Below, in pieces: positions 1 through 64,000 of a stretch of 64,000 nucleotides of DNA. Both the position numbers and the translations under genes were made by a program. Origin of the DNA: Elusimicrobia bacterium CG_4_9_14_3_um_filter_62_55 (GTDB lineage: Bacteria > Elusimicrobiota > Elusimicrobia > UBA1565); contig PFUL01000088.1 in assembly GCA_002790095.1 (NCBI GenBank), positions 1-64,000 on the forward strand, written 5' to 3'. Each line of letters starts with the position of its first letter. Positions within the stretch are counted from its first letter, which is position 1. The notes below the pieces were generated by a model. It did not search any database, had not been told where the DNA came from, and saw only the letters and a program-made list of their open reading frames with translations.

Positions 1-2404
1 CGTAATCGTCCCGCGAGAAGCCGAAGAGCATCTGCGTGAGGTCGTTCGTCCCGAACGAGAAGAACTCCGCGGTCTCGGCGATTTCGCCGGCGACCAGCGC
101 CGCCCGTGGAACCTCGATCATCGTCCCGACCTTGAACGCGCCCTTACGCTTTCCGGTCGCGGTCTCGGCCGCGTCGCGGATCAGCGCCTCCTGGTTGCGA
201 AGCTCCGCCGCGGTGCCTACGAGCGGAATCATGATTTCCGGATAGGTCTTGACCCCCTCCTTTCGCAATTCCTCCGCGGCTGCGAGAATCGCTCGGCCCT
301 GCATCTCGGTAATCTCCGGGTGGGTGATTCCGAGCCGGCAGCCCCGGTGCCCGAGCATCGGATTGATCTCCTTCAGCCGGCGGCTGGCGTCCCAAACGAC
401 CTTCGGATCGAGGCCGGCCGCGCGTGCCCGTTTCTCGGCCTCCTCGTTGTCGTGCGGCAAAAACTCATGCAGCGGCGGGTCAAGCGTCCGAATCGTGACC
501 GGCAGATCGTGCATCGCCTTCAGGATCACTTTGAAGTCGTCTTTCTGCATCGGGTAAAGCGCGTCCAGGGCCTTGCGTCGCTCCTGCGGGCTTTGCGCGA
601 CGATCATCGCGAGCACCTGGGGGATCCGTGCGTCTCCAAAGAACATGTGTTCCGTCCGCGCGAGGCCGATTCCCTCCGCGCCGAGCGCGCGAGCGATCCT
701 CGCCTCCTCCGGCCGATCGGCGTTGGCGCGGACGCCCAACCGCCGCGCATCGTCGGCCCACTTCATGAGTTCCGAATAGTAGCGGTAGGTTTGAGACGAC
801 TGCGGCGGCAATTCCCCAAGAAGGACGCGCAGCACTTCGGAGGGACAGGTCTTCACCTCATCTTCGATGACCTCTCCCGTGAATCCGTCGAGGGAAAGGT
901 AATCGCCTTCGCTGAAAGATTTCCCGGAGATGCTCACCGTGCCGTCCCGAAGCGAAACAGCCCCGCAGCCCACCACGCAGACCTTTCCCATTCCGCGGCC
1001 GACGACCGCGGCGTGACTGGTCAATCCGCCGGTCGCGGTCAAAATCCCCTCGGCCGCCATCATGCCCTTGATGTCGTCGGGGTTGGTCTCATTTCGCACA
1101 AGAAGCACCGGTCCCCGCGCGGCGGCCTCTTCGGCCGCTTCGGCCGTGAAGAAAATGCGTCCGCTCGCCGCCCCAGGACCCGCCGGCAGACCCTTCGCCA
1201 ACACATGATGACCTTTGCGCGCCTGTTCATCGAACACGGGCTTGAGCAGTTGATCGAGGGCTTCCGGCTTGACGCGCAACAGCGCCTCGTCCTTTGTGAT
1301 CAGCTTCTCCTTCACCATGTCTACGGCCGTGCGCAGCGCGGCGAGGGCGGTACGCTTGGCGACGCGCGTCTGAAGCACGTACAAAGTCCCCTTCTCGACG
1401 GTAAACTCGAAGTCCTGGGCGTCCCGATACTGCTTTTCGAGCCGCTTCGTGATGAGGATCAGTTCCCGATTCGCCTTCGGATGCGTTTCCGCCAGCTTCG
1501 AAATCGGCAGCGGAGTCCGAATGCCGGCGACTACGTCCTCCCCCTGGGCATTGGGCAAATACTCGCCGTAGAATATTTTTTCGCCGGTCCCCGGATCCCG
1601 CGTAAATCCCACCCCGGTCCCGGATTCCTCCCCCATGTTGCCGAACACCATTTTCTGCACGTTGCAGGCGGTCCCGAGCTTGTCGGAGATGTTGTTCGCT
1701 TTCCTGTAAGCGAACGCGCGCGGGTTCTTCCACGAACGGAACACCGCTTCGACGGCCGCGATCAGTTGCCCCCGGGGGTCTTGAGGAAATTCGTCTTTTA
1801 CCATCACGCGATACGCGTCTTTGTATCGCTCGACGACGCGCTCCAGTGATTCTTCATTCAACTCCCGGTCCGAATGGACGCTGACGCGATGCACCTCCGC
1901 CTCCAAAATCTCCTCGAAGCGCTCCTTCCCCGTTCCCTTCACCACGTCCGAGAACATCTGGATGAAGCGGCGGTAGCTGTCGAGCGCGAAGCGGCGATCA
2001 CCGGTCAGCGCCGCGAGTCCTTCGACGCATTCGTCGTTGAGGCCAAGGTTCAGAATCGTATCCATCATCCCGGGCATGGAAAATTTCGCGCCGGAGCGCA
2101 CCGAGACCAGAAGCGGGGATTTGGGATCGCCGAGGCGTCGTCCGGAAGCGTCTTCCAGAGCCTTCAACGCTTGATCGAATTGAGGCCGCAGCCGGGGGAC
2201 CGCCTTAAACAGCGCGGCGTCGCTCGAGAAGTAATAGCTGCGGCACGCATCGGTCGTAATCGTAAAACCGGGGGGCACCGGGGCGCCGGAGCGGCACATC
2301 CCCGCCAAGGCGGCTCCTTTGCCGCCCAGCAGATCCTTCATGTCCGAACGGCCCTCGGTCTTGGAATCTCCAAACGAATAAACGAGTTTCACATTGGCAG
2401 CCAT
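1..2404 (-). CDS. ppdK: pyruvate, phosphate dikinase (partial, cut by left window edge)
   Basis: Interconverts pyruvate, ATP and phosphate with phosphoenolpyruvate, AMP and pyrophosphate in the cytoplasm, linking glycolysis and gluconeogenesis. About 801 residues are visible of a family length near 880, so only the C-terminal end is missing. The N-terminus reads MAANVKLVYSFGDSK and is followed by the ATP-grasp stretch DLLGGKGAALAGM. The phosphohistidine domain is clear from GGLTSHAAVVGRGMGKV, where the His is the swivelling phosphocarrier. The PEP-binding TIM barrel follows with RTEHMFF and TLDPPLHEFLPH, and the frame runs open to base 1. The ATG at 2404 has a strong GGAGG site just upstream. 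It is divergent from the sigma factor gene. A plain PEP synthase is less likely because the order of motifs is that of PPDK. Confidence 0.95.
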   Translation of the reverse strand, partial: MAANVKLVYSFGDSKTEGRSDMKDLLGGKGAALAGMCRSGAPVPPGFTITTDACRSYYFSSDAALFKAVPRLRPQFDQALKALEDASGRRLGDPKSPLLVSVRSGAKFSMPGMMDTILNLGLNDECVEGLAALTGDRRFALDSYRRFIQMFSDVVKGTGKERFEEILEAEVHRVSVHSDRELNEESLERVVERYKDAYRVMVKDEFPQDPRGQLIAAVEAVFRSWKNPRAFAYRKANNISDKLGTACNVQKMVFGNMGEESGTGVGFTRDPGTGEKIFYGEYLPNAQGEDVVAGIRTPLPISKLAETHPKANRELILITKRLEKQYRDAQDFEFTVEKGTLYVLQTRVAKRTALAALRTAVDMVKEKLITKDEALLRVKPEALDQLLKPVFDEQARKGHHVLAKGLPAGPGAASGRIFFTAEAAEEAAARGPVLLVRNETNPDDIKGMMAAEGILTATGGLTSHAAVVGRGMGKVCVVGCGAVSLRDGTVSISGKSFSEGDYLSLDGFTGEVIEDEVKTCPSEVLRVLLGELPPQSSQTYRYYSELMKWADDARRLGVRANADRPEEARIARALGAEGIGLARTEHMFFGDARIPQVLAMIVAQSPQERRKALDALYPMQKDDFKVILKAMHDLPVTIRTLDPPLHEFLPHDNEEAEKRARAAGLDPKVVWDASRRLKEINPMLGHRGCRLGITHPEITEMQGRAILAAAEELRKEGVKTYPEIMIPLVGTAAELRNQEALIRDAAETATGKRKGAFKVGTMIEVPRAALVAGEIAETAEFFSFGTNDLTQMLFGFSRDDY

Positions 2405-2511
2405 AAATCCTCCGATACTCCGGGCGGAGCAACGCCTCTACCAACTAAATGCCTTTTAAATGCTGCACTATTCAAGAGGGAACTTTGAGCCCGGGAGCGT
2501 GTCCAAGGAAG

Positions 2512-3705
2512 ATGCGCGAATACAACACTTCCCGTTTCTTCGACCTATTAGACCACCGGCCGCTGCTCAATTCCACGGAAGAGGTGCGTCTCGCGCGAAG
2601 CCTGGCCTCCGGACGGCGGCGCTGGAAGACCTTGGTGCTCTCTTCCCCGGAGGCCATGCGGGAAATGCTGCGCTGGCGCACGCCTCTTGCCGACGGCCGC
2701 CTCCCCGCGAAGAAACTGATGCCTCGGGGGAAAACGACTCAGCGGCAGCTCCAGCAAATGGAGAAGCGATTCGCAGCCGCGGCGGCCTTGGTCGAAAAAG
2801 ATCTCGACCGGATCGCGGCTCTTAAGAAGCGGCCGACCGGTCGGGAGCGCGATCGCGATATCAAGAACCTCCGAGCGAAAATGCTGAAAACCGCCGCGGC
2901 GCTTGGCCTCAGCGACGCCCGGATGAAGCGTCTCGCCGAGGCGGCCCGGAGGAGAAACGCGAGTCTGCGCAAGGTCGAGGACCGGATCCGGCGCGACGAA
3001 CACGCCTTGGTCGAATCGAATTTACGACTCGTCGTTTCGATCGCCCGTCGACAGCTCGTCCCCGGATTCGACCTCTTCGATCTCATTCAGGAGGGAACGC
3101 TGGGACTGCTGCGCGTGGCGGAAAAATTCGATCCGGAGCGGGGCTGCCGGTTTTCCACGTACGCGACCTGGTGGATCCGTCAATCCATCCGCCGCGCCAT
3201 TCAAGAACAGGAACGCAGCGTACGGCTTCCGGCGCACATACGGGACCTGGTGCAGCGCGTGGGGAAGGCGGTTGAGCGGCATTGGCAAAAGCACGGGCGC
3301 GCCCCGCGGGTCGGAGAACTCGCGCGCACCCTGCGAATTCCAGCCGTGAAGATCGATGCCGCCCTCGAAGCGATGCGCGATCCCGTTCCCTTCGATTCCG
3401 CGCCGGCGACCGACGAGGGGCTTCCGCTCGAACAACGCCTGGCGGACCGCTCCGACGCGCCGCACGACCGCTCGATCTTCGAAAATCTCCGTCACCGCGA
3501 ACTCGATCGGGCACTCGAATCCTTGCCGGAGCGCTCGGCTGAATGCGTCCGCATGCGCTTCGGTCTCGACGGGAGGCCGGAACACACTCTCTCGCAGATC
3601 GGCCGCCGCTTCTCGATTACGCGGGAACGCGTGCGCCAGATTCTCGAAGATTCCTTCGAGACAATGCGCCTGCGCCCCCCCCTCGAAGACTACTACGAGG
3701 CATGA
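2512..3705 (+). CDS. RNA polymerase sigma-70 family factor (RpoD/SigA-like)
   Basis: Directs RNA polymerase to promoters. Region 1.2-like sequence ([14 protein letters not shown]) lies at the N-terminus. A poorly conserved, basic, helical stretch covers about residues 50-160. Region 2 starts near residue 164 with [31 protein letters not shown] and [13 protein letters not shown]. Regions 3 and 4 follow, ending with [16 protein letters not shown] and [11 protein letters not shown] around residues 335-383. The frame is open further upstream to 2449, but ATG 2512 is preceded by AAGGAAG and begins immediately before region 1.2, so it is preferred (397 aa). It could be the primary sigma factor or a group 2 paralogue. 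The absence of a clear acidic region 1.1 favours group 2, but this is not decisive. Confidence 0.93.
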
Positions 3706-3709
3706 GTAC

Positions 3710-3724
3710 AGGGACCTGGTCCCT
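3710..3724. repeat. short perfect palindrome AGGGACCTGGTCCCT
   Basis: Seven-base arms flank a single central T in the 20-bp gap between the convergent sigma factor and cytochrome genes. It has no T-tract, so it is not a classical terminator. It resembles other GGG(A/G)CC- or GGGGTC-armed palindromes at gene ends in this window (18563, 37594) and may be a REP-like element. Confidence 0.45.
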
Positions 3725-3725
3725 A

Positions 3726-4235
3726 CTATTGTTCGCGGGCGGCTGCGGTTTTCCTGTCTTGAGCGGCGCGGAAGCGCTTGCGCTCGGCTTGCACTTCAAC
3801 GAAAAGCGCGTCGAGTTCCTCTACCGTCTTATTGAACTCGCCCGCGCGTTCGATCTTGCGGACCTTGGAATCGTATTCCAGGAAGTCGAGTATCCTCTTG
3901 GCGTCGGAGGCGGCGAAGTCCGTCCACCAGCCGTAAACGACGGTCTTGCCGTGCATGCGGCGCATGAGGCGATCCCAATCGTCGCGCTTGACGACGCGGC
4001 TGTTGATCGGACGCGCGAGGGTGTGGCATTGCGCGCAGACGAGACGGAAGACCCGGTAGTTCGTCTGCTGCTGCTCCGGATACCCCTCTACGTTGACGAA
4101 GTCCGCGCCGAGGTCCCCGGGCTTTTGGGCCGCGAGTTGGGTGAGGGAAAACGTCGAAACCGGTTCCGGCTCCGGAGCGGGATGGCAGGCGGCGGCAATA
4201 ACGGCGAACGACACGATCGCGATCGTTTTTTTCAT
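3726..4235 (-). CDS. c-type cytochrome lipoprotein
   Basis: Probable periplasmic, membrane-anchored haem protein of 169 aa. A short hydrophobic leader ends in the lipobox-like AVIAAAC with Cys17, followed by a Pro/Glu-rich linker. One haem-binding motif CAQCH is at residues 67-71, and downstream Met residues (RLMRRMHGK) are candidate axial ligands. There is only one CXXCH, so it should carry a single covalent haem. Its ATG overlaps the stop of the upstream glutamyl-tRNA reductase gene by 4 nt, so the two are translationally coupled. It is the last gene of a five-gene operon devoted to haem or iron proteins. The redox partner cannot be read from sequence. Confidence 0.85.
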   Translation of the reverse strand: MKKTIAIVSFAVIAAACHPAPEPEPVSTFSLTQLAAQKPGDLGADFVNVEGYPEQQQTNYRVFRLVCAQCHTLARPINSRVVKRDDWDRLMRRMHGKTVVYGWWTDFAASDAKRILDFLEYDSKVRKIERAGEFNKTVEELDALFVEVQAERKRFRAAQDRKTAAAREQ

Positions 4236-5254
4236 CGGTTCCCCTCCACGGCGCAGAGGACCGCGGGGCCGGACCCGATTCTAACCCAGCAGTCGGCCGC
4301 CGCGCTCTCGAGCAGACGGAAAGCCGGGGCTGCGAACTTCAAGCGCTCGTCGCGCTGACGCTCCACCATCCGCTTCAAATCGTCCAAATCGTACAAGTAG
4401 ACGCCCTCGACCTCCGCCGCGTCCGCGGCCACGTTGCGCGGCAACCCCAGGTCGATCACGAACAGGGGGCGTCCTCCGCGCGCAGCGACGGCGCGCGCGG
4501 CTCCCGCGCGGTCGAGCAGCGGCCGACTCGCTCCGGTCGAGAACACCGCGACGTCGGCGTTCGCGAGCGTGTCCAGGACGCCGTCGAAGTCCACCACCGT
4601 CCCTCCCAACTCCGCCGCGAGGGCTTCGGCCTTTCCCCGGGTTCGGTTGGCCACGGAGATGCGGCGGACGCCTTTGGCGCTGAGGTGCCGTACCGTTGAA
4701 CGGGCCATCGCGCCCGCGCCCAAGACCAGCACGCTCAACCGCCCTTCGTCGCCGAAAATCTTGCGCGCCAAAAGCGCCGCGGCGCCCCCGATCGATCGGA
4801 ATCCAAACGCCAAAGAGGTCTCCCGGCGGATTCGCTTCGCCGCTTCAAGCGACTTCTGAAAGAGGATATGAAGGGTACGGCCCGCGGTGCCGACCGCCAC
4901 GGCTTCGGAGTAGGCCGCGCGGACCTGCGCCAGGATTTCCGTTTCCCCGACGATCCAGGAATCAAGACCCGATGCGACGCGGATCAGATGCCGGGCGGCG
5001 TCCCGCCGATGCCGGAGATAGAGGTAAGGGGACAGATCCCGCCCGGCCGCCTCCTCGAAGACGCGAATCGCCGCTTGGGGATCACCGCCGACGCCGTAAA
5101 GTTCGAAGCGGCTGCAGGTCGCCAAGAGAGCCGCTTCACTTAAACCCAGGAGTTCGCGCAAGGCGCCAACGTCCCGGATCCCTTTCGCCAATGCTTCGCG
5201 CACGGCGACAGGCGCCGTCAAATGACTCAACCCGACGACCCATAGACCGCTCAT
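4232..5254 (-). CDS. hemA: glutamyl-tRNA reductase, short form
   Basis: Reduces glutamyl-tRNA(Glu) to glutamate-1-semialdehyde, the first committed step of C5 tetrapyrrole synthesis. The catalytic Cys is residue 47 in ATCSRFELYG. The Rossmann NADPH-binding segment VLVLGAGAMARSTVRHL is near residue 175. The protein is only 340 aa, against about 410-450 for the family. It stops shortly after the YLYDLDDL segment and so lacks most of the C-terminal helical dimerisation domain. It overlaps the upstream hemerythrin gene and the downstream cytochrome gene by 4 nt each. Catalytic identity is secure. Whether it is the housekeeping enzyme or a specialised paralogue is unknown, because no other haem biosynthesis gene is in the window. 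Confidence 0.92.
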   Translation of the reverse strand: MSGLWVVGLSHLTAPVAVREALAKGIRDVGALRELLGLSEAALLATCSRFELYGVGGDPQAAIRVFEEAAGRDLSPYLYLRHRRDAARHLIRVASGLDSWIVGETEILAQVRAAYSEAVAVGTAGRTLHILFQKSLEAAKRIRRETSLAFGFRSIGGAAALLARKIFGDEGRLSVLVLGAGAMARSTVRHLSAKGVRRISVANRTRGKAEALAAELGGTVVDFDGVLDTLANADVAVFSTGASRPLLDRAGAARAVAARGGRPLFVIDLGLPRNVAADAAEVEGVYLYDLDDLKRMVERQRDERLKFAAPAFRLLESAAADCWVRIGSGPAVLCAVEGNR

Positions 5255-5742
5255 GACGGCGTCCCCCCATAGGCGTGCTCGAAGGCCTCCGCCGTCTGCG
5301 CGCGGCCGGCCTCGCCGAGACGCTCCTGCGCGTCCAACGGGAGAATCTCCTCAACCAAGGGAAACAGCGTCCGCTCTTCCTGCTCCAAATGTTCCTCCAG
5401 CACCGCAATAAAATCGCTGGTGGCCACCAGTCGCCTGAGCCGCGCTTCGGGCGCCTGCAAGGACTCGAGGAGCTCGCCGATGTGATGGTGCACCGTTTCG
5501 TGTTCTTTGTCGAAATAGTCCAGAACTTCACCCGAAACCGGCTTTTCGGACGAGGAGAGCGCGGGAAAAAGCAGGTCATGCTCCACCTCCTCATGCGCGG
5601 CGAGAAGGGGCAAGAGATGTCGGAGGGAGCGATCCAAGCCGGCGTGCCCTTCCGTTCCATCCTTCTTAAGAGAATCCCGCATGGCCCGCAATGTTCTTCG
5701 GAAGGACTCGTGCTGCCGCCGGAGAAGTTCGGTGATGGTCAT
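5251..5742 (-). CDS. hemerythrin-domain (HHE) protein
   Basis: Probable cytoplasmic non-haem di-iron four-helix protein that binds O2, NO or iron. The 163-aa product shows the expected spaced ligands: HESFRR near the start, HEEVEHDLLFP, HHHIGEL, and HLEQEERTLFPLVEE near the C-terminus. An upstream in-frame extension exists but overlaps the preceding gene. ATG 5742 lies 11 nt after the stop of the radical SAM gene and begins directly with the helical domain, so it is chosen. It is one of two hemerythrin genes flanking the radical SAM gene in the same operon. Its function (NO protection, iron handling or signalling) is inference. Confidence 0.85.
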   Translation of the reverse strand: MTITELLRRQHESFRRTLRAMRDSLKKDGTEGHAGLDRSLRHLLPLLAAHEEVEHDLLFPALSSSEKPVSGEVLDYFDKEHETVHHHIGELLESLQAPEARLRRLVATSDFIAVLEEHLEQEERTLFPLVEEILPLDAQERLGEAGRAQTAEAFEHAYGGTPS

Positions 5743-5753
5743 GCGATTACTCG

Positions 5754-6845
5754 CTAAGCAACGGTATTTCCCTTTGGAACATAGGAACAGGACGGATCGG
5801 GTCCGAAGGGACTCCCCGTCATGGCAAAGGCCCTGGCACGCGAGCCGCCGCAAATCCAATTGTACTCACAGCGACCGCACTTTCCCTGAAGCTTTTCAGG
5901 ATCCCGCAAATCCTTGAACAGCGACGCCTCCCGGTAAATTTCCGACATCGGCCGCTTTTGGACATTCCCCGCTGACACCGGAAGAAATCCCGAGGGATAC
6001 GCGTCTCCCTGAAAATCGACGAACGCGAATCCTTTTCCCGCGTTAACGGCCGGAGATTTTTTCATCTCCCCATCGGCGAGCGATTGGAATCGGTAGAGTT
6101 GCTGCGCTTCGGTCAATTTCACATGGAAGCCCGACTCCTTGCGGACCTCTTCGAGGCGCGCGAAAACGCGCTCGAAGTCTTTGGCCGAGATGCCCTTCAT
6201 ATTGGCCCCGCGTCCGGTCGGGATCAGGAAGAAGACTTCCCAAAATACGATGTTCTTCTCCTTCACGAACGCGATCATATCCTCCAGATAGGGAAGGTTC
6301 CATTCCGCGAAACAGGTATTGATTTGAACCGGGATTCCCGCCTTATGCGCCCCCTCAATGCCCTTGACGGTTTTTTCGAACGCGCCCGGAACCCCGCGGA
6401 AATGGTCGTGGGGACCGGCGACCGGAGCGTCGACGCTGAACGCGACTTGATCGCATCCCGCGCGCTTGATCGACGCGAGGCGCTCGTCGGTAAGGTTCTC
6501 GGTCGCGGCGGGAATAGTTCCCATGCGCAGGCCGATTCTCTTCCCGTAGGCGATCAGATCCTCGAGATCCGGACGGTTGAACGGATCTCCGCCGGAAAGA
6601 ATGCAAATCGGAGTCCCCATCCCCGCAATGTCGTCTAGGAGAGTCTTCCCTTCGTCCGTCGTCAATTCGCGCGGATCACGCCCGAGTTGCGCGGCCGCCC
6701 GGCAATGACTGCAGGCCAGTCCGCAGGAACGGGTGATTTCCCAAATCACCAAGAGCGGGCATTTGTTGTAGTCGACCGAGTCGATCTTCGGCCGACCGAT
6801 GCCTTTTGGATGGACGCCCGGGATGCCCGTTGGATGACCGCTCAT
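5754..6845 (-). CDS. radical SAM/SPASM protein, AhbD/NirJ-like
   Basis: A 363-aa radical SAM enzyme. The 4Fe-4S motif CGLACSHC supplies Cys41, 45 and 48. It sits after WEITRS, the usual lead-in in haem-modifying radical SAM enzymes such as NirJ and AhbD. LSGGDPFNRPD is the GGE-like motif. A C-terminal SPASM-type cluster is present as CGRCEYNWICGGSRARAF followed by PDPSC. The Cys usual in AhbD's CGGCRARA is Ser here. The gene overlaps the upstream hemerythrin by 4 nt and precedes another hemerythrin and hemA. Tetrapyrrole side-chain chemistry is therefore plausible, but the substrate is not shown. The uncharacterised TIGR04053-type relatives are the closest match from memory. Confidence 0.88.
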   Translation of the reverse strand: MSGHPTGIPGVHPKGIGRPKIDSVDYNKCPLLVIWEITRSCGLACSHCRAAAQLGRDPRELTTDEGKTLLDDIAGMGTPICILSGGDPFNRPDLEDLIAYGKRIGLRMGTIPAATENLTDERLASIKRAGCDQVAFSVDAPVAGPHDHFRGVPGAFEKTVKGIEGAHKAGIPVQINTCFAEWNLPYLEDMIAFVKEKNIVFWEVFFLIPTGRGANMKGISAKDFERVFARLEEVRKESGFHVKLTEAQQLYRFQSLADGEMKKSPAVNAGKGFAFVDFQGDAYPSGFLPVSAGNVQKRPMSEIYREASLFKDLRDPEKLQGKCGRCEYNWICGGSRARAFAMTGSPFGPDPSCSYVPKGNTVA

Positions 6846-7288
6846 GACAACGCCTCCCGCAATTTGGGAAATAGAATCGTATCTTCCCTTCTGAAATGGT
6901 GATCCAACAGATTTCTAAATCGCCCCAATCGTTCCACCAACTCAACGACTTCGGTCGGCGACGCGCTGCCCGGGGACAAACCCTTCAAATCCGAACCGAC
7001 CGCATCCAGCTCAATCTCTATTTTCCGATGCTCGTCCAGGAAATACTCGGGGTGTCCGGTGCGCGGCGTTGCCCCCAGAGCGGCGTACACCGGGAGCAGG
7101 GATTCCTCTTCGAAACTCGAGTGCTGCCTGAGCGCCCGCGAGAAGGCAATGAAGGTCGACAACGCGCCGGAAGGATCTCCGGCCACGAGGGACTCGGAAA
7201 TACCCTTTAAACGAATCAATAAATCAGGGTGTTCCCCGGCATGCGCCTCAAGCGCTCGCAAGGAGAGTTTTGGAGAGGAATCTTTCAT
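6842..7288 (-). CDS. hemerythrin-domain (HHE) protein, operon leader gene
   Basis: First gene of the haem/hemerythrin operon, 148 aa. Hemerythrin-type ligands are visible: HAGEHPDLL near the start, HSSFEEESLLPVYAAL in the middle, HRKIEIEL, and HHFRREDTILFPKL at the C-terminus. This pattern predicts a di-iron four-helix bundle. An in-frame extension to 7381 would overlap the divergent alpha/beta hydrolase gene. ATG 7288 starts just before the domain and is preferred. The stop overlaps the start of the radical SAM gene by 4 nt. It is diverged from the second hemerythrin of the same operon, so this is not a recent tandem duplication. Confidence 0.83.
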   Translation of the reverse strand: MKDSSPKLSLRALEAHAGEHPDLLIRLKGISESLVAGDPSGALSTFIAFSRALRQHSSFEEESLLPVYAALGATPRTGHPEYFLDEHRKIEIELDAVGSDLKGLSPGSASPTEVVELVERLGRFRNLLDHHFRREDTILFPKLREALS

Positions 7289-7344
7289 GGCACTCTTTTT
7301 ATTAGCAACGAAATTGCCGATACTCACGCCCGGAGTTCTCGTTC

Positions 7345-8244
7345 TTGCGGTGCCGGCCCCGTCTTGACCCCGCCCTCGCAAAGCGGTCCAATGTCCGCGT
7401 GACGAGCCCGGAAAGCATTTTCATAGAAGGCGACAGCACCCATCGCATCCACGTCGCCGATTGGGGCGGAACCGGTTCGCCGCTCCTGCTTCTGCACGGG
7501 ATGGGCGCCCACTCCCACTGGTGGGATCCCGTCGTTCCGGCGCTGACCGGCAGCTTCCGAGTCTACGCGATGGACCTTCGGGGACACGGCGAAAGCGATT
7601 GGGCGGAGCCCCCACGGTATTCGCTGCGCAACTATACGTGGGACATCGAACACGTTCGCCGCCATTTCGGTTGGAATTCCTTCCTGCTCGCCGGGCATTC
7701 GTTGGGCGCGCGCGTCAGTCTGCGCTACGCGCGTGAACATTCGGGACGCGTCGAGCGCCTGATGCTCCTTGATTTTCTCGCCGCGGTCCGGGAGGAAAAC
7801 GAAAATAAGTACGAGCTCAAAATGAAGCGTCGTCAGCCCACCTATGCCGATCGCGATCTGATGATCCGCCGCTTCCACCTTCAGCCTTCCGGAACCCGCG
7901 CCCCGCGCGAACTCCTGGACTCCATCGCTGCAAACAGCGTTCGGCAGCTCGAGAACGGCCGCTGGAGCTGGAAATTCGACTGGCGCGCGTTCTACATGGA
8001 GTATCCCGCGGTATGGGATGAAATCGCCGGGTTCGAATCCCCTTCCCTCGTGCTCCGGGGAGAAAAAAGCACGGTGATGCCCCGCAGCGCCTACGACAAA
8101 GTGCTCGACGCGCTTCCCAACGGAGTCGGCATAGAGATTCCCGGGGCGCACCATCACGTCACGCTGGACGCGCCGATGGCCGTCGCCCGCCATATGCTCG
8201 AATTCAGCCTTCCGTCTCTGGGCGCGGGCGGCTTTTCCTTTTAG
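7345..8244 (+). CDS. alpha/beta-fold hydrolase
   Basis: Cytoplasmic serine hydrolase of unknown substrate. The oxyanion-hole motif LLLLHGMG is followed by the nucleophile elbow AGHSLGARVSLR. The acid is likely in the LVLRGEKS region, and the catalytic His is in PGAHHHVTLDAP near the C-terminus, typical of epoxide hydrolase, haloperoxidase and esterase relatives. The TTG at 7345 has GGAG nine bases upstream. A GTG at 7399 would remove 18 basic residues and is a fair alternative. It ends just before a strong bidirectional terminator shared with the convergent flavoprotein gene. Confidence 0.82.
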   Translation: MRCRPRLDPALAKRSNVRVTSPESIFIEGDSTHRIHVADWGGTGSPLLLLHGMGAHSHWWDPVVPALTGSFRVYAMDLRGHGESDWAEPPRYSLRNYTWDIEHVRRHFGWNSFLLAGHSLGARVSLRYAREHSGRVERLMLLDFLAAVREENENKYELKMKRRQPTYADRDLMIRRFHLQPSGTRAPRELLDSIAANSVRQLENGRWSWKFDWRAFYMEYPAVWDEIAGFESPSLVLRGEKSTVMPRSAYDKVLDALPNGVGIEIPGAHHHVTLDAPMAVARHMLEFSLPSLGAGGFSF

Positions 8245-8246
8245 AC

Positions 8247-8285
8247 AAAAAACCCCGCGCGGGCGTACGCCTCGCGCGGGGTTTT
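8247..8285. terminator. bidirectional intrinsic terminator
   Basis: A G+C-rich inverted repeat (CCCCGCGCG ... CGCGCGGGG) is flanked by an A-run on the left and TTTTC on the right. It sits between two convergent stop codons and can act on both strands. Confidence 0.88.
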
Positions 8286-8290
8286 CTTAG

Positions 8291-9694
8291 CTAGGACGCC
8301 GCGGCCTTCGCGCCCTCGAGCGCCTGCAGCATCTCTTCGATGTCCGTGAACTTTTCGCGAATCTTGCCCTTATCCTCTCCCCGTTTGATCTCGACCGCGT
8401 CGAGAATCTTCCAGTCTTCGAAACGAACAAGACGCGGCTGCTTCGCGAGCAGAAACTTCTCCGTCTCATCGGAGCAGGGAACCGCGCACGGCTTGATCGC
8501 GCCGGCCCGGAAGTCCGCGAGCAAGTTCTCCACCGTCGCCTGGGAATCCGCGCGGTTCGTGCCGATGAGACCGGAAGGTCCGCGCTTCGACCAGCCGACG
8601 ACGTATTCCCCGGAGGAAACCGCCCCTCCCGGCGCCGCGAGAACCCGGCCGGCCTCGTTGGGGATGCGTCCCGCCTTTTCATCGAAGGGAACTCCCGGGA
8701 TTTTCACGCCGAAGTATCCCACCGAGCGCAGCACCATTCCAACCTCGAGCGTCTCGAACGTTCCGGTGCCGCGGCATTTGATCCGGCCGCCGTCCTCGTA
8801 AAGCTCATTCTTCTCAATCTTGACCGCCCTGATGCGGCCGTCCTCTCCAAGGATCTCCACGGGAGAGGCGCAGAAGCGGAGCCGAACCTTTCGGTCCTTC
8901 GTCCCTTCCCCGCGCTTGGCGACTTCTTGGAGGAACTCGACGTTCTTCTTCTCGTTCGCGTCCACGCCCTTGTCCCAAGCCGCCTGGGACGCAGCGTCGA
9001 GTTCGGCCTCTTCCGGGAGGATCACCAAATCGCTGTCCGCGAGTTCGTCGATCTCCGCGATTTCCTTCGGGGAAAACGCCGACTGAAGCGGTCCTCGGCG
9101 GCCCAGCAAGTACACTTCCTTCACCTTGCTGCGGCGAAGGGCCTCGACGGCGTGATCGGCCATATCGGTCGTCGCGAGCGCCTCGGGACTCTTCACCAGC
9201 ACGCGCGTCACGTCGATGGCGACGTTGCCGATTCCGACCACGGCGACGCGCTCGCAATCGAGATTGAATTCCTTGCGGCGATGGTCCGGATGACCGTTGT
9301 ACCAGCCGACAAATTCGGTCGCGGCGTAGCTCCCCGCGAGGTCCTCACCGGGGATGCCCAGGTTCCGATCCGACTCGCAGCCGACGGCGTAGACGATCGC
9401 GTCGTAATGGCGCTTCAAGTCCTCGACTTGAAGATCCCGGCCGAGCATCACATTTCCGAAAAAGCGGAAACGGGGGTCCGAAGCGGTTCGCTCATAGACC
9501 TTCACGACGCTTTTGATCTTTTGATGGTCCGGGGCGACTCCTCCGCGCACGAGACCGAACGGAGTGGGCAGGCGGTCGATCATATCGATGCGCGCGTCGA
9601 TCTCCTTATCCTTAAGAAGGGCTTCCGCCGCGTAGAATCCGGATGGACCCGATCCGACGACGACCACCCGCAGCTTTTTTTGATTCTCAGTCAT
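8291..9694 (-). CDS. FAD-dependent ferredoxin-NADP+ reductase (adrenodoxin-reductase type)
   Basis: Soluble flavoprotein of 467 aa that moves electrons between NADPH and an iron-sulfur protein. VVVVGSGPSGFYAAEALL is the N-terminal FAD-binding Rossmann motif. PTPFGLVRGGVAPDHQKIK is diagnostic of the adrenodoxin reductase/FprA family. VAVVGIGNVAIDVTRVLV is the NADPH-binding motif, and YVVGWSKRGPSGLIGTNR is the conserved C-terminal FAD contact. ATG 9694 is preceded by GGGGGAAAC and overlaps the end of the HMG-CoA lyase gene by 8 nt. It may therefore supply electrons to, or reoxidise, an acyl-CoA dehydrogenase/ETF route, though that is inference. Confidence 0.9.
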   Translation of the reverse strand: MTENQKKLRVVVVGSGPSGFYAAEALLKDKEIDARIDMIDRLPTPFGLVRGGVAPDHQKIKSVVKVYERTASDPRFRFFGNVMLGRDLQVEDLKRHYDAIVYAVGCESDRNLGIPGEDLAGSYAATEFVGWYNGHPDHRRKEFNLDCERVAVVGIGNVAIDVTRVLVKSPEALATTDMADHAVEALRRSKVKEVYLLGRRGPLQSAFSPKEIAEIDELADSDLVILPEEAELDAASQAAWDKGVDANEKKNVEFLQEVAKRGEGTKDRKVRLRFCASPVEILGEDGRIRAVKIEKNELYEDGGRIKCRGTGTFETLEVGMVLRSVGYFGVKIPGVPFDEKAGRIPNEAGRVLAAPGGAVSSGEYVVGWSKRGPSGLIGTNRADSQATVENLLADFRAGAIKPCAVPCSDETEKFLLAKQPRLVRFEDWKILDAVEIKRGEDKGKIREKFTDIEEMLQALEGAKAAAS

Positions 9695-10592
9695 TGTTTC
9701 CCCCATCAAGATTCACTTTGGACAGGCGCGAAGCGAGCGGGCGCTTGAGCACGGGCTCGAGAGACTTCGCCGCTTCGGTCAGCCGGTTCAAATCGATTCC
9801 CGTTTCACCCCCCTCGGCGGCGAACGCGTAGACAAGATCCTCCATAGCAACGTTTCCGCTAGCCCCGGGGGCGTACGGACACCCGCCAAGCCCGCCGGAC
9901 GAGGCGTCGAAACCGGTGATCGCGAACTCGCGCCACGCAGTCAACGCGTTCGCGATCGCCATTCCGTAGGTATCGTGGAAATGGAGGAATATCTTTTCCG
10001 GCTCTACAGTCGCCCCCAGGGCCCGCAAAAGGGCGCGTACATCTTGAGGGGAGGCCCGTCCGATCGTATCGCCGATCGAAATCTCGTCGATTCCGAGTCC
10101 TAGGAGGGACTCGACGACCGGAAGTACCTGAGCCGGGGAGATTCGTCCTTCGTACGGGCAGAAAAATGCCGTCGAGACATAGGCTCTCAGCGGCAGCCCT
10201 GCGGCCTTCGTCTCACGGATCACCGGGCGAAACCGTTCGATCGACTCGGCGATCGACGCCCGAATATTCTTGCGGTTAAAAGTTTCGGAGGCCGCGGTAA
10301 ACACCGCGATCTTGCCGGCCTTGGCCGCGAGCGCGCGTTCCAGACCGCGCATGTTCGGAACGAGCGCCGAATAGAGCACTCCGGGCTGCCGGTTCAGACG
10401 CGCGAATACCTCGTCGGAGTCGGCCATCTGCGGCACCGCTTCCGGGGAGACGAAGGCGCCCGCTTCGATTTCCCGCAGTCCCGATTTCGACAACGCGTCG
10501 ACGAACGCCGCTTTGCGCTCTGCGGGAACCACCGCTCTCTCATTTTGAAGTCCATCGCGGGGGCCGACTTCGACGAAGCGGAGCGGATCCAT
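9687..10592 (-). CDS. hydroxymethylglutaryl-CoA lyase
   Basis: Cleaves HMG-CoA to acetoacetate and acetyl-CoA, the last step of leucine degradation. The 301-aa protein has the DRE-TIM features of the family: VEVGPRDGLQNE at the N-terminus, the divalent-metal HFHDTYGMA, and the catalytic-Cys loop GGLGGCPYAPGASGN. ATG 10592 overlaps the stop of the upstream hydratase gene as TGATG. The order carboxyltransferase - hydratase - lyase matches the chemical order of the pathway. Confidence 0.94.
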   Translation of the reverse strand: MDPLRFVEVGPRDGLQNERAVVPAERKAAFVDALSKSGLREIEAGAFVSPEAVPQMADSDEVFARLNRQPGVLYSALVPNMRGLERALAAKAGKIAVFTAASETFNRKNIRASIAESIERFRPVIRETKAAGLPLRAYVSTAFFCPYEGRISPAQVLPVVESLLGLGIDEISIGDTIGRASPQDVRALLRALGATVEPEKIFLHFHDTYGMAIANALTAWREFAITGFDASSGGLGGCPYAPGASGNVAMEDLVYAFAAEGGETGIDLNRLTEAAKSLEPVLKRPLASRLSKVNLDGGNND

Positions 10593-11374
10593 CAAACGAT
10601 CCAAGAGGGCTTTCGCTTTTCGAGAAACGCGGCGAGACCTTCCTTGCCTTCCCCAGAGGAGCGCGCCTTCACCAGAGTGTCCAACGACAGTTTCACGCGC
10701 TTGTCATGAGGAAGATTCGCCATTTTTTCCAGATACGCTTTCGAGAGACGCACGGCGTTGGGGCCGTTGCGCAGGATATCGCCGACAACGCGCGCCACTA
10801 CCGCGTCCAACACGACGGACTCGGCGACCTCATGAACAAGCCCGACGCGCAGCGCCACGTCCATCCCGAAGAGTTCGCTGGTCAGATAAAGACGCCGGGT
10901 TTGCGACAGGCCGATCTTCGGCAGGACGAACGAGGAAACCACCGCAGGCAGAATCCCCAAACGGCACTCGGAGAAGCACATCTTCGCCTTCGTGTCGGCA
11001 ACGACGATGTCGCACGCGGAAACAACGCCCAGCCCCCCGCCGTAGATGCCGCCGTGAATCCGTCCGATGACCGGAACGGGGCAGCGGTCGATCGCCTCGA
11101 TCATGTTCACCAGCCGCATCGCGTCCTTGCGGTTCTTCGCGGGCGTGTACTCGCAGGCGCGCCGCATCCAGCGAACGTCGGCTCCGGCGCAAAAGTCGGG
11201 GCCTTCGCCGCGCAGGACGATCGCCCGGGTCTTTCCGGGCTGCCCCAACTCACGAAAGACGTCGGCGATCTCCTCGAGGGTGCGTTCGTCCATCGCGTTG
11301 CGCACTTCGGGACGGTTCAGAGTGACGGTGGCGACCGGCCCCTCAACGTCGATCAAAAGATGTTCGTAGCGCAT
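10592..11374 (-). CDS. enoyl-CoA hydratase family protein, probable methylglutaconyl-CoA hydratase
   Basis: A 260-aa crotonase-fold enzyme that by position should hydrate 3-methylglutaconyl-CoA to HMG-CoA. VATVTLNRPEVRNAMDE begins the fold. FCAGADVRWMR and IHGGIYGGGLGVVSACDIVV carry the oxyanion hole, and ECRLGILPAVVSSFVLPK follows. ATG 11374 sits behind a GGGGGG ribosome site 8 nt after the carboxyltransferase stop; the longer in-frame extension overlaps that gene. Substrate assignment rests on context, not on residues specific to this subfamily. Confidence 0.88.
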   Translation of the reverse strand: MRYEHLLIDVEGPVATVTLNRPEVRNAMDERTLEEIADVFRELGQPGKTRAIVLRGEGPDFCAGADVRWMRRACEYTPAKNRKDAMRLVNMIEAIDRCPVPVIGRIHGGIYGGGLGVVSACDIVVADTKAKMCFSECRLGILPAVVSSFVLPKIGLSQTRRLYLTSELFGMDVALRVGLVHEVAESVVLDAVVARVVGDILRNGPNAVRLSKAYLEKMANLPHDKRVKLSLDTLVKARSSGEGKEGLAAFLEKRKPSWIV

Positions 11375-11382
11375 GTTCCCCC

Positions 11383-13011
11383 CTACATCCGGAAGACCGG
11401 TGTTTTTCGGTCCGCGATCGGAACCTGACAGGCCGCCGAAAAACACAGGTCCAGCGTGTCCCGGGTCAAGGCCGGCTCAAGAATCCCGTCGTCCCAAATG
11501 CGGGCGCTTCCATAATAAGGATGGCCCTCGGTCTCATACTGCTCCCGGACCGGGGCGGCGATCTTCTCGGCTTCCTCCGCGGAAAGGGTCTGCCCGCGGC
11601 GCGCCAACTGTTCGCGCTTGATGATCGTCATCACCGATGCCGCCTGCTCGCCGCCCATAACGGAAACCCGGGCGTTCGGCCAGGTGAAGAGAAAACGCGA
11701 ACCGAAGGACCGTCCGCACATCGCATAGTTTCCGGCTCCGTTGGAGGACCCGATCATCACCGTGATCTTCGGGACCGGGGTCGTGGAAACCGCCTGGACC
11801 ATTTTCGCTCCGTGTTTGATGATGCCGGCCTGCTCCACCTGAGACCCGACCATGAAGCCCGTGATGTTCTGTAAAAACAGAATCGGTGTTTTTCGCTGAG
11901 AGCAAAGCTCCACGAAATGAGCGCCCTTAAGCGCGGATTCCGGCAGCAGAATTCCGCTGTTTCCGAGGATGCCGATCGTGCGTCCCCCGAGCTTCGCGAA
12001 TCCGGTCGTCAGAGTCGTCCCATAACTCCGTTTGAACTCGTGAAAGCGGCTCCCATCGACGATTCTCGCGATCACCTCGCGCACGTCCCCGGGCCTGCGC
12101 AGGTCCCGGTTCACAACGCCGTACAGTTCGGAAGGATCGTACAGCGGATCTTCGGCGTTCGCCGCACGGACAAACTTCGGGAGGTTCAGGTTTTCGACGA
12201 TTCTCCGGCAGAGCGCGATGGCTTCCTCGTCGTTCTCCGCGAGGTGGTCCGTGACGCCGGAAACGCGGCTATGCATCTCTCCGCCGCCGAGTTCCTCGGC
12301 GCTGCACTCCTCTCCGGTCGCCGCCTTCACCAGCGGCGGTCCGCCCAGATAAATCGTGCCGGTCCCGCGGACGATCACGCATTCGTCGGCCATCGCCGGG
12401 ACGTACGCCCCTCCGGCCGTACACATGCCCATCACGACCGCGACCTGCGGGATGCCCATCGAGGACATCACCGCTTGGTTGTAGAAAAAGCGTCCGAAGT
12501 GTTCCTTGTCGGGAAAGACGTCCGCCTGTTTCGGCAGGAAAACACCTCCCGAATCGACGAGATAGAGGCACGGGAGGCGGTTCTCCAGAGCGATTTCCTG
12601 CGCGCGCAGATGCTTCTTGATCGTCTCCGGATAATACGTCCCGCCCTTGACCGTCGCGTCGTTGGCGACGATCACGCACAGGCGTCCCGCGACGACTCCC
12701 AACCCCGTCACGATCCCCGCGGCCGGCACCTCGTTTCCGTACATTCCAAAGGCCGCCATCGGCGAGAACTCGAGAAAATCGCCGCCCTCATCCACCAAGC
12801 ATTCAATCCGTTCGCGTGCGGTCATCTTCCCGCGGTTACGGTGCAATTCGACGGCTCTTTCGGCGCCGCCGGCGCGGATGGTTTCCAAATGACCCCGGAG
12901 ATCGTCCAGCAATCCTTGATGGAATTTCACGTTCTCCTGGTAGTCGGCGCTCGCGGCGTCGATCCGGGTCTCGATCGGGGGGGTTTCGAAGGTGTCGGTG
13001 CTCGGGCTCAT
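11383..13011 (-). CDS. methylcrotonyl-CoA carboxylase, carboxyltransferase (beta) subunit
   Basis: Transfers CO2 from biotin to 3-methylcrotonyl-CoA in leucine catabolism. The 542-aa length is typical. Family features include [15 protein letters not shown] near residue 60, [18 protein letters not shown] in the N-lobe, and [17 protein letters not shown] followed by [18 protein letters not shown] in the C-lobe, a signature of MCC-beta rather than propionyl-CoA carboxylase. It is the first gene of the leftward operon. The biotin carboxylase/BCCP alpha subunit and isovaleryl-CoA dehydrogenase are absent from this cluster and must lie elsewhere if the pathway works. Confidence 0.93.
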
Positions 13012-13071
13012 ACGGGCATCTTACAAAAGACCGCTTGCGATCGTCGCTTCCGCTGAAATCCGTACTGCCCG

Positions 13072-13096
13072 AAGGGCCTAGGCTCGATAGGCCCTT
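13072..13096. terminator. hairpin with short T-run upstream of the peptidase gene
   Basis: Nine-base arms AAGGGCCTA/TAGGCCCTT with a seven-base loop and TTTTAG after the right arm. It lies in the divergent region between the carboxyltransferase gene and the peptidase gene. It could be an attenuator or an element in the leader of the rightward gene; it is not needed as a 3' terminator for either neighbour. Confidence 0.4.
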
Positions 13097-13138
13097 TTAG
13101 TCCTCGCGGTAGGCCCAAGGCCTGAACATCCTTTCACT

Positions 13139-14383
13139 ATGGTGGCGCCAAGGAGGGTTCTCTTCGCGATGCTGGCGGCGGCTCTTCTCTCCGGGAGCGC
13201 TTCGGCGGAACGCCCGGATTCCTTCGACTTCGAGTCCGCGGAGGCCTCCGTCCCCCCTTCCCACTGGATCGACAAAGCCTGCGGCGGAGAAGGCGTTCGC
13301 TTTTCGGTCTACGGCTCTAAGACCGATCAGGCGCTCAAAGAATTCGGCTCCGCGATGGATCTCCCGTCCCCCCGGCCCGCGCTATCCCCCACGCACGATC
13401 GCGACGGGAACGGCGCAATAGAGCGGCTGCGAATCGCCAAGGCCCAGGAAACCTTCGGCATGTCCCCGTCGGAACCATCGGCGCGGGCCTCTTGGGATTA
13501 TTCCAATTCGGACCCGAAGCAGGGAGCCGCCTGTCGGCTCAAGCTCAATCACTTCGTTCGCAAGTACGGGAACCGGCTGCAGTTCTCGAACGCCCCGACC
13601 GGGTTCTTCGCCGCGCGAAAACCGTTCAGCCGTACGGTGACGCAGCGGGTGAAAAAGCTTTCGAAAAACCGGATTGCGTCGAACACCGTTCGGCGCGACG
13701 GCTTCTACGACGGCTCCGCGAACGCCCCCGAACAATCGACTCAAGCCGCATCCGGAGGGATCTTCGGTTGGCTCTTCGGCGGCGGCTCGCGCTCCTCGTC
13801 CGACGCGATCCGGGAGGCATCCGCGTCCCCTCGGGCCCAGCCCTCCTCCCTGCGTTCTCGCTCGGTTCCGGGCCCGAGCATCGAACCGGTCCGGAAAAGC
13901 TACGGCGAAGAAATCATGGACTGGACGCGCGACAAGATCGCGGCCGGATCTTCCGCAATTAATTTTCATCTGAACCGGATCAAGGACTGGGTCGTCGCGA
14001 AGTCGGTCACCGGAGGGAACTACGTAAGCGAGAAAATCGCCAACCAACTCGTCGCGTGGGCGAAAGCGCTGGGACGAAAGATCGTCGTCAACTCGGCCTC
14101 GCGCAAAGGCGGCGCCGACTATTCGGACGTCCACAAAACTCACCGCGGAGGGGAAACCGATATACACATCGCCTCGGCGCGCGACGCGGCGGTCATGATC
14201 GCAACGGGAATCCAAACCGGCGCCCGCATCGACTATATCGGTTATACCTATAAGACGGCGCTGCTCGCCGCGGCCAAACAAATTTACGGACCGACCAGCG
14301 CCGTCTATCGCAAAATGGCGTCCCCGAATTTCATCAAGCCGCTCAAAAAGCACACGACCCACCTCCACGTCGATTGGGGATGA
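13139..14383 (+). CDS. secreted LAS-type metallopeptidase (MepA/M74-like)
   Basis: Probable periplasmic zinc peptidase acting on peptidoglycan crosslinks. A Sec signal peptide precedes a cut near GSASAE. Residues about 25-260 are low in recognisable motifs and include a Ser/Gly-rich stretch. The catalytic part is C-terminal: KIVVNSASRKGG, then HKTHRGGETDIH (metal His and Asp ligands), and HTTHLHVDWG at the very end (second metal His plus general base). At 414 aa it is longer than E. coli MepA (274 aa), because of the unassigned N-terminal region. The exact specificity (endopeptidase or carboxypeptidase) is not shown. Confidence 0.75.
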   Translation: MVAPRRVLFAMLAAALLSGSASAERPDSFDFESAEASVPPSHWIDKACGGEGVRFSVYGSKTDQALKEFGSAMDLPSPRPALSPTHDRDGNGAIERLRIAKAQETFGMSPSEPSARASWDYSNSDPKQGAACRLKLNHFVRKYGNRLQFSNAPTGFFAARKPFSRTVTQRVKKLSKNRIASNTVRRDGFYDGSANAPEQSTQAASGGIFGWLFGGGSRSSSDAIREASASPRAQPSSLRSRSVPGPSIEPVRKSYGEEIMDWTRDKIAAGSSAINFHLNRIKDWVVAKSVTGGNYVSEKIANQLVAWAKALGRKIVVNSASRKGGADYSDVHKTHRGGETDIHIASARDAAVMIATGIQTGARIDYIGYTYKTALLAAAKQIYGPTSAVYRKMASPNFIKPLKKHTTHLHVDWG

Positions 14384-14465
14384 CACCCTCCCCTTCCGGC
14401 CCATACTGAATTAGGACTAAAGAACCTTCTGTCATTCCCTAAAGTCCGTATTCCGTCCAAGGGCC

Positions 14466-16820
14466 ATGGTGTTTAATGCCTTCGTGCTCAACTTTAAACA
14501 GATCCTTCCCACGACGCTCGGGCTGCTGATCGCGCTGCAGCCCGCCCTGGTCCAGGCAGGTACCGTGGCCCAGATCGCGCCTCAGGCGCTTCCCACGACG
14601 TTCGCCAACGCGGCGGCCGCGATGATGGGAACGCACGGAACGGGTGCGCCCGCGCTGTTGCCCGCAATCACCTCGTTGGGAATGCGGGGCTCTTTGGTTC
14701 TTCCCGACGCGACGATTCTCCCCTCCGGGAACGCCTCCGCCGCCGTGTCCGCGGCCGCCGTCTCGGCGCCGACGCTGTCCGCGCCCGCCCCGATCGCCTC
14801 CCCGGCTGCAGCCATCCGGAAGGCTCCGGCCTCCGTCGGTGCCTCCTCCTTCCGCGCGCCCGACGGGAAAACCGCCCCCGCTGCGGCACGCGAATCGGCT
14901 TTCACCCGCCGCGTCTCGGCCCTCTCAAAAAGCGTTTCCGCCGCCGGTGAAAATCTTCCGAAACTTGACTCCGCGGCCGCCCGCCCCGAAGCCGCGCGCC
15001 AATTCGCGCTGTTGACGGAGGGCCCCGCGGCGACCCGCGCGCCCTCGACCGATCCCGTTCCTGTCTCCAAGTCGCTCCGCGCGCTGCGGGGCGGATTGTC
15101 GAAGCCCCTAACCGCGAACGCGGCGGATTTGGAACCTGAAGTTTTCCGCGCGCAAGTGGAACCGGAAAAACCCGCCCCGGCCCCAGCGGACAAGGCAAAG
15201 GGCTGGAAACGATTCTTCACCTTTAAGATTTTCAACGACCCTGACCGCAACAACGCCTATTGGCGCTTCTTCCTGGGCGAGCAAAGCATCATGGTCGGGT
15301 TCTACATGTATATGGTCGCCCTGCCGTTCTACATGCAGTCGTTCACGGCGAACGTCCTTCGAGACGCCGGGACCTTCGACCAAACGACCAAGGAAGCCCT
15401 CGCGGAACAGGTTCGACAAAGCCGGGCGCTCGCGCGCATCGCGCATTGGGTCGCGCAGGCCGTCGCGTACCTCGCCCTTCCGTTCTTCACCCGTGGAGAT
15501 CACGGACCGCGGCGCTGGCTGACCTGGGCCTCGTTCGCCCGCGCCGGTCTCTACGCCGGAATTTTCGGAACCTTCTTCGCGACGGGGATTCTCTCCGCGC
15601 AAGCGTCGCTTTACGTCCTCCTGGGACTGATCGGCGCGGCGTCCTTCTTCCAGGGAATCGCGGTCACGATGTCTTCCGGGGCCTCGGCCCGAATCGTCGG
15701 CGACAAGAGCGTCACCCCCGGGGAGCGCATGAAGGCCAACTCCGTGCGCACGTTCGTCTCGGCGATCATCGCGGTCGTCGCTCCCCTGATCGCCGGGAAA
15801 ATCCTCGGCATCGGCTCTCTGTTCGGCAAGGACGGCGGCGGGGGAGCGCTGATCTACGGAATTTACGCAGCGTCGGTCGGGGTGGCCGGTCTCATCTTCG
15901 CGACGATCAAAATGCTCGCCAAGAAGAAAACCGTCTCCGAAGCGACCGGACGACACGACGCGCTGGGTGTGGACGCTCAGACGAAAGGGTTTCTCGGGAC
16001 GATCAAGGGAATCTTCGTCTCCATGAAGGAAGGGATCAAGATCGTTTGGGGAAACCGCTTCCTGCGAACGATGCTCTTGATCAACCTCGCGGTCGCGCTG
16101 TTCTCGGACCCGCTGATCTTCAACGCCCTCCCGCAGTTCATGGCCCAGGTCCTGGCCGCCGACCCCACCGCGAAAACGGCGCTCGGAGGATTGTTGGGTT
16201 TCTTCCTGGATTCCCCGGGAGGGTTGTTCGCGCTCCTGATGGCCTCCTCAAGCATCGGGTCGGCTCTGTCCGCGATGTTCGCCGAACCGCTGCGCAAGTT
16301 CCTAAAGCGCTGGTTCAAGACCGAGGAATCCCTGTCGATTCCGTTCTACATCCTCGCGGCGCTGGGAGTTCCCGCGTTTTGGGCGATGATCAGCTTCCCT
16401 TCGGTGTGGACCGTTCTTGGACTCTACGGGCTGCAGACGCTGCTCGGCGGCTTCATCGGTCTGACGATCACCGGGATTTATCAGAAGAATCTCAGCGCCT
16501 ACAGTTCCAAGCAGATGAACCAGGTGCTCGCGGCCAGCTCTTTTTTGAACATCCTGGCGGCCATCGCGGCCACCTACGCCTACGGCTTCGTCCTTTCGGA
16601 CATCCCGTTGACGACGATGCTCACGGTCGCGGCGATCGCGACCACGGTCGCGGGACTGCTGCAGGTCGCCGCGCCGTGGCTGATGTTCTCGAAGCAAGAG
16701 CGCAAGGGCGGTACGCCGGCGTTCAAGGCGATGGGGCACGAGCACGACCATCCTAAAGTCCCGCTCGACTCCAGCGCGACGCCCGACAACGTCACGGGCC
16801 CGCTCGACGTCAAATTGTAG
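14466..16820 (+). CDS. MFS transporter with long secreted Ala/Pro-rich N-terminal region
   Basis: A 784-aa inner-membrane protein. It opens with a signal-like segment (LPTTLGLLIALQPALVQA). About 230 residues rich in Ala, Ser and Pro follow, with no domain I recognise. A polytopic MFS-like region starts near residue 265 (KRFFTFKIFNDPDRNNAYWR). It has about twelve hydrophobic segments and two loops with amphipathic helices (around residues 300 and 500). The C-terminal tail has a His-rich GHEHDHPK. No substrate can be assigned. A strong terminator follows. The odd N-terminus suggests a large extracytoplasmic extension or a cleaved leader domain. Confidence 0.75.
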   Translation: MVFNAFVLNFKQILPTTLGLLIALQPALVQAGTVAQIAPQALPTTFANAAAAMMGTHGTGAPALLPAITSLGMRGSLVLPDATILPSGNASAAVSAAAVSAPTLSAPAPIASPAAAIRKAPASVGASSFRAPDGKTAPAAARESAFTRRVSALSKSVSAAGENLPKLDSAAARPEAARQFALLTEGPAATRAPSTDPVPVSKSLRALRGGLSKPLTANAADLEPEVFRAQVEPEKPAPAPADKAKGWKRFFTFKIFNDPDRNNAYWRFFLGEQSIMVGFYMYMVALPFYMQSFTANVLRDAGTFDQTTKEALAEQVRQSRALARIAHWVAQAVAYLALPFFTRGDHGPRRWLTWASFARAGLYAGIFGTFFATGILSAQASLYVLLGLIGAASFFQGIAVTMSSGASARIVGDKSVTPGERMKANSVRTFVSAIIAVVAPLIAGKILGIGSLFGKDGGGGALIYGIYAASVGVAGLIFATIKMLAKKKTVSEATGRHDALGVDAQTKGFLGTIKGIFVSMKEGIKIVWGNRFLRTMLLINLAVALFSDPLIFNALPQFMAQVLAADPTAKTALGGLLGFFLDSPGGLFALLMASSSIGSALSAMFAEPLRKFLKRWFKTEESLSIPFYILAALGVPAFWAMISFPSVWTVLGLYGLQTLLGGFIGLTITGIYQKNLSAYSSKQMNQVLAASSFLNILAAIAATYAYGFVLSDIPLTTMLTVAAIATTVAGLLQVAAPWLMFSKQERKGGTPAFKAMGHEHDHPKVPLDSSATPDNVTGPLDVKL

Positions 16821-16834
16821 CGACGGCGACGATA

Positions 16835-16869
16835 AAAAAGCCCGCCCCGGATGCCGGGGCGGGCTTTTT
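16835..16869. terminator. bidirectional intrinsic terminator
   Basis: A sixteen-base arm AAAAAGCCCGCCCCGG pairs with CCGGGGCGGGCTTTTT across a 3-nt loop, between the convergent MFS and protease genes. Both arms end in A/T runs, so it can serve both strands. Confidence 0.93.
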
Positions 16870-16884
16870 AATGAAGCGCAAGAC

Positions 16885-17847
16885 TTAGGGAAGCGCGTCG
16901 ATATGCGCCGCCAATCCCTTCAGCGACATGTAGACCGAGTCGGGCTTCTTGAAGGCCTCGCCCGGACCCCGCTTGGGGATCAAAGAGGCGACTTCGTCGA
17001 CGTTCGTGACGTCTTCGCCGCGGCAGCCTTCATCCGTGCAGACGTTCGAGCGGCGGCAGCTGTTGGCGCTGTCGTAAGTGAAGTCGGTCTCCCCGCGAAC
17101 GAGGATGCCCTCGACCATGCCGGAAATCCCGTTAAACACCGCGCTGCCGGAGTTTCCGCCGTAGGTGTCGAGGTTCGCGACGAAGTACCCGTTGCGGTCC
17201 GCGTCTCGGACGTAGGCGCCGCCTGCGATCTTCGTAGGTAGGCCAGCCGGGTGCCCGATGACGACCAAGGGAGTGCCCTTCGCCGGAACCCCGTCGCGCG
17301 TGATTTTAAGCGGAGCATGCCCCACCACCGAACGGTCCAGGCGGATCAGCGCCCAGTCGGGTCCGCTGCCCTGTTCGGTGCGGCCCACGAGTTCCTTGCA
17401 GCTGTACACCTCGCCGGCAGGCACGGAACCGGGGGTTCCTTTGTCCTTGTCGGTGATGCCGAATCCGAAAACAAACTTCGTCGATTCGCAGGCGCTCTGC
17501 GAACGCACGCAATGACCCGCGGTCATGATCAAATCTTCTCCGACCAGCGATCCGGAACAGAACGCGCCGGCGCCCTGATCGCGGAACGGCTCATCTTTGC
17601 AGAGACCGTAGCTGTCGCCGTAATTGGAGGTCTGCAGCGTCGCGTTTCCGCCGTCCATCGAAACGCCGCTGCCTTGAAACAACGCGACGGTCGAACCGGC
17701 CATCGCTTTGAGTTTGGGACTCTGCACCTGGTGCAGATCGAGACGATCATCGTCTCCGTAGATCACGTCGGGACGGGCTTGCGCATGCACGATCGCGGGG
17801 ATCAGAGCCGCGCACAAGGCCGCTAGAGCGAAGAATTTCGTCCGCAT
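16885..17847 (-). CDS. secreted trypsin-like serine protease
   Basis: Exported protease of the chymotrypsin fold (S1), 320 aa. The signal peptide ends near IVHAQA. The catalytic triad is visible as His in IMTAGHCVRS, Asp in SGPDWALIRLD and Ser in DTYGGNSGSAVFNG. Several paired Cys (SYGLCKDE, GAFCSGS, CRRSNVCTDEGC) suggest disulfides. ATG 17847 follows an AGGTGGTGGT ribosome site; the longer in-frame form starts beyond the promoter and is rejected. A good sigma-70 promoter lies upstream. GNSGSA with a large Cys-rich loop recalls V8/glutamyl-endopeptidase-like bacterial trypsins. Confidence 0.88.
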   Translation of the reverse strand: MRTKFFALAALCAALIPAIVHAQARPDVIYGDDDRLDLHQVQSPKLKAMAGSTVALFQGSGVSMDGGNATLQTSNYGDSYGLCKDEPFRDQGAGAFCSGSLVGEDLIMTAGHCVRSQSACESTKFVFGFGITDKDKGTPGSVPAGEVYSCKELVGRTEQGSGPDWALIRLDRSVVGHAPLKITRDGVPAKGTPLVVIGHPAGLPTKIAGGAYVRDADRNGYFVANLDTYGGNSGSAVFNGISGMVEGILVRGETDFTYDSANSCRRSNVCTDEGCRGEDVTNVDEVASLIPKRGPGEAFKKPDSVYMSLKGLAAHIDALP

Positions 17848-17893
17848 ACCACCACCTCTCAGTTGGAGTGTCCGACCTACAACCACCGGCTCC

Positions 17894-17922
17894 ATTGGAC
17901 CAATTGGGGAAAGTTTTGTCAA
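17894..17922 (-). promoter_or_regulatory. sigma-70 promoter of the protease gene
   Basis: On the minus strand TTGACA at 17922-17917 is separated by 17 bp from TCCAAT at 17899-17894. The transcript would start about 40 nt before the ATG at 17847. Confidence 0.7.
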
Positions 17923-17986
17923 CCCGAAAGACCTATCTTTTTTAGGCCCTTCAGCCCCCGCGCGAAATTGCTATCCTCTCGTCGAT

Positions 17987-18580
17987 ATGAAGCTCTTTTT
18001 CGCGGATACCGAAACCACCGGGCTGGACCCGGTCAACAACGAGATGTTCCAATTGGCCTTCATTATAGAGATCGATGGAACCGTGGCGGAAGAGGTGAAC
18101 ATCACCTTCCGCCCGGAGCGCTGGGACACCGTCAGCGCCGAGGCGCTGGAAATCACCGGAAAGACAAAGGAAGAACTCCGCGCCTACCCCCCCAAGCAGG
18201 AAGGCTACAAGAAGCTGATTTCGATTCTGGGCAAATACGTCGACCGCTACGACAAAACCGACAAAATGATCTGGATCGGTCAAAACCCCGATTTCGACGT
18301 CCGCTTCCTGCGCAACTTCTTTCGCGAACTGGGAGATAAATTCTTCGGCAGTTGGTGGGACGCCCGTCCGGCCGATCTCATCAGCCTCGCGGTCGCCTCG
18401 AAAACCCGCGGCGTTTTCGATCCCCCGAACTTTAAACTGGCGACGCTCGCCGCTGAATTCGGCATCGAGTTCGACGCCCACGACGCGCTCGCCGACGTCC
18501 GCGTCACCCGACAAGTCTGGCATCTTCTCGCAAAAAACATCACCCCCCCCGAAAATTTTACCGGGGTCAGACCCCCGTAA
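17987..18580 (+). CDS. DEDDh 3'-5' exonuclease (DnaQ/epsilon-like)
   Basis: A 197-aa stand-alone exonuclease of the DnaQ superfamily acting on DNA or RNA 3' ends. Exo I is FFADTETTGLDP, Exo II is IGQNPDFDVRFL, and Exo III is HDALADVRVTR with the DEDDh His. No polymerase, helicase or UvrC-like domain is attached. The last codons (TGVRPP) fall on a GGGGTCAGACCCC palindrome, suggesting that a short repeat supplied the end of the frame. It converges on the helicase gene, with the two stops almost abutting. Confidence 0.9.
   Translation: MKLFFADTETTGLDPVNNEMFQLAFIIEIDGTVAEEVNITFRPERWDTVSAEALEITGKTKEELRAYPPKQEGYKKLISILGKYVDRYDKTDKMIWIGQNPDFDVRFLRNFFRELGDKFFGSWWDARPADLISLAVASKTRGVFDPPNFKLATLAAEFGIEFDAHDALADVRVTRQVWHLLAKNITPPENFTGVRPP
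18563..18575. repeat. short palindrome GGGGTCAGACCCC
   Basis: Six-base arms around a central A at the 3' end of the exonuclease gene, between convergent genes. It shares GGGGTC arms with the element at 37594 and is similar in design to the one at 3710. REP-like element or protein site; no T-run. Confidence 0.45.
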
Positions 18581-18582
18581 AG

Positions 18583-20499
18583 CTAGAATTCGTAGGCGGA
18601 GCGGTGTTCGGCGTGGGCGGCGATGTAGTCGAGGAAGTCCCGGTAGAAGGGATGGTTGGAAATCGTGACGCTGTCGCCGATCACGACGGAGAGACGGCGC
18701 GCGCGTGTGACGGCGACGTTCATGCGGCGGGTGTCGGAAAGGAACCCCACTTCTCCTTTTTCATTGGAGCGAACCAAGGATAGAACCGTGGCTTCCTTCT
18801 CGCGTCCCTGAAAGCCGTCAACCGTGCCGATCTCGAGGCCGGGGACCGAGAGGGCGGCTTTAAGGCGCTTCACCTGCGCCATGTAGGGCGTGAGCACCGC
18901 CAACTTTGCGGGCGGGATCCCGGCTTCTATAAGGATAGAGACGATTTTGAGGGTCAAACCGGCCTCCCCTTCATTCTCGCGGCTCTGTAGAAGTTCGTTA
19001 AGGGTCTCCTCCCAACCGGTCCCGGCGGTGTCGATAAAGATCAACGGTTTCGAGGTAAAATCGCCGGGCGAGACCCCCTCGAGTTCGTCCAAAAGATGGG
19101 CCTTCACCGAGTCGTCGGCGATCAGTTTCCCCCCGTAGAACTCCTTCGACGAGAAACCCATGATGGTCTCGTGCATCCGGTACTGCACGCGGAGCATCGT
19201 CTGTAAATCCCCGCGCAGCGTTTTCTGGAGGCGCTCGAACAGCGTAATCGAGAGTCCCCCCTCGGCGGCTTCGCGGGAATACAGCGTCGGGGGCAGTTGG
19301 CAGGAATCCCCCGCGAACACGGCCTTGGGACCTTTCAGGAGGGCGATCCACGAGAGGGGCTCCGTCGCCTGAGAAGCCTCGTCAAGAACGACGAGGTCGA
19401 ACCCGCCGCGCAGATAGGTTGGGGAGATGCCTCCGTGCGTCGACAGCACAACTTGGGCCGACGCGGCCAAGCGCCTCGAGATCGCCAACTCAAGCTTGCG
19501 GGCCTCCTTCCACAGGCGCTGGGCCTCCCTACGCGCGAAAATTTTATCGTCCCCGCTCAACGCGCGGCCGCCTTGGCGCGCGAGCTTTTTCTGCAGGCGC
19601 TCGCGCCAGGCATCCATCTCCTGAACCTGGAGGAATTGCTCATCCTCCGCAGCTTGGGCGCGCAGGGTCCCGTGCCGAAGGCTTTCGAGCGTCCGGGCGG
19701 GATGCCCGAGACGAACAACGCGCAGGGCGTCCCCTCCCTGCGGGTCCATGAGCTTCTCGAGCATGTTGTCGACGGCGATGTTCGACGGCGCCGTCGCCAG
19801 GACGCGGAGTCCGCGCGCCGCGGCCTGCCGCACGATTTCCACCAGCACCGTCGTCTTGCCGGTCCCCGGCGGCCCGTGGACAAGATAGCAATCGTCGGCG
19901 GCCAACGCCCCGCTCACGGCGTTCTGCTGCCACTGATTCAACCCGGCGTTGAACCAGCCGAACTTCCCCCCGGGGCGGATCGTCGCGGGTTCGAGCCCGT
20001 GGAAGACGGCGCGCAGCCGCGCATGCTCCGGCTGCGTGCTCCGAGCGGCCTGATGCAGCGCCTTCAGCATCCGGCGGTGAGTCGCGTCGGAACCGAGAAG
20101 ATCGATGACGCAGCGACCGGAAGGGATCGCCTCCGGGAGCCGCATGTCGACGGCCGCCGCGCAGCGGTAAGCGTCGACTTGATCGAGAGTCCCATCGACG
20201 AACGCCGGCTGCGTTCCATCAGGGAAGGTCAAGCGCACGTTGTCGCCCTGATTCATCCCGTGAAAGGGCGCCAGCGCTTCCCCCCGGGGAGCGCGGGAAA
20301 GGTGGATGCGCGGGTATCCGCCCATCCCCTGATCGATGCCGTCGATGCTCAGCCGGGTCACAGTCTTGCCCAGCGACTCACGAACCGGAAGCGGCAGACG
20401 CTCCAATTGACGGCGGTTCTCTTCCACCTCGGCCCGGCGCTCGATCTCGAGCAGCGCGCGCAAGCGGTCGAAATGCTCGAGAACGGAATCGTCTGTCAT
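18583..20499 (-). CDS. superfamily 1 DNA/RNA helicase, IGHMBP2/SMUBP2-Upf1-like
   Basis: A 638-aa ATP-dependent 5'-3' helicase. Walker A is HGPPGTGKTTVLVEIVRQ, motif Ia is LATAPSNIAVDN, and Walker B is DLVVLDEASQATEP. LQTMLRVQYRMHETIMGF is motif IV-like, and VDGFQGREKEATVLSLVRS with RMNVAVTRARR are motifs V and VI. The N-terminal 170 residues form the OB-like 1B region typical of this family. The neighbouring exonuclease and phospholipase are not in the same transcript. The cellular role of bacterial SMUBP2-like helicases is little known. Confidence 0.92.
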   Translation of the reverse strand: MTDDSVLEHFDRLRALLEIERRAEVEENRRQLERLPLPVRESLGKTVTRLSIDGIDQGMGGYPRIHLSRAPRGEALAPFHGMNQGDNVRLTFPDGTQPAFVDGTLDQVDAYRCAAAVDMRLPEAIPSGRCVIDLLGSDATHRRMLKALHQAARSTQPEHARLRAVFHGLEPATIRPGGKFGWFNAGLNQWQQNAVSGALAADDCYLVHGPPGTGKTTVLVEIVRQAAARGLRVLATAPSNIAVDNMLEKLMDPQGGDALRVVRLGHPARTLESLRHGTLRAQAAEDEQFLQVQEMDAWRERLQKKLARQGGRALSGDDKIFARREAQRLWKEARKLELAISRRLAASAQVVLSTHGGISPTYLRGGFDLVVLDEASQATEPLSWIALLKGPKAVFAGDSCQLPPTLYSREAAEGGLSITLFERLQKTLRGDLQTMLRVQYRMHETIMGFSSKEFYGGKLIADDSVKAHLLDELEGVSPGDFTSKPLIFIDTAGTGWEETLNELLQSRENEGEAGLTLKIVSILIEAGIPPAKLAVLTPYMAQVKRLKAALSVPGLEIGTVDGFQGREKEATVLSLVRSNEKGEVGFLSDTRRMNVAVTRARRLSVVIGDSVTISNHPFYRDFLDYIAAHAEHRSAYEF

Positions 20500-20512
20500 A
20501 CGGGCCCCGATT

Positions 20513-20527
20513 TTATCAATTTGATAA
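20513..20527. promoter_or_regulatory. AT-rich perfect palindrome TTATCAATTTGATAA between divergent genes
   Basis: Seven-base arms around one central base, centred in the 53-bp region between the divergent helicase and phospholipase D genes. It overlaps where promoters for both must lie and is the only AT-rich patch there. Candidate operator. Confidence 0.5.
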
Positions 20528-20552
20528 GTTAAACTAAGGGAAATCGATCGCT

Positions 20553-21728
20553 ATGGAACTTCGGGACTGGAAGAAACTTCTGACGCCGTGGAGAGCCGCG
20601 GGACCCTACGGGTACGTGGCGGACCCCGATGAACTCATCGGGGGCAACCGTGTTCGTCTTCTGCACGACGGGAAGGAAGCCTTTCCCGAAATGCTCTCGG
20701 AAATCGCGAAGGCCAAGGAAAGCGTCAACCTCGAAACCTACACTCTGCGCGACGACCGGACCGGCCGCCTCTTCGCGGATGCGCTGATCGAACGTGCCCG
20801 GGCGGGGGTGCCGGTCCGTCTGATCTTCGACGCCGTAGGCTCTTATCAACTCAGTGGTCGCTTCATCCAAAGACTTCGCAACAGCGGCGTCCAACTGCTT
20901 GAGTACCATCCGGTCGCCCCCTGGAGACCCCGCTGGGCTTGGGGCCGACGGGACCATCGTAAGATTCTCGTCGTCGATGGAAAGGTGGGCTTCACCGGGG
21001 GACTCAACATCGCTGATGAGTACGCTTCCCTCGACGGCGGCGGCGGGGGTTGGAGGGATATGCACGTCCGACTCGAGGGACCGGCGGCGCACGAATTCGA
21101 ACGCCTCTTTCGATCCGTCTGGTTCAAGAAAACCGGACGATGGTTTCCCGCCGACGGAAGCCGCGCCGCCAAGGCCGGAGACTCCCTCGTACACGTCGCC
21201 GCGAACCAGGAATTCCTAAGGCGCCGATTCATCCGAAAGGCCTTCCTGCACGCGATTGAACACGCGCGGCGAAGGATTTCGATCGCCGTCGCGTATTTCA
21301 TCCCGGACCGAACGATCCGCCGCGCGCTATACGACGCGGTGAAGCGCGACGTGAAGGTGGACATCCTCGTTCCGGAGATGGCCGACATTCCCGCGGTGAG
21401 CTACGCGAGTCAATTTCTCTACGAGCGGCATCTTGCGCAGGGAATCCGCCTTTTCGCCTGGTCCGGTCCGACCCTCCACGCTAAAGCGATCGCGGTGGAC
21501 CGGATATGGGCGTCCATCGGGTCCTACAACATCACGCACCGCAGCCTGATGCATAATCTCGAGGTCAATCTTCACATCCTCGACCGCCGTTTCGCGGGAG
21601 AGCTGGACGACTCCATCCGCGGGGACGCGCTCCGTTCCCGGGAGGTCCGCCTCGACGAGTGGATCCTCCGCCCCCCCCTGGAAAAGCTCCGGGATCGCTT
21701 CTTCTGGCTCCTGCGATATTGGTTTTGA
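20553..21728 (+). CDS. phospholipase D / cardiolipin synthase-like protein
   Basis: A 391-aa PLD superfamily enzyme with two HKD motifs: RRDHRKILVVDGKVGFTGG near residue 130 and LHAKAIAVDRIWASIGSYN near residue 308. Family members transfer phosphatidyl groups to make cardiolipin or hydrolyse phospholipids at the inner membrane. It lacks the two N-terminal membrane helices of ClsA and so resembles ClsB-type proteins. An NLETYTLRDDRTGRLFADAL segment before HKD1 is usual for cardiolipin synthases. SixA follows after 12 nt. Confidence 0.88.
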   Translation: MELRDWKKLLTPWRAAGPYGYVADPDELIGGNRVRLLHDGKEAFPEMLSEIAKAKESVNLETYTLRDDRTGRLFADALIERARAGVPVRLIFDAVGSYQLSGRFIQRLRNSGVQLLEYHPVAPWRPRWAWGRRDHRKILVVDGKVGFTGGLNIADEYASLDGGGGGWRDMHVRLEGPAAHEFERLFRSVWFKKTGRWFPADGSRAAKAGDSLVHVAANQEFLRRRFIRKAFLHAIEHARRRISIAVAYFIPDRTIRRALYDAVKRDVKVDILVPEMADIPAVSYASQFLYERHLAQGIRLFAWSGPTLHAKAIAVDRIWASIGSYNITHRSLMHNLEVNLHILDRRFAGELDDSIRGDALRSREVRLDEWILRPPLEKLRDRFFWLLRYWF

Positions 21729-21740
21729 TAGAGTAATTCG

Positions 21741-22205
21741 ATGAAACTTTACCTGATGCGTCACGGAACCTCCCCGTCCACTCACGAGGCGGGCGTCAAA
21801 ACCGATTTCGACCGTCCTCTCGCGGAAGAAGGCCGGGTGAACGCGCGCCGGGGAGCGGACTTTCTGTCGCGGAGCGGAGCCAAACCCTCAAAACTCCTCG
21901 CGAGTCCGTTAGTGCGCGCGCAGCAGACCGCTCGGATCGTGGCCGCCGCACTGAAACTGGAACCGTTCACCTACGAGCCCCTCTCCAACCAGATCGACGG
22001 GATGAGCCTGTACCGCAAAATCTGCGACGATTTTTCCGAGGAACCCGAACTCCTGCTGGTTGGACATCAGCCCCAGTTCGGAGAAACGGCGAACTACCTC
22101 ACCGGCCAATATTTCGACTTGAAGCCGGCCGGCCAGATCGCCCTCGAAATTGACGCTCGCGGGAAGGGAGCCGTGCTCTGGGCCGCCAATCCGGGCGATT
22201 TTTGA
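21741..22205 (+). CDS. sixA: SixA-type phosphohistidine phosphatase
   Basis: A 154-aa histidine phosphatase-fold enzyme that removes phosphate from phosphohistidine, for example in HPt domains. The RHG motif is MKLYLMRHGTS at the extreme N-terminus. LASPLVRAQQTARIV is the second conserved block, and LLLVGHQPQFGE carries the second catalytic His. It lies 12 nt after the phospholipase D gene on the same strand. Confidence 0.88.
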   Translation: MKLYLMRHGTSPSTHEAGVKTDFDRPLAEEGRVNARRGADFLSRSGAKPSKLLASPLVRAQQTARIVAAALKLEPFTYEPLSNQIDGMSLYRKICDDFSEEPELLLVGHQPQFGETANYLTGQYFDLKPAGQIALEIDARGKGAVLWAANPGDF

Positions 22206-22486
22206 TGAACCCCGCGAGCGCGCTGCTCGCCGCCGCGCCGCTCGATTGGGAACGGCTCTGCGATGACGCATCCGGGCCCCGATCCACCAGGGAAAACCGG
22301 AGGATCAGACCCTCCGGTGGAGGACCCGACGACTTGCAAACCCTCGCGGAGGCCAAGTGGGGCCTCGGAGTCGATTTTCTATTCGGTCCCTCGGGACGCA
22401 TCGGCGTATACGGCACTTTCGATTTGGATGACGCCGATTCCCATCCTTGGGACGGCGGCAACCTGCGCGCGATGTTTCTCTTTTAG
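22205..22486 (+). CDS. hypothetical protein, possible outer-membrane beta-barrel remnant
   Basis: A 93-aa frame whose ATG overlaps the SixA stop (TGATG). The C-terminal half (AKWGLGVDFLFGPSG, GVYGTFDLDD, NLRAMFLF) alternates polar and hydrophobic residues and ends in Phe, as terminal strands of outer-membrane barrels do. The N-terminal half has no signal peptide and contains an ACCGGAGG/CCTCCGGT inverted repeat (22296-22318). It may be a degraded barrel gene or a small unknown protein. Confidence 0.4.
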   Translation: MNPASALLAAAPLDWERLCDDASGPRSTRENRRIRPSGGGPDDLQTLAEAKWGLGVDFLFGPSGRIGVYGTFDLDDADSHPWDGGNLRAMFLF

Positions 22487-22533
22487 CCCGTCCAGCGGCC
22501 CGCCGGGTTTAAGAAAGTTATAATACGCGATTC

Positions 22534-23361
22534 ATGAGCTTCGAACGGCGGCACACCCCCGAAATTCCGCAGGACGCGCAGGGACCCTTTCGGCGCGTCG
22601 CTCACACGGTTCTGTATCCCCTCATCGGGGCGGGGCTCGGCGTACTCACGCCGGTCGGCGCGTTTTTGCTCCGCTATCTCCAAGCCGACCCGGTGCTTAA
22701 GATGCTCTGGGCGAGGAGTGAACTCGCCTACAACTCCGTTTTCTATCTCTACATGCTCATCGGCGCGACCATCACCATGATCCTCTTCGGATACGCGGTC
22801 GGGATTCTCAGCGAAAGCCAGCGCGTGCATAATCGCTCCCTGCGCGACCGCGTCGTCGACCTCCATCTGCGCTCGGTGACCGACAGTCTGACGGGCGCGT
22901 ATTCTCACGGCTACCTCCAGGAGACGGTCGCGATCGAACTCGATAGCGCGATGCGCCGCCGAACGCCGCTCTCGGTGCTGATGCTCGATCTCGACGACTT
23001 CAAGAAGATAAACGACACGCGAGGACATCTATTCGGGGATCGCGTCCTCAAGGAAGTCACGGAAACGGTGAACATGAGCATCCGCGACGAAGACGTGCTA
23101 GGGCGCTACGGCGGCGAGGAATTCATGGTGGTTATGCCGGGCGCCAACCGCGACGTCGCCAAAACCGTCGCCGAGCGCATCTGCCGCTCCATCGCGCGCG
23201 CGCACATCGGCGACGAGGACGGCGGCGTCCGGGCGACGGTCAGCATCGGCATCGCAACCTTCGCCGGCGAAGGGAAACTGGATCCCCTGCGCCTCGTCGA
23301 CGAGGCCGACAAGAAACTCTACGAAGCGAAACACTCCGGAAAGAACCGCGTCGTCGCCTAA
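22534..23361 (+). CDS. membrane-anchored diguanylate cyclase (GGDEF)
   Basis: Makes c-di-GMP from two GTP at the inner membrane. Two predicted membrane helices occupy about residues 25-45 and 67-92. A short linker helix leads to the GGDEF domain from residue 115 (DSLTGAYSHGYLQE). Metal-binding LMLDLDDFKKIND is followed by the active-site loop RYGGEEFMVVMP with an intact GGEEF signature. No I-site RXXD is obvious just before GGEEF. A TATAAT hexamer at about 22513 precedes the ATG. The stop overlaps the convergent nuclease gene by 4 nt. Confidence 0.93.
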   Translation: MSFERRHTPEIPQDAQGPFRRVAHTVLYPLIGAGLGVLTPVGAFLLRYLQADPVLKMLWARSELAYNSVFYLYMLIGATITMILFGYAVGILSESQRVHNRSLRDRVVDLHLRSVTDSLTGAYSHGYLQETVAIELDSAMRRRTPLSVLMLDLDDFKKINDTRGHLFGDRVLKEVTETVNMSIRDEDVLGRYGGEEFMVVMPGANRDVAKTVAERICRSIARAHIGDEDGGVRATVSIGIATFAGEGKLDPLRLVDEADKKLYEAKHSGKNRVVA

Positions 23362-24128
23362 ACGGCCAAAGTGCAGCGGTCGTTGAGACCGCAGGAAGGG
23401 CAAAACGCGGTATCGGCGGGAAACTTCTTTCCAAGGGCGATGCAATCCGCGACGCGCTCGAGCAGGCGCTTCACGTCGGCCGCTCGCGCGCGGTCGTAGG
23501 GAACCGTCACTTTCCGGCCGACGGCGACGTAGTACAGAGACAGCCAAGCCGGATCGAGTCCCAACCCCTCTTCCGCCCCGAGCCCGTAAATCAACAACTG
23601 GATGTTCTCTTTGACTCCTTCTTCGTCTTTGACGTCGAGATGCGTCTTGTAGTCGATCACTTCGATCGACCCGTCCGGCCTCCGGTCGATGCGGTCGACG
23701 ATTCCCCGCACCATATGCGGCCCCAGCGGAAAGAAGAACTCGCGCTCGAGATATTCGATCGTCCCTTCCCGTGCGCGGTCGTCCTCGAAAAACCGGTCGA
23801 GGATCTCCTCGCCCTTTCGGTACCACTCCATCTGGGCGGCCGGGTCCGGGAATCCTTCGTGCACCCAATTCTCTTCATAGGCCTGGTGCAGGTCATCGAG
23901 CGATCCCCCTCCGCTGCGCAGGTAAGATTCCAGCGCCCGGTGGATCGAAACCCCCAATGCGGACGGGGGAGTGTGCGCGGAACGCCAGCGATCCCGGTAG
24001 CGCAGTTTGAACTGCCACGGACACTCCAGGTAGCAGCGCAGCTGCGAATAGCTGATTTCCACCCCGATTTCGCGCGCCTGACGCTTCGGGGCCGGATTCT
24101 TTTCGAGCCAGTCGTCGACCCAGCTCAC
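23358..24128 (-). CDS. PD-(D/E)XK nuclease with Fe-S cysteines (RecB/Cas4-like fold)
   Basis: A 256-aa nuclease of the PDDEXK_1 type. ISYSQLRCYLECPWQFKLRY holds the first cluster Cys. LGVSIHRALE is the conserved GxxxH. GSIEVIDYKTHLDV is the core D-x-x-D-Y-K active site, and IQLLIYGLG is the QxxxY motif. CPSCGLNDRC near the end gives the remaining 4Fe-4S ligands. No cas genes or CRISPR array are in the window, so a repair role (AddB- or RecB-nuclease-like) is more likely than Cas4. It overlaps rsmD by 4 nt. Confidence 0.87.
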   Translation of the reverse strand: MSWVDDWLEKNPAPKRQAREIGVEISYSQLRCYLECPWQFKLRYRDRWRSAHTPPSALGVSIHRALESYLRSGGGSLDDLHQAYEENWVHEGFPDPAAQMEWYRKGEEILDRFFEDDRAREGTIEYLEREFFFPLGPHMVRGIVDRIDRRPDGSIEVIDYKTHLDVKDEEGVKENIQLLIYGLGAEEGLGLDPAWLSLYYVAVGRKVTVPYDRARAADVKRLLERVADCIALGKKFPADTAFCPSCGLNDRCTLAV

Positions 24129-24709
24129 GACTGGGGCTTGTAGAAGGTGATGAAAGTGTCCCCGTAGCGCTCCTGGCGAAAGCGCGTCAAGCCGGGCGGC
24201 TCGCCCGGGTTCTCCTTCTTGTGGTGCTGCGCCGCCACCCAGGCGCCTTCCGCGAGGAAGTTCGCCTCGGCGATGCGCTGCAGAACGGGCATCGTGAGGG
24301 CGAGCGGCGTGTTGTCTTCGGTCCGATAAGGCGGTCCCAGAAAGACGATGTCGAATTCCTGCACGCCGCTTCGGAACGGGACCCAGGACAACGGCTCCGT
24401 CACGTCGGCGCGAAACGCCCGCCCGCGATCACCCCATTCGAATTTCGCCAGATTTTTCTCGATCGTCTTTAGGCAGGTCGGATGCTTTTCGCAGAAGACG
24501 ACCTTTCCGGCGCCGCGGCTGAGAGCTTCCAGGCCGACTGCGCCGGTCCCGGCGAACAAATCGAGGAAGTGGCTTCCGGTCACCTTCGGGCGCAGGATGT
24601 CGAACAACGACTGGCGCATGCGGCCAGAAATCGGCTTAACCATCATTTTCTTGGAGACCGAGAGAATCTCCCGGCCGCGGGCCGTCCCCGCGATTATGCG
24701 CATCGACAT
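24125..24709 (-). CDS. rsmD: 16S rRNA (guanine966-N2)-methyltransferase RsmD
   Basis: Methylates G966 of 16S rRNA in the assembling 30S subunit. The N-terminal MRIIAGTARGREI and MRQSLFDIL are RsmD hallmarks. SAM binding is LDLFAGTGAVGLEALSRG. The catalytic (N/D)PPY motif reads GPPY here, a change from the usual DPPY. The 194-aa length is normal. The start could be either of two nearby Met codons. It is upstream of and coupled to the PD-(D/E)XK nuclease. Confidence 0.92.
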   Translation of the reverse strand: MSMRIIAGTARGREILSVSKKMMVKPISGRMRQSLFDILRPKVTGSHFLDLFAGTGAVGLEALSRGAGKVVFCEKHPTCLKTIEKNLAKFEWGDRGRAFRADVTEPLSWVPFRSGVQEFDIVFLGPPYRTEDNTPLALTMPVLQRIAEANFLAEGAWVAAQHHKKENPGEPPGLTRFRQERYGDTFITFYKPQS

Positions 24710-27638
24710 GAACAGATTCTATCACTTCCCCTTCCACCTGGCGCAGGAACGCTCCGGAAGCTACGCTAGGGGCGTGAGCCTTTCGATCGCCTGCCTTTTC
24801 TTTCTCTCCGGCTGGACCGGCCTGGTCTACGAGGTATTGTGGGCGAAGTACCTCGCGCTCACCCTCGGTTCCACGGCCGCCGCGCATACCTTTGTGCTGA
24901 GCGCATTTCTCGGCGGCATGGCGATCGGCTATGCGGCGATCGGACGGGCCGCCGACCGTCATCCGAATCCGCTCCGGCTTTACGCGCGTCTTGAAGTCGC
25001 GATCGCCTTTCTCGGGGCCGCGGCGCCTTTACTTCTGGGGACACGCTGGGGGCTCGCGCTGATTCCGGTTTCCGCCGCACTGATGGGCGGCACCCTCCCC
25101 GCGCTGAGCCGCCTCGGCTCCGTGCCGCATCTCTATTTCCTCAACAGTCTCGGGGCCGCCTGGGGATCCCTTTGCGCGGGGTTTGTGTTGATCCCGCGTT
25201 TGGGACTCGACGCGTCCGGCTGGATCGCCGCGCTCGTCAACGTCGGGGTCGCGGCGGCCGCATGGCGACTCGGTTCGGCGCCGCCGCCGACGCCGCGCGC
25301 GCCTTGGCCGGAGCCCGCCTTGCCCCCCAGACGGATTTTCTACGCTGCTGCGGCGGCGTCCGGCTTCGTTTCCCTCGCTCTGGAAATCGCGTGGATCCGC
25401 TTGCTCGCTCTCATGTTCGGCTCTACCGTCTATTCCTTCTCCGTCATGCTCGCCGCCTTCATCACCGGAGTCGGGGGAGGGAGCCTCCTCGTCGGAACGA
25501 AACGAATCCAGCGCCTGCCGTCCCTTCGGACCTTGATCGTCGTGCAGCTCATCGCGGCCTCCGCGCTGATGGCGACGCTGCCTTTTTATGAGCGCATCGC
25601 GTTTCTCCCGATCCTGATCGACTCCTGGGTCGGAGAACGCAAAGGGATGTTCATGGCGTTTGAAGCCGGCAAGTTCGCGCTGAGCTTTCTCCTGATGGCC
25701 GTTCCCGCCGCCTGTTTCGGGATGGTCCCCCCGCTCGCGGCGAAGGCCGCGGTCCGAGACCCGGGGGAAACCGGAACGCGCGTCGGCGCGGTCTTCGCTT
25801 GGAACGCGATCGGCAACGTCGCCGGAGCTGTCTGCGCCGGCCTGTGGCTTCTGCCTGCGTTGGGCCTGCAGGGGCTTTTCCATTTCGCGGCGGCCTCCCT
25901 CGCCGCCCTTGCCGCCGGACTGATGCTGGCCGACGCCTCCCTGAACCGCCGTAGATTATGGGCGGCCTCGGTCGCGGCTGCGGCGGCTCTCTTTCTCGTC
26001 GCGGCGCCGACCTGGCGGCCCGGACAAATTTCCTTCGGGGGATTTCGAAAAAAGCTCCCGGACGGAATCCGCTACCGCGATTACCGTGAAATCCTCTCCC
26101 GCTTCGAACTGCTCTACCACAAGGACGGGCGGGAATCCACGGTATCGGTGGTCGGATACGGAGACGACCGCATCGCGCTTAAGGTTAACGGGAAGACGGA
26201 CGCCTCCAACGCGCGGGATCTGCGCACGGAAGTGCTGGCCTCCCAGCTTCCCCTCCTGCTGCACGGCTCCGCGAAGGAACTCCTGGTCATCGGTCTCGGC
26301 AGCGGCGTAACCGTCGGAAGCGCGCTGACCCATCCGGTCAAACGGGTTTCTTTGGTCGAGATTTCCCCCGAAGTCGTCGAAGCCGAACGCTGGTTTCGAA
26401 AGGTGAACGGGAACGCCCTCGCCGATCCCAGGGTCGATACCGTCGTGGAGGACGCCCGATCCTTTCTGCTCCGCGGGGATTCCCGCTACGACGTCATCAT
26501 CTCCGAACCTTCAAATCCCTGGATGGCGGGGGTCGGCACGTTGTTTACCGCCGAGTATTACGCGCGTGCGCGTCGCCGCCTCAAACCCGGGGGGATCATG
26601 GCGCAATGGTTCCACTTTTACGAGATGAACGCGCGCACCCTGCGCCTCGTGCTGCGGACCTTTTCCTCGGAGTTCCCGCGCGCGTCATTGTGGATCACGT
26701 TCACAGGCGATATTCTGATCCTCGGCTCCGATCGGCCGCTGGAAGCGAATCCCGCATCTCTTCCCGCCCGCATGGCCCGTCCGGCGGTCGCGGCCGATCT
26801 TGCCCGAATCGACATCCGCCTCCCCGCGTCCTTGCTGGCCCTGCAAATCGGCGGTCCCGGATCGGCCCGACGCATCGCCGGACCCGGGCCGCTCAACCTC
26901 GATCGGTTTCCCCGCCTCGAGTACGCCGCGCCGCTCAGTTTCTTCCGCAGGAGAAAAACGAACCTCCTTTTCCAACGCGACGACGGAGTCTCCCCGAAAC
27001 GCAGAGTCGAAACCCTGCTGCGGCGCTATGTGGAACGGCGCGGACGTCCGCTCTCTGCCGAGGAATTCGCGGCGATCGACGAATACCACGGACATTATCG
27101 GTACCGCTGGCGCGCGGCGCTCGCCGAGGAATGGATGGGCCGCTTTCCAAAAGACCCTCGGGCCTATTTAGCCGCCGCGCGGGCGGCCGACGACTCGCTG
27201 CGGACCGCGCAAGCCCGCGCGTTCGTCGCACGCGGACTTAAACTTAGCCCCCGCGACGGAGCGTTGCTCGAGCGGGCCGCCTTCTACGCTGAAACGGCGT
27301 TCTTCCAAGACGGGAACCGGGACGCAGGCCCAGAAGCGCTCGCGCTGCTGGAACGTCTTCCCCCGAGCGTCGACGGCCGCACGCGCGCCGCGAAACTCTA
27401 CCGTGCATTGGGCGAGTTCGACCGGGCCCTCGACCGATTGCGGGACGCCGGCAGGCTCGCCGATCGCGACGCGGCGCCGGACGCCGACGAGGTCTGGATG
27501 GAGGTGGCGTCGCTCGCTCTTGAACGCGACGAAGGAGCCATGGTCGTCGACGCGCTCGATCACGCCCTGAAGGCCAATCCCGAGAACCGGGACGCGAAGG
27601 AATTGCTCGACACCCTCCTCAAACACTTCGGGAAGTAG
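24708..27638 (+). CDS. membrane protein fused to spermidine synthase-like domain and C-terminal TPRs
   Basis: About 976 aa in three parts. Residues about 25-440 form a polytopic membrane region (SGWTGLVYEVLWAKYLALTLG is the typical start of fused MFS/spermidine synthases). Residues about 470-690 are a Rossmann aminopropyl-/methyltransferase-like domain with VIGLGSGVTVGSAL, LVEISPEVVEAE and IISEPSNPWMAGVGTLFTAEYY. The rest is helical with TPR-like repeats. The ATG at 24708 is chosen because it abuts the divergent rsmD start; a GTG at 24774 is an alternative. The upstream frame is antisense to rsmD. The product is unknown: such proteins often lack polyamine activity. Confidence 0.82.
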   Translation: MNRFYHFPFHLAQERSGSYARGVSLSIACLFFLSGWTGLVYEVLWAKYLALTLGSTAAAHTFVLSAFLGGMAIGYAAIGRAADRHPNPLRLYARLEVAIAFLGAAAPLLLGTRWGLALIPVSAALMGGTLPALSRLGSVPHLYFLNSLGAAWGSLCAGFVLIPRLGLDASGWIAALVNVGVAAAAWRLGSAPPPTPRAPWPEPALPPRRIFYAAAAASGFVSLALEIAWIRLLALMFGSTVYSFSVMLAAFITGVGGGSLLVGTKRIQRLPSLRTLIVVQLIAASALMATLPFYERIAFLPILIDSWVGERKGMFMAFEAGKFALSFLLMAVPAACFGMVPPLAAKAAVRDPGETGTRVGAVFAWNAIGNVAGAVCAGLWLLPALGLQGLFHFAAASLAALAAGLMLADASLNRRRLWAASVAAAAALFLVAAPTWRPGQISFGGFRKKLPDGIRYRDYREILSRFELLYHKDGRESTVSVVGYGDDRIALKVNGKTDASNARDLRTEVLASQLPLLLHGSAKELLVIGLGSGVTVGSALTHPVKRVSLVEISPEVVEAERWFRKVNGNALADPRVDTVVEDARSFLLRGDSRYDVIISEPSNPWMAGVGTLFTAEYYARARRRLKPGGIMAQWFHFYEMNARTLRLVLRTFSSEFPRASLWITFTGDILILGSDRPLEANPASLPARMARPAVAADLARIDIRLPASLLALQIGGPGSARRIAGPGPLNLDRFPRLEYAAPLSFFRRRKTNLLFQRDDGVSPKRRVETLLRRYVERRGRPLSAEEFAAIDEYHGHYRYRWRAALAEEWMGRFPKDPRAYLAAARAADDSLRTAQARAFVARGLKLSPRDGALLERAAFYAETAFFQDGNRDAGPEALALLERLPPSVDGRTRAAKLYRALGEFDRALDRLRDAGRLADRDAAPDADEVWMEVASLALERDEGAMVVDALDHALKANPENRDAKELLDTLLKHFGK

Positions 27639-27649
27639 CGCCCGGGGCC

Positions 27650-27678
27650 TTGCCAAGGTCCGCGAATCGCTCTATTCT
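27650..27678 (+). promoter_or_regulatory. sigma-70 promoter before the receiver-MBL gene
   Basis: TTGCCA at 27650-27655, a 17-bp spacer, and TATTCT at 27673-27678, 38 nt before the ATG at 27716. Confidence 0.6.
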
Positions 27679-27715
27679 TTATAAATCAGCAACGGAATTC
27701 GGATACGCTAACGCG

Positions 27716-28966
27716 ATGCCTGAAATTATCGTAGTCGACGACGACCCTCTGGTCGGCCAGCTGTCTCACGATTTGCTGACCGACGCCGGCTACGACGTCG
27801 AATTGATCCGAGACTCGAACTTGGCTATGGACGCCATCGCCCGCGGCCGGCCGAAGTTCGTACTGCTCGACATCCTCATGCCGGGCATCGACGGGCTCAC
27901 GCTGCTCCATCAGATAAAGAACGACGAAGATCTGAAGAACACGCGCGTCGGCGTCGTTTCCGGAAAATCGTTTTCGGCCGAGATCAACCGCGCGAAGGAG
28001 TACGGCGCCGAGATGTTCGTCGAGAAGCCGTACGACGTAAAATCCTTTTCCGAACGGATTAAGGAGTTGATCGGAGAGCCCGGCGACGCGGATCGCGCGC
28101 GCGCCCAAGGGGCCGCCGAGGCCGCGATGTTGGAGGGAAGCGCCGCCGCCGTGCCCGGCGTGGAGCCGACCGTGCGCCTGCGCGCGTTCGGCGAAAACCG
28201 TCCCTCGTTTTTGCTGGAAACCGAAGGGTTGGTTCTCGTGCTCGACGCCGGAGAAGGGATGGCGGCTCTCGGCGAGGTTCTCGCCGCCGAGCAGAAAAAC
28301 GATCTCTGGCTGTTCTTGACCGGGCACGGTTCCGATCAAACGGCCGAACTCGGTTTTTTCCCCCCGTTGCGTGCCGAGGGGGTCACGCTGCGCGTCGCGG
28401 GACCGCGCGAACCGGGTCGAAGCCTCGCCGATTTACTCCGCGACAGCATCAAGTCCTCTTTCGCCGCCAATCCCGCGCCGGTCAAGGCGAAGCTTTCCCT
28501 CCACGAACTCAAGGAAGACATCTACGAATTGGCGCCCGGAGTCCGCGTGATGCCGTTTTACGCGAACCATCCGGGCACGACGCTCGGATACGTGTTCGAC
28601 GCCGCCGGCCGGCGCATCGTTTACTGCCCGAACGCGGAAATTTACGGTGAATCGGCCACCGCGCTGCAGGATTACGACGAGAAGATCGGCCGTTTCGTGC
28701 GCGGGTCGGATCTCATGATTCACGAAGCCCGCTACAGCGACGAGGACTACGAGGCCAACCGCAATCAAGGCCACTCGGCGCTGTCCCATGTCGTCGGCTT
28801 CGCCGCGGAAAACGAAATAGGACGCCTGGTGCTTTGCGGCTTCGACCCGGTTTACGACGCGGCCAAACGTCAAGCCCTCGAAACCCGCGCTCAGGAGATT
28901 TTAGAAGAACACGGCGCCGTCATCACCTGCCAGGCCGCGAAGAGCGGGCTGCTCGTAGAGCTGTAA
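27716..28966 (+). CDS. response regulator receiver fused to metallo-beta-lactamase-fold domain
   Basis: A 416-aa fusion. The receiver has acidic residues Asp8-10 (IIVVDDDP), phospho-acceptor Asp52 (FVLLDILMPG), Ser82 and Lys104 (VEKPYD). Residues about 150-416 match the RNase Z/cyclic-phosphodiesterase-like MBL fold: NHPGTTLGYVFD, IHEARYSDEDYE and QGHSALSHVV are kept. The normally invariant HxHxDH reads LTGHGSDQ here, and the terminal HHDPxH reads GFDPVYD. Several metal ligands are therefore lost and the domain may bind rather than hydrolyse its ligand. ATG 27716 begins directly at the receiver. The 3' end overlaps the convergent endonuclease IV gene by 44 nt. Confidence 0.85.
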   Translation: MPEIIVVDDDPLVGQLSHDLLTDAGYDVELIRDSNLAMDAIARGRPKFVLLDILMPGIDGLTLLHQIKNDEDLKNTRVGVVSGKSFSAEINRAKEYGAEMFVEKPYDVKSFSERIKELIGEPGDADRARAQGAAEAAMLEGSAAAVPGVEPTVRLRAFGENRPSFLLETEGLVLVLDAGEGMAALGEVLAAEQKNDLWLFLTGHGSDQTAELGFFPPLRAEGVTLRVAGPREPGRSLADLLRDSIKSSFAANPAPVKAKLSLHELKEDIYELAPGVRVMPFYANHPGTTLGYVFDAAGRRIVYCPNAEIYGESATALQDYDEKIGRFVRGSDLMIHEARYSDEDYEANRNQGHSALSHVVGFAAENEIGRLVLCGFDPVYDAAKRQALETRAQEILEEHGAVITCQAAKSGLLVEL

Positions 28967-29786
28967 CCCGCTCCCGCATCCACTCCAGGTTCCGCAGGTC
29001 GTCGCCGGGCGGCATCTCCAAAATCCCGACGGCGTGCGCAAAATCCTCGCGCCCCAAGAGCGCGTCGATTCCCTCGCGTCCCAAGCGGCCGCGGCCCCAA
29101 TGCCAGTGATGCTCCCGGTTGGAGCCGAGGACGGCCAGGCTGTCGTTGAGGTGGAAGATCGCCGTTCGGCCCGCGCCGAACGCGCCCTCGGCCTTGGAAA
29201 GCCACAACTTCATCCCCTCCCGGGAATCCAACGCCTCGCCGTGAGCCCAAGCGTGCGCCGTATCGAGGCAGAGCGACGCGTCGATGCCGGCCTCGGCCAA
29301 CCGAGCGGCGAGACCCGCAAGTTCCTCTACGGACCCCCCCATGCGGCGGCCCCCGCCCGGAACGTTCTCCACGACCAAAGCGAGCCTTTCGGGAGCGGCC
29401 CTCTGCCACGCGTCGACCACGCCGGCGGCGAAAATCTCCGTCCCTTCCTCGAGCGAGGAACCCGGGGAGTAGGCGCCCATGTGAACGATCAGAAACTCCC
29501 CCCCCAGCCTGACCGCGTACCGGATTTCCCGTTCGAGCAATTCGATCGAACGCAGATGCCGGGGACGGTCGGTCGAAGCGAGAAAGGGAAGAAAACGGAC
29601 GTGAATGACCAGCCGCTCAACGGGGCTCGCCGCGAACGCGTCGCGAAACTCGGCGAAGTCCTTCTCGGTCGGGATTTGGTGACGGCGGTACGGAAGCATC
29701 TGCATCGCCTCGCAGCCCAAGGATTCCGCCGTTTTGAGTGCGTGCAGATAACCGGGTCTGACGTCGCAGTGCAGGCCGAGCTTCAC
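28923..29786 (-). CDS. endonuclease IV family protein (AP endonuclease, sugar-isomerase-like TIM barrel)
   Basis: A 287-aa zinc enzyme of the Nfo fold that cuts DNA at abasic sites. Expected ligands are visible: VIHVRFLP, LIVHMGAYSPGS, VVENVPGGG, CLDTAHAWAHG, IFHLNDSLA, REHHWHWGRG and GILEMPPG. The segment that reads DRHEHIG in classical enzymes is REHHWHWG, so one Asp ligand is replaced. GTG 29786 overlaps the aldehyde dehydrogenase stop by 4 nt (GTGA), which settles the start. The nuclease role is inferred from the family. Confidence 0.82.
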   Translation of the reverse strand: MKLGLHCDVRPGYLHALKTAESLGCEAMQMLPYRRHQIPTEKDFAEFRDAFAASPVERLVIHVRFLPFLASTDRPRHLRSIELLEREIRYAVRLGGEFLIVHMGAYSPGSSLEEGTEIFAAGVVDAWQRAAPERLALVVENVPGGGRRMGGSVEELAGLAARLAEAGIDASLCLDTAHAWAHGEALDSREGMKLWLSKAEGAFGAGRTAIFHLNDSLAVLGSNREHHWHWGRGRLGREGIDALLGREDFAHAVGILEMPPGDDLRNLEWMRERVTALRAARSSRPGR

Positions 29787-31231
29787 GAGGCCCGCAGCAG
29801 CCAGGAAAGAATCGCGGATTTGAACCGCGCGTACGGGAACCACCAAAACTCGGGCTGATTCGCCGGAAACTCATGAACGATCACCGATTGCTGTTCGCAG
29901 AACATCCGCAATCCGTCGTCGGAGTGTCTGCGGCCGAGCCCCGACTGCTTCATCCCCCCGAACGGCAGGGCGCAGACCGCGTAATGGGTGAGCAGATCAT
30001 TGACGCCGACAAGTCCCGACTGCATGGAGACCGCCAAGGCTTCGCCGCGTCTGAGATCCCGCGTCCAGACGCTCGCCGCGAGCCCGAAGGATTCGTCGTT
30101 GAGCGCGCGCACGGTCGCATCGATATTGTCCACGGGGGAAACGGCCAAGAGAGGACCGAAGGTCTCTTCGCGCATGCAGAGCATATCGCCGGTCGCGTCA
30201 AAAACAATCGTCGGCTCCGCGACGAGACCTTCGCGGTCGAGCACCTTGCCGCCCACGACGCGCGCCCCCTTCTCCGCCGCGTCGGCCGCGTGACGCTCGA
30301 AAACCGCCAACTGTCCCGGGAAAATCAGGCGGCCCAGATCGGTCCCGTACCCGTCGTCCGCGTTTTGGCGAAGCGCTTTCAGTTCCGTTTCGAGGGCCTC
30401 GCAAAACTCCCGGTACGCGGGGCGCTCGACGAAAATCCGTTCGACCCCGACGCAGATCTGGCCGGAATTCGCGAAACGGCCCCAGACGGCCGCCTTCGAC
30501 GCGCGCTTCATCGGAGCGTCCTTGGCGACGATCATCGGGTGCTTGCCTCCGAGTTCGAGCACCGCCGGGATGAGGCGTTCGGCGGCCGCGCGCGCGATCT
30601 TGCGGCCCGTCGCGGTCGAGCCGGTGAAGAGGACCATGTCGACGCCCTCGACCACCGCTTTGCCGACCGTCCCGCCCCCCACGCAAACCTGAAGCAGCCC
30701 CTCCGGAAAGAGTCCGCACGCGTTGAAGCGGTCCTCCAAGTAGAGGACGGTCTTCGTCGTCCACTCAGAGGGTTTAATCACCACCGCGTTCCCGGAGAGC
30801 AGCGCCGGCACCGCGTCGCCGAAAGGGATCAAATACGGCATGTTCCAGGGCGTTACCAGCCCCACGAGGCCGCGGGGCGCGTAGCGAACGTACGCGCGCT
30901 TATTAAACAGCACCCACGGCCTGGGCACGGCGCGGTCTCTGAGAATACGGTGGGCCCCGCGCGTGAAAAACTTGAGAATCATCTCCGCGGCGTCGAGCTC
31001 CATCGCTTCGATCTCCGCGCGGGGCTTTCCGGTCTCTTCACGGATCACGGAAATCAGGCGTTCCCGGTCCTTGCGAAGAAACTCGTGAAACGCGCGAAGC
31101 GCGCGGACCCGTTGGGAGAGGGAGTACGCCCGCCAATGGGCTTGAGCCTCGCGGCCCCGCCCCAAACGATCGGCGATCTCCTGCGAAGAGTGGTCGCGGA
31201 CCGGGACGGAGTGGGGGACGGGATCGCGCAC
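29783..31231 (-). CDS. NAD(P)+-dependent aldehyde dehydrogenase
   Basis: A 482-aa enzyme oxidising an unidentified aldehyde. VTPWNMPYLIPFGDAVPALL, NAVVIKPSEWT, FTGSTATGRKIARAA, the catalytic Glu in VLELGGKHPM and the catalytic Cys in FANSGQICVGVERIF are all present. REETFGPLLAV and the C-terminal PFGGMKQSGLGRRH are also typical. The reading frame is open much further upstream, but that part is antisense to the dipeptidase gene. GTG 31231 begins the dehydrogenase homology. A minus-strand TATAAT lies only 6 nt before it, so the mRNA may be leaderless. Coupled to the endonuclease IV gene. Confidence 0.88.
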   Translation of the reverse strand: MRDPVPHSVPVRDHSSQEIADRLGRGREAQAHWRAYSLSQRVRALRAFHEFLRKDRERLISVIREETGKPRAEIEAMELDAAEMILKFFTRGAHRILRDRAVPRPWVLFNKRAYVRYAPRGLVGLVTPWNMPYLIPFGDAVPALLSGNAVVIKPSEWTTKTVLYLEDRFNACGLFPEGLLQVCVGGGTVGKAVVEGVDMVLFTGSTATGRKIARAAAERLIPAVLELGGKHPMIVAKDAPMKRASKAAVWGRFANSGQICVGVERIFVERPAYREFCEALETELKALRQNADDGYGTDLGRLIFPGQLAVFERHAADAAEKGARVVGGKVLDREGLVAEPTIVFDATGDMLCMREETFGPLLAVSPVDNIDATVRALNDESFGLAASVWTRDLRRGEALAVSMQSGLVGVNDLLTHYAVCALPFGGMKQSGLGRRHSDDGLRMFCEQQSVIVHEFPANQPEFWWFPYARFKSAILSWLLRAS

Positions 31232-31237
31232 CCGGGC

Positions 31238-31243
31238 ATTATA
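31238..31243 (-). promoter_or_regulatory. consensus -10 hexamer of a possibly leaderless aldehyde dehydrogenase transcript
   Basis: TATAAT on the minus strand ends six bases before the GTG start at 31231. The position 17 bp upstream has no good -35. Transcription would begin at or next to the start codon. Confidence 0.45.
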
Positions 31244-31250
31244 AATTTTC

Positions 31251-31279
31251 TTGACGCCCCGTTGAGCCGGAAGTATCCT
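31251..31279 (+). promoter_or_regulatory. sigma-70 promoter of the M20 dipeptidase gene
   Basis: TTGACG at 31251-31256, an exact 17-bp spacer, and TATCCT at 31274-31279. A GGAGG ribosome site at 31292-31296 precedes ATG 31301. Confidence 0.75.
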
Positions 31280-31300
31280 AGGGTTTCCCCTGGAGGCCTT

Positions 31301-32701
31301 ATGCTCGGAAAAGCCCTGCGCTACTGCGGCGATCACCGCGAACGGTTCGTCTCCGATTTGTCGACGCTCGTTGAAATTCCCAGCGTTAGTTTCCCGGGGT
31401 TCCCTAAAGAGGAAGTGGTCCGTTCGGCCAAGGCGGTCGCGGCGCTCCTGAGAAGGTCGGGACTGGAAAACGTCCGGCTGTTGAAACTGGGCGACGCCCA
31501 CCCGTATGTATACGCCGACTGGCTGCATGCCCCGGGGAAACCCACGGTGCTGCTTTACGCCCATCACGACGTTCAGCCCCCGGGTCGCGAAGCGCTTTGG
31601 AAAAGCCCCCCCTTCAAACCGACCCGCCGCGGCGGACGTTTGTGGGGACGCGGATCCGCGGACGATAAGGCCGGAGTGCTGATTCACTCGGCCTCGATTG
31701 AATCGTGGATCAAGACGGCCGGCGCCCTTCCCGTGAACGTGAAGATCGTCATCGAGGGCGAAGAGGAGATCGGTTCGGAACACTTGGAGACGTTTCTCAA
31801 GAAACACGCGAAGGCCCTCGATGCCGACGTCCTCGTCCTCACCGACACGGCGAACTACGACACCGGAGTCCCGAGCGTGACGACGAGTCTCCGGGGACTC
31901 GTCGCTTTCGACGTGACGGTGCGCACCGCCGACCACCCGCTGCACTCGGGCATGTGGGGAGGCCCGCTCCCCGACCCCGTTTTGGCTCTTTCCAAAATGA
32001 TCGCCTCCCTGACCGACGCCTACGGCCGGATCGCGGTCCCCGGAATTTACCGGGATGTCAAAGCGCTGACCGCTCTGGAACGGAAGAATTTTGATTCTCT
32101 GCGCTACGGCGAACGGGCCTTTCGCAAACAGACCGAGATACTTCCCGGCGTGCAGTTGGTGGGCGGAAAGTCCCAACCGGTCGTAAAGATGTGGCGGGAA
32201 CCGTCCATTTCGGTGAACGCGATCCAGGCCTCCTCGAAAAGCGATCTATCCAACATCATCAACGAAAAAGCGTGGTGCCACGTCGGAATCCGGATCGTCC
32301 CCGACATGGAGCCCAAACGCTGCTCAAAACTGCTCCAAGCGCATCTGCAGCGGGTCGCCCCATGGGGCGTCAAGGTCGAATTCGGCCCCGTCACGGCGGC
32401 CAACTGGTGGCGCACTCCCGGCGAGGGACCCGCCTTCGACGCCGCCAGACGCGCTTTAAGCCTCGGCTACAAGAAGAAGGCGGTCATGATCGGTTCCGGC
32501 GGGAGCATTCCGTTCGTCGAGCCTTTTTCCAATGTGCTCGGCGGCGCGCCCGCGGTGCTGGTCGGGGTCGAAGACCCGTACACGAATCCCCATTCCGAGA
32601 ACGAGAGCCTCCACCTCGGGGATTTCCAAAAATCCATCCGAAGCTCGGTGATCCTCTACGACGAGCTCGGGAAACTCGAGCCGTCTCGCCTAAAGGGATA
32701 G
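31301..32701 (+). CDS. M20 family dipeptidase/carboxypeptidase
   Basis: A 466-aa cytosolic di-zinc peptidase. VLLYAHHDVQPPG supplies the first metal His and catalytic Asp. GRGSADDKAG holds the bridging Asp, and VIEGEEEIGS the catalytic and metal Glu. LHSGMWGGPLPDP is the lid/dimerisation region contact, and NPHSENESLHL near the C-terminus holds the last metal His. The pattern matches the PepV/CNDP-like branch. The clear promoter and ribosome site fix ATG 31301. The 3' end overlaps the convergent TauE gene by 12 nt. Confidence 0.92.
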   Translation: MLGKALRYCGDHRERFVSDLSTLVEIPSVSFPGFPKEEVVRSAKAVAALLRRSGLENVRLLKLGDAHPYVYADWLHAPGKPTVLLYAHHDVQPPGREALWKSPPFKPTRRGGRLWGRGSADDKAGVLIHSASIESWIKTAGALPVNVKIVIEGEEEIGSEHLETFLKKHAKALDADVLVLTDTANYDTGVPSVTTSLRGLVAFDVTVRTADHPLHSGMWGGPLPDPVLALSKMIASLTDAYGRIAVPGIYRDVKALTALERKNFDSLRYGERAFRKQTEILPGVQLVGGKSQPVVKMWREPSISVNAIQASSKSDLSNIINEKAWCHVGIRIVPDMEPKRCSKLLQAHLQRVAPWGVKVEFGPVTAANWWRTPGEGPAFDAARRALSLGYKKKAVMIGSGGSIPFVEPFSNVLGGAPAVLVGVEDPYTNPHSENESLHLGDFQKSIRSSVILYDELGKLEPSRLKG

Positions 32702-33436
32702 TCCGCTTCGCAGCAACGGCTCAAGCAGAAGCGAAGCGGCGATCGCGCCCAGGACGCACTCGTAGTAGAAAACAAACGACGCTTCTTCGATGCGCGAGAG
32801 CAGGCGCTTGCCGAACGCCGTCCCGGCGACGACGCAGGCGAGAAGCACGGCGAGCAGGGGGACGTCCCCCCGATAATCGTACCCGAGAGCCAAGAAGGCC
32901 GGAAGCTTCAGAAAATGCAGCCAGGACTGGCAAACCGCCTTCGTCGCGATCACGCGTTCTTTCTCGAAATCATCCCGCAGGAAAAAGGGAGCGATAAAGG
33001 GTCCGGTCGCTCCGACCCAGATCGACAGAAACCCGGCGGCAAGGCCGAGCGGAACGTACACCGCCATCGGCAGGTTTCTCAATTTCGGCTTAAACCGGCG
33101 CCAAACGAGAAAAATGAGAATGAACGCTCCGATTCCCGGCTTAAACCAGGACAGCTTGTCTCCCGACCATAACCACGCCGCGGCGAACATGCCTAAGGCC
33201 GCGGGAGGGGCGAATCGGAAAAATACGGGCCAGTGAACCGACTTCAAATAGGCGATCGACCGTGTAAAATTCGACGCCAGCTGCACGACGCCGTGAATCG
33301 GAACCACCGACGCCGGAGGGACCAGCAACGCCATCACGGCCAACAACGCAATCCCTCCGGCCATCCCAAGAATTGCGGAGACCGTGGAGGTCGCGAAGGC
33401 CGCGAGGGAAAGAACGAGAATGGAAAGGGGGCTCAC
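32690..33436 (-). CDS. TauE/SafE-family anion exporter
   Basis: A 248-aa inner-membrane protein with about eight hydrophobic helices. The first repeat begins SAILGMAGGIALLAVMALL, and the second has LGLAAGFLSIWVGATGPFIAPFFL, the two conserved glycine-rich half-repeats of the family. Members move sulfite, sulfoacetate or other organosulfonates, but the substrate here is unknown. The start is GTG 33436. It is monocistronic and divergent from the MBL hydrolase gene, 34 nt away. Confidence 0.85.
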   Translation of the reverse strand: MSPLSILVLSLAAFATSTVSAILGMAGGIALLAVMALLVPPASVVPIHGVVQLASNFTRSIAYLKSVHWPVFFRFAPPAALGMFAAAWLWSGDKLSWFKPGIGAFILIFLVWRRFKPKLRNLPMAVYVPLGLAAGFLSIWVGATGPFIAPFFLRDDFEKERVIATKAVCQSWLHFLKLPAFLALGYDYRGDVPLLAVLLACVVAGTAFGKRLLSRIEEASFVFYYECVLGAIAASLLLEPLLRSGLSL

Positions 33437-33470
33437 CTCGAAATGCTAGCATGATCGAAACGGAGGTTTT

Positions 33471-34334
33471 ATGCGCGCATCGTTTTTTTCCCTTATATTA
33501 GCCGCCGCGCCTCTGGCGGCGCACCCGGTCCAATCCGGACCCGAGGTCGTCTTCGACCTGGAACGCGTCGGCGACGGCGTCTACGCGGCCCTCTCCCGCC
33601 GTCCGGCTCCCCCCGCAGTCTCCAACACCGCCTTCGTCGTTCTCGAAGACGGGGTTCTCGTGGTGGACAGCCACATGAAGCCGGAGGCCGCGACAGTCCT
33701 GCTGCGCGAGATCGCGAAGGTCACGGACAAGCCGGTCCGCTATTTGGTTCAGACTCATCATCACGGCGATCATGTCGGCGGCAATCCCGCGTTTCCCGGC
33801 GCCATCGACATCATCGCCCACGAGAGCACGCGGCAAACGCTCGCCCAGTGGAACCCGACGAAGGCGCGCCTGCCCAATGCCGTCATCCGTGACGGGATCA
33901 CGCTCTTTCGCGGCCGGGAAGTACGAATCAAATTCACGGGAAGGGGACACACCGCGGGCGACTTGAGCGTCTGGCTGCCCGCCGACCGTATTTTGATCGC
34001 GGGCGACCTCCTGTTCAACGGAGGCTATATCGGCTTCATGAAGGACGGATTCGTGGGAGATTGGATCGCAACGCTCGACGCGCTCTCCGAATTGAATCCA
34101 AAAACGATCGTCCCGGGACACGGTCCTCTCGCGACCCCTGAAGACATCCGCACGTTCAAGGCCTATCTGATCGCGTTTCGCGAAAGCGTACGGGAACACC
34201 GCGCACGCGGGGAAAGCTTGGAGAAAGCCCTGGAAACCTACCGGCTCCCCAAAGCCTACCGAGACTGGGGAATGCAGGACATGGCGTTGAAGGACAACAT
34301 CCGGCGCGTCTGGGAAGAACTCAAGAGCGAGTAA
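33471..34334 (+). CDS. secreted metallo-beta-lactamase-fold hydrolase
   Basis: A 287-aa zinc hydrolase with an N-terminal signal peptide (SFFSLILAAAPLAAHP). The full metal site is present: LVQTHHHGDHVGG, FTGRGHTAGDLSVWLP, LIAGDLLFNGGYIG and IVPGHGPL. The layout resembles the SoxH/quinoprotein-associated and B3-like MBL subfamilies rather than true antibiotic lactamases. A GGAGG-type site precedes ATG 33471. The 3' end overlaps the threonine aldolase gene by 14 nt. Confidence 0.88.
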   Translation: MRASFFSLILAAAPLAAHPVQSGPEVVFDLERVGDGVYAALSRRPAPPAVSNTAFVVLEDGVLVVDSHMKPEAATVLLREIAKVTDKPVRYLVQTHHHGDHVGGNPAFPGAIDIIAHESTRQTLAQWNPTKARLPNAVIRDGITLFRGREVRIKFTGRGHTAGDLSVWLPADRILIAGDLLFNGGYIGFMKDGFVGDWIATLDALSELNPKTIVPGHGPLATPEDIRTFKAYLIAFRESVREHRARGESLEKALETYRLPKAYRDWGMQDMALKDNIRRVWEELKSE

Positions 34335-35352
34335 GAAGCTCGCGAAGCGCCGCCGCGAACCCGTCTACTCCCGCGTCGTCCACCCATCGATGGGTGACGA
34401 AGCGCCAAACACCGCCTTCATCGGGATAGACGGAGAAACCGCGCTCGTCCAACGCGGCGACCAAAGCGCGCGACTCCTTTTTCCATCCGGGTATCCGGAC
34501 GAAGACCATCGAGATGTCGGGCTCGCGCAACAACTCGATCCCGGGAACGGCTCCCAACGCCGCGGCGAGACGCTTCGCCCGAGCATGGTCTTCCGCCAGC
34601 CGCGGAACCTCTTCGCGCAGCGCGACGCGTCCCGGCGCGGCGATGATGCCCGCTTGGCGCATCCCGCCGCCCATGCGCTTGCGGTTTTTCCTCGCCTCCC
34701 CCACGAACGGAACGGTTCCCGCCAAGAGCGACCCGACCGGCGCGCTGAGGCCCTTCGAGAGACAGACCGCCACCGAATCCGCGGTGTCCGCGACCGCGGC
34801 GGGCGTCACGCCCAAGGCGGCGGCCGCATTGAAGAGCCGCGCCCCGTCCATATGAACCGGAACGGACCGGGCGGAGGCGAGTTTCTTGATCTCGCGAAGT
34901 TCTTCCAACGCGACGACGGTCCCGTCGCTCGTGGCCTGCTCGACGCAGACCAGCGCAGTCCGGGGATAGTGGAAATCCCCCGGTTCGCGGAAGCGTCCCG
35001 CGATATCCTCGAATCGCAAGTGAGGCGAATCCGGAGACAGCGTCCGCAATTGCGCGCGCGACAAGAGCGCCGCGGCGCCGGCTTCGTGCTGAACGATGTG
35101 GCAGCGCTCCGAGAGAAGCACCTCGTCTCCGGAACGGCAGTGCGTCAACAAGGCGCATTGATTCGCGAAGGTGCCGGAAGGAACAAAGAGCGCCGCTTCC
35201 TTCCCCAGCAGGACGGCGGCTTCGCGTTCGAGGGCGTTGACCGTCGGATCCTCACCGCACACATCGTCGCCGACCCGGGCCTCGGCGGCCGCCCGGCGCA
35301 TCTCATCGGTCGGCACGGTCACCGTGTCCGATCTAAAATCAATCCGGTTCAT
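34321..35352 (-). CDS. low-specificity L-threonine aldolase
   Basis: PLP enzyme cleaving L-threonine or allo-threonine to glycine and acetaldehyde. The N-terminus [17 protein letters not shown] and [15 protein letters not shown] are diagnostic. The PLP lysine is in [17 protein letters not shown]. The 343-aa length is normal. It follows the sarcosine-oxidase-like gene with a 14-nt overlap, so glycine or N-methyl amino acid metabolism may link the two. Confidence 0.92.
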
Positions 35353-36436
35353 GTCCCCTCCTTTCGGCAGTCCATAGAAACGGCTCCGGCGCTCCCCGCC
35401 CCTCGACGGAGTCGGCGGCCCACTCTCCCAATAACGGTCCGAATTTAAACGCGTGCCCGCTTCCGCAGCCGGCGATGAAGACGCCGTCCTTCCCCGGCCA
35501 CGCGTCGATCACGAAGCGGCCGTCCGGGGAGTTCGCGTAAAAGCAGCAACGCCCCTCTTCGGCGGGCCCGATTCCTTCCAGGCGTTCCCGGACGAAACGA
35601 TCCACCGCCGCGTGAGCCTCGCGATCAGGACCTCGTCCGTCCTCCGCGTCGACGCGCGGGCCCGGGAGATGGCAGGCGGCCTTAAAGACGCCGTCCTTCG
35701 GATGAAGCGGAAACCCATAGAACCCGCGGCTCGCGACGTCCCAACTCCACACCGGGATCGGTCGGCTCTCGGCCTGCACGGGGTTCTCCGGACGAAAGAA
35801 CCCTTCGTATTGACGCGTCGCCCGGAGCGGGATTTCCAGTTCCGTGACGAAGCGGTCGAGCCAGACGCCGTTGGCGAGCAGCACGGCGTCGGCGCCTTGG
35901 GCCCGCGGATTTTCCAGCCGGCGTCCCCTCTCGATGCGCGCTCCGCGGTTTTCGGCGCGGGCGGCCAAGGCGCGAATCGCCTCGACCGGGTCCAGCCACC
36001 CCCCGTCGGGGTTATAGGTGAGGGCGCGGACGCCCTCCAAGTTGAAGCCGGGAAAACGTTCCCGGCCCTCGTCGGCGCTCCAGTACTGCACGGGAAGTCC
36101 CAACTCGGAAAGAACCCGGAAGCTGTCGCATTCGAAGGAACCGGGTTCAAACGGCGCGCTCGTGATCGAAAGAAAACCCGCAGGGTGGAAAATTCGCCTT
36201 CCGCTCTCCCGCTCCAGATCGAACCAAAGTTCTCTCGCACGGGAAACCCAGGGAGCGTACAGCGCGGTTTCGGAGCCGTACTCGTGGCGAAGCGCTTTCG
36301 AAACGTCGCGGCTGGCCGCCCGCATCCCGGGGAGATTGCGGTCGTCCTCGTAAACGACGACCGCGTGGCCGCGGCCCGCGAGTTCGCAGGCCGCGCTCAA
36401 ACCGAAGACGCCGCCTCCCGCGACCGCCACCTTCAT
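35339..36436 (-). CDS. FAD-dependent amine oxidase, sarcosine oxidase/MTOX-like
   Basis: A 365-aa DAO-fold flavoenzyme. The FAD-binding motif [18 protein letters not shown] is at the N-terminus. The [12 protein letters not shown] segment corresponds to the substrate-flanking SRIIR region. The C-terminus contains [23 protein letters not shown], where the Cys position matches the covalent-flavin Cys of monomeric sarcosine oxidase. The likely reaction is oxidative N-demethylation of a secondary amino acid. Coupled to threonine aldolase, which would process or make glycine. Confidence 0.85.
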
Positions 36437-36442
36437 GCCGGA

Positions 36443-36865
36443 TTAAAGACCGGTCGGGTGCCGGTGGAGAAAATAGGCTTTGGCCTTGGCGGTGATTTGA
36501 TCCATCAAGGAGACGGCGACGACGGACTCGGGAGCCTCGAACCCGCATCTGCCGCAGGTGAATTCTCCGCGGCCCGCCGCGAGCGGTACGCCGCACTCCA
36601 TGCAGTGAGGCAATCCCGCCTTCACAGAGAGGATCTCTTTGCTCTTGCGATTGTAGGTCACCACGGGATACCAGAGAACCTTAAACGCCTCGATCCGGTA
36701 CTCGTGCGTCCCTGGAGCGGCCTTCAGTTCCCCGAGTTCCCGTTCCGCGGCGAACGCCCGCGCGGCGGCGCGGCGGCGCCGATACGCCTCGAAAAACCAG
36801 AGGCTCAGGGTGATTAAATACCCTACGCCGAGACCAATATCGATTCCGTCGAATTGCACGGGCAT
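36443..36865 (-). CDS. hypothetical membrane protein with zinc ribbon
   Basis: A 140-aa protein. One membrane helix near the N-terminus (GLGVGYLITLSLWFFEAY) is followed by an Arg/Ala-rich helix, a middle domain, and a four-Cys zinc ribbon (CMEC and CGRC, about residues 93-112). No family recognised. It lies 6 nt upstream of the amine oxidase gene and could be co-transcribed with it. Confidence 0.65.
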   Translation of the reverse strand: MPVQFDGIDIGLGVGYLITLSLWFFEAYRRRRAAARAFAAERELGELKAAPGTHEYRIEAFKVLWYPVVTYNRKSKEILSVKAGLPHCMECGVPLAAGRGEFTCGRCGFEAPESVVAVSLMDQITAKAKAYFLHRHPTGL

Positions 36866-36941
36866 ATCAAATTATGACTTTTTTCCCCCCGCATTGACGC
36901 CCGATAAGGCGCCGCCGCCTCCGGGGTGCTACAATCGACTC

Positions 36942-37571
36942 ATGTCTCTGTGGAGCTGGTCCCTTTTCGTCTTCGTCCCTCTGCTGGCGGTCATCGACCC
37001 ACCCGCGGCGTTGCCCGCGTTTTTGGCGATGACTCCGGACTCGAGCGACGAGGACCGGATGAAGATGGCGGTGCGCGGTTGCGCGGTCGCGGCGGCGGTG
37101 CTTCTGCTGTTCGCGCTGATGGGCGGGCGGATTCTGAGCGTTTTCGGGATATCCCTCGATTCCTTCCGGATCGCCGGCGGCTTGATCCTGCTGCTCGTCG
37201 CGCTCGACAGCCTGCAGGCGAAGCGCAGCGCGGTCAAAGAGACCCCCGAGGAAACCGACGAGGGGCTGCACAAGGACGACGTCTCCGTCTCGCCGCTCGC
37301 CGTCCCGATGCTCGCGGGACCCGGCGCCATCTCGACGGTCATGGTGTTCCAAGGCCGCAGCGAATCGATCGCGCACACCGCCGTGCTCTGCGTCACCATC
37401 GTCGCGGTGTTCGCCGCGGCCGCGGCGTTGTTCTACGTCTTCCTCAAAGGCATCAAGCGCGTCAGCCCGATCGTGGTAAACGTCGTCATGCGCCTGACCG
37501 GCCTGCTGATCGCCGCGGTCGGGGTGGAATTCATCCTGTCAGGGCTTAAGAACGCCGGTTTCGCGGGCTAG
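36942..37571 (+). CDS. MarC-family membrane protein
   Basis: A 209-aa six-helix inner-membrane protein. It begins FVFVPLLAVIDPPAALPAFLAM, the MarC start, and has VPMLAGPGAISTVMVF in the middle and VMRLTGLLIAAVGVEFILSGL at the end. The function of the family is unresolved. ATG 36942 opens the first helix. The gene is followed by a palindrome, a long terminator and tRNA-Ala. Confidence 0.9.
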   Translation: MSLWSWSLFVFVPLLAVIDPPAALPAFLAMTPDSSDEDRMKMAVRGCAVAAAVLLLFALMGGRILSVFGISLDSFRIAGGLILLLVALDSLQAKRSAVKETPEETDEGLHKDDVSVSPLAVPMLAGPGAISTVMVFQGRSESIAHTAVLCVTIVAVFAAAAALFYVFLKGIKRVSPIVVNVVMRLTGLLIAAVGVEFILSGLKNAGFAG

Positions 37572-37593
37572 GTTCCTCTATATAGGAGAGACG

Positions 37594-37609
37594 CGACCCC
37601 AGGGGGTCG
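37594..37609. repeat. short palindrome CGACCCCAGGGGGTCG
   Basis: Seven-base arms around AG, 22 bp after the MarC stop and directly before the terminator. It has the same GGGGTC arm as the palindrome at 18563. Confidence 0.4.
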
Positions 37610-37610
37610 G

Positions 37611-37660
37611 CCCTTTAAAGTAAAAACCCCGCTTTTCAGCGGGGTTTTTACTTTAAAGGG
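37611..37660. terminator. long bidirectional terminator between marC and tRNA-Ala
   Basis: A perfect inverted repeat with 22-base arms (CCCTTTAAAGTAAAAACCCC plus GC, and its complement) around a 6-nt loop. The core GCGGGG stem followed by TTTTT works in both directions. It ends next to the 3' end of the tRNA gene. Confidence 0.93.
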
Positions 37661-37661
37661 G

Positions 37662-37734
37662 TGGACCCGACCGGGATCGAACCGGTGACCTCCTGCATGC
37701 CATGCAGGCACTCTCCCAGCTGAGCTACGGGCCC
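37662..37734 (-). tRNA. tRNA-Ala (anticodon GGC)
   Basis: The minus strand folds as a cloverleaf. The acceptor GGGCCCG pairs with CGGGTCC (one G-U). The D-arm is GCTC-AGCTGGGAGA-GTGC. The anticodon stem CCTGC/GCAGG bears loop ATGGCAT with anticodon GGC. The T-arm contains GGTTCGATCC. No CCA is encoded. A TATAAT on the minus strand at 37766-37771 is a likely -10. Confidence 0.95.
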
Positions 37735-38064
37735 TAAGATCCTGCGTACTGGGGACTTCAAGACTATTATAGCAACAAACCAGGAGGCGTTCTACTCCTC
37801 GCGAACACCTCGGCGCCGGCGTTTGAATCTTCTCTTTGAAAGCGTCCGTCCGCGAAACGAAATCGCATCCGCTGCGGCATCAACTTTTAGAGCGCGGCAT
37901 GTTCGCTTCGCAGCTTCGCGATGATCGTCATCGTTCGACACCGCCTTCGATGCGGCGACGCGCTTGTTCTCGATTGCGGCGCGCGTTTAGACATCGCGCG
38001 CTCGCGGAGCGCGATGCGCGCTCAAAAAATATTTTTGAGAAAAAAATTTTTTCGTAAAAAAGTC
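37735..38064. other. gene-free spacer with tRNA promoter and AT-rich end
   Basis: No convincing gene. The left end holds the tRNA-Ala -10. The middle is G+C-rich with CG-repeats and no codon bias. The right end turns sharply AT-rich, with a CTCAAAAA/TTTTTGAG hairpin near 38019-38037 and A/T tracts that run into the promoter at 38065. Confidence 0.6.
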
Positions 38065-38093
38065 TTTACAAATATGCGGCAAGCCTTTATACT
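38040..38093 (+). promoter_or_regulatory. strong sigma-70 promoter with UP-element-like A/T tracts
   Basis: TTTACA at 38065-38070, a 17-bp spacer, and TATACT at 38088-38093. Runs of A and T fill the 25 bp before the -35, as in rRNA-type UP elements. The start site would be near 38100, giving a 108-nt leader before the lysine-repeat gene. Confidence 0.8.
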
Positions 38094-38099
38094 TTTGTT

Positions 38100-38172
38100 G
38101 CTGTTCAATGTTTGCGTACGAACGAAGTAAACGACGAACAGCAATAGCGGTGGATGAGCGGAGTTTACTTCG
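38100..38172 (+). ncRNA. structured mRNA leader with pseudoknot topology (candidate cis-regulator)
   Basis: Two perfect inverted repeats interleave. GCTGTTC (38100-38106) pairs with GAACAGC (38136-38142). CGAAGTAAAC (38123-38132) pairs with GTTTACTTCG (38163-38172). The A-B-A'-B' order with no overlap is an H-type pseudoknot, or two competing hairpins. It lies between the predicted start site and the ribosome site of the lysine-repeat gene. Confidence 0.5.
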
Positions 38173-38207
38173 CGACACTGCAACGAAGGACCAGAGAGGG
38201 TTACTGA

Positions 38208-38309
38208 ATGGCCAAGAAGAAAAAGGCTGCGAAGAAGAAGGCGACCAAGAAGAAGGCGACGAAGAAGAAGGCGACGAAGAAGAAGGCGGCGAAGCGGAAG
38301 AAGAAGTAA
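38208..38309 (+). CDS. lysine/alanine-repeat basic peptide (histone H1-like tail)
   Basis: A 33-residue peptide, MAKKKKAAKKKATKKK followed by further KATKK/KAAKRKKK units, with more than half of its residues Lys. Such AAKKxA-type tails resemble eukaryotic H1, AlgP and bacterial Hc1 C-termini, which bind and compact DNA or RNA. A GAGAGGG site precedes ATG 38208, and a strong promoter and terminator bracket it as a one-gene unit. The repeated codons suggest slippage-driven expansion. A role as a nucleoid or ribosome-associated polycation is inference. Confidence 0.72.
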   Translation: MAKKKKAAKKKATKKKATKKKATKKKAAKRKKK

Positions 38310-38332
38310 GGCCGTTTAGCAACTGAAGTCTA

Positions 38333-38360
38333 GGAGAGCCCCCGCGACCGGGGGCTCTCC
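38333..38360 (+). terminator. intrinsic terminator after the lysine-repeat gene
   Basis: A twelve-base stem GGAGAGCCCCCG/CGGGGGCTCTCC with a CGAC loop, followed by a weak CGCTTTAG tail. Confidence 0.75.
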
Positions 38361-38391
38361 CGCTTTAGAGCCGTTCCCTCGGAGAAACGCA

Positions 38392-38763
38392 ATGTTTGAA
38401 TACGACCTAACCGGAAAATACGTTCTTCTCTCCCTCGACGAGGAATTTCTCCCCTACGTCAAACTCTACGGCATCGAAGGCTCTCCACTCTTCTCCCTCG
38501 TTCACAAAATGGAACCGGGCGGACTGTGGCTTGAAACCAAGACTTTTAAACTCTGCCCCCGCGGGATTCCGAAGATCGTCGACTCGGTCGGAGAGCCGCA
38601 CTGCCGCGCGCACATCTACGTCCCGGCGAACGCGATTATCAGCGCGGTCGCCTTCCCGATGGACGTCCCGGAAATGCGCGAGGACCCGGAACTCTTCCAC
38701 ATCGGATTCCGGCCGAGGAAGCGCAAGCAAGACGATCACGGTTCCGACCCCGCGTCTTCTTAG
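38392..38763 (+). CDS. hypothetical protein
   Basis: A 123-aa soluble protein with no family I recognise. It begins MFEYDLTGKYVLLSLDEEFL, has mixed alpha/beta character, and ends in a basic-then-acidic tail (RPRKRKQDDHGSD). A GGAGAAA-like site precedes the ATG. It is followed by two or three same-strand genes that may share its transcript. Confidence 0.6.
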   Translation: MFEYDLTGKYVLLSLDEEFLPYVKLYGIEGSPLFSLVHKMEPGGLWLETKTFKLCPRGIPKIVDSVGEPHCRAHIYVPANAIISAVAFPMDVPEMREDPELFHIGFRPRKRKQDDHGSDPASS

Positions 38764-38791
38764 GTCTTTCGCCCCCGCCGCCGCGCCGCCG

Positions 38792-39007
38792 TTGGAACAG
38801 CGCTTTCGTGAATTGGAGACCAGCTTGCCTTTGCGTGTTTTCGCCGAAATCGACGGAACCCGCTTCTTCGGCGAATCCGACTTCCAGGACCACGGCGCGC
38901 GCTGCCTTCGCCACGCCGCCAACGCCCGCTTCACGCTGGACGCCTGCCGGGCGGCGTTCGCACAACTGTACTGCGTCCTCCCCCTCCCCGCCGTCTCCCG
39001 AAACTGA
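38792..39007 (+). CDS. possible small protein
   Basis: A 71-aa frame from TTG 38792. The sequence looks like real protein (PLRVFAEIDGTRFFGESDF, RFTLDACRAAFAQLY), and the stretch is not otherwise explained. There is no good ribosome site or ATG. It could be a true gene with a weak start or the remnant of a longer one. Confidence 0.35.
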   Translation: MEQRFRELETSLPLRVFAEIDGTRFFGESDFQDHGARCLRHAANARFTLDACRAAFAQLYCVLPLPAVSRN

Positions 39008-39021
39008 TAAAGTTGTTCGCG

Positions 39022-40161
39022 ATGAGCGAGCCGAACATCCCCCCCGCGTCGAAAGGCCGCGTCCGAAAAATCCTGAGCGAAGTCCTGCCGCGTCCGACCG
39101 CTCCCTACCACGAACACTCCATACGGGACTCGCTCCAGGCGCTGCTCGAAGGGATCGGGCTGCGCACGAAGCTCGACCCCTCTGGAAACCTGATCGCCTC
39201 GTACCGCCGAGGGAAGGCGGCGCCGATATCCTGGCTTGCGCACATGGACCATCCGGGATTTGAGATTCTTTCCCTGGACGCCGCGGGGACCGCGGCTCGG
39301 GCGCGCTGGAACGGCCAGGTGCCGACCTTCGATCTGCGCGGGCGTTCCTTCGCGCTGCATTCCGACGACCCCGCGATCGGCCGCCGCGGGACGGCACGGG
39401 TCCTCGCCGGAGACGGCCGGGGCCCCCGTGAGAAGGTTTGGGAACTTTCGCTGCGCGTGCCGCGCGGAACCGTTGTCGGCGATTTCGGGCACGCCGATCT
39501 TCCGGGGCTCGAATTCTCGCGAGGCAAAATCCTTTCCAAGGCGCTCGACAACGTCGCCGGTTGCTGCGCGATCATCGCCGCGCTCGAACATCTTTCCCGC
39601 GCGCGCCTTCCGGGCGACGTGCGCGCCGTGTTTACGCGCGGCGAAGAAGAGGGGTTTAAGGGAACCTTCGCGGCGATCCGCCACGGATCGGCCCCGAAAT
39701 CCCGCCCGATCGTCGTTCTGGAGTGCAGCAAGGCGATGCCGGGCGCGGAAATGGGCAAGGGGCCGGTGATTCGCGTCGGCGACCGCCTGAGGGTCTTCGA
39801 CCCGGATACGGTCCTGGCCTGCGAAGCCGCCGCGGCCCGCCACGCCCGTTCCCGCAAATCGTTTTGCTATCAGCGCCGCCTGATGGACGGCGGGGCCTGC
39901 GAGGCCAGCGCGTTCAGCCTCGCCGGATACCGCGCGGTATGCCTCGCGTTTCCTCTCGGCAACTATCACAACGTCGGGACTCGGACGATCGCGCCGGAGT
40001 TCATCGACGAAAGCGATTTTCTCAACGGCGTCGAAGCGCTCGCCGCGTTCGCCGCGTTCGGGATCTCCCCCGAACGCGCGCGAAAGTCCGTCGCCGTTCG
40101 CCTCGCGTCCCGCTTCACGCCCGCCGACGCCGCCAGACTGAGGAGGACCGTACACCGATGA
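39022..40161 (+). CDS. M42-family metallo-aminopeptidase
   Basis: A 379-aa di-metal peptidase of the FrvX/glutamyl aminopeptidase group, usually a large dodecameric cytosolic enzyme. Motifs seen: SWLAHMDHPGFEI (first His/Asp), LSKALDNVAGCCAI (bridging Asp), FTRGEEEGFKGT (catalytic and metal Glu), VLECSKAM and YHNVGTRT near the end (last metal His). The start is ATG 39022, four codons into an open TTG frame. The methyltransferase gene overlaps its stop by 4 nt. Confidence 0.86.
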   Translation: MSEPNIPPASKGRVRKILSEVLPRPTAPYHEHSIRDSLQALLEGIGLRTKLDPSGNLIASYRRGKAAPISWLAHMDHPGFEILSLDAAGTAARARWNGQVPTFDLRGRSFALHSDDPAIGRRGTARVLAGDGRGPREKVWELSLRVPRGTVVGDFGHADLPGLEFSRGKILSKALDNVAGCCAIIAALEHLSRARLPGDVRAVFTRGEEEGFKGTFAAIRHGSAPKSRPIVVLECSKAMPGAEMGKGPVIRVGDRLRVFDPDTVLACEAAAARHARSRKSFCYQRRLMDGGACEASAFSLAGYRAVCLAFPLGNYHNVGTRTIAPEFIDESDFLNGVEALAAFAAFGISPERARKSVAVRLASRFTPADAARLRRTVHR

Positions 40162-40838
40162 CGATGCCCCGAACCCCCGAGCCCGAGGTCATGGACGACC
40201 CGAAGCGCGCCGAGGCCTACGCCGAGGCGGATTTTTCCGAGGTGAACCAAGCCTTCGTGGACAATTTCCTTTCGGCCTTTCCCGAATGCAAAGGGAAGCG
40301 CATCCTTGACCTCGGCTGCGGACCCGCCGACATTCCAATCCGTTTGGCGAAGGCCGATCCGCTCGCGACGATTACCGCGGTGGACGCTTCCCCGGCCATG
40401 ATCGAATTGGCCAAAAAGGCCGCTCTGCGCGCGGGGGTGGCCCCCAGGGTGCTGCTCCATCAGGGACGACTGCCGGGACTGCTGCTGGCCCTCGCGTCGT
40501 TTGACGCGGTGCTCTCGAACAGCATCCTCCACCACATCCCCCAGCCCTCGGACTTTTGGTACGAAATCAAGCGACTCGGCAAACGCGGAGGAGCGGTTTG
40601 GGTTATGGATCTCGCGCGTCCGGAAAGCCCGGACGCCGCCCGCGAAATCGTCGAAAACGCCTCCGAGGACGAGCATCCCCTTCTTAAAGAGGATTTCTAC
40701 AATTCCCTGCTCGCGGCGTACACCATCGAGGAAATCCAAGAACAGATTAAGGAAGCCGAACTGCACGAGACGCTCGAAGCGGTTCCCGTCGGCGAGCGTC
40801 ACTGGGCCGTCGCCGGACGCCTCCCCGTCGACGCCTAA
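40158..40838 (+). CDS. class I SAM-dependent methyltransferase
   Basis: A 226-aa Rossmann methyltransferase with RILDLGCGPADIPIRLA (motif I), ITAVDASPAMIELAKK (motif II) and FDAVLSNSILHHIPQP (motif IV). The acceptor is unknown. It is translationally coupled to the M42 peptidase (ATGA). The 3' end overlaps the convergent DCC-LMF gene by 4 nt. Confidence 0.85.
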   Translation: MTMPRTPEPEVMDDPKRAEAYAEADFSEVNQAFVDNFLSAFPECKGKRILDLGCGPADIPIRLAKADPLATITAVDASPAMIELAKKAALRAGVAPRVLLHQGRLPGLLLALASFDAVLSNSILHHIPQPSDFWYEIKRLGKRGGAVWVMDLARPESPDAAREIVENASEDEHPLLKEDFYNSLLAAYTIEEIQEQIKEAELHETLEAVPVGERHWAVAGRLPVDA

Positions 40839-42622
40839 GGCGCCGGCATCACCAGCGCCAACTCTCCGTCGGGAGTCAAGGCGACCGGCGGTGCGTACAA
40901 GCCAAGAAGCTCTCGCGTCCACCACTCCTTTGCCCCGGACGGGGCGAACCGGTAGCGATAGAAAAGGGGGCGGATGAACTTCGGCGGCGCGTCGGGGAAC
41001 GGATTGCGTTCGAGCAGCCCGAGGACTTCCGGACGCCCTTCCAGCAGCCGCTTCAGGAACGCGAAGAACCACGGATTTTGCCGGTAAGGAGACAGCGCGG
41101 CGAACCACATCTGCCAGTCCAGTCGCGGCTGATGCGGCTGCGCCCAGCCCGGGGGGCGGGCGGGATCGCCCGGCTTCCATTTGAACTCGTATTCGAGCCA
41201 AAGCGCGCCGTCATCGGATCCCTCTAAAACGATCTCGTTGCGCTCCGTCGTCATCACGGCGAACAAGCCGTATGCGTTGACCGTCAGCAGGGGCGACCCG
41301 AGAGCGGCGACGGAGAAGAGAGGCGCGGACAGAGGGAAATTCGGGATTAGACGCAGAGCCAACTGCGCCGAACCGACGATCCCCACGAAAGCCGCGAACA
41401 CGAGCGCGGCAGACCGCCGTCCCCGCCCGGCCCGGGAGCCTGCGGCGGCGCGAAGCCGCGGAAAGCGCCGCGCGAGCCAGGCGTCGTCTAAGAGAAACAC
41501 GCAGAGCGCGGCGGTCAGAAGATTGAAGAAGGTGTAATTTCCCGTCGCGCAAATCAACGCCATCAGCAGGAGAAACCCGAACGCGGCGGCAAGCCGCAGC
41601 ATCCGGGGTCCGAAAACAAAAAACGGTAGAATGAGCTCGATCGCGTAAAGCACGAAAACGGCGGCCTGCTGAATCCATGCGGGCAGATGGTGCGCCGCCC
41701 AGGCCAAACGCGTCGGAAGCGGCTGGGATTCAAAATGAAACGCGAGCGCCGAGAAGTCCCGCCAAACCGGATCTCCCGAGAGAAGCTTCACCGCGCCGGA
41801 AAGAAGCATCAAGCGAAACAACAGCCAGCGCGCGGCCCAGAGGCCCGCCCGCGGAGGCTGGGAGCGCCCTCCCCCGGGAAGCAGCGCGACGGGAGCCGAG
41901 AACAGCGCGAGAAATCCGGCCTCGAGCAGGAGGAGATCCCACTGGTATCCCAGAAAGATGCCGGCCGCCTGAAACAGGGTGAAGTACATCCCCCATAAGA
42001 CGCCCAGGAGTGGAATCGGAGCGAAGCCCGCCGCAAGGGCGGCGGCCAGTCCCGCCCCGGTCCAGCAAAATCCCCGTAGCGCGGCGTCGGACAACCCGGT
42101 GAGCGGAGGACCCGCCCGGCCGATGCCGTGTGCGCCCAAAAGACCGTCGATCTGAACCGCGAAAGACGCGAAGGCGCAGAAATAGACCCCCCCTAACAGC
42201 GAGGGAAAGATCCGGGCCGCGAACGCATAACGAGGAGGAGCCGCATCCGCGCCCCATAAGAGCCGGGTCCAGCGCGAAAACAACGGACGGCGGGCCGCGA
42301 TGAAGCGGTAGGCGCCTTCGGAAAGCTTTCTGAAAACCGGGATTGCGTCGTACAGGCGCGCCGGAACGGCGGATCCCCCCGCATCGGCCAAGGAGCGGAA
42401 TACGGCATCGGCGCCCGAATAGACGCGCCCCCGCTCGTCCCGGTATTGAACCGCACGCTCAAAATCCTCCGGCGTCAGATCGGGGAAGGCATCGGCGGCG
42501 TCCCCGGAGGGGATCGCCTCCACGGATCCGTCGGTCCAGGCCCGCCATCGCTCGATCCAAACGCGGCAAAATCCGCAATTCCCGTCGAACGCGAGGATGC
42601 CTCTTTCATGTCCCATCTCCAT
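40835..42622 (-). CDS. DCC (DUF393) thiol-oxidoreductase domain fused to lipase maturation factor-like membrane protein
   Basis: A 595-aa fusion. Residues about 9-125 form the DCC domain with DGNCGFCRVW (Cys16/Cys19), a thioredoxin-like CxxC. From about residue 135 there is a polytopic region with many aromatic helices. A soluble C-terminus follows (LWLEYEFKWKPGDP, RLDWQMWFAALSPY, PRPLFYRYRFAP-like), typical of lipase maturation factor LMF1 homologues. These proteins are thought to assist folding or disulfide control of exported lipases. Joining the two parts places the redox centre next to the membrane chaperone. Confidence 0.83.
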   Translation of the reverse strand: MEMGHERGILAFDGNCGFCRVWIERWRAWTDGSVEAIPSGDAADAFPDLTPEDFERAVQYRDERGRVYSGADAVFRSLADAGGSAVPARLYDAIPVFRKLSEGAYRFIAARRPLFSRWTRLLWGADAAPPRYAFAARIFPSLLGGVYFCAFASFAVQIDGLLGAHGIGRAGPPLTGLSDAALRGFCWTGAGLAAALAAGFAPIPLLGVLWGMYFTLFQAAGIFLGYQWDLLLLEAGFLALFSAPVALLPGGGRSQPPRAGLWAARWLLFRLMLLSGAVKLLSGDPVWRDFSALAFHFESQPLPTRLAWAAHHLPAWIQQAAVFVLYAIELILPFFVFGPRMLRLAAAFGFLLLMALICATGNYTFFNLLTAALCVFLLDDAWLARRFPRLRAAAGSRAGRGRRSAALVFAAFVGIVGSAQLALRLIPNFPLSAPLFSVAALGSPLLTVNAYGLFAVMTTERNEIVLEGSDDGALWLEYEFKWKPGDPARPPGWAQPHQPRLDWQMWFAALSPYRQNPWFFAFLKRLLEGRPEVLGLLERNPFPDAPPKFIRPLFYRYRFAPSGAKEWWTRELLGLYAPPVALTPDGELALVMPAP

Positions 42623-42701
42623 CCCAGGGTAATAGAATTCAGACGCGCCCGCAATCGGATAAGACTTGACTCCCCGGCGGGCGGCCTCTATCCTAAGGGG
42701 G

Positions 42702-43472
42702 ATGCGCTGGTGGCTCTACGACGGCAAGAAAACGACCGGCCCCTTCTCGAAGGACGACCTTGCTCGTCTCCCCGGCGTTCTTCCTGAAACGCCGCTTTGC
42801 CGCGAACACAAACTCGGAAGCGCGCAAGAAGAATGGCTTCGCGCGGTCGATGTACCCGAAGTGGCGGGGATTTTTCCGCCGTCTTCGCGCGAACGCGCCG
42901 GGGCGTCTTTGGGACCCTTGGCGAAACCAGGGCCGTGGCCTCCCGATGCTTCCCGCAGGGATGTAGACGATTATAAAAACGTGGAACAGCGCATGGAAAT
43001 CGTGGACCGCTCCCTCGCGGCCGCCCAAAAGAGAATTTCGCTTCGAACCGACCGCTTCCAACGGCTTCAAGAGGAACTGAAACGGAGACTCGACACGGCC
43101 GAAGCCCTGGACGATAAGATTCGCGCGATGGCCGCAAAAATCGGGGGCTTCGTGGGCTTGCGGGAGGAACTCGATCAGGCGCGCGCCGCGATGGCGATGC
43201 AGCAGCACCGGATCGGCGAACTGCAGGAACACATGAAGGAATTGGAGAAGCCGCCCCCGCCTCCGCCCCCGCCTCCGCCTCCGCCTCCTGCGCCCGAACC
43301 ACGGACTCCGCGCGCCGAACCGGTCTTCGAAGCGCCTGTCGAGGAAGCCCCCTCGCGCAAGCGCCGCAAACGATCGCGGCGAGAACGCAAAGAGAAACGC
43401 GGGTCGTCGGACCCTTTCGCGGACGCTCTGCCCGAAGCGGAATTCAAAACCGAATCCACGGACTTCGGTTGA
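42702..43472 (+). CDS. GYF_2-domain protein with coiled coil and polyproline segment
   Basis: A 256-aa protein. A GYF_2/DUF4339-like domain opens it (MRWWLYDGKKTTGPFSKDDL). Charged coiled-coil helices span about residues 100-180, followed by 13 consecutive prolines. A strongly basic Arg/Lys patch (RKRRKRSRRERKEKR) precedes an acidic end. AAGGGGG before ATG 42702 fixes the start. GYF_2 domains bind proline-rich peptides, so self-binding or assembly is possible. The function is unknown. Confidence 0.72.
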   Translation: MRWWLYDGKKTTGPFSKDDLARLPGVLPETPLCREHKLGSAQEEWLRAVDVPEVAGIFPPSSRERAGASLGPLAKPGPWPPDASRRDVDDYKNVEQRMEIVDRSLAAAQKRISLRTDRFQRLQEELKRRLDTAEALDDKIRAMAAKIGGFVGLREELDQARAAMAMQQHRIGELQEHMKELEKPPPPPPPPPPPPPAPEPRTPRAEPVFEAPVEEAPSRKRRKRSRRERKEKRGSSDPFADALPEAEFKTESTDFG

Positions 43473-43478
43473 AATAAA

Positions 43479-43508
43479 CGGGCCCGCGAACAGGAAGTCG
43501 CGGGCCCG
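43479..43508. terminator. G+C-rich hairpin between convergent genes
   Basis: Eleven-base arms CGGGCCCGCGA/TCGCGGGCCCG around an 8-nt loop, 6 nt after the GYF_2 stop and 19 nt before the end of the small acidic gene. It has no strong T-run. Confidence 0.6.
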
Positions 43509-43526
43509 AATTCCGTAGATGCCTGA

Positions 43527-43655
43527 TTACAGCGGATTCGACGAATCGGCCGGGGCCGGGAAGAGATCGTCGTAAAGGTCGAACGAAACGGCGCCGAAAT
43601 CGGAGTCATCGGCCGCCAGTTCGCGTTCCCAGGGTTCTAAATTCGTGTCTTTCAT
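43527..43655 (-). CDS. small acidic peptide
   Basis: A 42-aa frame, MKDTNLEPWERELAADDSDF then GAVSFDLYDDLFPAPADSS to the end, with 12 acidic residues and a natural-looking composition. A GAGGGACCTT ribosome site precedes ATG 43655, and a hairpin follows the stop. It converges on the GYF_2 gene, whose basic tail it could complement. No family known. Confidence 0.55.
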   Translation of the reverse strand: MKDTNLEPWERELAADDSDFGAVSFDLYDDLFPAPADSSNPL

Positions 43656-43759
43656 AAGGTCCCTCGCGACGGGATTCCCGCCGCACTACAGGGTCATTGT
43701 ACCTCGTCGGTTTCGAAGCGCCATTGACGGCGCCCCCCCCGCCGGTCTTGATTGCCGAT

Positions 43760-43775
43760 GTTGACCGCCGTCAAC
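43760..43775. promoter_or_regulatory. palindrome GTTGACCGCCGTCAAC
   Basis: A 16-bp palindrome (TTGAC arms) in the 166-bp gene-free stretch before the island. Fifteen of the 16 bases recur, inverted, at 52684-52699 directly upstream of the gap promoter. Candidate operator for one shared regulator. Confidence 0.5.
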
Positions 43776-43821
43776 CGCAGGCGGCTCCGCGAGAGGGCCT
43801 TCCGACTCCGCCCCAATGTAA

Positions 43822-43842
43822 AGAGCCTACGCATGAATTGCC
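43822..43842 (+). repeat. left copy of 21-bp inverted repeat bounding the island
   Basis: Begins AGAGCCTACG and ends GAATTGCC. It is the exact inverse of 48927-48947, and GTAA stands just outside it, as at IS66 ends. Confidence 0.75.
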
Positions 43843-44039
43843 TGGAAGACACTTTCCTCGACGAGAGCTAATGCCCCTAGCGCTGCCCTTGCCCCACAAA
43901 TCTTACTGAACATTTGTCATGGCCCGGCCGCCATGCTTTCAGCGGCCAGCCGATATCCATCGGCCATAGCGCACAGACGTATCATTCCCCTCCAGACACA
44001 CTTAGTCTTAGGAGGGGGATCAGCGGGGCATGCCCTCAC

Positions 44040-44777
44040 ACTTACGGTCTAAGTGCGGTGTGCGCCGTCTTCGCGGTCGTCTCGCTGGTCAACATATCGT
44101 TCGCACTCGCCATCTCGTTTGAACGCGCGCGCGTGGGCACGGGCCAAGCGCGGCCCTCCCGCTCATTTCGGGAGCTTATCGGAACTTTGTCGGTCATGCC
44201 CGTGGTGATCGCTCTTTTCGCCATGGGAGTCCTCCTGAACTTTTGCCTAGCTCCCATCAATGTGGTACTCGCGCCCCTGATGCTCTCCTTCGGTGCCGGA
44301 CCGCAGGGCTATGGATTCGCCATGGCGCTGTTCGTCGTTGGGGCCGTGCTCGGCAACGCCGTCGTCGGGAGCCATTACGCGCGAAGGGTCGAATGGGATC
44401 AATCGATATTCGCCAGCCTGGGGGCCGTCGCCCTCGGTCTGATCGCGGTCGGCCTCAGCCGCTCGCTGGTCCAGGTGGCGGCGACGATGGCTGTCCTTGG
44501 CGCGATCGTGCCGTTCTTTCAAGTGCCGATGTCCACTCAACTCCAGAGAATAATCCCAACCGAAGATGCCGGCCAAGCCTTCGCGTCCTTGAACGCCGTG
44601 ACCACGGGCGCAGCCCCGCTCGCGGCCGCCGACGCGGGGCTTCTGCTCCAGAGAATGAGCCCGGCCGCGTTGTTCTACTGCGCGGGTGGAGCGAGCGTCC
44701 TTCTCTGCCTAGGATGGGGATTTTTCCGCCGGCAGGAGACCGTCGCTGTCCTCGCCTATAATGGCCAGATCGAATAG
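44040..44777 (+). pseudogene. MFS transporter, C-terminal half only
   Basis: In-frame sequence for about six membrane helices (AVFAVVSLVNISFALAISFE, MPVVIALFAMGVLLNFCLAP, VVGAVLGNAVVGSHYARR, ALGLIAVGLSRSLVQVAATM) ending LCLGWGFFRRQ. The N-terminal six helices of an MFS protein are missing. The frame upstream (43914-44040) does not look like protein. A terminator follows at 44924. Confidence 0.7.
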
Positions 44778-44923
44778 GAGCAAGGACCTGCGGGTAAATG
44801 GGTCCATTGACCCTGGCCCGCGGGGAGGCGTCCGTATACACTGCTTTTACCGCCATCGCGGCGGCTCTGTAGCCCGAAGAATTGGCTTCGGGGTATCCAC
44901 GATCCGACCGCAATCGGATGAGA

Positions 44924-44969
44924 CCAGAGACCTGATGCCTCGTGCATTCGGGTCTCTGGATTTTTATTT
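44924..44969 (+). terminator. intrinsic terminator
   Basis: CCAGAGACC and GGTCTCTGG arms around an 18-nt loop, followed by ATTTTTATTT. It closes the MFS remnant and lies just before the hydrolase gene. Confidence 0.75.
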
Positions 44970-44984
44970 GTCAGAAGATTGAAC

Positions 44985-45839
44985 ATGCAGAAAACGCGCA
45001 AGGACACGATGCCCTCGCATACCACCGAATTCATCGGGCGATTCCGGTGTCGATGGCTGCAGCCTTTCAAGGCGCCAGCCAAAACAACGGCAATCGTTTT
45101 GGCCGGAGGCCCGGGGTTATCCCCAGACTATATGCTGCCCTGGGCCCGGCATTTTGCAAGACAAAGAAGTCTCAACTTGGCGCTCATCGAGTATCCGGTC
45201 ATCTCTGACGGCGAAACTCTGACCACGGCGCAGAAGTATGAGCTGTTCAAGGATGCTTTGCTGGCCATCTTCAAACGAATAGCCGGCGATTCCCCTCCTA
45301 TCTTGATCGGACACAGCTTCTCATGCCGCGTCTTGCTGGACCTCCAGGCCTCTCGCGAGCTTGAAGCCAGTGCTCTTATTCTTTTGAACTGTCCCGCGAC
45401 ATTTATTAGCAGCGCTTCATTCAGACGTGCCGCCAAAAAGCTCCGGCTTCCGGCTTCCATTGAGTCGGAGAAATCATTTCGGTCGTACTGGAAGAGAATT
45501 CTCCCCCTCTATTTCCATGTTCCCATGAAGAAAAGCTGGGAACGCGCTCTTGCGCGGCGGACCTCCTGGATGAGATGTTCTTGGCTGACTGATATCGTGC
45601 GAGATGAAGTCTCCGCCCCCTCGCGAGACAGGGATATCCCGGTTCTATTCATCCATGGCGCCAACGATCTCCGGTTCCCGAAAGCGAACAGGAATATCCT
45701 GCGGGGCGCTTTTCGCGAGAGCACCCATGTGTCTCTTGGAATGTGCGGGCACTTCCCGATGCTCGAGTCCCCCAGGAATCTGTTCCAAGAAGCTGTTTTC
45801 TTTCTTGACAAAATCAAGCCGCGCGTGAGACAAAGTTAA
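44985..45839 (+). CDS. alpha/beta hydrolase, island-borne
   Basis: A 284-aa hydrolase that appears intact. GGPGLSPDYML is the oxyanion loop typical of proline iminopeptidase-like enzymes. GHSFSCRVLLDL is the nucleophile elbow, LFIHGANDLRFP carries the acid, and CGHFPMLESP the His. Base composition is visibly lower in G+C than its surroundings, suggesting recent acquisition. ATG 44985 is two codons into a TTG frame. Its end overlaps the kinase remnant in another frame. Confidence 0.75.
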   Translation: MQKTRKDTMPSHTTEFIGRFRCRWLQPFKAPAKTTAIVLAGGPGLSPDYMLPWARHFARQRSLNLALIEYPVISDGETLTTAQKYELFKDALLAIFKRIAGDSPPILIGHSFSCRVLLDLQASRELEASALILLNCPATFISSASFRRAAKKLRLPASIESEKSFRSYWKRILPLYFHVPMKKSWERALARRTSWMRCSWLTDIVRDEVSAPSRDRDIPVLFIHGANDLRFPKANRNILRGAFRESTHVSLGMCGHFPMLESPRNLFQEAVFFLDKIKPRVRQS

Positions 45840-47266
45840 TCGAGCATGAAGCGACGGCGAAGATCGCGACGCAGGTCGCGCACGACATCCGCTCCCCTTT
45901 GGCGGCCCTGGAAGTCGTTTCAAGGAATGTCGCCCAACTTCCCGAGGACACGCGTATCCTGATCCGATCCGCCGTGGGCCGCATTCGCGATATCGCCAAC
46001 AATCTCTTGGACCAACATCGGGCCCAGGCTTCCGGGACCGGGGGTGCGTCCGAGGCAGCCTCACCCCAACTCCTCTCAAGTTTGATCGACCCCGTCGTGA
46101 GCGAAAAGCGCCTCCAATTTCGCTCACAGTCCCGCGTTGAGATGGAGTTGCGTCTCGACGCCTCTTCCTACGGACACTTCGCCGCCGTGCAGGCCGTCGA
46201 GTTCAAGCGCCTGCTCTCAAACCTAGTCAACAATGCGGTGGAAGCCTTCGGTGAGGGGAGCGGCACGGTAAGCGTAGGGCTGTCCTCCCGCGACGGCTGC
46301 GTCCTGGTGAGCGTTCATGACAACGGTAAGGGCATCCCGCCCGAGGTGCTGGCTAAACTCGGACGACGCGGCGAGACCCACGGCAAGGGCGGAGGCTCCG
46401 GTCTCGGGCTCTACCACGCCCGGACCAGCGCCGAGTCTTGGGGCGGGAGCCTCGAAATCACTTCCGAGGTCGGCAAGGGTACAACAACGACCGTGCTTTT
46501 ACCTTTGACCCCCGCGCCGGAGTGGTTCGTACCGGAGCTTCGGCTTTCGCCCGGCAAGGCCTTGGTGATCCTCGACGACGACGCCAGCATACACCAGGTC
46601 TGGCAGGGACGGCTTGACGCCTTGAATGCGGACGAGCGGGGCGTCGAGGTCATCCATGTCTCGACACCCGAAGAGATACGAACCTGGGTCAAGAGTGATC
46701 CGGCCAAGGCGCGAGAGGCGCTTTTCCTCTTCGACTACGAGCTTCGGGGTTACCGCGAAACGGGGTTGAGCCTGGCTACGGAACTCGCCCTTGGGGAGCG
46801 CGTGGTCCTGGTGACAAGCCGCTACGAGGAGGCGGAGGTGCTGGCGGGCTGTCGGAGGCTCAAGGCGCGGCTTCTGCCCAAGGGACTGGCAGGGTCGGTG
46901 CCGATGCATGTGGAGGCGGCGGCGGCGGAGACTTCCGAGAGGGAGCGGCTCGACGCGGTACTGATCGACGACGACGCTTTGACAAGAATGCTATGGGAGA
47001 ACGATGCTTCCGACCTCGGCAAGCGCCTTCGGACGTTCTCCACGGCAGGGGAGTTTTTAAAGGAAGCCGGCGGGATCGACCGGGCCACTGCGGTGTACGT
47101 GGACGCGAACCTCGGCGAGGGCGTAGAAGGCGTCGAGGAGTCGCGGCGCATCCACGAAATGGGTTTTGGCGAAGTCTACCTGGCGACAGGCCACGAGCCG
47201 GGCCGGTTTGCCCAGCTTAAGCACCTGCGCGGCGTGATCGGCAAAGACCCTCCCTGGAGCGCGTGA
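45809..47266 (+). pseudogene. sensor histidine kinase, 5'-truncated, with C-terminal receiver-like region
   Basis: Open from just after a TGA at 45806. Sequence includes the phospho-acceptor H-box (TQVAHDIRSPLAALE), N-box (LLSNLVNNAVEAFGEG) and G-boxes (VHDNGKGIPPEVL, GSGLGLYHARTSAESWGG). A receiver-like C-terminus follows (ALVILDDDASIHQVW and a second VLIDDDALTRMLWEND). There is no plausible start codon before the H-box and no sensor domain, so the 5' part was lost, apparently at the junction with the hydrolase gene. Confidence 0.75.
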
Positions 47267-47395
47267 CAAGGTCCGAGGCGAACTTCCCTAAGCGGTCGCT
47301 GAATCCGGGCCTGTCTCGCGATCCTTCACCAGGCGCTTGAAGCGCCGGCCGCCCTCGCTCTTGCGAGCACTCACCGGCCCTGAAACCTGGCATGA

Positions 47396-47908
47396 CCAAC
47401 GGATATCGGCGGGATTGACGTGGTCTACAAGAACGACGCGATCGCCAAGAAGCGCAAAATGACGGACATCGAACGCTTGAGATTTCACCAGAATAAAAGC
47501 GGCCCGGCGATGGAGAAGCATCACGCCTGGATGCGGGCGCAGTTCGCCGAGAAGAATGTGGAGCCAAACTCAGGACTGGGCGGGGCTATCGGCTACATGC
47601 TCAAACACTGGGAAAAGCTGACGCTCTTTCTCAGGCAGGCCGGCGCTCCGTTGGACAACAACATCTGCGAGCGAGCGCTGAAGAAAGCAATCCTCCACCG
47701 GAAAAACTCGCTCTTCTATAAGACTGACGCCGGAGCGTGCGTCGGCGACGCCTACATGAGTCTCATACACACCTGCGCACTCAACGGCGCGGATCCCTTC
47801 GACTACATCACACAGCTCCAGCGGCATGCTAAAGAAGTCCGAAAGAAGCCGCAGCAGTGGATGCCCTGGAACTACCGCCAAACCATCGCCCGCGCGCCGC
47901 CGCGCTGA
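47396..47908 (+). pseudogene. IS66-family transposase, C-terminal fragment
   Basis: About 170 residues of the roughly 500-aa IS66 TnpC. Characteristic blocks include DNNICERALKKAILHRKNSL, LIHTCALNGADPFDYI and the terminal QWMPWNYRQT. A TGA at 47393 precedes it in frame, and the N-terminal zinc-finger and DDE first half are absent. Confidence 0.88.
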
Positions 47909-48312
47909 GCGCCGAGCCCTGGGCCCCGTGCCGGGCGCGTCGAAATACTTGCGGCGTCAACGATGGGCCGTCCTCATGTCACCCGCGCGTAGACTTTGCG
48001 AGATCAAGCACCCCGGTCTCGTCGGAGATACGCCCGCTTGCCGGAAGGATACGGCGCACACTATGAGCCCCTCGGACTCCCTCCCGGCTCCTTTGGCTTT
48101 CAGCTTTTGGCCTTAGCTTATACCAACGGTCTTTGCCTGACTAGGCGGCCGGGTAGGGTCTCTCCTGTTCCGCATCACGCTTTCCTGGCGTGCCGCCGCC
48201 TACAAACCCCGGGGATGTCCAGGACCACTTCGGATTTATCAGTCCTGCCTGTTACCTTCGCCGTGATATGAGCGGCTCGACCATCCCTAACACCTTTCGG
48301 CTGATACGTTGA
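47909..48312. other. no supported gene; island DNA
   Basis: Short overlapping open frames in several phases, none with a start site or a recognisable domain. Probably degraded mobile-element sequence between the two transposase remnants. Confidence 0.5.
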
Positions 48313-48747
48313 CGAGGCTGCGGCGTTCACCTTGTTATCGAGCACATCCGCGCCACGGGAACGCCGGTCTGCCTGGCAGGTCTGCCGTTCGACTTCCTGG
48401 GTTGCCGCCACGAGACCGGCCACTTCCTCTTTCGCGCTCCGCTGGTGGAGAAGGGCCGGCCATTCTGCACGGGATGCGAGTGGAAGCCTTCCTGCTGCCG
48501 GCCAGGCGGCTCACAACGGCAGATCGCCGTGCCCTTTACGCGCCTGCCCTGGATCGATCCCAGCTTCCCGCAACTCTCCCGGCGCTTCCAGAAAGCCATC
48601 GCCCGGCGCACCGTCATCGAACGGGCGCACAAGCTCATGAAGTTCGACTACGGCGACGAGCGCCTGAGCAAGAGAGGCAGCAACGCGTTTCAGGCCAGGC
48701 TCGACAAGACCCTGCTGGCCATGCACCTGGTCCTCGCCTCGCCGTAA
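48313..48747 (+). pseudogene. DDE-type transposase, C-terminal fragment
   Basis: About 144 codons open after a TGA at 48310. A CTGCEWKPSCC Cys-cluster and RRTVIERAHKLMKFDYGDE (the R-x-x-I-E-R signature near the catalytic Glu), with KTLLAMHLVLAS at the end, match the C-terminal parts of IS1182- or IS4-like transposases. The catalytic Asp part is missing. Confidence 0.65.
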
Positions 48748-48926
48748 AGCATCCTGGTGCCGTGATCGTCGGCTACCGGCAAGGCCCGAGCAAGACCGGT
48801 TTGTACTCCTGCGCCACCACCTCCGTCCGCACGCGTTCCGACGCCCTTTCTGCCCACGCCCGGGCCCATCCGATCAGCCCCGCGCCGATCTCAGACCCGT
48901 CCGAAGGCTCCTGAAAACGACGGGCC

Positions 48927-48947
48927 GGCAATTCATGCGTAGGCTCT
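48927..48947 (-). repeat. right copy of 21-bp inverted repeat bounding the island
   Basis: Exact inverse complement of 43822-43842. On its outer side it touches the terminator of the tRNA-Leu transcript. The 180 bp between it and the transposase tail contain no gene. Confidence 0.75.
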
Positions 48948-48948
48948 A

Positions 48949-48978
48949 AAGAGCCCCGGCCGTCGGGCCGGGGCTCTT
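48949..48978 (-). terminator. terminator of the gap-pgk-secG-tRNA-Leu unit
   Basis: Thirteen-base arms AAGAGCCCCGGCC/GGCCGGGGCTCTT with a 4-nt loop, 9 nt past the 3' end of tRNA-Leu. On the minus strand it ends CTCTTTAG. Confidence 0.85.
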
Positions 48979-48987
48979 GTAATTGGG

Positions 48988-49069
48988 TGCGCGAGGTGGG
49001 ACTTGAACCCACACACCTTTCGGTACACGCCCCTCAAGCGTGCGCGTCTGCCAGTTCCGCCACCCGCGC
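48988..49069 (-). tRNA. tRNA-Leu (anticodon GAG)
   Basis: A class II tRNA on the minus strand. The acceptor GCGCGGG pairs with CTCGCGC. The D-arm is TGGCGGAACTGGCAGACGC-like. The anticodon stem CACGC/GCGTG has loop TTGAGGG (anticodon GAG). A variable arm ACCGAAAGGT and T-loop GGTTCAAGTCC follow. No CCA encoded. It starts 10 nt after the secG stop, an arrangement also known in E. coli (secG-leuU). Confidence 0.95.
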
Positions 49070-49079
49070 AGGGTGCTTG

Positions 49080-49415
49080 CTACTCAGCCTTTGCCGGGGT
49101 CGAGGGAACCGCCGGCGGCATGGCCGCGCCCGTTTGCTCCGCCGGGGCGACCGGGACCTTCAAATTCTTCTGCGTTACGCTGTTCATGCCGACGCGCGAC
49201 GAGAGGAGGGTCAGCATCAGCGAGGTCACCGCGAACGTGCCCGCGAGAACCGTCGTCGCCTGCTTCAAAAACGAAGAACCGGAAGGGGAAGCGAACATCT
49301 GATCCCCGCCGCCGCCGAAAACGGCGAAGCCGGCGCCGCGCCCGGCCTGAAGCAATACCACAAGAATCAGGAGCAGGCAGGCCGCAATATGAATCGTCAT
49401 CAGAAACGCGTACAT
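49080..49415 (-). CDS. secG: protein translocase subunit SecG
   Basis: A 111-aa inner-membrane component of SecYEG. The first helix is IHIAACLLLILVVLLQAGRG, where the LLQAGRGAGF border is diagnostic. A cytosolic Gly-rich loop (FGGGGDQMFAS) follows, then the second helix LAGTFAVTSLMLTLLS. The C-terminal tail is Pro/Ala-rich. It follows pgk by 22 nt in the glycolytic operon, the place where tpiA-secG often sits. Confidence 0.93.
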   Translation of the reverse strand: MYAFLMTIHIAACLLLILVVLLQAGRGAGFAVFGGGGDQMFASPSGSSFLKQATTVLAGTFAVTSLMLTLLSSRVGMNSVTQKNLKVPVAPAEQTGAAMPPAVPSTPAKAE

Positions 49416-49437
49416 GGGATTGGATTATAGCAAAAAA

Positions 49438-50658
49438 TCAGACCCGCTTCTTTGCGAGGGCCGCGACGCCCGGAAGGAGCTTCCCTTCCAGAAATTCCAG
49501 GCTGGCGCCGCCTCCGGTCGAACAATGGGTCATCTTGGGACCGAGTCCCGTCTTCTTTAGGACCGCGAGGGAATCCCCCCCGCCGACGACCGTCGTGGCC
49601 CCGGCGGCCGTCGCGGCGGCCATAGCCTCGGCGGCGGCGATCGATCCCTTCGCGAAGGCGTCCATTTCGAAGACGCCCATCGGGCCGTTCCAAAAAATCG
49701 TTTTGGCGCTCCGAATCCGCTTGGCGAACAACTCGATCGTCGCCGGACCGATATCCAGCCCCATTTTATCGGCGGGGATCGCCTGAGTCCGCGTCGTTTC
49801 AACGGGCGAGTCGGCCTTGAATTCCGCGGCCACGAGATGATCGGACGGCAGGAGGATTTCGACGCCCTTTTCGGCCGCCTTCTTCAGCACGCCCTTCGCG
49901 TCCTCAACCCGGTCCTTCTCCAATAGGGATTTGCCGACCTCGATGCCCTGGGCATGCAGGAAGGTATAGGCCATGCCGCCGCCGATCAGAATCGCGTCGA
50001 CGGATTCGAGAAGGCGCAGCGTGACGGCGAGCTTGTCGCTGACCTTCGCGCCGCCCAGCACGGCGACATACGGACGGTGCGGGTCCTCCATCACGCCGGT
50101 CAAAAATTTCAGTTCTTTCTCGACCAAGAGTCCGGCGGCCGAAGGCAAAAGCGCCGGGATTCCAGCCGTCGACGCGTGCGCGCGGTGCATCGCGCCGAAC
50201 GCGTCCTGGACGAAGCAGTCGCCCAAAGACGCCAATTCCCGCGCGAACTTGGGGTCGTTTTTCTCCTCTTCGGCGTGAAAGCGCAGGTTCTCGAGCAGCG
50301 CGACGCCGCCGTCCTGAAGCGAGTCGACCGCGGTGCGTGCCGCGTTTCCGACGCAGTCCTCGGCGAAGACGACCTTCCTGCCGAGGCAGCGCTCGAGTTC
50401 CGCGACCACGGGCTTTAGGCTGTATTTTTCGACGCGCTGCCCCTTCGGACGCCCGAGATGGGCGATCAAAACGAGCTTCGCGCCGCGCTCGAGCAAGGCC
50501 TTCAAGGTCAAAATCGTCGATTCGATCCGCGTGGGATCGACGACGCGCGTCCCGTCGAGCGGGACGTTGTAGTCCACGCGGACCAGCACGGTTTTCCCGG
50601 AGACTTCCAGCGAGTCCATGCCGGGGATGAGGGGATTAGACAGCGTCGCGGAGGTCAT
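49438..50658 (-). CDS. pgk: phosphoglycerate kinase
   Basis: Makes ATP and 3-phosphoglycerate from 1,3-bisphosphoglycerate. The 406-aa protein has VLVRVDYNVPLDG, LVLIAHLGRPKG, AFGAMHRAHAST, LGGAKVSDKL, IFWNGPMGVFEM and VVGGGDSLAVL, covering both lobes. AGGAG precedes ATG 50658, 8 nt after the arginase stop. Confidence 0.96.
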   Translation of the reverse strand: MTSATLSNPLIPGMDSLEVSGKTVLVRVDYNVPLDGTRVVDPTRIESTILTLKALLERGAKLVLIAHLGRPKGQRVEKYSLKPVVAELERCLGRKVVFAEDCVGNAARTAVDSLQDGGVALLENLRFHAEEEKNDPKFARELASLGDCFVQDAFGAMHRAHASTAGIPALLPSAAGLLVEKELKFLTGVMEDPHRPYVAVLGGAKVSDKLAVTLRLLESVDAILIGGGMAYTFLHAQGIEVGKSLLEKDRVEDAKGVLKKAAEKGVEILLPSDHLVAAEFKADSPVETTRTQAIPADKMGLDIGPATIELFAKRIRSAKTIFWNGPMGVFEMDAFAKGSIAAAEAMAAATAAGATTVVGGGDSLAVLKKTGLGPKMTHCSTGGGASLEFLEGKLLPGVAALAKKRV

Positions 50659-50666
50659 AGGGTCTC

Positions 50667-51584
50667 CTAAAAAATGCTTTTGCCGAACGCGCTCTGAATC
50701 AGTTCCGAGGCGAGCACGGCGGTCTGGTTGTACGCGTCCTCGAGCGGATTCACTTCAACGAGGTCGAGGCCGCAGAGCATCTCCGAATCCGCCATCATTT
50801 CCATGAAGAGATGGCACTCCCGGTAGGTCAGCCCCCCTCGCGCCTTCGTTCCGGTTCCCACGGCGAGCGCGGGGTCGGCCGCGTCGATGTCGAAACTGAC
50901 GTGAATCCCGCCGGTCTGATCCGCAGCCGCTTCGATCGCGCGCTCACAGACTCGGGGCATTCCAAAGCGGTCAATTTCCTTCATCGTGAAGACGTGGACG
51001 CCGGTCTCGCGAAGGTTTTTCTTCTCGTTCTCGTCGAGATCCCGAATTCCGATCAGGACGACGTTCCGGGCCTTCACCTTCGGACCCTTGCCGCCGATGC
51101 CGACCAAATGACGGTCCCCGAGACCCAGCAGATGGGCGAGCGGCATCCCGTGTATGTTCCCGCTGGGCGAGGTTTGGGGCGTGTTCATGTCCCCGTGCGC
51201 GTCGACCCAGATCAGTCCGATGTTCTGTTTTTTCCCCTTATAGTATTTCCAGGAACCCGCCACCGAACCCATCGCGAGACTATGATCTCCGCCGAGCGTC
51301 AACGGGAAGGACGCTCCCTTATGCGCCTTGTAGATCGACGATGCCAGACTCTCGCAAACGCTTCGAATTTCCTTCCTGAAGCGGGTTTTGACGTTCCCCG
51401 GGTTCTCCGGGCGTTCCGGAACCTCGATATCGTCATCGTAGACGATGTCGCAGTTTAACCGCTCGAGCGCCTTCGCGATGCCGGCGCGGCGAATCGCGTC
51501 GGGGCCGCCGGTGGCCCCGAGCTTGCTCGCCCCGAGGTCCATCGGGACGCCGAAGATCGATACTTTACGGGTTCCGGTAGTCAC
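50667..51584 (-). CDS. arginase
   Basis: Hydrolyses arginine to ornithine and urea with a binuclear Mn centre. A 305-aa ureohydrolase with LTLGGDHSLAMGS, IWVDAHGDMNTP and VSFDIDAADPALA. Metal-ligand spacing and TGTKARGGLTYRE fit arginase rather than agmatinase. The frame is open far upstream antisense to nothing real. GTG 51584 has a GGGGGG site and lies 11 nt after gap. Its place between gap and pgk is unusual. Confidence 0.92.
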   Translation of the reverse strand: MTTGTRKVSIFGVPMDLGASKLGATGGPDAIRRAGIAKALERLNCDIVYDDDIEVPERPENPGNVKTRFRKEIRSVCESLASSIYKAHKGASFPLTLGGDHSLAMGSVAGSWKYYKGKKQNIGLIWVDAHGDMNTPQTSPSGNIHGMPLAHLLGLGDRHLVGIGGKGPKVKARNVVLIGIRDLDENEKKNLRETGVHVFTMKEIDRFGMPRVCERAIEAAADQTGGIHVSFDIDAADPALAVGTGTKARGGLTYRECHLFMEMMADSEMLCGLDLVEVNPLEDAYNQTAVLASELIQSAFGKSIF

Positions 51585-51595
51585 CGGTCCCCCCC

Positions 51596-52615
51596 TTACG
51601 CCTTGACCGGAACCTTCGTCGCGATGTAGGCGGCCAGGTCCACGACCCGGTTCGAATAACCCCACTCGTTGTCGTACCAGGCGAAGACCTTCACGAGCGT
51701 CCCCTCCATCACGTCGGTCAGCGTCGCGTCGAAGGTCGAAGAAGCCGGGTTCCCGGTGAAGTCCTTCGAGACCAGCGGCGTCTCGGTGTAGTCGAGGATT
51801 TTCGCCATCGGGCCCTCGGAGGCGGCCTTCTTGAACATCGCGTTCACCTCGTCCTTCGTCGTCTTCTTCTTGACGACGACGGCGAAGTCCACCAAGGACA
51901 CGTCCGGAGTTGGAACGCGGATGGCGCAGCCCGAGAGCTTCCCCTTCAGTTCCGGTACGACAAGGCCGATGGCCTTCGCGGCGCCCGTCGAGGAGGGAAT
52001 CATGCTGACCGCGGCCGCGCGGGCCCGGCGCAGGTCCTTGTGCGCCACGTCGAGAACGACCTGGTCGTTCGTGTAGGAATGAACGGTGGTCATGATGCCG
52101 TACTCGATGCCGAGTTGGTCGTTGAGGAGCTTCACGAGCGGAGCCAGACAGTTGGTCGTGCAGGAAGCGTTGGAGATGATGTGATGGGTCTCGGCGTCGT
52201 ACTTGTCGTCGTTGATGCCCATGCAGATCGTGATGTCCTCGCCTTCGCCCGGGGCGGAAATGATGACCTTCTTCGCGCCGGCCTTCAGGTGAAGCCCCGC
52301 CTTCTCCTTGCTGCGGAACAGGCCGGTGGATTCGATGACGAGTTCCACGTCCAATTTCGCCCAGGGGAGGTCCGCCGGGTTGCGCTCGGCGGTCACTGCG
52401 ATCTTCTTTCCGTTGATGACCAAGGAGCTTCCCTGCGCTTCGACCGAGCCGGGGTAAATGCCGAAGGTCGAGTCGTACTTGAAGAGATGGGCGAGGGTCG
52501 GCGCGTCGCACAGGTCGTTGACGGCGACGAACTCGAGCTCGGGATTGTTGAGACCCGCGCGGAGCACGAGGCGTCCGATGCGTCCGAATCCGTTAATCGC
52601 GACTTTCATGGCCAT
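51596..52615 (-). CDS. gap: glyceraldehyde-3-phosphate dehydrogenase
   Basis: A 339-aa NAD-dependent enzyme. [17 protein letters not shown] is the NAD fold, [16 protein letters not shown] carries the catalytic Cys, and the family motifs [20 protein letters not shown] and [14 protein letters not shown] are present. AGGAGGAAGT precedes ATG 52615; a second Met two codons on is also possible. First gene of the gap-arginase-pgk-secG-tRNA-Leu unit. Confidence 0.96.
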
Positions 52616-52655
52616 GGGGTACTTCCTCCTAATTATAGGAACGAAATCTGTCCGG

Positions 52656-52684
52656 ATTGTATGATTTTAGGCGCCCGAGGCCAA
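52656..52684 (-). promoter_or_regulatory. sigma-70 promoter of the gap operon
   Basis: On the minus strand TTGGCC (52684-52679), a 17-bp spacer and TACAAT (52661-52656). The leader would be about 35 nt. Confidence 0.65.
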
Positions 52685-52699
52685 TTGACGGCGGTCAAC
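52684..52699. promoter_or_regulatory. palindrome ATTGACGGCGGTCAAC upstream of the gap -35
   Basis: Abuts the -35 of the gap promoter with a 1-nt overlap. The inverse of 43760-43775 with one mismatch at the outer base. The position fits an activator site, or a repressor that covers the -35. Confidence 0.5.
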
Positions 52700-52777
52700 T
52701 ATCGCCGGCCTTCATCAGACCGGGTTTCATGAAATTATTATCCGTTGGCGGGCTTTTACGAGCGACTCAGACTTGCT

Positions 52778-53104
52778 CTACGCATAGGCGTAGGCCCTTG
52801 CCATGTGCCCTGGTCTGATTCGCGCGATGGATGGAACATGAAATTTCTTGGCGAGCCTCTGAAAAACGGTCTTCCGCTCAATGGACACTTTCGCTGGATG
52901 GACCACAGAAATTCCAACGAGTCGATTCCTATCATCGGTGTCGACCATCACCCCGGGCCGTTCTTCCCGTGTCTTGACCGAATCGGAATCTCGGACCTTC
53001 ACATAAAGAACATTCGCTACTGGATCGAACTGGACATTGATGCCGTCCGGCAACATGATGTTAATTGTTGGAGAATTCAAAATGGTGATCCTGGGCTTAG
53101 CCAT
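52778..53104 (-). CDS. DUF2283-like protein
   Basis: A 108-aa protein with no known activity. The core FDPVANVLYVKVRDSDSV followed by VDTDDRNRLVGISVVHPA matches the beta-strand pattern of DUF2283. It is longer than the usual 50-70 aa because of a basic C-terminal tail (IERKTVFQRLAKKFHV). ATG 53104 has AAGGAA upstream and lies 2 nt after the stop of a short in-frame remnant, as if it were the second gene of a pair. DUF2283 genes are sometimes paired with small toxin-like genes, so an addiction-type pair is possible but unproven. Confidence 0.62.
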   Translation of the reverse strand: MAKPRITILNSPTINIMLPDGINVQFDPVANVLYVKVRDSDSVKTREERPGVMVDTDDRNRLVGISVVHPAKVSIERKTVFQRLAKKFHVPSIARIRPGHMARAYAYA

Positions 53105-53106
53105 AG

Positions 53107-53205
53107 TTATTCCTTCCAGTGTGCTTCCACAATCAAATACTGCAACTCCCCCTGCTCCTGATAATCGACGACCAAGCGGCCACGCGCCTGGTATGGACGA
53201 GCCCG
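53107..53205 (-). pseudogene. short protein-like frame, possible remnant of a DUF2283 partner
   Basis: Thirty-two codons with no ATG, reading RARPYQARGRLVVDYQEQGE and ending VEAHWKE. It looks like the C-terminus of a real protein and stops 2 nt before the DUF2283 start, which is typical of coupled genes. The 5' part may have been deleted. Confidence 0.35.
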
Positions 53206-53219
53206 TCAACCCCTGCGAT

Positions 53220-53247
53220 AGTATAACAGCCCAAGAACAAGAGTCAA
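53220..53247 (-). promoter_or_regulatory. sigma-70 promoter for the DUF2283 transcript
   Basis: On the minus strand TTGACT (53247-53242), a 16-bp spacer and TATACT (53225-53220). Confidence 0.65.
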
Positions 53248-53250
53248 TTC

Positions 53251-53269
53251 CCTTGGACCCCGGTCAAGG
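53251..53269. repeat. imperfect palindrome CCTTGGACCCCGGTCAAGG
   Basis: Arms CCTTGGACC and GGTCAAGG pair with one unmatched base. It lies between the DUF4105 stop and the DUF2283 promoter. Possibly related to the GGxCC-armed palindromes elsewhere. Confidence 0.3.
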
Positions 53270-53292
53270 CGAGGTGCCGGACTTAAGGAAAG

Positions 53293-55161
53293 CTAGTGAT
53301 GGAAAATGAACGACAGTGAGCCTTCCCGATGCGGTCCCCGCATTTCAAAACCCGCGCGAATCGAACGGTCCCGGTTCAGGGCGTAGTTGAGAACGGTCCC
53401 CACGCGGTGGCTGGGGCGTCTGTCCCCCAGAAAGTATCCGGACAGACCGCCTCGAACCACCGCCCGCAAAGCACCGAAGTTAAAAACGCTTTCCAGCCGT
53501 ATACCCGCTCCCAAACGCCCCCCGCCGCGAAGCGGGGCGCCCACCGCGAACTCCCCTCCGCCGAGTACCGCCGCCATCGCGCCGCCGCCCGCGTCGCCCG
53601 CGGTGAGTCCGCTGACGAGAAAGCCGTCGTAGATCAAAGCGTCCCAAGGTTCGCGGCCCGTTTCAAACGCCGTATCCAGCCCCGTGCCCAAAGCCCAGGA
53701 CGGCTTGCGCGTCCAGTCCTCGAACGCCGTCAGAGAGAGAATCTCCAAAACCCTCAAATCACGCACGTAGAATCGCTCCGCGGGACCGTCGTAGCGCACG
53801 CGCCAGGAAAAGGACTCGATCGCGTTCCCCGGCAGATAGCCGGGGCCGCGGTCGGCGAGCGCGTGCAGACCCGGGCGCCAGCCGATTTCTCCGAAAGGCC
53901 CTCCCCGCCGAACACCGGCGCCGACGCGCAGTCGTCGCCGGAGGTGACCCTCCTCCGGCGCCGCGGCCCAAGACGGCGGAGGTAAATCCATGGACGGAGC
54001 GTCCAAACGCCCGCGACGCAGCAATATCGGTCTCTCGATCCTGCGGACCGAGTCGGAAACCTCCGGGTTGAAGCCGTGGCGGTACAACAGCAGTTCCTGG
54101 GCCGCGTCGAGCACGACCGCCCGGCGCGGCGGCGTCATGCCCTCCGTCAGCGCGTCTCCCCCGTCAGGACGCCCGTCCGCGTATTCCTTCGCCGCCCGGC
54201 GTTCCGCCGGGGACATCGAGGCGCGCCGTTCCCGGAGAATCGTCGCGTGCGAAGGCCTGTAGATCCGTTCCCGGACCACTCCCGGAGCGTTGACGACCGC
54301 CAACAGCGTATCCACGGGTCCGACGACGGGCGGAGAGCCGGGAAACAGGGAAAGGCGGGGCGCGGCCGCCTCAAGGGCCGGCATCAGTTGGTAGGAGCAG
54401 TTCTTGGAGAAAAAATAGTACGGGAATTCCGCCTGGCCCAATTCCCACGCATGCTCGATCAGCGCGCGCACCTCCTCGGGTTTTAAGGCGAGCCGGTACT
54501 CCCAAAGATCGCGGAATTCGATGCTCCCGTATTCGGCGACCTTCATGTAATAAGGGGCGGCGGTGTACTTTCCGGGGTAAAGTCCGGCCAATCCCTTTAC
54601 GGCAAAAAGCATCCCGCTCTGATCCCCTGTCTCGGCCGCGAAGTTGAGGGTGTTGTCGAGCAGCCGGTCGGGACCCGCTCGTTCGATGCGCAGGAAGGTA
54701 TGCCCGAACATCGACGAAGGGTTGTTCAAGTAGGCGGACGCGAAGACGAGCGCGACGCCCTCGGCCCGCATCAGTCCGGACCAATAGGCGAACCGGCGGC
54801 AGGGTGCCAGAAGGGTCCCGGCATCGAGGCCCAAATGATCGGCCAGCCAGCGCGTCCTCGCCGGAAAGCGGCAGCGCAGCGGCTCGGGTCCGCTCGGATC
54901 CCCTCCCGGCGGGGAAGGGTCGGGGGTCTCGTCCTTCAGGGCCCGCTTCATCGCTTCGAATTCGGCGCGCGGATCGGCGTTGCCCTCCGGAGTCAGGAAA
55001 AAGCCTCCGGGTTTGGCGTCGCTTTTCCCTTTCTTGTAATGGAGCAGGCGCGTCCACTCCGGATCCTGCCACAATCCGGATTCGGCGCGCGCCGCCGAGG
55101 CGCCGAGGAGGACGAGGAAAAAAAGACGGGCGCCCGTTCGGACGCCCGTCTTCCAATTCAT
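53293..55161 (-). CDS. DUF4105 (Lnb N-terminal-type) periplasmic/outer-membrane protein
   Basis: A 622-aa exported protein. The signal peptide ends near SAARAES. The DUF4105 core spans about residues 110-350. It has NNPSSMFGHTFLRI (catalytic-like His) and YYFFSKNCSYQLM (catalytic-like Cys), the two blocks shared with lipoprotein N-acyltransferase-related Lnb and papain-like folds. The remaining ~250 residues alternate in beta-barrel fashion and the protein ends FIFHH, so a barrel C-terminus is likely. It follows the DUF3015 gene by 13 nt. These two families often occur together. Substrate unknown. Confidence 0.82.
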   Translation of the reverse strand: MNWKTGVRTGARLFFLVLLGASAARAESGLWQDPEWTRLLHYKKGKSDAKPGGFFLTPEGNADPRAEFEAMKRALKDETPDPSPPGGDPSGPEPLRCRFPARTRWLADHLGLDAGTLLAPCRRFAYWSGLMRAEGVALVFASAYLNNPSSMFGHTFLRIERAGPDRLLDNTLNFAAETGDQSGMLFAVKGLAGLYPGKYTAAPYYMKVAEYGSIEFRDLWEYRLALKPEEVRALIEHAWELGQAEFPYYFFSKNCSYQLMPALEAAAPRLSLFPGSPPVVGPVDTLLAVVNAPGVVRERIYRPSHATILRERRASMSPAERRAAKEYADGRPDGGDALTEGMTPPRRAVVLDAAQELLLYRHGFNPEVSDSVRRIERPILLRRGRLDAPSMDLPPPSWAAAPEEGHLRRRLRVGAGVRRGGPFGEIGWRPGLHALADRGPGYLPGNAIESFSWRVRYDGPAERFYVRDLRVLEILSLTAFEDWTRKPSWALGTGLDTAFETGREPWDALIYDGFLVSGLTAGDAGGGAMAAVLGGGEFAVGAPLRGGGRLGAGIRLESVFNFGALRAVVRGGLSGYFLGDRRPSHRVGTVLNYALNRDRSIRAGFEMRGPHREGSLSFIFHH

Positions 55162-55174
55162 CGTCGAAGGACTA

Positions 55175-55660
55175 TTAAACGCCGCAGGCCTGCGCAAGCG
55201 CCGGGTCCGAGGCGATCTGGCGATCCAGGTTCTTCAGGAGCGTCTCAGGGCTCGCCCCTTCGCTCGGGAACAAGGTCTCGTAGTTCTGCTTCGAGACGGA
55301 GAGGAAGCGCTCGGTCTGCTCGCCGCATCCCATCAAGGACGAGAGCGAGGACGCGTACTGGCCTTTGCCCGCCGCCATTTCCTTCTCGATCGCGCGGTAG
55401 TTGGTCGCGACGAACGCTTCGCGCTCCATCCCCGCCTTGATCAGCCCGCCGGAGCTGCATCCGAGCGTGCCGGTCGTGATGCCGAAAGTCTGGTTGCCGA
55501 ACGACCCGTTGGTCGTCGCAGCCACGATCTGGTGCACCGGCTTGTCTTCCGTAAACAGCATGCTGCCCAACCCGCAACCGGCGTCATTCTGGCTTCCCGC
55601 GTACGCCGACACCGTCAATCCCAACACCGCAACGGCCGTCAACAGTTTTTTACTCAACAT
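55175..55660 (-). CDS. DUF3015 secreted protein
   Basis: A 161-aa exported protein with signal peptide ending near AYAGSQ. The mature start DAGCGLGSMLF and FGNQTFGITTGTLGCSSGG are the DUF3015 signature, with Cys residues that may pair. AGGAGGCGGT precedes ATG 55660, and a consensus promoter lies upstream. It forms a two-gene unit with the DUF4105 gene. The role is unknown; an envelope role is inferred from the partner. Confidence 0.85.
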   Translation of the reverse strand: MLSKKLLTAVAVLGLTVSAYAGSQNDAGCGLGSMLFTEDKPVHQIVAATTNGSFGNQTFGITTGTLGCSSGGLIKAGMEREAFVATNYRAIEKEMAAGKGQYASSLSSLMGCGEQTERFLSVSKQNYETLFPSEGASPETLLKNLDRQIASDPALAQACGV

Positions 55661-55700
55661 GTACCGCCTCCTATGATTTTGGAGCTGCGAATGAGCTTAC

Positions 55701-55729
55701 AAAATAACCGGATACAAGCATCCTGTCAA
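55701..55729 (-). promoter_or_regulatory. sigma-70 promoter of the DUF3015-DUF4105 unit
   Basis: On the minus strand consensus TTGACA (55729-55724), a 17-bp spacer and TATTTT (55706-55701), about 40 nt before the start. Confidence 0.8.
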
Positions 55730-55753
55730 GAATACGGCGGGAATATTCGCGGT

Positions 55754-56878
55754 TCAGCGGTTGAGGAGGATAATCTCGACGCGCTGATCCGTATAGGGCA
55801 CGCGCAGCGAGTCCGTCGAAATGTCCTGCGGCAAAAGCATCAATTCCTTGGTCAGCATCCGTTCGATGATGTCGGCCTGCAGGTCGGCCAGTTCCTTCGT
55901 CGCGCCGTAAACCTCGACCCGGATCGGAATCCCCGCGTAACGGCGCTTCACCAGATCGGCGGCCGAGCGCAAAATGATCTCCCCGTCGCCTTCCAGCTTT
56001 TGGGCGGTCTTCCCCGCGCCGAACAGGCTCGCGGAATCCAGGCTCAGGTGAAGACCGTCGCGTTCCTGGTGGACGATCCCTTTAAACCGAAGCGGTTCGC
56101 CGACCCGGGTATACGGGGTCCCGTTGGGATCGGTGAACATGTAGACGGGGGAATAGGCGCGCCCGGCCTGCATCCAGTCTCCCTGATCGTTCTGTCCCGA
56201 CCAAACCAGTTCCTCGGGCGGATAGCTCGATCCTTCGTAGTGCTGAAAAACCTTCCCTTCCTCGTCCGCGATCGTCAGGCTCCATTGGTGCCCGCGCAGT
56301 TCCTTTTTTTCGGGACGGCGGTTGAGCACCTCGTGGAGGCGCTTCAAGGGGCTGAAAATGATGCCGGGGCGTTCGTCGAACGTCGTCTTCTCCGGTTGGA
56401 TCACCCGCTCGTTGCGCAGGAATTCCGGGTGGGTTCGCCGCCAGACCACGGTCAGCGGGGATTCCGCGAGCAGCAGCTGCTCGTCGGGCTTGAGACTTTC
56501 GCGGATGGAGTCGAACGCGTCGACCTCGATATTCAGGGCGGGTTTTTGCGGCCCGCGGCGATCGCCCGCCTTGATGGTCACCTCGGAGGGAAGCCCCGTT
56601 CCCGCGGGTTCGTTGGGATACTGCCCGATCGCCGTCTCGTTTTGAGAATACGCGGACCGTCCCGAAGACGATTCGCTCTGCGCTTCCTGAGCCATTTTGG
56701 GCGGAGCGGAGGCGTCGGTCCCCGGCCCCCCCAATCCCGGGAGACTCTCTGTTTTTTCCGCCTCAGCGGCCTTGTCCTTCTTCTTGCCGAAGCCAAAGAG
56801 CGCCTGCGCCGCGGGAATGGACCCCGCGGACAGGGAGAAGAGAACGACCGAGAAAATAAATGCGCGTTGCGGGTTCAT
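55754..56878 (-). CDS. exported OmpA-like C-terminal domain protein
   Basis: A 374-aa protein with a signal peptide (ending near AAQALF), a Lys/Ala/Ser-rich linker, a middle beta-rich region and a C-terminal OmpA-like fold. VYGATKELADLQADIIERML and VPYTDQRVEIIL correspond to the helix and last strand of OmpA/Pal domains. The peptidoglycan-binding N-x-x-L-S-x-x-R-A core is not recognisable, so diaminopimelate binding may be weak or lost. Last gene of the TPR-Tol operon, 4 nt after tonB. Confidence 0.7.
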   Translation of the reverse strand: MNPQRAFIFSVVLFSLSAGSIPAAQALFGFGKKKDKAAEAEKTESLPGLGGPGTDASAPPKMAQEAQSESSSGRSAYSQNETAIGQYPNEPAGTGLPSEVTIKAGDRRGPQKPALNIEVDAFDSIRESLKPDEQLLLAESPLTVVWRRTHPEFLRNERVIQPEKTTFDERPGIIFSPLKRLHEVLNRRPEKKELRGHQWSLTIADEEGKVFQHYEGSSYPPEELVWSGQNDQGDWMQAGRAYSPVYMFTDPNGTPYTRVGEPLRFKGIVHQERDGLHLSLDSASLFGAGKTAQKLEGDGEIILRSAADLVKRRYAGIPIRVEVYGATKELADLQADIIERMLTKELMLLPQDISTDSLRVPYTDQRVEIILLNR

Positions 56879-56882
56879 GAGT

Positions 56883-58007
56883 TCACTCCAAGAGGAAGCG
56901 GAAAGTGATGATGCCGTATTCGTTCTTCGAGCCGAACGGGAGGGGCTCGAACCTCCACTTTTTCAAATGGTCCATCGCGAGGCGGTCCAGACGCCCGTAG
57001 CCGGAAGACCGCTCGACCTTCAATTCGTCCTCGAGCACCGCGCCCGAAGCGCCGACGAAAAATTTGATGCGGACCTCCGCTTGAATCAAGCCTTGATCCA
57101 CCGCCCACTGCGGAAACCGAGGGATGCTGCGGGCGACGACCCGCCGATTTTCAATCTCGCCTTCGATCTCGACGGCTTTCTGCTTTTGGGGGGCTTCCTG
57201 AACCGTCCGCACGGGCTTGCGTGCCGGCAGGGGCTGCGCGATCTCCTCGAATTTCGGCTTCGGCCGGGAAATCGGGGCGGCCCGGGGGCCTAAATCGATC
57301 GCGGGCGCATCCGGAAGGATATCGGCCAGCGATTTTCGGCGCGTCGCCGGCGCCGGGGCCGCCTCGGTCAGCGCGGAGGCCTCGAACGTGCGGCGCGCGG
57401 TCCCGAGATCGATTTTCATCGCTCCCTCGACGGATTTCATCGCGGGGGCGCCCGTGCGTTCCCGCAGCGCGTCCAACTGAATCACCTTGCGCGGGGCGGC
57501 TCGAACGCCCACCTCATCGAGTTTCGGAAGGGCGGCCGGGACGCGGCGGTCGCGCTCGATCAACGGCGCTTGGATCTTCGCCAACGCCGGGCGCTCCTTG
57601 GAAAGATCGAGGGCCGCCAATTTCGGAGCGGACTGCATTTTCCCCCGGTCGCGAAGTTGTTCTTTAGGAATTTCCAGGGGCCGCCGTTCGATTTCAGGGG
57701 CTTTCACTTCCAAAGGGATGCGGGGTTTGGGCATCGACGGCAGGGCCAGCTTCAAAAAATCCTTCGCGAGTTTCTGTCTGTGGACCGCGCGGCGCGCGGC
57801 CGGCTTCGGCTTATCCGGATCGAGCTTCTCCTGCTCGATCATGAATTCCACGTCGTTGACGGTGACTTCGTCGGCTTTCGGGCCCAACGTCCCCATACGA
57901 ACGAAGGCGAGCATGCCGATCACGTGCAGGCAGATCGAAACGAGGACCGAGGCCGGAACTCCGGAATCCCGCGCGTCCACGTCCGCGAGCGCCGCGGTGA
58001 CCGTCAT
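56883..58007 (-). CDS. TonB-like energy transducer
   Basis: A 374-aa periplasm-spanning protein. A single N-terminal helix (SVLVSICLHVIGMLAFVRMG) carries the His typical of TonB anchors. A long charged, Pro/Lys/Arg-rich linker follows. The TonB C-terminal domain has RIKFFVGASGAVLEDELKV and SSGYGRLDRLAMDHLKKWRF. Overlaps the second exbD by 4 nt. It should couple the TolQ/ExbD motor to an outer-membrane target. Confidence 0.88.
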   Translation of the reverse strand: MTVTAALADVDARDSGVPASVLVSICLHVIGMLAFVRMGTLGPKADEVTVNDVEFMIEQEKLDPDKPKPAARRAVHRQKLAKDFLKLALPSMPKPRIPLEVKAPEIERRPLEIPKEQLRDRGKMQSAPKLAALDLSKERPALAKIQAPLIERDRRVPAALPKLDEVGVRAAPRKVIQLDALRERTGAPAMKSVEGAMKIDLGTARRTFEASALTEAAPAPATRRKSLADILPDAPAIDLGPRAAPISRPKPKFEEIAQPLPARKPVRTVQEAPQKQKAVEIEGEIENRRVVARSIPRFPQWAVDQGLIQAEVRIKFFVGASGAVLEDELKVERSSGYGRLDRLAMDHLKKWRFEPLPFGSKNEYGIITFRFLLE

Positions 58008-58480
58008 TTTGCCTGCTCCGTCGGCCGCCCTCGCACAGCGTCTGGATGCGGCACTCCCTCGCGGTATTGCTCGGTCGCTATCGTCAGAGATTTCGCCCCG
58101 GCGGACTTGGCCGTGGCCATCACCTCCGTAAGCAGGCCGTGCCGCGCCTCTTTGTCGGAGCGGATGACGACGAGCGCGGAGTCCGTATTGCGAATCGCGT
58201 AGACGAGCCCCCGCTTAAGCGCGTCCAGAGATTTGTATTCCGTCGCGTCGATGGCCAGCCGTCCTTCGGCGCTCATCGCGATCGTCACTTTGTCCTCTTC
58301 CTTGCCTTCCTTCGTCTTGGCGATCGGGAGTTGGACGTCGAACGCGGGTTGGGACATCATCGGCGTCGCGACCATGAAGATGATCACGAGGACGAGACAA
58401 ACGTCTACCAAGGGGGTCACGTTGATTCCCGTCACCGCGTCGTCTTCAAGCTCGAAGCGGCTCTTGTGTGGGCGGCTCAT
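58004..58480 (-). CDS. ExbD/TolR-family motor subunit (second)
   Basis: A 158-aa protein. One membrane helix has the proton-carrying Asp in INVTPLVDVCLVLVIIFM. The periplasmic domain has KVTIAMSAEGRLAID and ALVVIRSDKEARHG, as in ExbD. It overlaps both neighbours by 4 nt. It differs clearly from the other ExbD of the operon. Confidence 0.92.
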   Translation of the reverse strand: MSRPHKSRFELEDDAVTGINVTPLVDVCLVLVIIFMVATPMMSQPAFDVQLPIAKTKEGKEEDKVTIAMSAEGRLAIDATEYKSLDALKRGLVYAIRNTDSALVVIRSDKEARHGLLTEVMATAKSAGAKSLTIATEQYREGVPHPDAVRGRPTEQAK

Positions 58481-58914
58481 CCCTTCTTCTCCCGCTGGAT
58501 CGGCTTCAGAGTCTGCATGATGGCGATCTTCTTCGCGCCGAACTGCTTGGAGATGTCGAGAATCCGCACGATGTCGCCGACCTTGTTGTCGTCGTCGGCG
58601 GTCAAGATCGTCATCCGGTCCTTTTGGCCCTGCAGGGCTTTCGCGACTTCCATCCCCAGGCCTTTAAAATCCGTCTCCTTCCCGTTAACGCTCAGGCGGC
58701 CGCTCAGTTCGAGCTTGATGTTGACGCTCTCGCTCTTGGAAACCTTTCCGACGGCCGCGGACGCTTTCGACTCGAGGACCTTGATGCCGGAGGTCAGCGC
58801 AAAGGGGGCGATCGCCATGAAAATGATCACCAGCACCAAGGACACGTCGACCAGCGGCGTGACGTTGATGTCGGTAATCGGATCGTCTTCGCCCTGCTGA
58901 GCCCCTCCGGCCAT
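58477..58914 (-). CDS. ExbD/TolR-family motor subunit (first)
   Basis: A 145-aa protein. The membrane helix INVTPLVDVSLVLVIIFM retains the key Asp. The periplasmic part contains LSGRLSVNGKETDFK and MTILTADDDNKVGD. It starts 1 nt after the TolQ/ExbB stop. Confidence 0.92.
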   Translation of the reverse strand: MAGGAQQGEDDPITDINVTPLVDVSLVLVIIFMAIAPFALTSGIKVLESKASAAVGKVSKSESVNIKLELSGRLSVNGKETDFKGLGMEVAKALQGQKDRMTILTADDDNKVGDIVRILDISKQFGAKKIAIMQTLKPIQREKKG

Positions 58915-58915
58915 G

Positions 58916-59530
58916 TTATTTCGCCCCGATCATCACCACGAATCGCGCCGAGGCGACTTCCATCTCAACGGAAGTATCCTTCACCTTGCGCATGAAATAG
59001 TTGTAGACGATGACGGCCGGGATGGCAACCGCGAGCCCCCCGGCGGTGGCGATCAAGGCCTCCGCGATGCCCTTGGCCACGACTGCGGGGCCGCCGGCGC
59101 CCGCGAGCGCCAAGTCCCGGAAGGCTTTAATAATTCCGACGACGGTTCCGAAAAGTCCGACGAAAGGGACCGTGTTGCCGAGCGTTCCCAGCACCACGAG
59201 GAACTTCTCCAGTTTCAGGCGCTCCTCGAGCCGTTTCGTGAAGAGAAGGTCCTCGAGTTGGTCCCGGGAGCGTCCGCGATGCAGAAGTCCGTACTCGATC
59301 ACCCGCGCCACGGCCTTCGGACTCTCCTTGGCGGCGGCCATCGCCTGATCCTGCTTGCCGCCCTGAAGCAGCTTGCCGACGACGGCCAGCAACGCGTCCC
59401 CGGAACCTTTCGCCTTGCGGAAGTACCACCACCGCTCGATCGTGAAGGTCACCGAGAGAATCGAACAAAACAACAGGATTACGAGCGTGAAGCTCTCTTT
59501 AAAAATGTCGAGCAAAGCTATGTCGTTCAT
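58916..59530 (-). CDS. MotA/TolQ/ExbB proton channel protein
   Basis: A 204-aa protein with three membrane helices. The first is near the N-terminus (FTLVILLFCSILSVTFTIE). The pair near the C-terminus contains LGTLGNTVPFVGLFGTVVGI and AEALIATAGGLAVAIPAV, the conserved channel-lining segments with Thr/Pro. It starts 1 nt after the TPR gene stop. Confidence 0.93.
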   Translation of the reverse strand: MNDIALLDIFKESFTLVILLFCSILSVTFTIERWWYFRKAKGSGDALLAVVGKLLQGGKQDQAMAAAKESPKAVARVIEYGLLHRGRSRDQLEDLLFTKRLEERLKLEKFLVVLGTLGNTVPFVGLFGTVVGIIKAFRDLALAGAGGPAVVAKGIAEALIATAGGLAVAIPAVIVYNYFMRKVKDTSVEMEVASARFVVMIGAK

Positions 59531-59531
59531 G

Positions 59532-62500
59532 TCAGTTCATCCCCGGGATGTTGATCTCATCGGCCTTTTTCTTGGGCGCGGAATCCGTCTTCTTCGGCGT
59601 CTTGGTCCGTCGGGAGCGCTTCTTCGTCGGCTTCCCAGCCGCCTGGCCGCCTCCCTCGTCCGGCATGACTTGAGTCTTGTACCGCTCGGGCGCCGCGGGG
59701 ACGGGATCGGACGCTCCCTCCATTCCCTTCAGCCCCTTCGCCCGTTCGCACGCGGCGGATTTGACGGCTTTCTGGGGCGCGTTTTGACACAGGTCTCCGT
59801 AAACCCGTACGGCCTTGTTCCATTCCTTGCGTTCCTCGTACAACTCCCCCAGCTTGATGAGGCCTTGGAGGCGGAATGCGAATTCCTTGGGAGACATCGG
59901 GATCAACTGTTCGAGGGTCTCGATCGCCGTGGGCTTGTCGGACATCACGAGGTACATCTCCCCCTTCCGGTAGACGACTTCCATCAGCGTCTCCGGGTCG
60001 CTCTTGCAGTCCGAGATTCGACTGAGCGTCGCCATCGCGGACGGAAGATCCTTGCGGTCCTTCTGGATCGTGAACATCTCCCACAACGCGGCCCGCCCGC
60101 CTTCGTTCTCGCAGCCGGAACTTGCGGCATACCGGGCGTACGCCTCTTCCGATCGTTCCATATTGCCGATGGCCTTATAGGCCAGCGCGAGGTTGAACAG
60201 TCCCGCCTTCGTGTACTCCGAATCCGGATACTCGTCCATGAGGCGCTGATAGTACTTGATCGCCTCCTCGTGCTTCTTAAGGGCGTAGAGCGCCGAACCG
60301 GCGTGAAACAGCGCGAGCGGCGTATCGTCGCCGATCGGGAAGTTGTTGAGGAAGCGTTCGAACGCGTGCGTCGCGTCCTGAAATTTCTCGCCGTTGTAGA
60401 GCGACTCCGCGAGCAGGAACTGGGCCTTTTTCAGCTTCGGGGATCCGGTGAAATCCACCGAAAACCGTTGAAACTCTTCTCCGGCGTCGTCGAACTTCTT
60501 CATTTCGAAAAGCCGGCGGCCGATTCGAAACTGAGCTTCGGCCGCCGTCTCGGTACCGGGAACGGCCTCGATGACCGCGCGCAGGGAGGCCCGGAAGTTT
60601 GCGCCGGAACTGCGGTCGTAGACCGCCTCCATCAAATCGAGCGCGTCCACGGTCTCCGGCGCTTTCGGAAACCGCTTCAGCAGCGCGAGCGCGGCGTTCA
60701 GAGTCTCCGCGTCGTTTTTAGCGTTGAACTGAGACATCGCCACCCGTAAATAGGCCAGCGGCAGCTGCTCCGACGACGGATACGTGTCGATGATCCGTCC
60801 GTACTGAACGACGGCCTCGTCGTATTTTTGGGCGCGGAAAAGAGTGTCGCCGATCTGATATTCGGCCTTCTCGACCTCTTTGGCGGCCGGATACTTGTCG
60901 CGCATATGGCGCCAGGACTCGATCGCCTGCGTGTAGTATTGCTGGTGATACAAAGCGAGGCCCGCCATGTAGCAGGCGCGCGGGGCCTGCTTCGCGTCGG
61001 GACTTTCCTTGCAGAACTTTTCGAAGAGATGAAACGCCTCCTCGTACTTCTTTTGGTTGTACATCGAGTCGCCGATCCCGAGTTGATTCTCCGCGAAGGC
61101 CGATTTATCGCCGTCCTTCATCATCTCGAGCATCGTCGAAAGCTTCTCGCGTTCCGCGTGGGCGCGAACGTCGTCGCCGAGGATCTGGAACGCCCAGGCC
61201 AACCCGTCCTGCGCGTAAAACGCGGCCTTGTCGTTCGGGTAGACCTTCAAGACCATTTCATAAATCGCCTTCGCCTCGTCGACCCGGTTCATCCGGATAT
61301 ACGCTTCGGCGGCATACAAATAGCTCAGCGGCCGCCATTTCGACTGCGACGGGGGCAGATGGCGGAAGATGAATTGGTAGGAGGTCAAAATCGCGTTGTA
61401 GCGCTGCAGTTGATACTGAGTCTGCAGGATCGAGAACAGCGCCTGTTCGGCGACGTCCGAGGTCGGCGCGAGGTCGATGATGCGCTGAAACGACGTGACC
61501 GCCTCGTCGGGCCGCTTCGCCGCGAGCAGGGAATTCGCGAGGACGATGTAGACGTTCTTGGCGAGGGCGTTGGCCGGATAGAGCGACAGGAAATTCCGGC
61601 AGGTCTGCGCCGACTGCGAGTAATCGGAAACCTGGAACTGAGTCCACGCGAGCTTGTAATGGGCGAGCGGAGAGATCCGGATCGTTTCCGGATACTGAGT
61701 GATGACCTTGGTGTAGGCGAATAAGGCCTCGCGGAATTGATCCGCGACCAAATAGGATTCGGCGATGAAGTACTGGGCGAGCGGCGCGAAGAAGTCTCTC
61801 GGGTAGCGGTCGATCACCGACTGAAAATGCGCCCGCGCCTCGACGTAATTGCTCTTTTGGAAGTACGCCGAGCCGATGCGAAACAGCGCCGAGACGCGCA
61901 GAGGAGAGCGAGGGTACTTCGCTGAAAACCGGCGGTACTTCGTGATGGCCCCGTCAAAGTCCTTCGCGAGAAAGAAGGAGTCCCCGATGAAGAATTCCGT
62001 CTCTTCGATCAAAACCGAGTCCGGATAGGTTTTGACGAGATTCTGGAAGGCCGCGGCCGCCAGATACGACCGCTTCGACAGCAAATAGGTTTTCCCCAAG
62101 TAAAACTGGGCCTCGGCCGTTTTCACGCGCTTAAGCGCGCGCTCGGCGTTGGCGTAATCGCCTTTGTGCAGGCTGATGATGCCCTGCACGTACAGCACGT
62201 CCGGTTCTTTCAGGTAATGCGGATAGGTCTCGCCCAGGAGAAACAAGTTGGCTTCCGCTTGGGAGAACTGCTCGAGGGCGAGATTCGCGAAGATCACGCC
62301 CATCCAGGCCTCGGGCACGATATACGACTTCCGGTAATTCTCCTCCACGACCCGCCAGGCTTCGATCGCCTTCCCCCACTCCTTCTCGTTGTAGTACACC
62401 TCTCCGAGGCGGTATTGGGCCGACGAAAGGAGTCCGGTGTCGTCCTTGCGGTATCGGCGCAGCAGCTCCGAGAACGCCTTCTCCGCCTGCTCCAGCGCGG

Positions 62501-62837
62501 CTTGGGCGGCGGTGTTTTTGGGAGCCAGCATCCGGTCGGTATCCGCCTTCTTGGATTCCGCCTCCTTGCGGAGAATCTTCAACGCCTGCTCCATGTAGCC
62601 TTCGCCCACCATGAACTGCGCGTCGGGCGCCTTCGGGCTGTCCCCGTGATTGCGGATGAAGCGTTCGAACGCCTCGATCGCGGCGATCTTGTCCCGCTGA
62701 TTCTGATAGAGCTGGGTTCCCGTCTTCCACAACTGCTCTTCTTCCTGGGTCGGAACGTACTGCTTCTTCGCCTCGGCCGGGTTCGGCCGTGCGAATCCTA
62801 AGATGAGGGCTGCGGAAAGCGTGGCGAAGCGTTTCAT
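59532..62837 (-). CDS. giant periplasmic TPR-repeat protein
   Basis: A 1101-aa exported protein. The signal peptide (RFATLSAALILGFARPNPAEA) is followed by many tandem TPR-like 34-residue helical pairs through most of the chain (e.g. ALYALKKHEEAIKYYQRLMD, AEYQIGDTLFRAQKYDEAVV). It ends in a Lys/Arg-rich tail with KKRSRRTKTPKK. ATG 62837 lies 2 nt after the thrS stop with TTGGAG upstream. Adjacent motor genes suggest a scaffold, comparable to large TPR proteins of myxobacterial Agl/Glt gliding machines or to YbgF/CpoB in Tol systems. Precise role unknown. Confidence 0.85.
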   Translation of the reverse strand: MKRFATLSAALILGFARPNPAEAKKQYVPTQEEEQLWKTGTQLYQNQRDKIAAIEAFERFIRNHGDSPKAPDAQFMVGEGYMEQALKILRKEAESKKADTDRMLAPKNTAAQAALEQAEKAFSELLRRYRKDDTGLLSSAQYRLGEVYYNEKEWGKAIEAWRVVEENYRKSYIVPEAWMGVIFANLALEQFSQAEANLFLLGETYPHYLKEPDVLYVQGIISLHKGDYANAERALKRVKTAEAQFYLGKTYLLSKRSYLAAAAFQNLVKTYPDSVLIEETEFFIGDSFFLAKDFDGAITKYRRFSAKYPRSPLRVSALFRIGSAYFQKSNYVEARAHFQSVIDRYPRDFFAPLAQYFIAESYLVADQFREALFAYTKVITQYPETIRISPLAHYKLAWTQFQVSDYSQSAQTCRNFLSLYPANALAKNVYIVLANSLLAAKRPDEAVTSFQRIIDLAPTSDVAEQALFSILQTQYQLQRYNAILTSYQFIFRHLPPSQSKWRPLSYLYAAEAYIRMNRVDEAKAIYEMVLKVYPNDKAAFYAQDGLAWAFQILGDDVRAHAEREKLSTMLEMMKDGDKSAFAENQLGIGDSMYNQKKYEEAFHLFEKFCKESPDAKQAPRACYMAGLALYHQQYYTQAIESWRHMRDKYPAAKEVEKAEYQIGDTLFRAQKYDEAVVQYGRIIDTYPSSEQLPLAYLRVAMSQFNAKNDAETLNAALALLKRFPKAPETVDALDLMEAVYDRSSGANFRASLRAVIEAVPGTETAAEAQFRIGRRLFEMKKFDDAGEEFQRFSVDFTGSPKLKKAQFLLAESLYNGEKFQDATHAFERFLNNFPIGDDTPLALFHAGSALYALKKHEEAIKYYQRLMDEYPDSEYTKAGLFNLALAYKAIGNMERSEEAYARYAASSGCENEGGRAALWEMFTIQKDRKDLPSAMATLSRISDCKSDPETLMEVVYRKGEMYLVMSDKPTAIETLEQLIPMSPKEFAFRLQGLIKLGELYEERKEWNKAVRVYGDLCQNAPQKAVKSAACERAKGLKGMEGASDPVPAAPERYKTQVMPDEGGGQAAGKPTKKRSRRTKTPKKTDSAPKKKADEINIPGMN

Positions 62838-62839
62838 GG

Positions 62840-64000
62840 TCACTCCAAGCAAGGCTGCAGAGCCTTCGTTCGCACTTCCTTTTCCATCGCGGCGAACAGA
62901 TCCGCGGGTGCGAGGCCGTTGATCTGCTTGCCGTCGCGGCGGCGGACGGAAACCGTCCCCGCTTCGACGTCCTTCGGTCCGAGGATGAACGCGTACGGAA
63001 CCTTATCGAGGGTCGCCTTCTTCACCTTCTTATTCAATTTATCGTTCGAAGCGTCCGATTCGACGCGGAATCCTCGCCGCTTAAGCTCGGCGGCAAGCGT
63101 CATGGCGGCCTCCCTCTCCCCTTCGGTAATCGTGAGAATCTTGGCCTGCACGGGGGCCAGCCAAAGCGGGAACTTCCCCGCGTAGTGTTCGATCAGCACC
63201 CCGAAGAAACGCTCGACCGAGCCGAGCAGGGCCCGGTGCACCATCACCGGCGCCTGGCGGCTCCCGTCCGGCGCGACGTACTCGATGCCGAAGCGCTTAG
63301 GCAGGTTGAAGTCGAACTGCACGGTGCTCAGCTGCCAGTCGCGTCCGATCGCGTCAACGAGCTTCACGTCGATCTTAGGACCGTAAAACGCGGCCTCCCC
63401 TTCGATGCGGGCGTAGGGGATGCCCATCCGCTCGAGGGTGTTGACCAGCGCTCCCTCGGCGTTCGCCCATTGGTCGGCCGAACCCGCATAATCCCCGGGC
63501 TTCGCCGCATCCCATGTCGACAATTCGACCTTGAACTCCGAAAATCCGAAACTGTCGAGCACCGCCTTCGCGAATTCGACGCAGGCCTCGACCTCCGATT
63601 CGACCTGCTCGGGCATGCAGAAGATATGCGCGTCGTCTTGGGTGAAGCCGCGCACGCGCAGCAGGCCGTGCACGACGCCGCTTTTCTCGTAGCGGTAGAC
63701 GGTGCCGAGCTCCGCGAAGCGCAGCGGCAGGTCCCGGTAGCTGCGCAGGCTGTCCTTGTAGATCAGGATGTGTCCCGGGCAGTTCATGGGTTTGAGCTGA
63801 TATTCCACGTCGTCGATCTTGATCGGGCGGAACATGTTCGCGTCGTAGAAGTCGGCGTGGCCGCTGGTGTGCCAGAGCCCGCGGCGCAGCACGTGCGGCG
63901 TGTAGACGAGGCTGTAGCCGCGTTCGACGAGTTCCCGCTTCAGCCAGTCCTCGATCAACGAGCGGATCATCCCGCCTTTCGGGTGCCAAAAAATCAGTCC
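62840..64000 (-). CDS. thrS: threonyl-tRNA synthetase (partial, cut by right window edge)
   Basis: Charges tRNA-Thr. About 386 C-terminal residues are visible. The frame enters at the right edge with GLIFWHPKGG. It continues through the class II core (NCPGHILIYKDSLRSYRDLP, motif 2 RYEKSGVVHGLLRVRGFTQD, PKIDVKLVDAIGRDWQLSTV) and the anticodon-binding domain to PCLE. The TGS and editing domains lie outside. Its stop is 2 nt before the TPR gene start, so translation of the envelope operon may be coupled to thrS. Confidence 0.95.
   Translation of the reverse strand, partial: GLIFWHPKGGMIRSLIEDWLKRELVERGYSLVYTPHVLRRGLWHTSGHADFYDANMFRPIKIDDVEYQLKPMNCPGHILIYKDSLRSYRDLPLRFAELGTVYRYEKSGVVHGLLRVRGFTQDDAHIFCMPEQVESEVEACVEFAKAVLDSFGFSEFKVELSTWDAAKPGDYAGSADQWANAEGALVNTLERMGIPYARIEGEAAFYGPKIDVKLVDAIGRDWQLSTVQFDFNLPKRFGIEYVAPDGSRQAPVMVHRALLGSVERFFGVLIEHYAGKFPLWLAPVQAKILTITEGEREAAMTLAAELKRRGFRVESDASNDKLNKKVKKATLDKVPYAFILGPKDVEAGTVSVRRRDGKQINGLAPADLFAAMEKEVRTKALQPCLE

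Follow-up and report, generated by a model that had tools for sequence, protein, structure and literature searches.

Prediction of an oxygen-independent haem-supply operon, combining hemerythrins with a TIGR04053 radical SAM enzyme, in an Elusimicrobiota genome

We predict that a five-gene operon of an Elusimicrobiota genome is an O2-independent haem-supply module for respiratory cytochromes, in which a radical SAM protein of family TIGR04053 would serve as coproheme decarboxylase; we regard this reading as fairly probable. The operon lies in a stretch of 64,000 nucleotides (the window, contig C41) from a metagenome-assembled genome (MAG) of 4.3 Mb in 202 contigs that is 95% complete. The host is an uncultured groundwater-type bacterium, and the nearest named relatives of its radical SAM gene are in Elusimicrobia MAGs. 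The genome was searched family by family with profiles, as was a set of 57 relatives. The relatives are incomplete MAGs; for instance G001, from the same genus, is 78% complete and shows neither a TIGR04053 enzyme nor any glutamyl-tRNA reductase (GluTR).

The genes occupy the minus strand from 7288 to 3726 in the order hemerythrin-like HHE1, radical SAM enzyme, hemerythrin-like HHE2, GluTR2 and cytochrome c lipoprotein (Table 1). A preliminary description of this DNA had reported three ATGA overlaps and a fourth gap of 11 nt, and all five reading frames were found in that arrangement, with overlaps at 6845-6842 (HHE1/radical SAM), 5254-5251 (HHE2/GluTR2) and 4235-4232 (GluTR2/cytochrome) and the gap between the radical SAM gene and HHE2 at 5753-5743. 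This spacing supports its view that the genes form a single transcription unit. A consensus scan, which is a weak test, found no sigma-70 promoter consensus inside the operon. Upstream the operon is flanked by a divergent alpha/beta hydrolase gene, downstream by a convergent sigma-70 gene.

Table 1. Features of the operon in the window
Feature	Position	Strand	Basis
HHE1, hemerythrin-like, 148 aa, operon gene 1	6842..7288	-	PF01814
Radical SAM/SPASM enzyme, TIGR04053, 363 aa; putative O2-independent coproheme decarboxylase	5754..6845	-	TIGR04053 over cut-off
CX3CX2C radical SAM cluster motif, CGLACSHC, residues 41-48	6702..6725	-	Sequence; cysteines invariant in alignment
C-terminal CX2CX5CX20C, residues 323-353, AuxII-type ligands as in AhbD/NirJ	5787..5879	-	Sequence; motif of PMC10452713
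HHE2, hemerythrin-like, 163 aa	5251..5742	-	PF01814; PDB 6q09
GluTR2/HemA2, second glutamyl-tRNA reductase paralogue, 340 aa	4232..5254	-	TIGR01035; paralogue tree
GluTR2 active-site motif TCSR, catalytic Cys47 kept, neighbouring Asn replaced by Ser	5108..5119	-	Alignment of HemA2 clade
Monohaem cytochrome c lipoprotein, 169 aa	3726..4235	-	Lipobox and CAQCH

The five-gene grouping is conserved and not due to chance, because the 4-nt overlap between HHE1 and the radical SAM gene recurs in G002, G004, G005 and G007; counting the window, it is present in five of the seven genomes of family f1 that carry the radical SAM gene. The full order recurs in G002. In G007 two hemerythrin genes lie downstream of the radical SAM gene and are followed by GluTR at the contig end, and G005 likewise has two, its contig ending before GluTR. 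In these three genomes the operon is directly preceded by a ResB-CcsA cytochrome c synthase gene; in the window's genome ResB-CcsA genes are found elsewhere (e.g. on contigs C108 and C155). Family f2 has no hemerythrins coupled to the radical SAM gene. There the radical SAM, GluTR and cytochrome genes often remain together, commonly in divergent orientation, and the neighbours (named by eye from sequence except for those run against Pfam) include Crp/Fnr regulators, MtrB-type porins, multihaem cytochromes and cytochrome bc. Cytochrome homologues lie near GluTR2 in seven genomes (G002, G017, G018, G023, G034, G048 and G052). It could be argued that the grouping is accidental, the outcome of plain operon drift, and most other members of the order do have a radical SAM locus without hemerythrins. 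This is extremely unlikely in view of an HHE1-radical SAM overlap shared by five genomes, of a gene order that is complete in G002 and, as far as the contig reaches, also in G007, and of a GluTR2-cytochrome-radical SAM grouping that occurs in both f1 and f2. The preliminary description had proposed to judge the grouping by whether the radical SAM and hemerythrin genes keep together in other genomes, and in relatives they do stay paired.

In profile searches the radical SAM enzyme scores 413.7 bits for TIGR04053 (cut-off 395). The nearest characterised family is AhbD (TIGR04545), with 305.9 bits against a cut-off of 500, followed by NirJ2, NirJ and only later PqqE; this ranking bears out the earlier label of AhbD/NirJ-like. 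The protein also matches PF04055, and SPASM at 19.4 bits, just below the Pfam cut-off of 21.5. All AhbDs have the motif pair CX3CX2C and C-terminal CX2CX5CX20-38C (PMC10452713), and both motifs are present here, the second as CX2CX5CX20C. The AuxI cysteines are missing, with Tyr at the CPSG position and Ser in GGS; they are reported to be missing also from the AhbDs of most non-methanogenic archaea. A literature search for TIGR04053 returned no papers. The best fold matches of the structure model (pLDDT 76.7) are PqqE and SuiB, which confirms the predicted SPASM fold and says nothing of the substrate. SPASM enzymes often act on peptides, and this, together with those two closest solved folds, could be taken to mean that the enzyme modifies a protein or peptide by PqqE- or MftC-like chemistry, perhaps a hemerythrin or the cytochrome, with GluTR as a chance neighbour. 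We consider this quite unlikely: PqqE scores behind TIGR04053, AhbD, NirJ2 and NirJ, no small peptide gene lies between the conserved genes, and TIGR04053 genes have hem-gene neighbours in several phyla.

Outside the phylum, seven genomes (L097, L101, L104, L106, L137, L148 and L155) have hemY at a distance of 19-719 nt from a TIGR04053 gene, the hosts including Planctomycetota, Latescibacterota, two Lentisphaerota, Dadabacteria and a deltaproteobacterial MAG. Such adjacency, at 7 of 59 loci, is far above chance, which by our own estimate (about one hemY per 4,000 genes) is of the order of 0.1%. In L110 hemY is farther off, at 1.6 kb, and in L114 and L118 hemA-hemC lie 2.4-3.3 kb away, while in L106 hemC, hemE, hemH, hemY and GluTR are all within about 6 kb of the radical SAM gene. 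The neighbouring HemY exceeded its profile cut-off in 6/6 cases tested, and two of the neighbouring radical SAM proteins, when re-scored, gave 451-455 bits for TIGR04053. In a tree, the hemY-adjacent members are scattered over several of the branches that surround the Elusimicrobiota clade. Most TIGR04053 loci outside the phylum have no hem gene within 10 kb, which we count against the proposal. When 48 operon neighbours outside the phylum were tallied by Pfam family, none dominated, and the hem genes emerged only by direct search. The notion that TIGR04053 always occurs with cytochromes was dropped, as CXXCH motifs were not enriched near TIGR04053 genes relative to farther genes of the same loci (p 0.10 and 0.65).

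Which step of haem synthesis might the enzyme catalyse? Profile searches of the 57 relatives found HemE in 55, HemH in 32 and PF06778 in 43; HemF, HemN over its cut-off and AhbA/B (PF17805) were found in none. The window's genome has hemE, hemH and hemY in a row on one contig (C102), and another (C22) encodes a 252-aa ChdC-like protein with 50.6 bits for PF06778 (cut-off 25) and 35 bits for HemQ_actino (cut-off 235). Proteins scoring about 50 bits for PF06778 are found in genomes without HemH and were considered as non-ChdC paralogues; this was rejected, since an alignment by eye fits the catalytic half of ChdC (WYPLRR...REHG). The PF06778 protein is thus likely a divergent ChdC. Because HemE, HemH and HemY are present and HemF, HemN and AhbA/B are missing, haem must be made via coproporphyrin, or else through some further enzyme. 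Of the routes named in the preliminary description, the coproporphyrin route is therefore represented (HemE, HemY, HemH and a divergent ChdC-like protein) and the sirohaem (Ahb) route is absent.

The radical SAM enzyme could act one step earlier, as a HemN substitute that converts coproporphyrinogen III to protoporphyrinogen IX, from which HemY and HemH would complete the classical route. Such a role would agree with the lack of both HemN and HemF from all 57 relatives and with hemY as the commonest neighbour, the neighbourhoods fitting either reading. The main proposal, too, draws on HemN being over its cut-off in 0/42 TIGR04053 genomes of other phyla, an absence that is weak evidence because the profile passes its cut-off in only 3/14 control genomes. 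We nevertheless consider HemN substitution unlikely, as AhbD, the nearest characterised family, uses iron-loaded coproporphyrin (PMC11306076, PMC10452713), and the ChdC-like proteins in 43/57 genomes imply a coproheme intermediate. An operon with a HemN substitute would still supply haem without O2.

Displacement of ChdC by an AhbD-like radical SAM enzyme has a precedent in groups g7 and g14, where all six loci read have the order AhbD-like radical SAM-hemE-hemH-hemY and PF06778 is absent from all eight such genomes. In g7, a sister genus, and in G041 the AhbD-like gene is first in the operon, which may extend to hemC, and PF06778 is absent. The g7-type enzymes, at 404-423 bits for TIGR04545, also fall below its cut-off. 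Across the order, TIGR04053 (33 genomes) and AhbD-like enzymes (15 genomes) share a single genome (Fisher p 3e-6, the lineages not being independent); that genome, G041, is counted against the proposal. G004, G006 and G007 have HemH and TIGR04053 and lack PF06778. Also counted against are G024, which has HemH and neither ChdC nor TIGR04053, and 12 TIGR04053 genomes without detectable ferrochelatase. Because of the hemY adjacency, its occurrence on several branches, the g7 operons, the near-exclusion with AhbD-like enzymes and the ChdC-less genomes G004, G006 and G007, O2-independent coproheme decarboxylase is the most likely role for the TIGR04053 enzyme.

GluTR2 scores 270 bits for TIGR01035 (cut-off 209.6), matches PF05201 and PF01488, and keeps Cys47. 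The preliminary description called it short, and it does lack the PF00745 dimerisation domain, but so do the five other GluTRs tested (two from its own genome, of 374 and 372 aa, and three from relatives), so that shortness is no mark of this operon. A search for a second hemA, also proposed there, revealed three GluTRs in the genome: the window copy, one overlapping hemC, and a third with a porin-like gene and a multihaem cytochrome nearby. In a tree of 50 GluTRs, the copies linked to radical SAM and cytochrome genes form a clade (13 rows, 99/96) distinct from that of the order's housekeeping hemA (31 rows, 100/99). TCSR is found in all 13 members of this clade and TCNR in the housekeeping copies sampled, with no change in the catalytic Cys or in the Arg. 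At least two GluTRs occur in 26/33 genomes with TIGR04053 vs 6/24 without (p 1e-4, shared ancestry ignored). To judge from motif and tree, the operon's GluTR is a dedicated HemA paralogue, distinct from the housekeeping enzyme.

The cytochrome has a lipobox, IAAAC, at 4185-4196 and one CAQCH motif at 4023-4037. Its gene overlaps GluTR and accompanies it across the order, and NirJ, which takes part in haem d1 synthesis, is a relative of the radical SAM enzyme, all of which would suit the earlier idea of a dedicated or modified haem for this one cytochrome. That idea is highly improbable: CAQCH predicts ordinary covalent haem c, the sirohaem decarboxylase genes that haem d1 requires are absent, and in other phyla the partners of TIGR04053 are general hem genes and not this cytochrome. 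There is no sign of a modified haem; both those neighbours and the genome's coproporphyrin route suggest ordinary haem b. The broader haem theme of the preliminary description is supported. A literature search for a described hemA2-cytochrome system found none.

Both hemerythrin-like proteins exceed the PF01814 gathering cut-off of 25.3, HHE1 with 47.3 bits (E 3.5e-12) and HHE2 with 63.3 bits (E 4.1e-17). HHE1 residues of ligand type (H20, H56, E60, H87, H131 and E135) are invariant in five family members, and its structure model is all-helical (pLDDT 90.5). A fold search with HHE1 gave no match at E < 0.001, the DcrH-Hr and FBXL5 hemerythrin domains being only among the weak matches; HHE2 matched the hemerythrin HHE protein of PDB 6q09 (E 1.7e-5). 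For RIC/YtfE (TIGR03652, cut-off 204.7) HHE1 and HHE2 reach only 22.0 and 24.3 bits. Coupling to the radical SAM gene is limited to one family of the order, f1, which is counted against the proposal and says that the hemerythrins are accessory and not the operon core. They probably handle O2 or iron.

In the proposed scheme, GluTR2 would add to the glutamate-1-semialdehyde, and so to the ALA, that the housekeeping HemA provides, as its family and the paralogue tree suggest. The shared enzymes HemB to HemE, HemY and HemH would carry this to Fe-coproporphyrin III; the HemC, HemE, HemY and HemH genes were seen, and the flow through them is presumed. TIGR04053 would then convert two coproheme propionates to vinyls by decarboxylation, so that haem b forms with neither O2 nor H2O2; this is the AhbD reaction, and it would replace peroxide-dependent ChdC at low oxygen. 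The haem would go to c-type cytochromes including the lipoprotein of the last gene, consistent with the ResB-CcsA gene upstream in G002, G005 and G007. The hemerythrins, in the weakest step of the scheme, may bind O2 and/or iron near the O2-sensitive Fe-S enzyme, as scavengers or as an on-the-spot shield. More generally, TIGR04053 enzymes may form a second family of O2-independent coproheme decarboxylases, spread across phyla and acting in the coproporphyrin route as the anaerobic counterpart of ChdC; in this lineage, translationally coupled hemerythrins would guard the enzyme and a HemA paralogue of its own would feed it. We hold this wider proposal to be a serious possibility, a little short of probable. 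For other phyla with the coproporphyrin route, this would give TIGR04053 a defined haem reaction that can be tested.

As far as our searches went, three points are new: the assignment of TIGR04053, to which no function had been given, to the coproheme step; the dedicated HemA paralogue with its cytochrome; and the coupled hemerythrins. A literature search for a described hemerythrin-radical SAM system found none, and the coupling may be an instance in which a radical enzyme is shielded locally from O2. HHE1 and HHE2 resemble other PF01814 proteins (DcrH-Hr, RIC/YtfE) in their ligand set of di-iron type and helical bundle, but fall below the RIC/YtfE cut-off and are coupled to a radical SAM gene. 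With the AhbD of archaea and sulphate reducers (TIGR04545) the window enzyme shares the motif pair and ties to haem genes and anaerobic respiration; it differs in scoring below the AhbD cut-off, in lacking the AuxI cysteines and in a genome without AhbA/B. Co-location of ahbD with hemY/hemH/hemQ has already been reported (Dailey et al. 2015, as cited in PMC10548856). The coproporphyrin route as outlined there is alike in HemE-HemY-HemH plus ChdC and in an O2-independent decarboxylase of AhbD type, whereas here TIGR04053 would take that place; in the window's genome its gene shares an operon with GluTR2, cytochrome c and hemerythrins and lies at a distance from the remaining hem genes. A 2024 paper on the coproporphyrin route of Bacillaceae (PMC10965808) states that ChdC needs H2O2 and that anaerobic growth therefore calls for a second enzyme, independent of O2 and yet to be found. 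In Haloferax volcanii, ChdC (PitA) is needed aerobically and AhbD anaerobically (PMC5746218). This organism is an archaeon with the Ahb route, in which no GluTR or hemerythrin partner is described, but it likewise has one O2-dependent and one O2-independent coproheme decarboxylase, its ahbD lying near respiration genes, and by analogy the pair offers an experimental precedent for ChdC with an O2-independent partner.

The order AhbD-like radical SAM (rSAM) gene-hemE-hemH-hemY, sometimes followed by hemC, forms one operon in the relatives G010, G014, G019, G022, G040 and G041. PF06778 is absent from these genomes, and ChdC seems to have been replaced by the AhbD-like rSAM in their coproporphyrin route. 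The window's own genome (G000) has a divergent ChdC-like protein, of which the WYPLRR...REHG half resembles ChdC, and such a protein occurs in most genomes of the order. The G000 protein scores under the NCBIfam HemQ cut-offs, so annotation easily misses it.

Ferrochelatase (PF00762) was not detectable in 25 of the 57 relatives surveyed (e.g. G017, G028 and G036; loci L234 and L236), yet most of these have HemE and a ChdC-like protein, and in several hemE is paired with hemY and cytochromes of the c type are encoded. This implies an unknown chelatase or haem uptake.

A third GluTR of G000 sits on a long branch that joins the HemA2 clade. Its gene shares a contig with housekeeping hemA-hemC, and its neighbours encode a porin-like protein and a multihaem cytochrome.

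Features outside the window operon
Feature	Location	Remark
ChdC-like protein	L221:2610-3368 (G000:C22)	252 aa
FprA/adrenodoxin-reductase-like flavoprotein gene	window 8291-9709	named by eye
Additional hemerythrin-like (HHE) protein, genus g2	L038:9091-9582, L039:7663-8178, L040:1246-1752	immediately 3' of rSAM gene
AhbD-like rSAM-hemE-hemH-hemY operon	L211-L215, L225	example L212:4754-10120
Third GluTR	L004:14853-15971 (G000:C119)	

The flavoprotein gene lies 1 kb upstream of the window operon, past the hydrolase gene, and its position near the rSAM operon is retained in G005 (L038). Its product could be an electron donor for the rSAM enzyme, or the gene may be a chance neighbour inside an acyl-CoA gene set. 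The additional HHE protein of genus g2 has lost several ligand-type residues in L038, the one copy aligned.

In genus g5 (L216, L217 and L218) the AhbD-like rSAM gene adjoins a related cytochrome c gene and a CXXCH-bearing porin-like gene; genes for a CBS-domain protein and a regulator of the cNMP type also lie alongside. These loci are the theme of the window operon with another rSAM family.
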